Positions 1 through 20,730 of a stretch of DNA of 20,730 nucleotides are shown here, in pieces; position 1 is the stretch's first letter; the number at the start of each line of letters is the position of its first letter. A program made the position numbers and the translations under genes. This DNA comes from a virus, in IMG/VR virus record IMGVR_UViG_3300025154_000414, positions 1-20,730 of that record; one strand, 5' to 3'. The notes under the pieces are model-generated. The model was not told where the DNA came from and searched no databases. It was given only the letters and a program-made list of their open reading frames with translations.

Positions 1-2173
1 CTTGAACATTTCCTGCATCTGCTGGAGTGACATTGCCTGCCCCGGCCTGCCCTGTGTTGACTGGATTGACATTCGTTACCTCCGTGGTGTTCTTCTGCAA
101 CCAGGCCACCTGCGACCCGGGACCTTTACGGGCGGCGAGGGCCTCCTCGATATCGGTCTTGCTCATCCCCTCCGCCGGCGCAAACGTGCGGACCTCTCCC
201 CTGACATTATACTGCACCGTGTCGGGTTTGGCAGGGTCATCGGGTAACCGGACGTAGGGCTCAGTGGAGGGTTTCTTAATGCCTATGTTTGCCGGGAGGA
301 CAGGGCTGCCCAATACCTTCTCTTCTCCATTTCTTGTCTGAAATGAGAAAATGTCACTACCTGCTCCTTCATATTCTACAACTGTCGTCCCAGCCTTGGT
401 AGTCTTCTTCCGTATAGTCCATGAATTTTCAGGAACATCCTTGTCGTAAACTACTGTCCCATCGGGGAGTGACTCAGCAAGCCCCTTAACTGCCGTAACA
501 TACTCTTGCCGATTGGTGGCATTTTTTATAGCGTCGACGTGAACCGTGTGATCCTGCACCAGCGAAGCACGTGGGATGGTGGTCACCGTCCGCCGGCCGT
601 CCTCGGTGTATCGGGCGATCTCCTTGCCCTTGCCGGCAAGTTCTTTCTTCTGGACGAAATGCTCGTTGCCGAGGGTATCCTTGACCTTGACCAGATCGGC
701 CTCGTAACCGGTGATCGGGGTCTTGCTGACATCCTCTTTGACCGGCGGCTGGCTGAAGCGCATCCCGAGACCGGGAGAGGGCTGCTGCCGGGACGGCGGC
801 ACGGTAACGCCTGAATAGTCTTCCGCCGGCACGTTGCGGGTCTTGTTGTAGATCTCTGCTCTACGCCGCTGTATGGCCTCATCGGCCTCTGCCAGCAGCT
901 GCTCGGCCGGCGCCTTGGCCGCGTCGGTGGTGAGGCTACGGATGCCACCCTGCGCCAGCCCCCTGATCGTCTTGTCTTCGATGGTGCCGGGGAGGGTCAC
1001 TCCTGAGTAGTCCTCAGCCGGCAGGTTCTTCGTCTTATTGTAAATCTTCGAAGCCCGTTCCTGCTCGACCCACTCGAGAGCAGCGGCGATCTCGTCCGGC
1101 TTGTTGGCGGCGAGGAGCTTGCTCATCTCATCGATCGGGATATTGATCGTCGCAGTCTGGCCGTCAGCGGTCGGGAAACTGACATTGGCCATGCTGTTCT
1201 TGGTGCCGTTGAGCACAATGCCCTCGGGCAGCAGGGTGGTGAGTAGCTCGCCGCTCACCTGGTCCCTGGTCGGGTCTTCGCTCGGGGTGTCGTCGAGGAC
1301 CTCTTGAGCGCGGGGGCGCAAGGCCGGACCCATTGCCCCGCCGAGCACACCGCCACCAACTGCACCCATCACACCGCCGAACGCCGTCTCTGTCAGACTC
1401 TCTTTGGTCAGGGGGTTGTCGCCACTGGCAAGCTGCTCAACCGGGTTCTGGACAATCTCCTCGGCGCCCTCTATCGCGCCGCCTTTGACTGCCCCGGAAC
1501 CGATTGCCTTCATGACCGTAGTGTCGGCCAACATCCCGGCAAGCTGCTTGCGCCCGGCCTCGGAGGTGAGTTTGATCGCCCAGTCCTGCGGACCGAACTT
1601 GCTTTCGATAATGCCGACAGTGGCTGCGCCCAGGGCGGCGATAGCCTTGTCCTTGAAATCTCCGGCGGCGGTCGGGTCTTTCTCGATCTGTTTGCCGCGG
1701 ATGCCTCCGAACGACGGCAGGGCGGCGACAAGGGCGGGCCCGCCCCAGGAGACAAGCTGCCCGGCACCGGCAACGATCGGGGCGGCGAGACCAGCGAGCG
1801 GGGCGGCAGCGGTGATGCCGGTGCCCAGAGCCCGCATCCCGAGCATCGCCCCGATCGAGCCGGCGGCGTTGCCGGTTGCCTCGGCGACAGTCGTCCCCGG
1901 ATTCTCGACGATATCCCTGAACCCCTGCACCTTGGTCGGGTTGGCCTCGGTGACCTCCTGCCCGTATTGCTTGAGAGCATTGTCCTGCGAGACCAGGCTC
2001 GGAGCAACATCGGCAGCCAGTTGACCAGCGCCTTTAATCGTCGCCCCTACTGCCTGCTTGGCGGCAGCGCGGAAACCTCCGGTGACCGGTGGCTGGGCGG
2101 AAGCGGAGTTGGGGGCAAGCAGAGAATCAAGCTCGTCCCCCGGGGGGGCCAGCAATCGATCAAGTTCGTCCAT
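1..2173 (-). CDS. Large virion protein, probable ejection (internal virion) protein, 3' end outside window
   Basis: An uninterrupted frame of 724 codons starts at the ATG at 2173 and runs off the left edge, so the C-terminus is missing. The start is set by a TGATG overlap with the stop of the preceding gene and by a GGAGAAA ribosome site six bases upstream. Residues 2-10 and 13-21 are a doublet of the motif DELDxLLAP. Residues 101-157 are rich in Gly and Ala and hydrophobic, and 264-282 form a glycine zipper (Gly 266, 270, 274, 278, 282). A 19-residue motif occurs twice (377-395 and 441-459). Near residue 670 there is an EGMSKTDIEEAL element like one I remember from other phage virion proteins. 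Large size, last place in the structural block and possible membrane-active segments suggest a protein injected with the DNA. That role is inferred; no lysozyme or other enzyme motif is visible in the part present. Confidence 0.85.
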   Translation of the reverse strand, partial: MDELDRLLAPPGDELDSLLAPNSASAQPPVTGGFRAAAKQAVGATIKGAGQLAADVAPSLVSQDNALKQYGQEVTEANPTKVQGFRDIVENPGTTVAEATGNAAGSIGAMLGMRALGTGITAAAPLAGLAAPIVAGAGQLVSWGGPALVAALPSFGGIRGKQIEKDPTAAGDFKDKAIAALGAATVGIIESKFGPQDWAIKLTSEAGRKQLAGMLADTTVMKAIGSGAVKGGAIEGAEEIVQNPVEQLASGDNPLTKESLTETAFGGVMGAVGGGVLGGAMGPALRPRAQEVLDDTPSEDPTRDQVSGELLTTLLPEGIVLNGTKNSMANVSFPTADGQTATINIPIDEMSKLLAANKPDEIAAALEWVEQERASKIYNKTKNLPAEDYSGVTLPGTIEDKTIRGLAQGGIRSLTTDAAKAPAEQLLAEADEAIQRRRAEIYNKTRNVPAEDYSGVTVPPSRQQPSPGLGMRFSQPPVKEDVSKTPITGYEADLVKVKDTLGNEHFVQKKELAGKGKEIARYTEDGRRTVTTIPRASLVQDHTVHVDAIKNATNRQEYVTAVKGLAESLPDGTVVYDKDVPENSWTIRKKTTKAGTTVVEYEGAGSDIFSFQTRNGEEKVLGSPVLPANIGIKKPSTEPYVRLPDDPAKPDTVQYNVRGEVRTFAPAEGMSKTDIEEALAARKGPGSQVAWLQKNTTEVTNVNPVNTGQAGAGNVTPADAGNVQ
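797..853 (-). repeat. Intragenic motif repeat, copy B
   Basis: Encodes residues 441-459 of the large virion protein, reading IYNKTRNVPAEDYSGVTVP. It matches copy A at 989-1045 in 16 of 19 residues, but synonymous positions have diverged (for example ACCCGC against ACGAAG), so the duplication is old and kept at the protein level. Confidence 0.85.
989..1045 (-). repeat. Intragenic motif repeat, copy A
   Basis: Encodes residues 377-395 of the large virion protein, reading IYNKTKNLPAEDYSGVTLP. The two copies start 64 codons apart, and each follows an Arg/Glu/Ala-rich helix-like stretch, so the repeating unit may be longer than the conserved core. Confidence 0.85.
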
Positions 2174-3363
2174 CAGATTTCTCCAGCGCCGATCTTCCTG
2201 AGTATCTCAGCCTTCTCTTCCTGCGTCATGGTCTGCTTGATGAGTTTCGAGGCCTTGGTCCGTTGCTCCGGAGTGAGGGCCTGAGCTGCTGCCTGCGCTG
2301 GATCAGTGCCTCCACTCTCCTGCGGCACGACCTTGCGAAATCCTCCTGGGGCGTTCGGATCTTCAATGGTGCCGACAATCCGAGACCCCTTCATGTCCGG
2401 CATCTCCTCGGTGGTCCAGTACGGTGCTGGTGATTTCTCCTGCCTCCCGGTCAGCAGGTTGATTCGGTCCTTGATCCGAGCGCGGGCAGCGTCGTCCGGC
2501 GCAGCGTCGTACTGATCGATCAGACCTTGCACCTCTTCGGCCTGAGCAAGCTCACGCTCTGCTGCCTGGGTCTGCACGCGGTCCAGTCCAATGCCGGACG
2601 CTGCTTTATCTGAGAGTATCCGGTTCTGTTCGTCAGCGGTGCGCTGGCGCATCCCGGCCGACATAAGCTCGGCATCCTGCCCCCTGGCCGTGAGGTCCTG
2701 GGTAGCTTGGACCTGGGCACGTTTTTGCCGTACTCCGGCGACCACCATCTCGCCGATGTTCATATCCTCGAGCTTCTTACCTTCTTCCGCCGGCGGGGTA
2801 GCCCCGAACCACCTGCCTCGGGGAGTGTTGACATATTCCTGGTATCGCTGAATCTGCCCATCCGGCCGCACCGGGTCGGCGAGGAACGCTGCCCTGGCTG
2901 CTGGGGAGGTAGACGGGTCGAACGACACATCCATGTTGCCGACGCGGCGGATGCCGGTCTGCTGGGGAGCTGACTGGAACGTCGGTTCGGCTATCGGATT
3001 ACCTGCCCGGTCAGTCCAGCGCATCCCCCCACCGGCGTCCATCGACAGTGCTGCCCCGGTCGCTGAGTCACGAATGAAATTGTGCTGCGGTGGGCTGGGG
3101 GCCGCCGTGTCTACGGCGGTATGGGACGGGGCCAGCTCTTGCCGGCGGAGACCGGCGACTACGTCGGCCGGTTTGACTTTAGCCGAAGCCCCGGGTGCCG
3201 GCGTTTCGACCGGGGCAACTACCTGCGGCGGAGGCGGAGCCGGGGGGGCGTTAAACCCCTGCTGCGGAGTGCCGGCCCGCGCCGTGCTGAATTTTTCCTG
3301 CAAACCTCGCCACCCTCTCCCGACGGCGGCTGATATTCTTTCTTCCGGTGTCAAATATGCCAT
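2173..3363 (-). CDS. Helical phage virion protein of unknown function, 396 residues
   Basis: I do not recognise this protein. It starts after a strong AAGGAG site seven bases before the ATG at 3363. Residues 39-58 are a proline-rich linker with a run of PAPPPP. Residues 95-190 are Gly/Pro-containing and probably folded loosely, 205-305 are rich in Ala, Gln, Arg and Glu and likely form long helices, and the last 40 residues are again helical with an EEKAEILRKIG end. There is no signal peptide or membrane segment. It lies between a helical structural protein and the large putative ejection protein and shares a TGATG overlap with the latter, so translation of the two is likely coupled. A role as a minor virion or ejection protein is inferred from place and composition only. 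A candidate promoter lies just upstream. Confidence 0.8.
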   Translation of the reverse strand: MAYLTPEERISAAVGRGWRGLQEKFSTARAGTPQQGFNAPPAPPPPQVVAPVETPAPGASAKVKPADVVAGLRRQELAPSHTAVDTAAPSPPQHNFIRDSATGAALSMDAGGGMRWTDRAGNPIAEPTFQSAPQQTGIRRVGNMDVSFDPSTSPAARAAFLADPVRPDGQIQRYQEYVNTPRGRWFGATPPAEEGKKLEDMNIGEMVVAGVRQKRAQVQATQDLTARGQDAELMSAGMRQRTADEQNRILSDKAASGIGLDRVQTQAAERELAQAEEVQGLIDQYDAAPDDAARARIKDRINLLTGRQEKSPAPYWTTEEMPDMKGSRIVGTIEDPNAPGGFRKVVPQESGGTDPAQAAAQALTPEQRTKASKLIKQTMTQEEKAEILRKIGAGEI

Positions 3364-3395
3364 CTGCCATCTCCTTCAGGTTAGGGTGTGGCTTA

Positions 3396-3424
3396 ACTAT
3401 AGAGTACTCCCTCGCATAAATCAA
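3396..3424 (-). promoter_or_regulatory. Candidate sigma-70-type promoter
   Basis: On the minus strand TTGATT (3419-3424) and TATAGT (3396-3401) are separated by exactly 17 bases. The -10 box matches the consensus at five of six positions and the -35 box at four of six. It overlaps the stop codon of the gene at 3421-4389 and sits 33 bases before the next ATG, in one of the few real intergenic gaps. It would give separate expression of the two large genes at the left end. By eye only. Confidence 0.4.
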
Positions 3425-4389
3425 GCAAACGCATTGACAGACGTGCTGACAACGCTATTAAGCGAGGCCGCAAAGGCTGCTGCGGTGCGAGCGAGGGTGT
3501 CGGCCGCCGCTGTCAGGGCCTGGACCTCGACTTGGCTGTTCTGTGTTGCGTTGGTTCGCCGGTGGATGTAGATGCCGTCACGCGACTCCAGCTCGGCCAG
3601 CTTGCTGTTGAGGATGATTCGGTCGCGCTCAAGCCGGACATTGTAGAGATTGGCATACGCCGAGACCATTTTAGCCTGGGCATCCGAGTTGACGTTGGTG
3701 ACATCGACCGCCGAGGCCGGGGCGGTTGCCATCGCCCGGATGTAATCGACCGCGGCCCGCATCGCCTCAAACCGGGACTTGAGCGCCTGCTCAACGGCAA
3801 ACCTGACCGTCTCGATCTCGATCCGCAACTGCTCAACTGCTTTTGCCGTTGACGCCTTGCCGGTCTCCCCCAGCCCGACGAACCTAGCCTCGTCGACCTT
3901 GGCCAGCATCGCCCCGGCCGGCATCATGATTCCTTTGGCGGCGAAGCCGGTGTAAATCTGTTTCTCCACCCGCCTGCCGTCGGCAATGACCCGGTCCCGG
4001 TCCCGCTGCCATGCCTGGTTCTCGATATCAGCATTGATCCCGGTGCCCCCGTTGGTGATCGTGTCTACCAGCCAGGCGGTCGCCTCGTCGAAAGCGTCGG
4101 AGGCGAGGGGGTAGTAGAGCGTGAAGAAGTCGCCCAACTGGTCTGCCAGCATGGCGATGATCTCCGCCAGGCGCACGTCGTACTCGGTCTTTGAGTCGTT
4201 GACCGTGGGGATGGCAGGCTCGACCGCCTCGACCGCGAAACCGGAGAGACTATCAGGCGGCGTGATGTACACCCCAGCGTTGGTCGAGATAAGGTCATTG
4301 GCCGCGTCGACCGCAGCGTTAGTGTTGCTTGTAGCAACCTCCAGAGCGGAGGTGATGATCGCATTGATCTGGTCGGCGGCGTCGGACAT
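3421..4389 (-). CDS. Alpha-helical phage structural protein, 322 residues
   Basis: The start at 4389 follows an AGGAGAAT site and comes two bases after the TGA of the tail protein before it. The sequence is strongly helical and alanine-rich: residues 1-40 form an Ala/Asn/Asp-rich N-terminus, and the rest has long stretches such as the region around RDRDRVIADGRRVEKQIY and a C-terminal Ala/Thr/Ser-rich helix. One loop near 155-165 has GIMMPAGAM. There is no signal peptide, enzyme motif or convincing membrane span. It resembles in composition the helical proteins often found next to tail genes in phages of Proteobacteria, but I cannot name a family. It returns to GC-rich DNA after the AT-rich cassette. 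A virion or tail-associated role is inferred from context. Confidence 0.8.
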   Translation of the reverse strand: MSDAADQINAIITSALEVATSNTNAAVDAANDLISTNAGVYITPPDSLSGFAVEAVEPAIPTVNDSKTEYDVRLAEIIAMLADQLGDFFTLYYPLASDAFDEATAWLVDTITNGGTGINADIENQAWQRDRDRVIADGRRVEKQIYTGFAAKGIMMPAGAMLAKVDEARFVGLGETGKASTAKAVEQLRIEIETVRFAVEQALKSRFEAMRAAVDYIRAMATAPASAVDVTNVNSDAQAKMVSAYANLYNVRLERDRIILNSKLAELESRDGIYIHRRTNATQNSQVEVQALTAAADTLARTAAAFAASLNSVVSTSVNAFA

Positions 4390-4390
4390 G

Positions 4391-5572
4391 TCATATTCTC
4401 CTGGTAAGGTTTGCCGGGACGAACTCCACCCCGATCAGGTCAGTATCGTCTGACGACATCAACGTGAACCCCCACTGGTGCCCCTGGATGTCATGCGGGA
4501 TCTTGGCGCGGTAATCATAAGGGCCGCGGACGCATCGCTCAACCCGGTACGTGTGGTCGGTGCCGTCGACATTGACCTTGAGGTAGGTCGTGCCTCCGGT
4601 CGTCACTCCGACGTAGACGTTGAGAATTTTCTTGCGAGCCTTGATCCCGCAGTTGCTGATGCCGAAGTCTACCTGCCAAGGGATCGTCGCCCCGGCGTCG
4701 GTGTTGCCGGTCAGTTCGTAGACTCCGTCGTCGGCGAGCCCGTAACACTTCCCGTCGCCGTTGTCGTCGAGGAATGAGTTGAAACCGTAGTCGTCATACT
4801 GGCTAGTGGCGGCGGTGTCGATGTTGACGACCCACACTCGGTCGGCGGAGTCGAGCGCCGGGGCGAATGTAGTGCCGGACCCTGCTGTAGCGGTCGAGAA
4901 ATCGCTGATCGCTAAAGAGTCAATGGCCGAGGCCAGGAACGACCCGAGAACCGAATAGGTGCCAGTCACTTCCAAGTCGGTGAGTACGCTGGCGATCAGA
5001 CTACGGGAACCTGAGATGGTATCAGTTATCTGCCCGGTCCAATCAAGAAAAACGATATGGTCCTGGCCAACTCCAACTCCATCGAATAGATATATTGAAG
5101 TTATTGCGTTAGCAATATTAGTTGCTGGACCTTCGTTACCGTAGGACTGTACAGCAGGCAGAGTAGATTCTCCAATTCCATAATTTCCCTCTCCTCCGAT
5201 TGACTGCACAGTTGGCAGTGTTGAACTTCCTGTTCCTGGAGAACTGGTAATAACTAGTCCAAACGAAGAGAACCTTGGAACTTCAGCATATCCTACAACC
5301 GGTTCAGGCGGGATATAGAACCCACCACTTCCGGTCGAAGTTACCGCCGGAAGCTCGGCTACACCTACTCCATATCCTGCTGGAACTTCGCCACCAAAAC
5401 TATCAAAGGCTGGCAGCACAGCATAGCCGTAATTCGATTCTCCATATGGTATCAATCCAAATTCAGAAGAAAATGTAGCCGAGGCAAACTGTCCTCGTCC
5501 AAAAGTTATACCGAACTCAGAACTGAACAGGATGTCACAGTTATTTACGACAAATCCAAATACAGCATCCAT
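4391..5572 (-). CDS. Repeat-containing phage tail protein with C-terminal tail beta domain, 393 residues
   Basis: The start at 5572 is fixed by a TGATG one-base overlap with the upstream stop. Residues 27-145 carry six copies of a 12-residue core G-x-(A/S)-x-(L/V/F)-P-x-(V/F)-x-S-x-G, except that copy 1 has Ser for the Pro; copies start at 27, 49, 70, 94, 115 and 134. Residues 240-393 contain DDNGDGKCYGLADDG (269-283), VDFGISNCGIKARKKI (301-316) and an end motif QWGF...GVEFVPANLTRRI. This C-terminal pattern resembles a domain I recall from many phage and prophage tail proteins, where Gly/Leu-Pro repeats also occur in front. The DNA changes from AT-rich to GC-rich at about residue 178, so the gene looks like a recombination chimera. 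Its job is probably in the tail or fibre; the exact position in the virion is unknown. Confidence 0.8.
   Translation of the reverse strand: MDAVFGFVVNNCDILFSSEFGITFGRGQFASATFSSEFGLIPYGESNYGYAVLPAFDSFGGEVPAGYGVGVAELPAVTSTGSGGFYIPPEPVVGYAEVPRFSSFGLVITSSPGTGSSTLPTVQSIGGEGNYGIGESTLPAVQSYGNEGPATNIANAITSIYLFDGVGVGQDHIVFLDWTGQITDTISGSRSLIASVLTDLEVTGTYSVLGSFLASAIDSLAISDFSTATAGSGTTFAPALDSADRVWVVNIDTAATSQYDDYGFNSFLDDNGDGKCYGLADDGVYELTGNTDAGATIPWQVDFGISNCGIKARKKILNVYVGVTTGGTTYLKVNVDGTDHTYRVERCVRGPYDYRAKIPHDIQGHQWGFTLMSSDDTDLIGVEFVPANLTRRI
5138..5494 (-). repeat. Six Gly/Leu-Pro protein repeats, about 21 residues apart
   Basis: Examples of the core are GYAVLPAFDSFG, GVAELPAVTSTG, GYAEVPRFSSFG, GSSTLPTVQSIG and GESTLPAVQSYG. 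Spacing between copies is 22, 21, 24, 21 and 19 residues. Copy 1 is degenerate (GQFASATFSSEFG, one residue longer). The spacing and the Gly/Pro turns suggest a repeated beta-hairpin or a beta-solenoid-like stalk. Confidence 0.8.
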
Positions 5573-6228
5573 CAGCAGGCTCCGTATTGAACATCGCCGT
5601 AGTCAGCGAATTGTGTTGATGTCACCTTATCACCACTAGCATATAGCATTCCATATACATAAAGAGTAAGATACTTCGGACATGCCAGCAGACTAGTATA
5701 GACCAGTGTTTCAGTTCCAGTCGTTGCTACATAAACTATACTTCCATCTTCCTGCCTATGGATGCGTAGAACTGATACAGCAGTCTGGAGATCTTTCAAC
5801 GTTTTAACAGTTACATTATTCTCTCGAATATGAACTCCAGCAGTATCGCAAATTATAGCATGTGAGAATTTTCCTGGAACTAAAGCCTCTGATCCAGCAG
5901 CAGCAATACCAAGCATTGCCCCAGCTACTCCATCAGCTACAGTAAACACACATACCTCTCCAACACCTAATGGATTAATACTTCTTGCCCAACTATTCCA
6001 ACCTTTGTTAAGCAGTTTATTAATTACATTCGGAGTTGCATACGTTGTAGATGTTCCTGGAACAGCCGGAGTTGGAGGATGCCATATCTTAAGTATATCC
6101 GCATCAGGCTGTACGTATAAACTATCAGTCGATGTATCGTTATAAGAGACAATAGGAAAAGGAAGAAGATTAGTTCCTTCATAACTAGAGTCTGCTGTTG
6201 GGAATCCTTCTCCAATTTCAACAACCAT
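5572..6228 (-). CDS. Putative lectin-like tail protein, 218 residues
   Basis: The start at 6228 lies within the end of the upstream gene (11-base overlap) and is preceded by a GAGGGGAC ribosome site. Residues 50-66 are a Pro/Thr-rich linker. Residues 76-180 have the alternating pattern of a jelly-roll or concanavalin-like sandwich: GWNSWARS, then a VCVFTV strand, AMLGIAAAG, a FSHAIICD strand, VHIREN, an LRIHRQEDGSIVYVA hairpin and LVYTSL. The order of these elements resembles a carbohydrate-binding-like beta sandwich that I remember from phage tail proteins, but no sugar-site residue can be assigned. The final residues are rich in Tyr and Gly and end in GAC. The TGATG junction couples it to the repeat-bearing tail protein downstream. 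A receptor-binding or adhesin role is inference. Confidence 0.75.
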   Translation of the reverse strand: MVVEIGEGFPTADSSYEGTNLLPFPIVSYNDTSTDSLYVQPDADILKIWHPPTPAVPGTSTTYATPNVINKLLNKGWNSWARSINPLGVGEVCVFTVADGVAGAMLGIAAAGSEALVPGKFSHAIICDTAGVHIRENNVTVKTLKDLQTAVSVLRIHRQEDGSIVYVATTGTETLVYTSLLACPKYLTLYVYGMLYASGDKVTSTQFADYGDVQYGAC

Positions 6229-6733
6229 CTATAGTCCCCTCTATGTACTCATAATTTGGAATGTAAATCGGATTTTCTTCAACTACAATATTACTAGTTG
6301 GTGCAGTTACAGCACAGAATGCTACTCCACCATTAATTCTTTGAAGGGCAATATATACAGTATACATCAGCAACGGGCCACCATCTAATGGCTGATCTTC
6401 TTTCCGATATGAATACTGTTTAAATATTGTGGTTCCAAGAGTTGGACTAGACAACAAAGTTTCAAGTAACTTTATCTGGATTGCACATTCATTAGTTAGC
6501 CATGGCCAGATTAATTTAACTTCTGCCCATGTTGCAAGTCGAATATATCCAGGAGTTTCATTGATCGCTGCTGTAGTTATATCTGTATCAGTAGCTGGAT
6601 CTGTAACATTAGGAACTGTGCTAGGAGGAAGCGATGTCCAATACCCAGGTGTAGCAGGCGTTCCAGGAGTTGTAACAGTATATGATTCTCCTTGAACTAT
6701 TTCATAAGTATGGTCTTTTTGTAGTACAGTCAT
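6218..6733 (-). CDS. Hypothetical tail-cassette protein, 171 residues
   Basis: I do not recognise a family. The start at 6733 overlaps the preceding stop as ATGA, so translation is probably coupled; a weak AGGA lies upstream. Residues 18-31 have a Thr/Pro-rich stretch with the motif PGTPATPGYW, a kind of short linker I associate with phage tail proteins. The centre (residues 65-100) is rich in Ile, Leu and Trp, and the C-terminal half has beta-like strands MYTVYIALQ and GGVAFCAVTA. No membrane span or signal is clear. Its position between the 590-residue protein and the lectin-like protein, with overlaps on both sides, says that it belongs to the same translational unit, perhaps as an adaptor or chaperone for the fibre; that is speculation. 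Confidence 0.7.
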   Translation of the reverse strand: MTVLQKDHTYEIVQGESYTVTTPGTPATPGYWTSLPPSTVPNVTDPATDTDITTAAINETPGYIRLATWAEVKLIWPWLTNECAIQIKLLETLLSSPTLGTTIFKQYSYRKEDQPLDGGPLLMYTVYIALQRINGGVAFCAVTAPTSNIVVEENPIYIPNYEYIEGTIDGC

Positions 6734-8502
6734 GGCAATCCTATTGCATATTTATCGTAAGGCCCGACCGGAGTCTCGGGCAGTATCATTGGTGGAGTTT
6801 GATAGATTGCAAGGTCTTTAACAAGTTGCCCTTCACCATACAGACACACTGCGAAGTTATCATCTGATTGCACAGTAAAAGGAAGCTGCCCTAGTACTTT
6901 CCATAATTCAACACTATCCGGAATCCACTTCAAGTAGGCAAAGTTATAAACTGGCTCAACATCCCGCATTACCACTCCAATTAGATGTATCTCAGTTGGA
7001 GTTACTTTAACTGGCCTTGCATGTACAAGCGTATATCCATCAGGGACTCCAGGCAATTTTGTCCACGATACGAATGGAGAGCCATAATAAACTGCTTCAA
7101 TCTCTTCCTTTACTCGATTACAGATACATAAATATAATGGAACTTCATTATATGTTCCTGCATAAGTAATTTCTGGCCTAACTCCAACTGTCGAATCAAC
7201 TTCGGATGGAACACTTATACTTGCACTAAACAACCCTGTTGTAGTGAACTTCACCGTACCATACGTCCTCGACCAGACATACACATCTCCAGCATGAGAA
7301 TGAAACATGATCGAGTCATAAGGAATTGAGAATGCATTATTCGGGATTGCAGAAGCAAGCTGTTCCAACATTCTTCTAGCATCGCTCCAGCTAGCATACA
7401 CATCTACATCTGTAGCCAGAGAGTCTAGTAATGGCATGAATTGATCGGAGTTTATAAGATATGTTGTATCTCCAACCTTCATGCTATAAAACAACTTCCA
7501 TTCTTCATCATCAGCATGATCAGCAAAATAATCTTCAGCAGCACCTCCAGCAAAATACACAACTGGGGTTCCAGTTACATTCATTACATGCAGAAGAGTT
7601 TGTATTCCAGCTAATTCAAAACTATAAGATCCCATTGGATGAATTGATCTAACTCCAGTAGGATCGAGAATAATAGTTCTTAACGCTTCTGGCATTACTC
7701 CTTCAGGAATTATATCTGATAAATAAATCTTTTCTTCATTTGGAAATTCAAAGTTTCTAAAACAAATCATTTCCAACCCATCAGTATCATAATTAGTATG
7801 ACAATATGATACTTGTTTAGTTGATGTAAGTTGTTGACCTATTCTAAAGTTTCTTCCAGCCGAACCAGTTTGAACAGAATAAGTTAAGCGCCCACCAAGA
7901 TTACTTCCATTAGCAAGATAAAACAGTAACGAATTATCATATACAACTTTATACTGATCAGGTGTTCCGCTTAGGTCAATATCTACCATGACGATGTCTG
8001 TAACTGTAACCCAAAATGCCTCAGCTGTTTCATATGGCATTATACAAGGAAGTGTAGAGTAATTTGCAACCTGAACTGATTCTGCTACAATAGCCTCATC
8101 GACTAAACCGAACCAAGAAAGAACGATAGCAGGCGTGAATGGATATGTAATATATCCAGAAGCAATCATAATATCTTCAGAAGCTTTATTGACAACAACA
8201 CCTTGTGTATCATATGCAGATACATTCCAAAACAATGAACTCAATTCTGACAGAGTGGAAAATCCACCAAGCCAATAATCTGCAACAGACAATTTAATTC
8301 CATCAGTATTAGAGATTGCAACAACCGCTCCCATCGGAGCAGTTATTCTGCCTCCAGTTAATTCTCCCTGCTGCCAAACCTTGAACGTAAATCCGTCCCA
8401 CTGAACAGCCTTTGCAGGCACATCAATATCTTTTATAACAGCAAGCTGTTTGTTCGCAAACCATTTGCGTTTCTTACTCCTATCTCCATCAAAACTTATC
8501 AT
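6730..8502 (-). CDS. Unrecognised 590-residue protein of the tail cassette
   Basis: This is the largest gene of the AT-rich cassette, and I can assign no family. It starts in an ATGA overlap with the gene before it and ends in an ATGA overlap with the gene behind it, so it is translated as part of a coupled series. The N-terminus is basic (DGDRSKKRKWFANK) and is followed by a long, mostly beta-like protein rich in Val, Tyr, Thr and Ser, with many short hydrophobic strands and a few acidic loops (for example residues near ADHADDEEWKLFY). There is no signal peptide, transmembrane helix, catalytic triad or metal-binding pattern that I can see. The C-terminal 25 residues are Pro-rich. Size, composition and place suggest a tail or fibre component exposed on the virion; this is inference. 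Confidence 0.75.
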   Translation of the reverse strand: MISFDGDRSKKRKWFANKQLAVIKDIDVPAKAVQWDGFTFKVWQQGELTGGRITAPMGAVVAISNTDGIKLSVADYWLGGFSTLSELSSLFWNVSAYDTQGVVVNKASEDIMIASGYITYPFTPAIVLSWFGLVDEAIVAESVQVANYSTLPCIMPYETAEAFWVTVTDIVMVDIDLSGTPDQYKVVYDNSLLFYLANGSNLGGRLTYSVQTGSAGRNFRIGQQLTSTKQVSYCHTNYDTDGLEMICFRNFEFPNEEKIYLSDIIPEGVMPEALRTIILDPTGVRSIHPMGSYSFELAGIQTLLHVMNVTGTPVVYFAGGAAEDYFADHADDEEWKLFYSMKVGDTTYLINSDQFMPLLDSLATDVDVYASWSDARRMLEQLASAIPNNAFSIPYDSIMFHSHAGDVYVWSRTYGTVKFTTTGLFSASISVPSEVDSTVGVRPEITYAGTYNEVPLYLCICNRVKEEIEAVYYGSPFVSWTKLPGVPDGYTLVHARPVKVTPTEIHLIGVVMRDVEPVYNFAYLKWIPDSVELWKVLGQLPFTVQSDDNFAVCLYGEGQLVKDLAIYQTPPMILPETPVGPYDKYAIGLP

Positions 8503-9653
8503 ACAAGGATCTCAGACTGTCCATTAAAATTTATCCAAAACGCTGATATCGTAGCAAGATCACGAACATAGAGGTTGAAGAAATCACCTCCAACAACGCC
8601 TGGATCAAACAAATACACAGATGTAAAACCAAGGCTATCAGGATTATATGTTATCCCATACTGTCCAGTTGTACTAAGATTTGAATTTGCTACTGAAGTA
8701 GTTGCAATTATAAAAGCTTCTATCAATGTAAGTGTAGTATAATCATATGTGCTTAACACCAGTCTTCTTGGAGATAATGAACTATCATACGCCAACACAG
8801 CTATTATTCCACCTGTGTATGACAAAGAAACAGACGTAATAAATCCATCTCCAGTAAGACCTGAATCTGCACTATCTCCTACAGCTGCAACCCCACCAGA
8901 GAAACTTATCTTATACAACATTGGCGTAGTTGTTGTCAGATTATCTGCAAACAACACATAGTTATCTGCTGATGCTTCACACAGTGCAACCCCATAATCT
9001 GAAAATCTATTACTAGCTATGACAACTGGAGAACCAAAAATTACTGACATTCCAGAGACAGTGCCTATAATATATCTTAACTGGTATCCATCTGGTACAG
9101 TGTACCAAGGATATACATACAAAAGATATCCATCATTATAAACTCCTCTTGGATATGTAGATGGAAATGCAACAGCAGCTCCAACTGTAACAGTACCATC
9201 ACCATTTTCTTGGCAAATAAATGTGCTCGGATAAACTGTTAGGGCAAACTTATCACTTCCTAATGGAACTAAAGATGGATCATATCCATAAGTTGCTGTA
9301 ACAGATGCTGCAGTTGTACTAGTTAATGTAACTGTCATGCCAGAAACTTCTACTACAACAAAAATCTGTTCCGCTGCACTAGAATTTGGACAAAAAACAA
9401 TTATGTTGTCTCCATTAAGGCAGCAACAATTCTGAAGATCAGTACCCTTAAAAAGAATTTCTGAAGTAGTTATTGCGCCTACGACATTTCCATCAACTAC
9501 AGCAGCATATAACTTATAAACACTTGAAGAAAACGCCTGGGTAAAAAGTACAACAAGCTTTCCACTAAGTGGATGATAAATAACTGCATGATGTTTGAAG
9601 TTATAACCTGACCCACCATAAGCAGATACTAGAACTTGATCAACAAGATTCAT
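8499..9653 (-). CDS. Putative seven-bladed beta-propeller tail protein, 384 residues
   Basis: The start at 9653 has GGAGTGA upstream, sharing the GAGTGA of the previous stop. The protein is almost entirely beta-like, and I can mark seven similar units, each opening with a short hydrophobic strand: KLVVLF (32), NIIVFC (83), KFALTV (135), YLLYVY (176), NYVLFA (231), GIIAVLA (282) and FTSVYLF (343). The spacing is 41 to 61 residues, the size of a propeller blade. Several units continue with a second strand pair and a Ser/Thr-rich loop. No kelch, WD or sialidase Asp-box signature is present, so the fold is a guess from periodicity. A compact C-terminal segment ends in FNGQSEILV. The gene lies in the AT-rich cassette and may encode a receptor-binding or enzyme-like tail part, but no activity is shown by the sequence. 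Confidence 0.75.
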   Translation of the reverse strand: MNLVDQVLVSAYGGSGYNFKHHAVIYHPLSGKLVVLFTQAFSSSVYKLYAAVVDGNVVGAITTSEILFKGTDLQNCCCLNGDNIIVFCPNSSAAEQIFVVVEVSGMTVTLTSTTAASVTATYGYDPSLVPLGSDKFALTVYPSTFICQENGDGTVTVGAAVAFPSTYPRGVYNDGYLLYVYPWYTVPDGYQLRYIIGTVSGMSVIFGSPVVIASNRFSDYGVALCEASADNYVLFADNLTTTTPMLYKISFSGGVAAVGDSADSGLTGDGFITSVSLSYTGGIIAVLAYDSSLSPRRLVLSTYDYTTLTLIEAFIIATTSVANSNLSTTGQYGITYNPDSLGFTSVYLFDPGVVGGDFFNLYVRDLATISAFWINFNGQSEILV

Positions 9654-9656
9654 TTA

Positions 9657-10127
9657 TCACTCCGAAGGAATTCCAATAGCATAACTGTCAATCCGCTGTT
9701 CCTGACCTAAAGTAAGATATGCCGATGCAACAATAAGGTCAGTCCCAAGAATACCAACTGTACCTTGACATCTCTTAGCCGTAGTACTGAGTGTTCCATC
9801 ATCAGCTATTGCAGCAAACCGATAGAAAGAAGCATAGCCAGATGCAGCAATAGTACCATACCATGCTTCAGCAGATGCCTTGGTCAATACACCTGAAGAT
9901 GGTATAGTATCCATATTCAATCCAGTACCACCACCTGATACCGAAACTGTACAAAGCAGCGTAGCAGATCCAAGAGCTGCATCAGCTGTCGCAGGAATCA
10001 ATGCATCTGCTGCCGCCTGACTAGTAGGACTTCCATATAGCTTGATCAATCCACCATTGATACCAGCAGCAAAGTCGTCAGTTGCCATCAGGTGATTACG
10101 CATTCCAGTCGAAAGTTTAAAGCTCAT
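9657..10127 (-). CDS. Conserved phage structural protein, 156 residues
   Basis: A GAGGTGA site nine bases before the ATG at 10127 supports the start. The layout agrees with a common phage virion family that I know only as hypothetical: an N-terminal STGMRNHLMATDDF helix, a GGLIKLYGSP strand, an ADAALGSATLL segment, GTGLNMDTIPSSGVLTKA, AEAWYGTIAASGYASFYRF, a QGTVGILGTDLIV hairpin and a short end with RIDSYAIGIP. Members of this family often sit next to the VALHTGDPG-type protein, as here. It is too small for a fibre itself and may be a tail accessory or capping piece. The function is not established as far as I know. It is part of the AT-rich cassette. Confidence 0.8.
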   Translation of the reverse strand: MSFKLSTGMRNHLMATDDFAAGINGGLIKLYGSPTSQAAADALIPATADAALGSATLLCTVSVSGGGTGLNMDTIPSSGVLTKASAEAWYGTIAASGYASFYRFAAIADDGTLSTTAKRCQGTVGILGTDLIVASAYLTLGQEQRIDSYAIGIPSE

Positions 10128-10135
10128 GATTCACC

Positions 10136-10534
10136 TCAATCAGCAGTGGCGACAATTTCGCCTACAGAAAATGTAAGAACACCATTAGCAATCAGTGCAC
10201 GAGAAGCAAGAAGGGGTCCTTTAAATAAACAGTTTCCAGCAGCCAGTGCATCATGTACACTTGCATGTGTCACAGTATATCCAGCAGATGCACCATCAAC
10301 TGTCCACGAAACTTCAAGAGTGCTTAACGATTGCCCGCCTGAACCACCCGCAAATGTAATCGCCTTCCGCACATAATCTGCATCAGTAGCTACAAGCACT
10401 TCATTCGCTGCTCCAGTCTCTCCTGGATCACCAGTATGCAGCGCCACATACCAAGCAGATGGTCTCGTAATAGCTGTAGCTGTCAACAACCATGTAAGAA
10501 CCAAATTTTCTGCATAATCACTTAAACAAGACAT
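10136..10534 (-). CDS. Phage tail-fibre-associated protein of the VALHTGDPG type, 132 residues
   Basis: The start at 10534 follows GAGGTGA placed over the stop of the preceding gene. The signature is the opening SDYAENLVLTWLL helix followed by SAWYVALHTGDPGETG (residues 26-41), then NEVLVA, a YVRKAITF strand and a C-terminal jelly-roll-like half ending in VLTFSVGEIVATAD. Small proteins with the VALHTGDPG motif are frequent in tail regions of phages and prophages, often annotated as tail fibre or minor structural proteins. I am confident of the family resemblance but not of its place in the particle. It lies between two other small proteins of the same cassette with gaps of eight bases. Confidence 0.85.
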   Translation of the reverse strand: MSCLSDYAENLVLTWLLTATAITRPSAWYVALHTGDPGETGAANEVLVATDADYVRKAITFAGGSGGQSLSTLEVSWTVDGASAGYTVTHASVHDALAAGNCLFKGPLLASRALIANGVLTFSVGEIVATAD

Positions 10535-10542
10535 ATCTCACC

Positions 10543-11049
10543 TCACACAGAAATAAGTGCAAAGCCAACTGGAACACGAAGAGACTCTCCAGCAGCAAGT
10601 ACTTTAGCAGTTGAGAACAGCACAGCTGAACAAAGCAGCCCAGTAGTTCCCCCCCTTGTTGCTCCGGTAGTAACAAATGCTCCACGTACTGTCGTTGCAC
10701 TAGTAAATGCTAACTCATTCGGGCTGGCAACAGTTGTTAGAACTCCAGCTGCAACAGCTGGAAATGAAATCGTTGGTCTTGCTCCACCGACAACCGTATA
10801 AACTGTATCCTCTCCACAGTCAGCCAAGAACGTAGTCATAGTATCTGCTGCAAGAGGAGTCCTGTTATTGTCAAACAGCGACAGATACCAAGTTGAGTAT
10901 GCCGATCCTCCCATGAAAGCAGCATTGAGTAGATAATCAACTGCTGGTGTTGGCATCAAATTATGAATCTTTTCAACCGACTTAATTTTTCCATCTACAC
11001 CAATATGCTCAACGGTATAAATGAACCCTGGCCTGTAGTTCTCTTTCAT
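10543..11049 (-). CDS. Phage minor structural protein, 168 residues
   Basis: The ATG at 11049 directly follows the TAA of the gene before it, and the GGAGAG ribosome site overlaps that gene's end. Residues 22-75 contain IKSVEKIHNLMPTPAVDYLL, a Gly/Ser loop and WYLSLFDNNRTPLAADTMTTF, a pattern that I remember from small podovirus tail-region proteins often found beside the VALHTGDPG-type protein. The second half is beta-like and rich in Thr, Val and Ala, with a final VPVGFALISV strand. It is the first gene of the AT-rich cassette: the GC content falls exactly at this start codon. The function is not known; association with the fibre or tail tip is inferred from neighbours. Confidence 0.8.
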   Translation of the reverse strand: MKENYRPGFIYTVEHIGVDGKIKSVEKIHNLMPTPAVDYLLNAAFMGGSAYSTWYLSLFDNNRTPLAADTMTTFLADCGEDTVYTVVGGARPTISFPAVAAGVLTTVASPNELAFTSATTVRGAFVTTGATRGGTTGLLCSAVLFSTAKVLAAGESLRVPVGFALISV

Positions 11050-12285
11050 TTACTCTCCTCTCCGAATGACCTCGGCATCGATCCATGATTGTGCGGCCAA
11101 CCGTGAGGTGGTCGGCTGCTGGAGGCTGACGATGAACTGCCGTATTCCATCCTGCTCCCGGATCAATGTTGCCCCGGAAACCGCCGTCTCAACCGCCACA
11201 TTCGCCTCTTGAACATTCTTACATTCCCCCCCCGGCGCCCCGATGACCAGCCCTCGCTGTGACTGCCAGGCTACGTTGCTGCTGGTCGGCGCCCTCCTGC
11301 CGGTACCGTAGACCCCACCGTAATCGAACTTCTTGGTAACCGTGAAGCCGTCTTCCGGCGTCCCAGCCCAGAACTCGGTGCGGTCCCCGTAGGCCAGGAA
11401 CAACCCATCGGCCACCGGCTCCATGATATCGACAACTGCCGGGAACTGAAGGAAGTTGCTACCAAGCCGGAACTGGTCGAACGAATAAGGCTCCGAGTAC
11501 CAGATCGTACCGAGCGCATCGGCGACGTAGGCCCGCGCGTTATACAGCCTGATGATCCGGCCGGCCGGCGGCGGACTGATGAAGTGCCCGTCGAACACGT
11601 TGCTGTTGTCATAGGTACCGGCGGCGATCGTATAAGAACTGCTCGTCGTATCGGCGACATGGAACAACTCATTGCCGTTGGGCATTGACAGATACAGCCG
11701 CAGAGCGACAGCCTGAGAATCGACGATATGCGGCAGGTTGCCGAACACGATGCCACAACTGGCCTGGGCATCGATACTGACGATTTCCGAAGGCCCCGAC
11801 TCGACCCCGGCAGCATCGACCCAGGCACAACAGGCCAGATACCGGCCGGCGCCGTATACCCCGGAGGTTGTCGACAGGGCCGGCGCCGTCGGCGGTGTCA
11901 CCCCCCACTTGGTCACAGCGGTAGCGGTGATCTTCAACGATATGACACCGTCGCTGAAGTAGACCGTGTCGTTGAAATACTCGTAGGTGAAGGTAGTGCC
12001 GACAATGCCGGAGTAGATGACGGTCGCCGGCGAGGAGCCGTTGAACTGCTTCAGCTTCGACCCTTCGATGAAATAACGACCGAGCGGGCAACTGTACCCC
12101 CCCTTCGGCGCGATACACGCCAAGGTCTTGGTCATCCCCCCTCGCTGCCTGATCGATCCATCGTTGGCGAAATCGGCGTTGACAGCGTTGCGAACGAAGT
12201 TCTCGGGGATGCTGGCCTTCTGTACCAGGTTATTCATGCCTCCACCAAACGGATGCAGGGTAACAACCCCGTTCTCGTACTTCAT
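11050..12285 (-). CDS. Tail nozzle or DNA-stabilisation-like protein, 411 residues
   Basis: The start at 12285 is an ATGA overlap with the adaptor gene. Residues 14-52 include GGGMNNLVQKAS and NADFANDGSIRQRGGMTK, the typical opening of large beta-rich podovirus tail proteins. Residues 131-225 resemble a fibronectin type III-like module (PPTAPALS start, GVESGPSE loop). Residues 240-282 have PPPAGRIIRLYNARAYVAD and YSEPYSFDQFRLGSNFLQF, and 285-310 include ADGLFLAYGDRTEFWAG, strand pairs like propeller blades. P22 gp10 and T7 gp12 are beta-rich proteins filling the same place after the adaptor. I infer that this protein closes the portal channel and extends the short tail, but sequence identity with those proteins cannot be judged by eye. 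It is the last GC-rich gene before the AT-rich cassette. Confidence 0.75.
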   Translation of the reverse strand: MKYENGVVTLHPFGGGMNNLVQKASIPENFVRNAVNADFANDGSIRQRGGMTKTLACIAPKGGYSCPLGRYFIEGSKLKQFNGSSPATVIYSGIVGTTFTYEYFNDTVYFSDGVISLKITATAVTKWGVTPPTAPALSTTSGVYGAGRYLACCAWVDAAGVESGPSEIVSIDAQASCGIVFGNLPHIVDSQAVALRLYLSMPNGNELFHVADTTSSSYTIAAGTYDNSNVFDGHFISPPPAGRIIRLYNARAYVADALGTIWYSEPYSFDQFRLGSNFLQFPAVVDIMEPVADGLFLAYGDRTEFWAGTPEDGFTVTKKFDYGGVYGTGRRAPTSSNVAWQSQRGLVIGAPGGECKNVQEANVAVETAVSGATLIREQDGIRQFIVSLQQPTTSRLAAQSWIDAEVIRRGE

Positions 12286-12989
12286 GTCCTATACGCCGGA
12301 TCCATGCCGACCCGGGTCTCCTGGTTGTGATACCGTCGCATCTGCCGGATCCCGTCGGAGACATAGTCCTTGTACCACTTCAGATGATCAGTGGCCTTGA
12401 TTGGGTCCTGGGTCTCGACATCATGGTGGTTGAACGCCTTGTGTGCCGCCCACTGCACACAAGCCAGCTGGAAGCGGGTCGGCAACTCGGGAGCGGCAGG
12501 GGGGGCCGTCCCGCCTCCTTCAGGTACCGGCCCGCTTCCAGCCAGGTCGTACCGACTGTAGCGCCAGAGATGCAGCGTGAGAACCACTCCGTTCTCAGCC
12601 GCGGTCGGAGTCGGGGTAAGTTTGATGTACCCAGTGGTCTGGTCAGTCTGCCACTGAGCCGGCCGGCCAGCCGTTGTCGCCCCCAGGTCCTCCGGCCATT
12701 CGTCATTGATTGCCGTCGAGTCCGGCAGTATTTTCCCCAGCCGGCGTGCCCCGTCCCAGATGTCCAACACCTGTATCGTCCGATCGGGAATGGCGTAAAC
12801 GGCGGTGCTGGTCTGCAAGGTCAGGGTATAGTTCGTGATGTCCTTGAAATACCCAGTGTCTTCGCAGAACTTGTCCTGCCCCTCGGCGAGATACCGCAGC
12901 AATGCGGCCTCTTCCCAGCCAGTCGGCGGCGACACCGATGAAGCGTTGAGCACATGGTACAACTCGGCAAGCATCTCCGCCCTGGTCAT
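12282..12989 (-). CDS. Head-tail adaptor protein, 235 residues
   Basis: The N-terminus MTRAEMLAELYHVLNA followed by WEEAALLRYLAEGQDKFCED has the helical pattern of portal-binding adaptors of the T7 gp11/P22 gp4 kind. It continues with the strands YTLTLQTSTAVYAIPD, the IQVLDIWDGARRLGKI segment, a PAQWQTDQTTGYIKLTPTP hairpin and VLTLHLWRYSR, then a Pro/Gly-rich loop (150-168) and a C-terminal helix bundle with ACVQWAAHKAFNHHDVE and HLKWYKDYVSDGIRQMRRY. In this role a ring of adaptors binds the portal and carries the tail. The gene starts three bases after the previous stop and overlaps the next gene by ATGA. Family placement is from memory but fits position and length well. Confidence 0.75.
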   Translation of the reverse strand: MTRAEMLAELYHVLNASSVSPPTGWEEAALLRYLAEGQDKFCEDTGYFKDITNYTLTLQTSTAVYAIPDRTIQVLDIWDGARRLGKILPDSTAINDEWPEDLGATTAGRPAQWQTDQTTGYIKLTPTPTAAENGVVLTLHLWRYSRYDLAGSGPVPEGGGTAPPAAPELPTRFQLACVQWAAHKAFNHHDVETQDPIKATDHLKWYKDYVSDGIRQMRRYHNQETRVGMDPAYRT

Positions 12990-12992
12990 GCC

Positions 12993-13370
12993 TTACACCC
13001 TCCGCCAGGGGACAGCCGAGAAGTGTCGAGTGACATCTTCCGACTCCCCGGTGTACTTGTTCTTCTTCTGCTCGACGATGGTCATCTGGCAGCACTCGAG
13101 GGTGGTCATAACCTCCCGCGGTACCTCGACAGGAACCCCGCGCTTGATCTGATAGACTTTCCCGTTGACCCCGACGACCTCGTAATTGTTCATGCCGGGA
13201 ACTTCATCGATCATAATCCGGACCATGTCTTTGCCCTTGGGTTTGGCAGGTTCGGCGGCCGGCTTGGCGCCCTTGCCTTTCACCTTCACAACTACTTCGT
13301 CATCTTCCGGTGGTGCAGGCGGGACCGGTGTGTCAGTCAGGCCAAGTTCAAATTCTTCATTTCCAGTCAT
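12993..13370 (-). CDS. Conserved small phage head-region protein, 125 residues
   Basis: The start at 13370 is preceded by AAGGGGGA. The first 50 residues are low complexity: acidic and Pro-rich (VPPAPPEDDEVVV), then Lys/Ala/Pro-rich (KGKGAKPAAEPAKPKGK). The folded part, residues 49-92, reads VRIMIDEVPGMNNYEVVGV then NGKVYQIKRGVPVEVPREV. This VGVNG-YQIKRGVPVEVP motif is familiar from many small proteins encoded near the capsid and adaptor genes of tailed phages, with no function that I know of. The C-terminus is basic. The role could be a minor capsid, decoration or head-completion protein. It lies behind an imperfect stem-loop and ends three bases before the adaptor gene. Confidence 0.8.
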   Translation of the reverse strand: MTGNEEFELGLTDTPVPPAPPEDDEVVVKVKGKGAKPAAEPAKPKGKDMVRIMIDEVPGMNNYEVVGVNGKVYQIKRGVPVEVPREVMTTLECCQMTIVEQKKNKYTGESEDVTRHFSAVPWRRV

Positions 13371-13405
13371 ACATCCCCCTTAAAAGTTTAATTACGGTTG
13401 AACTT

Positions 13406-13446
13406 CACTCACAAGAGAGGGAGTCGCCCCCCTGCTCCTGTAAGTG
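13406..13446 (-). other. Long imperfect stem-loop between two structural genes
   Basis: In the minus-strand RNA, CACTTACA pairs with TGTGAGTG (one G-U), GGAG with CTCT (one G-U) and GGGGG with CTCCC (one G-U), giving about 17 pairs with a small internal loop and a short terminal loop. It fills most of the 89-base gap between 13370 and 13460. No U-run follows directly, so it is not a standard terminator; RNA processing or protection is possible. Confidence 0.45.
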
Positions 13447-13459
13447 CCTTTCGACTAGA

Positions 13460-14074
13460 TTAGTAACCCCACATCTCGATTAAGAAGACGCCGGAAGCGT
13501 AGGTGCCGACCACGCCAGCCGCGCCACAGGTAAGATAAAGATACTTGTTGGCTGCCGCCGGGACAAGGAAGGGCTTGACCAGCCCAAGGGTCCATGCGCC
13601 GCCGGCGGTGACCAGTGCGGTCTCAGCGAGATCGCCGACCGCGCCATCATAAGCACCAGTGCCTTCGGTAGCGGCGTAGAGATCAATATCGGTCACACCG
13701 GTCGTAGGTGCTTCGAGGCAGGTCATAAACCCTCCGACGATCGTGCCGTTGATGGCGGCCGTTACCTGGCCGATGTGCGACACACCACTGAGCCCGATGA
13801 TATCGAGATCGGTGGTTGTCGACTTGGTGCCAGTGAGATCGATGAGGATCGTAGTCTTGATCATCCCACCGACTCTTTCCACTGCACTCTCATAGATCGT
13901 GCCGGTACCGGCAAAGCCTGCGCCCGGGGCCATGGCGTCCTGGGCTGAGAGGTCGGCGGCATAGTTGAGTTCAGCTACTGTAGCGTTGAGCCCCCCAATG
14001 GTCGGCATCCCACTGTTGGATGTTTCCAGATACTCAGTGATGACTCTCTGGGTCTTAACTTCTTGTCTGCTCAT
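13460..14074 (-). CDS. Virion structural protein with AELN-type motif, 204 residues
   Basis: A strong AGGAGGAG site precedes the ATG at 14074. Residues 1-18 are charged and may be a flexible arm. Residues 22-45 hold GMPTIGGLNATVAELNYAAD, close to the GLTATAAELN-type element found in many phage head and fibre proteins. The remainder is beta-rich with many Gly, Thr and Ala: a VGGMIKTTILIDLTG strand pair, DLDIIGLSGVSHIGQ, VGGFMTCLEAPTTGVTDIDL, and a C-terminal PAAANKYLYLTCGAAGV and FLIEMWGY. It is encoded two genes after the major capsid protein, with the same high expression-type ribosome site, so a decoration or minor head protein is the best guess. It could also be a head fibre. No enzyme motif is visible. 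Confidence 0.8.
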   Translation of the reverse strand: MSRQEVKTQRVITEYLETSNSGMPTIGGLNATVAELNYAADLSAQDAMAPGAGFAGTGTIYESAVERVGGMIKTTILIDLTGTKSTTTDLDIIGLSGVSHIGQVTAAINGTIVGGFMTCLEAPTTGVTDIDLYAATEGTGAYDGAVGDLAETALVTAGGAWTLGLVKPFLVPAAANKYLYLTCGAAGVVGTYASGVFLIEMWGY

Positions 14075-14085
14075 AGGTATTCTCC

Positions 14086-14108
14086 TCCTGGTATTTTTCC
14101 CGCCAGGA
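14086..14108 (-). promoter_or_regulatory. Short hairpin overlapping a ribosome binding site
   Basis: The arms TCCTGG and CCAGGA are separated by 11 bases, and the downstream arm shares its last bases with the AGGAGGAG site of the gene starting at 14074. If formed it could partly mask that site. Six pairs only, so this may be chance. Confidence 0.25.
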
Positions 14109-14120
14109 CAGGTAAGTGGG

Positions 14121-14666
14121 TTAGCGGAGAGCCAGCCAGCGAACTACGTCGGCTGCGGTGTCACAAATGTCAGTACCGAGCGTGAACCCGGGGCCTTTGC
14201 CTGACATATCGTAGCACGATACAGCGGAGGCAGCGGCGTCGAATGTCGTCTCCGTAGTAAGGCTGGTGGTCGTGGCGATGGCGGCGACTACGCGGGTCTC
14301 GCCGTTGACCATGATCTTGTCCCCAACGACCAGTTCGCCGATAAAATTAGTGCTGGTACCGGTTACCGTGGCGGACCCTGCCGTGACAGCGACGGTGCCT
14401 GTGATCGTCGAGCCCGATGCCCTTCCAGCATACAGCGAGATCGACCCGGCAGCGTTGACCGACCACTGGGTATCGGCGTGGTTACCATTGTCGAGCGAGG
14501 TGCCTGCAGACATCCCGGAGAAATACTCATAGGATGCGAGATTATTGACATTGAACGCCCGAACATACCGCGGCTGCCAGCCGAGGATAACGTTCATCGC
14601 GGAGACCGGGTCGTCGACGACGAATGTCCCAACCTTCTGATACTGATCTGCGTGGTTCAAACTCAT
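14121..14666 (-). CDS. Head-region structural protein with a central beta domain, 181 residues
   Basis: An AGGAGG site lies before the ATG at 14666. The flanks look like one small fold that I recall from proteins encoded after phage capsid genes: VILGWQPRYVRAFNVNN with YEYFSGMSAG near residues 26-55, and GKGPGFTLGTDI with DVVRWLALR at 157-181. Between them, residues 87-142 form a separate, Thr/Val/Gly-rich unit (TVTGTSTNFIGELVVGDKI, then GETRVVAAI and SLTTETTF). That type of module recurs in phage fibre and capsid proteins, so it looks like a domain inserted in a loop of the core. It is the first gene behind the terminator that follows the capsid gene. A capsid decoration or minor head role is inferred. 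Confidence 0.8.
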   Translation of the reverse strand: MSLNHADQYQKVGTFVVDDPVSAMNVILGWQPRYVRAFNVNNLASYEYFSGMSAGTSLDNGNHADTQWSVNAAGSISLYAGRASGSTITGTVAVTAGSATVTGTSTNFIGELVVGDKIMVNGETRVVAAIATTTSLTTETTFDAAASAVSCYDMSGKGPGFTLGTDICDTAADVVRWLALR

Positions 14667-14689
14667 ATCGAAATCCTCCTGCTAAATTT

Positions 14690-14716
14690 TTAAAAGAAAG
14701 GGGGCCGGAGCCCCCC
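14690..14716 (-). terminator. Rho-independent terminator after the major capsid gene
   Basis: In minus-strand RNA the perfect stem GGGGGC/GCCCCC with loop TCCG (14700-14715) is followed directly by TTTCTTTT. It starts eight bases after the capsid stop codon. All genes further on lie in the same direction with no obvious promoter in between, so it is probably a partial stop that sets the capsid level above its followers. Confidence 0.8.
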
Positions 14717-14723
14717 TCAGATA

Positions 14724-15725
14724 TTACAGTTCAGGGATGGCCACTTCTGCAACGGCGACCCAGAGTTGATTGAGTATCAACGCTGCGAAGTAGGTCTTCC
14801 AGCCGATATGCCCGCGCTGGCCGAGCTTGTCGGAGTCACTGACGATGCCCGGGTTCTTGACGAACGGAGTCAGGGCGGTAGCACCCTTGAGCGGGGTGAC
14901 GGCCGCGCAGTCGGCGGCAATGTAGATGACCGGATAGACGTCGGCGTTGGTGCCGGTCGTGGAGATCATCGTGGTGCCGGAGCCGGCCTTGAGCCCGCCA
15001 CCGTCGGCCCAAGGCGTGAACACGGTGGAGGCGAGATACCTGACGTTGCCGACGGAACCGATCTCGGTCGGATAGGCGGACATTGAACCGTAGTCCACCA
15101 CATCCTTGAATCCGGGCATCTTCTGAATGACATCCTCAAGATCGGGATGACAGAAGGCGATGAAGCCGGGTTTGACGTTGACGGTCTCCATGTTTGCCGA
15201 ACTGGAGAGTTTCTTGGTGATGACGGAGGCGTTTTGGCGTTTGAACCCGCGGGTGATCTTCTGCTGCAGGGTCTTGGTCAGGGTCGTATTGACGTCGGTA
15301 CGAACCGTCGAGTTGGCGAAATAGCGGTTGGTGCCGGCCCGCATGATGTAGAACAGCCGGGTCTCAACCGACAGGGCAGCCTGTTTGGCCAGGATGTCAC
15401 TGTACTCCTTGATAATCGGATCCTCGTGGGTGTCGGCAACCTTATCGGTAATGCCAACCCAATCGCCGAGCTGGGCGAGGGTGGCCTGATAATCCGTGCT
15501 GGTGATGGCACTGCCGGCTGGGGTTACACCCTCGGTCAGATCCGTAGTAGCTGCGGACAAGGCCTCATACCTGCGGAACTTGACGGTATCCGAGGAGTTG
15601 CGCGGGATGGGCTTGGCCTGCAGGAACGGCTGCATGACCAGATCGGGGTCGGCCCGCTTCAACAGGTCGGCGGCAAGCTTGCCTGCGGTTCGATAAGAGA
15701 TATCACTGACGGTCTGTGTGGTCAT
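14724..15725 (-). CDS. Major capsid protein, N4gp56 type, 333 residues
   Basis: The start at 15725 has a strong GGAGGAG site. The protein shows the elements that I associate with the N4gp56 family of major capsid proteins with the HK97 fold: DTVKFRRYEAL (46-56), LTEGVTPAGSAIT (63-75), YQATLAQLGDWVGITD (79-94), then the EYSDILAKQAALSVETRLFY helix (108-127), and a GFIAFCHPDLEDVIQKMPGF segment, a DYGSMSAYPTEIGSVGNVRYL segment that opens the peripheral domain, and a late HIGWKTYFAALILNQLW segment. The length is within the usual 300-420 range of the family. It forms the icosahedral shell. A scaffold-like gene is directly in front with a 27-base gap, and a strong terminator lies directly behind, the usual setting of a highly expressed capsid gene. 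Confidence 0.9.
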   Translation of the reverse strand: MTTQTVSDISYRTAGKLAADLLKRADPDLVMQPFLQAKPIPRNSSDTVKFRRYEALSAATTDLTEGVTPAGSAITSTDYQATLAQLGDWVGITDKVADTHEDPIIKEYSDILAKQAALSVETRLFYIMRAGTNRYFANSTVRTDVNTTLTKTLQQKITRGFKRQNASVITKKLSSSANMETVNVKPGFIAFCHPDLEDVIQKMPGFKDVVDYGSMSAYPTEIGSVGNVRYLASTVFTPWADGGGLKAGSGTTMISTTGTNADVYPVIYIAADCAAVTPLKGATALTPFVKNPGIVSDSDKLGQRGHIGWKTYFAALILNQLWVAVAEVAIPEL

Positions 15726-15752
15726 AATTCTTGCTCCTCCTAGATGGTGGGG

Positions 15753-16655
15753 TTACGCTTTCGCGGCTTCCTGTGCGAACGCTCCTTCGAAGTCGTCCTC
15801 ATCAATGCCACTCTGCTGCGTTGTCTGCCTGCTCCTGATGCCTTCCTGGGCTTTGAGCTTGGCTTCCTTCGCAGCGGCCTCTGCTGCTGCTTTGGCGGCG
15901 GCAGCATCCGGCGCCGCGCCTGGTGATCCCGGTGTCTGTGCGCTCCCGGTATCCTTCTTGAAAACATCGTACAATTCAATAATGTCGTCGGTGTTGCCGT
16001 TGTCCAGGACCCGGTTATAGGCGGCCTTCAGGATCTTCGGCTGCGAATCGACCCAGGCCTCGACCTGCGGAAGCGTGGTGAAGGCGTCCGGGTGTTTGGC
16101 GAGGATGGCCTGCTCGTGGGCGTTGCGGGCGACGTTCTGGGTAACGGCTGCGATCGGGGCGATCTGGGCCAGGACGGCGTTCACCCGCTGCTCAACCATG
16201 TTCTCAACCCGGGCCATGATCACCCGGGAAAGCACAGCGTTGGCGGCGGTGACCTCGGGGAAATTGGCCTCTAAGGTATCGAGGATGGCCTGCTCGTCGG
16301 TGGAGACATTCTCCTTGCCGGCGCGGGCGGCTGCGTCATCGGCAGCGGCTTTGGCTGCGGAGTCAGCGGCTTCCTTGTCAGCCTTAGCCTGGGCATCGGC
16401 TGCTACTTTGGCAGCAGCCTTGGCGGCAATCTCATCTACAGTGGGTGCAGGCGGCGCAGCCGGAGGCTCTGGCACTACAGGAGGGTCGACCAGCGGAGGC
16501 TCTGGCGGTGCAGGCGGCTCTGGTGGAGTTTCGGGCGGGTCAACGGGAGGCTCAGCGAAGTCCTCCTCTTTTTTATCAGGATCCGGCAGTCCGGCGGTGG
16601 CCTCAAAGGCGAGGTCGAAATCAGTAAAAGTTGTATCTTGTTCTGTATTTTCCAT
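15753..16655 (-). CDS. Capsid scaffold-like protein, 300 residues
   Basis: A GGAGAAA site supports the ATG at 16655. The N-terminal 35 residues are acidic, residues 36-71 are about half proline (repeats of the type PPEPPAPPEPP), and 74-112 are an Ala/Lys/Asp-rich helix. Residues 117-235 contain long amphipathic helices, and 250-270 are again nearly all Ala, Lys and Glu. The end is acidic, DEDDFEGAFAQEAAKA. Acidic, helical proteins with low-complexity arms directly before the major capsid gene usually act as scaffolds: they guide capsid assembly and then leave or are cleaved. No protease motif is visible. The proline block is unusually long. Assignment rests on position and composition, not on a conserved catalytic motif. 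Confidence 0.8.
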   Translation of the reverse strand: MENTEQDTTFTDFDLAFEATAGLPDPDKKEEDFAEPPVDPPETPPEPPAPPEPPLVDPPVVPEPPAAPPAPTVDEIAAKAAAKVAADAQAKADKEAADSAAKAAADDAAARAGKENVSTDEQAILDTLEANFPEVTAANAVLSRVIMARVENMVEQRVNAVLAQIAPIAAVTQNVARNAHEQAILAKHPDAFTTLPQVEAWVDSQPKILKAAYNRVLDNGNTDDIIELYDVFKKDTGSAQTPGSPGAAPDAAAAKAAAEAAAKEAKLKAQEGIRSRQTTQQSGIDEDDFEGAFAQEAAKA

Positions 16656-16681
16656 TGTTTCTCCGGTTTGTTAGAAGCGTA

Positions 16682-16696
16682 ACAATATTTTATTGT
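16682..16696. repeat. Short inverted repeat before the scaffold gene
   Basis: ACAATA and TATTGT with a three-base spacer form a perfect palindrome in the 46-base gap between 16655 and 16702. It might be a small regulatory site or a weak promoter element (TTGATT lies 16 bases before TATTGT on the minus strand), but an AT-rich spacer can make this by chance. Confidence 0.25.
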
Positions 16697-16701
16697 AAAA
16701 G

Positions 16702-16896
16702 TCAATCAAAAAGCTGTATCAGCGCCTTACATTCCTGCGATTTTCCGCGAGCTTCGGCATTCTCACCGTCCTCTAACTTGTCACGGTGCCTCTCACGCCG
16801 AAGCTGGAACAGTTCAAGGAACAACTGTACCGGCTCGGCGGTCTTGTAAGTCTTGAGAATGTCTTCAATTTCCGCTTCCCTTTCCTTGTTTGCCAT
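16702..16896 (-). CDS. Small helical protein between portal and scaffold, 64 residues
   Basis: It overlaps the end of the portal gene by 32 bases, with a GGGGGAGAA site in front of the ATG at 16896. The protein is charged and helical: EREAEIEDILKTYKTAEPV, then FLELFQLRRERHRDKLEDG, and a final CKALIQLFD. No domain is recognisable. Very small genes in this place are frequent in phages and may encode an assembly helper. The strong ribosome site and the intact frame make it likely to be real. Confidence 0.7.
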   Translation of the reverse strand: MANKEREAEIEDILKTYKTAEPVQLFLELFQLRRERHRDKLEDGENAEARGKSQECKALIQLFD

Positions 16897-18949
16897 TTTT
16901 CTTCTCCCCCTCTTGCGGTTTTACTGCGGTAAGTAGTAAGGTTTTCAAGTTTTCCAGCTGCACCTTGTCCTGCCCTGTCTTGGCATTGGCCAAGTTCTGC
17001 TCGACCCTCGACAGGATTTCCTGAATTGTAGCAGCAGTTGTTGCCGCTACGACCTGCGCATCGGTGCGCTGTTTCTCGGCCGAGGCGGTGGCGGCCTCGG
17101 TCTTGGCGGTGGTCAGCCCCTGCTCGACCTGAGCGGCCTGCGAGGCGGCGGCCCGCATATCGGCCAGTACCTTCTTGGCCTCGTCCTCCGGCAGCATCCT
17201 GTCCACCGGCAGGTCCCGGGCCTTGAGACGGTCAACCAGCAGCCCGTAAGTATCAAGTATTGCCCGCTCCTCCGGAGTCAGGGTGGTGACGAACTGGTCG
17301 AGGGCGGCGCCGCGGACTTCCTTGGCGACCAGTGAGAGATTCCCCTTGGCCACGACCTGGTAGTCGCCCTTGATCTCTTCCTCCGGGTTGAACTCCATGT
17401 TCCACTGCAGCATGGAGCCAACCAACGAGGTCGTAAACTTGTCGAAGGCCCGAACGGTGTCTTTGGTCACCATGTTCGCCGAACCCATCATCATGCTCAT
17501 GTTGTTCGACGTCCTGAACGCCTCACCGAGCGGCTGCTGCTGCATCGCGCCCATGGTGTAAGCCGGCAGGTTGCTCTCGATATCGAGCTGCTGACGCTGC
17601 ATGGTGATGATGCTGAGAAGATCCGGGATATGCGACTGGGTGACGATCGATCTGATCGCCGGGTACTGGGCAGCGACCCCGTCGCCCTCACGCTCAATGG
17701 TCATGAAGGCATGAATGGGGCCGATGTTCTTGCGCCCCCTGGCCAGCAACTCGGTGTTGACCTCGAAGATCGGACCGGCGATCGCCGCCATGTTGTCCAT
17801 CATCGCCCGGGTGGTAGCACAGAGCGACATCTGTGAATCCCTGATCTCCTCCGGCATCCCGACGCCGGTCAGGCCGCTGTCCTCATCCTCGGTGTAGATG
17901 AAAGCATGGTACTGATCGGAGGGGCGTTTGCCGAAGGGGGCGACCACCGCCTTGATCACCACGTCGTCGACGAACCACAGGTCGGCCAGGATATCCATGT
18001 CGAGATTGTCTTCAGATATCTCAATGCCGGCCGCAGCCAGGGTATGCCCGGAGATGAAGCCGAGGCCACGGTAGATCTCATACCTGCGGGCGGTGCGGTC
18101 GGCGAGGTTCGAGGTCTTGGCCAGGGTGTGCAACTCGGCCTCATAGGACTTGGCCAGGTAGTTGCCAGTGGCATGGTCCTTGATGTACTCGCGGATGCTC
18201 TTGCCGATGAAGTCGTCACGTTTGGACAACTCCCGGAAGTCGTGCCGGCTGAGGACAGCCCGCTCGAACATCATCTCCTGGTCCTCCCAGCACTTGGCCG
18301 ATAGGTCCGGGTAGAAGTCCCAGATCCGCACATACTCCGGGTATGGCCGGCGAATGGTCTTCTCCTTGGCGACATAGGCGCCGGTGGCTGGGTCCATCTC
18401 CCAATACCGCTCTCGCTGAGTGCGGACCATCGGGCAGCGGGCGACGCCGAAACCGTAGATATAGCCGCTGCGGGTGACCCGCTTGCAAAGCTGGGGATGG
18501 TCGACATTGGCATCGGAGAGTTGGTCGGCGATCTCGGTCTCCATCCTGCCCTTGCGGTCCTCGGCGAACTCCCTGACCGCTCGCTCGATCGTCTCGCTGC
18601 TGATCGGCTCTCCGGTCTGCTGCAGGTTGGCGAGGATGTTCTCAAGGGCGTCTTTCGGAATGGAGGGGGACGGCGACACCGACAGGGTCCAGTTGCGGTC
18701 CTGAGAGGGGAACATCATCTCCATCATCTTGGCCACTCCGCCCTTGATCTTGACCTTGGTGTCACGCGGGTAGACGTGGGAGCGTTCTTCCTGGATATAC
18801 TGGAGGATCTCCGGATCATACTTGCCGAGGTACTGCCGCAGGTTCTTCAGCCACTGTGCCTCACAGAGAGCCCGGTCGTTGATGAACTGGGCGAGGGTGC
18901 CCTTCAGGTGGGTGCCGAGCTTGGACAGTTCATCGAAGTTGTATTTCAT
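16865..18949 (-). CDS. Portal protein, 694 residues
   Basis: The start at 18949 gives an N-terminus MKYNFDELSKLGTHLKG with a helical opening; the ribosome site GAGGCGA is modest. Residues 30-95 include CEAQWLKNLRQYLGKYDPEI, RSHVYPRDTKVKIKGGVAKM and MEMMFPSQDRNWTL, the pattern of podovirus-type portal proteins. The centre has KTIRRPYPEYVRIWDFYPDL, then a long region with RDSQMSLCATTRAMMDNMAA and helices as in the portal stem and wing. The last 100 residues are Gln/Ala/Lys-rich, probably a coiled coil, ending in a basic Lys/Gly tail. Twelve copies would form the ring at one capsid vertex through which DNA enters and leaves. Its place directly after the terminase gene and its length, within the normal 500-750 range, support this. 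Confidence 0.85.
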   Translation of the reverse strand: MKYNFDELSKLGTHLKGTLAQFINDRALCEAQWLKNLRQYLGKYDPEILQYIQEERSHVYPRDTKVKIKGGVAKMMEMMFPSQDRNWTLSVSPSPSIPKDALENILANLQQTGEPISSETIERAVREFAEDRKGRMETEIADQLSDANVDHPQLCKRVTRSGYIYGFGVARCPMVRTQRERYWEMDPATGAYVAKEKTIRRPYPEYVRIWDFYPDLSAKCWEDQEMMFERAVLSRHDFRELSKRDDFIGKSIREYIKDHATGNYLAKSYEAELHTLAKTSNLADRTARRYEIYRGLGFISGHTLAAAGIEISEDNLDMDILADLWFVDDVVIKAVVAPFGKRPSDQYHAFIYTEDEDSGLTGVGMPEEIRDSQMSLCATTRAMMDNMAAIAGPIFEVNTELLARGRKNIGPIHAFMTIEREGDGVAAQYPAIRSIVTQSHIPDLLSIITMQRQQLDIESNLPAYTMGAMQQQPLGEAFRTSNNMSMMMGSANMVTKDTVRAFDKFTTSLVGSMLQWNMEFNPEEEIKGDYQVVAKGNLSLVAKEVRGAALDQFVTTLTPEERAILDTYGLLVDRLKARDLPVDRMLPEDEAKKVLADMRAAASQAAQVEQGLTTAKTEAATASAEKQRTDAQVVAATTAATIQEILSRVEQNLANAKTGQDKVQLENLKTLLLTAVKPQEGEKKNGKQGKGSGN

Positions 18950-18972
18950 TGTCGCCTCTTTAAGTGCTTGGT

Positions 18973-20409
18973 TTAATAGCCTTCTTTCTGGGCAGGGCGG
19001 TAAGATTGAAGCTGATTAAGCGGGTTATAGTCTACTCGAACATGATCGGCCGGGTCGTACTTGCCAGAAAGCAGATATAAGTCACCATACTGTCCGGCCT
19101 CAGCTATATGGGACCATGCGTTTTTCTCTGGGCTATCCGAGAACTCACCGGAGAGCTTCTTCTTCGGGTATCGGTACTTGCTGCGCAGGGCCTCGATATA
19201 CAGCTTGCAAGAGGGGTCAATAATCATCAGCGGCTCGCCATCCGGATACTGACTGAGCATGTGCTCCGTCGCTTCGATGCGCACTTTGGGGTCGTTGGTC
19301 GATGCTGCCTTGACGATCGCTCCGTCTTCGTCGTAATCGGTCTTCAGTACCTTGAACGCCGAGGACTCGTCGGAGTCGGCCCGCCGGCTACCGGCCGGGT
19401 CACCGATGAAGATCAGCGGATTGTTTGGAAAGAAGTTCTTGATGATTGGCCGCAGGCGCAGTCGACTGAACCGTTTCATGCCCATATCAAACTCGGCAGC
19501 CTCGCGCAGAACCCTGACCCGGCCATCGAGTGACATCTGTTTGAAAGTCGCAGCTGGCGTTAATCCGCAATCGAAGCTGATGATCACCGGCAGGTCCGGG
19601 TCCGGCTGCAGATGCACTGGCGACACGTGCCGCTCGGGACGGAAGGTCGCCCCGTAGACCGGCTTACCAGACATGGATGGTGAGTAAAGACCGTGAATGT
19701 AGGTATCGACCCAGGCCTTGGTCTGACCCTTGGCGAGGTCCTTGTAGTAGTCAGGATGGAGGTGGTCGAGGTTCTCACCCTGCGGCGACAGGCCAGATGG
19801 CTGCTTGAAGGTGTCGACCTCGATAATGCTGTTGTCGTTGCCCTCTTCCTGCGGCAGGTGCTCCATGAGCTTGAAGGCGGCACTGTCGATCTCGGGCGGG
19901 TTAGTATCCATGATCAGACCGTACCATGCCCCAGGCACCTCAACCGGGTTCGGGTAGCGGCGCAGACGGCCCTTGATGTCTGCGTACAACGGTACAGGCA
20001 CCTCACGAAATTCGTTGATAAAACAGCCTGTTAGCTCCAAACTGAGAACTCTTCCTATATCGTCAATGGTGTCGAGCGGCAGGAACAGGATCTCGGACTC
20101 CACGTCTCCGAACTTGAGCCGAAATGTCATCTTCGACTCATGCCAAGTGCCGAGGTCACGCATCCAGTGCATCCAAGTAGCAAGAGTCGTGTCGCGTAAT
20201 TGTTTTACGGTATTACGTACAATCGCCCACTTAGATGATCTTTTACCGTTGTTCCAGGGGGGCATCTCGAGGTTGCGGCGGAGGATCTCCACACACATAC
20301 CGGCTGATTTTCCGGATCCTATCGGGCCGCTGATCGCCCTGTGAAAGGCGTTTGAGCGCATGAACTTGGCGACCGTCGGCGGCGCAGTGTAGTTGAAATC
20401 CTTTATCAT
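18973..20409 (-). CDS. terL: Terminase large subunit (packaging ATPase and nuclease), 478 residues
   Basis: The protein pumps DNA into the prohead and cuts the concatemer. The Walker A loop is GPIGSGKS at 28-35. The Walker B region is LTGCFINEFREV at 126-137, with Asn at 132 before the catalytic Glu 133 where many terminases have Asp. MDTNPP at 167-172 fits the coupling motif. The nuclease domain has Asp 280 in VIISFDCG and Asp 337 in FIGDPAG; SHIAEAGQYGD at 433-443 would supply the third acidic residue, with Glu 437 in place of the more usual Asp. The start overlaps the stop of the 56-residue gene by ATGA. No recognisable small terminase subunit is visible in this window; it may lie upstream. 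The family resembles podovirus terminases. Confidence 0.92.
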   Translation of the reverse strand: MIKDFNYTAPPTVAKFMRSNAFHRAISGPIGSGKSAGMCVEILRRNLEMPPWNNGKRSSKWAIVRNTVKQLRDTTLATWMHWMRDLGTWHESKMTFRLKFGDVESEILFLPLDTIDDIGRVLSLELTGCFINEFREVPVPLYADIKGRLRRYPNPVEVPGAWYGLIMDTNPPEIDSAAFKLMEHLPQEEGNDNSIIEVDTFKQPSGLSPQGENLDHLHPDYYKDLAKGQTKAWVDTYIHGLYSPSMSGKPVYGATFRPERHVSPVHLQPDPDLPVIISFDCGLTPAATFKQMSLDGRVRVLREAAEFDMGMKRFSRLRLRPIIKNFFPNNPLIFIGDPAGSRRADSDESSAFKVLKTDYDEDGAIVKAASTNDPKVRIEATEHMLSQYPDGEPLMIIDPSCKLYIEALRSKYRYPKKKLSGEFSDSPEKNAWSHIAEAGQYGDLYLLSGKYDPADHVRVDYNPLNQLQSYRPAQKEGY

Positions 20410-20576
20410 ACCTTAGATACCTCTTCCTCAGCGAACGTCCTGCGCCGAAAATCGGAGTACTTTTCAGGAAGATCTCCGAGATTACCGCCTTTTCCTGTTC
20501 CATTCACCTTCCAGGGCTTGCACATCAAACAGCCAGCCCTGCGATTTTTTGGTCTTCCTTTTTTGTGGTGGCTCAT
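20406..20576 (-). CDS. Small basic protein with CxxCKPWK motif, 56 residues
   Basis: The ATG at 20576 overlaps the stop of the regulator fragment, and the stop overlaps the terminase start (ATGA at both ends). A GAGGAG site lies 12 bases before the start. The N-terminal third is basic (SHHKKGRPKNRR), then comes AGCLMCKPWKVNG at residues 14-26. Tiny proteins with a basic arm and a GCLxCKP(W/H)K motif are common in phages and bacteria; the pair of Cys may bind a metal or a nucleic acid, but I know of no proven function. The C-terminal half is charged and ends EEEVSKV. It is easily missed because of its size. It is tightly coupled to the terminase, so it could help packaging, but it does not look like a classical small terminase. 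Confidence 0.75.
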   Translation of the reverse strand: MSHHKKGRPKNRRAGCLMCKPWKVNGTGKGGNLGDLPEKYSDFRRRTFAEEEVSKV

Positions 20577-20730
20577 CCCTGCAACTCCTCAGCACACCTA
20601 ACACAATATTGGCAACCAGGAACTGCTTTGCGACGACCTTCAGGGATTGGTTCTTCGCAGTCCAAACAATGCGTTCTTGACTCTCCATAAAAAACTTTTC
20701 GATTAGCTAATGCTTCTCTCAGATGTATCT
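20573..20730 (-). CDS. TraR/DksA-family zinc-finger protein, 5' end outside window
   Basis: The open frame enters from the right edge and gives 51 residues before the TGA at 20573. It holds HCLDCEEPIPEGRRKAVPG, then CQYCVRC: a C-x2-C-x17-C-x2-C finger with the EPIPEGRR core typical of the TraR/DksA family. The usual TraR-like length is about 60-75 residues, so only the first part of the N-terminal helix is missing. Family members bind in the secondary channel of RNA polymerase and change promoter choice; for this phage the effect is inferred. The protein in another frame starting at 20688 is rejected because it lacks this motif. The stop overlaps the start of the next gene by four bases. Confidence 0.85.
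   Translation of the reverse strand, partial: IHLREALANRKVFYGESRTHCLDCEEPIPEGRRKAVPGCQYCVRCAEELQG

Follow-up and report, generated by a model that had tools for sequence, protein, structure and literature searches.

The AT-rich tail genes of the viral DNA studied here likely form a host-recognition exchange unit that was recombined in from a low-GC podophage lineage and that includes a nested slot for a putative head protein, probably docked by a C-terminal tag. The window (the whole stretch of 20,730 nucleotides that was analysed) has a GC content of 0.35-0.47 across about 5250-10750 and of 0.55-0.67 on either side of this block. The genes of the block and its flanks, together with the edges of the unit, are as follows.

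11050..12285, minus strand: nozzle / head-closure Hc3 gene, native GC-rich flank (phrog_8040, E 3.5e-48; PDB 26fb_K, E 1.8e-27)
11050..11100, minus strand: nozzle codons 396-411, left edge of the unit (codon usage changes at 11062)
10543..11049, minus strand: first cassette gene, virion protein of 168 aa, GC3 0.30 (phrog_8123; PDB 26la_U, E 3e-18)
10136..10534, minus strand: Fiber I (gp80-like) protein, GC3 0.24 (PF23140, E 1.2e-31; PDB 8jou_a, E 5e-20)
9657..10127, minus strand: virion structural protein of 156 aa, GC3 0.26 (phrog_3758, E 1.1e-13)
8499..9653, minus strand: slot gene, proposed exchangeable head protein of 384 aa, GC3 0.19
8502..8540, minus strand: C-terminal tag FWINFNGQSEILV of the slot protein, residues 372-384
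6730..8502, minus strand: conserved cassette protein of 590 aa downstream of the slot, candidate socket
6218..6733, minus strand: cassette gene, 171 aa (78% identity to L010)
5572..6228, minus strand: cassette gene of a virion structural protein family, 218 aa (phrog_26502, E 1e-4; 75% identity to L010)
4391..5572, minus strand: hinge gene, chimera (phrog_26502, E 1.3e-27; PDB 26gp_Q, E 5e-14)
4777..5044, minus strand: hinge-gene codons about 176-266, zone of the right edge of the unit (switch in the window at about 5044)
3421..4389, minus strand: native GC-rich gene beyond the right edge, GC3 0.80

Per-gene GC is 0.37-0.45 and GC3 is 0.19-0.30 in the seven genes of 5572-11049, while the flanking genes have values of 0.50-0.63 and 0.57-0.82, respectively. 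The hinge gene lies between the two groups (GC3 0.55). The flank values are thus lower than the original prediction, which had put flanking GC as high as 75 percent. Codon usage was scored as a per-gene log-likelihood ratio comparing a low-GC relative with the window's own flanks. The score was +0.45 to +0.64 per codon in all seven cassette genes and -0.16 to -0.40 in each of the 11 flanking genes scored, so that the two ranges are disjoint. Relative to its flanks the block has the foreign composition and codon usage of a horizontally exchanged tail module, and its codon usage agrees with that of a real low-GC phage carrying these genes. Both predicted borders were recovered: the sharp edge assigned to the start codon at 11049 corresponds to a codon-usage switch at 11062, four codons upstream of the nozzle stop, and the return to high GC within the gene 4391-5572 corresponds to the switch at about 5044. 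The starts of the cassette genes had also been described as coupled, which holds for the overlaps at 8499/8502, 6730/6733, 6218/6228 and 5572 but not for the other starts, which have none. A tRNA search of the window found none, hence there is no integration-type marker in it.

The cassette and its flanks have different nearest relatives, as expected. The first cassette genes are 87-96% identical to those of L010, a phage with about 41% GC across 62 kb, whereas the adjoining nozzle protein is 97-99% identical in the relatives L003-L006 and just 42% in L010. In particular, the protein of 10543-11049 is 94% identical in L010, 70% in L003 and 57% in L005, and the protein of 9657-10127, whose gene adjoins the slot gene upstream, is 96% identical in L010. 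Phages with flanking proteins 97-100% identical to those of the window mostly carry cassettes that are 48-73% identical (one is 92-97% identical), and close relatives hold other alleles or genes between the conserved flanks at the cassette position. Block and flank trees conflict, with AU tests giving p-AU of 5.6e-6 and 1e-48. A stable pairing of cassette and flanks was sought as the outcome that would contradict an exchange, and the opposite was observed: near-identical flanks adjoin different cassettes, and the cassette type also occurs in a phage of 41% GC.

L010 is related to the donor but is not itself the donor: fourfold-site divergence between the window and L010 is 0.30-0.63 in the cassette genes. 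The DNA of L010 is 12-15% diverged across the best-matching cassette genes and its protein 6730 is 41% identical, which speaks against L010 as direct source of the entire block. The exchange can be called recent relative to the split from the close relatives, but not beyond that. A search of genome contigs for hosts with the 6730 alignment gave no matches and no host was assigned, so the different host of the donor suggested in the original prediction is not supported.

The hinge gene 4391-5572 is a chimera of a donor-like N-part and a native C-part: its N-half (codons 1-176) is similar to L010, and its C-end resembles that of the GC-rich sibling L015. In two additional backbone pairs the same unit of ~6 kb is exchanged, with the same edges; in the three pairs homology ends at hinge codon-equivalents 188, 215 and 266. 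Several cassette genes in low-GC phages are GC-richer than the nozzle genes of those phages, which indicates two-way traffic of the unit. ERF and RecT recombinases were not found in the six large relatives searched. Codon usage, the double incongruence, the trees and the chimeric hinge gene strongly support the exchange of a tail-gene module with a donor of different composition. A single insertion, as the original prediction had it, does not describe the data: the event in the window is one among several exchanges with recurrent edges and in both directions, and the cassette itself is mosaic.

Two other origins of the contrast were considered. An old and stable arrangement, in which tail genes differ in composition because of different selection or expression, is extremely unlikely. 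L008 and L009 do have flanks of high GC (about 0.57) around a cassette that is richer in AT (GC 0.40-0.50). However, the cassette of the window is absent from L003, L005, L006 and L015, all with near-identical flanks; the cassette of L003 opens with a GC-rich gene (GC3 0.67), followed by two AT-rich ones; low-GC phages show the reverse contrast; and the match of the block to the codon usage of a real low-GC phage also disagrees with this explanation. It is very unlikely, too, that an assembler joined an AT-rich block to GC-rich flanks, even though the right junction (about 5044) is present solely in the window and in an identical, perhaps not independent, twin contig. The left junction is also found in L004, a contig from another sample whose identity is 100% between 11500 and about 10900-11000, and both edges recur in the two other backbone pairs. 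Moreover, frames stay open across both junctions, one of which yields a full-length chimeric protein.

We return to recombination from another phage lineage. The donor lineage would be low-GC podophages with the same kind of tail, and crossovers in the last nozzle codons and midway through the hinge gene would leave head, portal and nozzle native and replace the distal tail. Phages of two or more composition classes have the unit in common, and it travels in both directions. The gene between 9657-10127 and 6730-8502 forms a finer level of exchange, a putative slot for a recognition head.

This slot has 19 occupants in seven sequence-unrelated groups (Kelch, RCC1, WD40, BNR-like and others), and all 19 terminate in FWTNFxGQTEI or a close variant. 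The allele of the window was seen only there and in the twin contig. Near-identical phages replace the slot gene cleanly, with homology returning at the tag codons; in the pair L037/L017, for example, the flanks are 98.2% identical over 6221 bp and homology is back 42 nt before the stop. The tag codons (8502..8540) thus double as the downstream crossover zone. Each of the 29 phages with a complete cassette has one tagged ORF; four of these phages are catalogued, and the cultured phages KPP25, Rollin and AP1, with looser tags, are among the 29. Among about 800 other ORFs, an FW tag at the extreme C-terminus occurs three times by chance. The DNA pattern of the tag gave 27 matches, of which the one in L107, internal to another kind of protein, was discarded as chance.

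Propeller repeat families were found above the curated Pfam cut-offs in the occupants from L015 (Kelch) and L037 (RCC1), and suggestive matches in those from L009 (WD40) and L006 (DUF6242). The Pfam search gave no match for the slot proteins of the window, L005, L017, L018 and L033. The occupants may be mostly propeller-like. An AlphaFold2 model of the slot protein of the window, built without an alignment, was poor (pLDDT 42) and was set aside. The model of protein 6730-8502 reached a pLDDT of 84; a fold search with it gave nothing better than weak matches to propeller-like folds (TM by target no higher than about 0.44), so no fold is assigned. No close PDB chain was found for the tagged protein of KPP25.

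The FW tag probably serves to dock exchangeable, presumably receptor-binding, heads by their C-terminus. The shared C-terminus could instead be a feature of DNA only, either a recombination site or a ribosome-binding or translational-coupling signal for the next gene. This is unlikely. The tag codons do coincide with the crossover and precede the start of the following gene, and the GAG of the glutamate codon may serve as a Shine-Dalgarno element; the residues, however, are conserved while third codon positions vary freely, and the tag is retained in genes that sit elsewhere and overlap no gene start, as in KPP25 and in L010, where a gap of 173 nt follows. Conservation thus acts at the protein level, independently of gene position, and translational coupling is rejected, as the tag stays with a moved gene. 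There is a minor but appreciable chance that the slot protein is carried by the tail as an enzyme or a decoration protein and is not the primary receptor-binding protein: the L015 occupant resembles N-acetylneuraminate epimerase/Kelch and the KPP25 protein is sialidase/BNR-like. Rapid replacement by unrelated folds within a fibre cassette nevertheless appears to fit host recognition best.

As for docked recognition heads, we infer from the sequences that the slot product is present in the virion and binds the receptor, and that its exchange changes the host range. The heads would be mostly beta-propellers of unrelated families, and FWTNFxGQTEI would dock each of them on a conserved tail protein. 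Any head bearing the tag would be pluggable, with the tag codons also supplying homology for the downstream crossover. On balance, we favour a class of podophages that mounts recognition heads of unrelated folds via a docking peptide (FW...) that their C-termini share; the slot for these heads holds a single gene and lies within a larger tail unit, which moves between lineages of very different base composition.

As in phage mosaicism generally, recognition genes are swapped as a block of foreign composition, head genes are retained, and edges lie within a conserved gene or where genes end. In contrast to that general picture, one can read here the lineage type of the donor, the two edges, the recurrence across three backbone pairs and the two-way direction, and an extra level is added by the nested slot, whose single genes share a C-terminal tag. 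The comparison with the Ralstonia podophage GP4 covered one protein: 10136-10534 belongs to the family of GP4 fiber I gp80 (PF23140, PDB 8jou), with 110 bits over residues 4-129 against a curated cut-off of 27 bits and a phmmer match to 8jou_a. The KPP25 group (Kochitakasuvirus) and Rollin, which are Pseudomonas phages, and Acidovorax phage AP1 share with the window the order of nozzle, 10543-like protein and small structural proteins, and an ORF with a terminal FW tag. Their nozzle proteins are just 24-29% identical to that of the window, their tags are loose (FWTDIEYCEEF, FWTNLRRAAEQI and FWIEHQNTYEIP), and their cassettes, unlike that of the window, are as GC-rich as the remaining genome. 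A homologue of protein 6730 was searched for in the phage collection and none was found. KPP25 ORFs of 398, 171 and 620 aa have the lengths of PDB chains 26fb_K, 26la_U and 26gp_Q, which suggests that the solved tail probably belongs to the KPP25 group.

Receptor-binding proteins of the T7 gp17 type have a conserved N-terminal anchor and a variable C-terminal tip. A constant anchor is likewise combined here with a variable recognition part, but what stays constant is a short peptide at the C-terminus, and everything N-terminal to it varies among unrelated folds. A literature search on phage proteins with propeller heads or anchored by the C-terminus found nothing relevant.

The exchange of tail modules is already known in principle; here the sequence reveals the class of the donor, both crossover edges, how they recur and that traffic runs both ways. 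Should the docking reading be true, the tagged slot is a plug-and-socket system found in nature, in which recognition heads are anchored by the C-terminus. The 11-residue signature would then predict such heads in unannotated phages and would offer a simple handle on how phages alter their adsorption specificity.

The window, an IMG/VR virus record of 20,730 bases, carries late genes of a short-tailed phage, every one of them on the minus strand. The tail genes come next after the nozzle gene.

18973-20409, minus strand: large terminase
16865-18949, minus strand: portal-like head-tail adaptor
14724-15725, minus strand: major head protein
11050-12285, minus strand: nozzle/Hc3

Where the nozzle gene ends, GC content drops from 0.60 to about 0.40, and it climbs again inside gene 4391-5572. 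GC3 is 0.19-0.30 in the seven genes of 5572-11049 (the cassette) versus 0.57-0.82 in the flanking genes. Codon usage was scored with two references, the low-GC relative that carries locus L010 (contig G002) and the window's own flanks. On this scale every one of the seven cassette genes is donor-like, at +0.45 to +0.64 per codon, and all eleven flanking genes scored are native, at -0.16 to -0.40; the switches lie at 11062 and about 5044. The original prediction of an AT-rich cassette at 5030-11049 was correct to within a few codons.

The nozzle protein of the window is 97-99% identical to those of its close relatives L003-L006, and the next upstream protein 99-100%. Identity over the first three cassette proteins reaches only 48-73% in L003, L005, and L006 and is 92-97% in L004. 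In L003 similarity breaks off near codon 8 of gene 10543, and in L005 and L006 it does so in the last nozzle-gene codons. Between the window and L005, the difference at fourfold-degenerate sites is 0.02 in the nozzle gene and 0.00 in as much of gene 6730 as was sequenced, but 0.56-0.68 in the three cassette genes that follow the nozzle: a replaced patch with untouched neighbours on either side. L003 (6371-7584) has a GC-rich first cassette gene (GC3 0.67) followed by two AT-rich ones (0.21-0.26), which puts its composition edge one gene deeper into the cassette than that of the window.

L010 lies on a 65-kb contig with about 41% GC across the 62 kb examined. Its first three cassette proteins are 94, 87, and 96% identical to those of the window, proteins 6218, 5572, and 4391 are at 78, 75, and 61%, protein 6730 is at 41%, and the nozzle is at only 42%; no match to the window's terminase was found in L010. 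The sibling L015 shares the portal and major head protein with the window at 94-95% and has a GC-richer cassette at 49-59%. The nozzle tree disagrees with that of the first three cassette proteins in concatenation. For the cassette, a group of the window with L003-L006 fails the AU test (p-AU 5.6e-6); for the nozzle, so does a group of the window with L004 and L010 (p-AU 1e-48). These values are descriptive because the groups were picked after the identities had been seen. The comparisons strongly support exchange, not drift.

The only other contig that shows the right junction of the window is an identical twin. Gene 4391-5572 itself is a chimera. Over codons 1-176 it matches L010 at 82% and L015 at 34%; over the last hundred residues the match is 88-98% to L015 and 23-26% to L010, and the middle part is common to all relatives. 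GC3 rises along the gene from 0.26-0.32 to 0.72-0.84. A single 620-aa protein family (phrog_26502, PDB 26gp_Q) is matched in one part by gene 5572-6228 and in another by gene 4391-5572 (compare 9943-11805 of L131, KPP25, with window 4391-6228), which suggests a virion protein that has been fused or split. At the right end of the window, outside the cassette, 147 bp (20584-20730) are 88% identical to L010 (6254-6400); by eye they code for a small cysteine-rich C-terminus, DksA/TraR zinc-finger-like, and may be a second patch swapped with the low-GC lineage.

Exchange of tail modules is already known. Here, two further backbone pairs show similar cassettes beside dissimilar nozzles, as in the window. 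Between L023 (nozzle GC3 0.58) and L028 (0.18), identity is 43% for the nozzle and 83-93% for the cassette proteins, with one 6.07-kb block of 79% DNA identity. When L027 (0.71) is compared with L029 or L019 (0.18-0.20), the nozzles agree at 41-42%, the first cassette proteins at 86-92%, and protein 6730 at 60-62%. In all three pairs DNA homology begins at nozzle codon 396-401 of 411 and, on the right, first breaks or ends inside the hinge gene (window gene 4391-5572), at window-equivalent codons 188, 215, or 266. Many low-GC phages present the mirror image of the window: GC3 is 0.3-0.7 in several of their cassette genes, above the nozzle value (about 0.2), so traffic runs both ways. One sample series (IMG 3300025009 and neighbours) supplied several of these phages, from both composition classes. 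Lying in short conserved stretches, the edges suggest that diverged phages exchange the unit by homologous recombination. A Sak4-like AAA ATPase, which may be tied to this recombination, is encoded in five of six large relatives (low-GC contigs G002, G006, G007, G008, and G009) and was not found in the GC-rich sibling G005 (holding L015); searches for ERF and RecT gave none in the six.

Within the cassette, one position turns over separately. Gene 8499-9653, in the slot between 9657-10127 and 6730-8502, has a clear homologue only in the twin contig; other phages carry other proteins there. Once a short C-terminal tag is removed, the 19 slot occupants form seven groups between which blastp detects no similarity (E 1e-3).

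Groups of slot occupants, by locus
Kelch type: L015, L019, L020, L027, L029
RCC1 type: L036, L037
BNR/DUF6242-like: L006, L023, L028, L053
WD40-like: L009
Another repeat type: L017, L018, L025, L030, L033
Lectin-like (our reading; no Pfam match): L005
The window's own protein

Each of the 19 has FWTNFxGQTEI or a close variant at its C-terminus, and in most the slot stop overlaps the next start as ATGA. Third positions of the tag codons vary and the residues are kept, so selection works at the protein level. Across the 6,221 bp that lead up to the slot, L037 and L017 share 98.2% identity; their slot genes are unrelated, and homology resumes 42 nt before the slot stop. L005 and L006 show the same behaviour, so the tag codons double as the downstream crossover zone.

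A DNA-pattern scan for the tag in 2.9 million viral contigs matched 27, of which 25 had already been gathered by homology; the one new member was L114, whose occupant is small and unrelated. The match in L107 was internal and due to chance. In L010 (14513-15610) and L035 (10670-11581) the slot is empty because the tagged gene, its tag kept, sits elsewhere in the cassette. Among 45 loci surveyed (L003 and L004 stop short of the slot), a tagged ORF occurs in 29/29 phages, including KPP25, Rollin, AP1, and Manatee Spring phage ctwe8250; about 800 other ORFs gave three chance matches, and five more distant phages with nozzle homologues had no tag. We found no description of a C-terminal tag common to unrelated phage heads in the literature searched, subscription papers excepted.

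The tail of podophage GP4 (structure cited in PMC11784390) is linked to that of the window through the gp80 family (PF23140, PDB 8jou). The solved chains 26fb, 26la, and 26gp match the window tail in sequence, and their lengths equal those of KPP25 ORFs. For 6730-8502, the conserved slot neighbour, the predicted structure is confident (pLDDT 84, pTM 0.85), and a structural search with it returned no confident match. Together with 9657-10127 and 10136-10534 this neighbour is a candidate socket for the tag.

We infer a docking role for the tag and regard the slot protein as a putative virion head. The tag would anchor an exchangeable head to a conserved tail protein, making heads of unrelated fold pluggable, and the larger unit would carry every distal tail part along at once where the socket, too, is different. 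The position of these genes, their kinds of fold, and their turnover suggest that the heads may bind receptors and that exchange may change the host.
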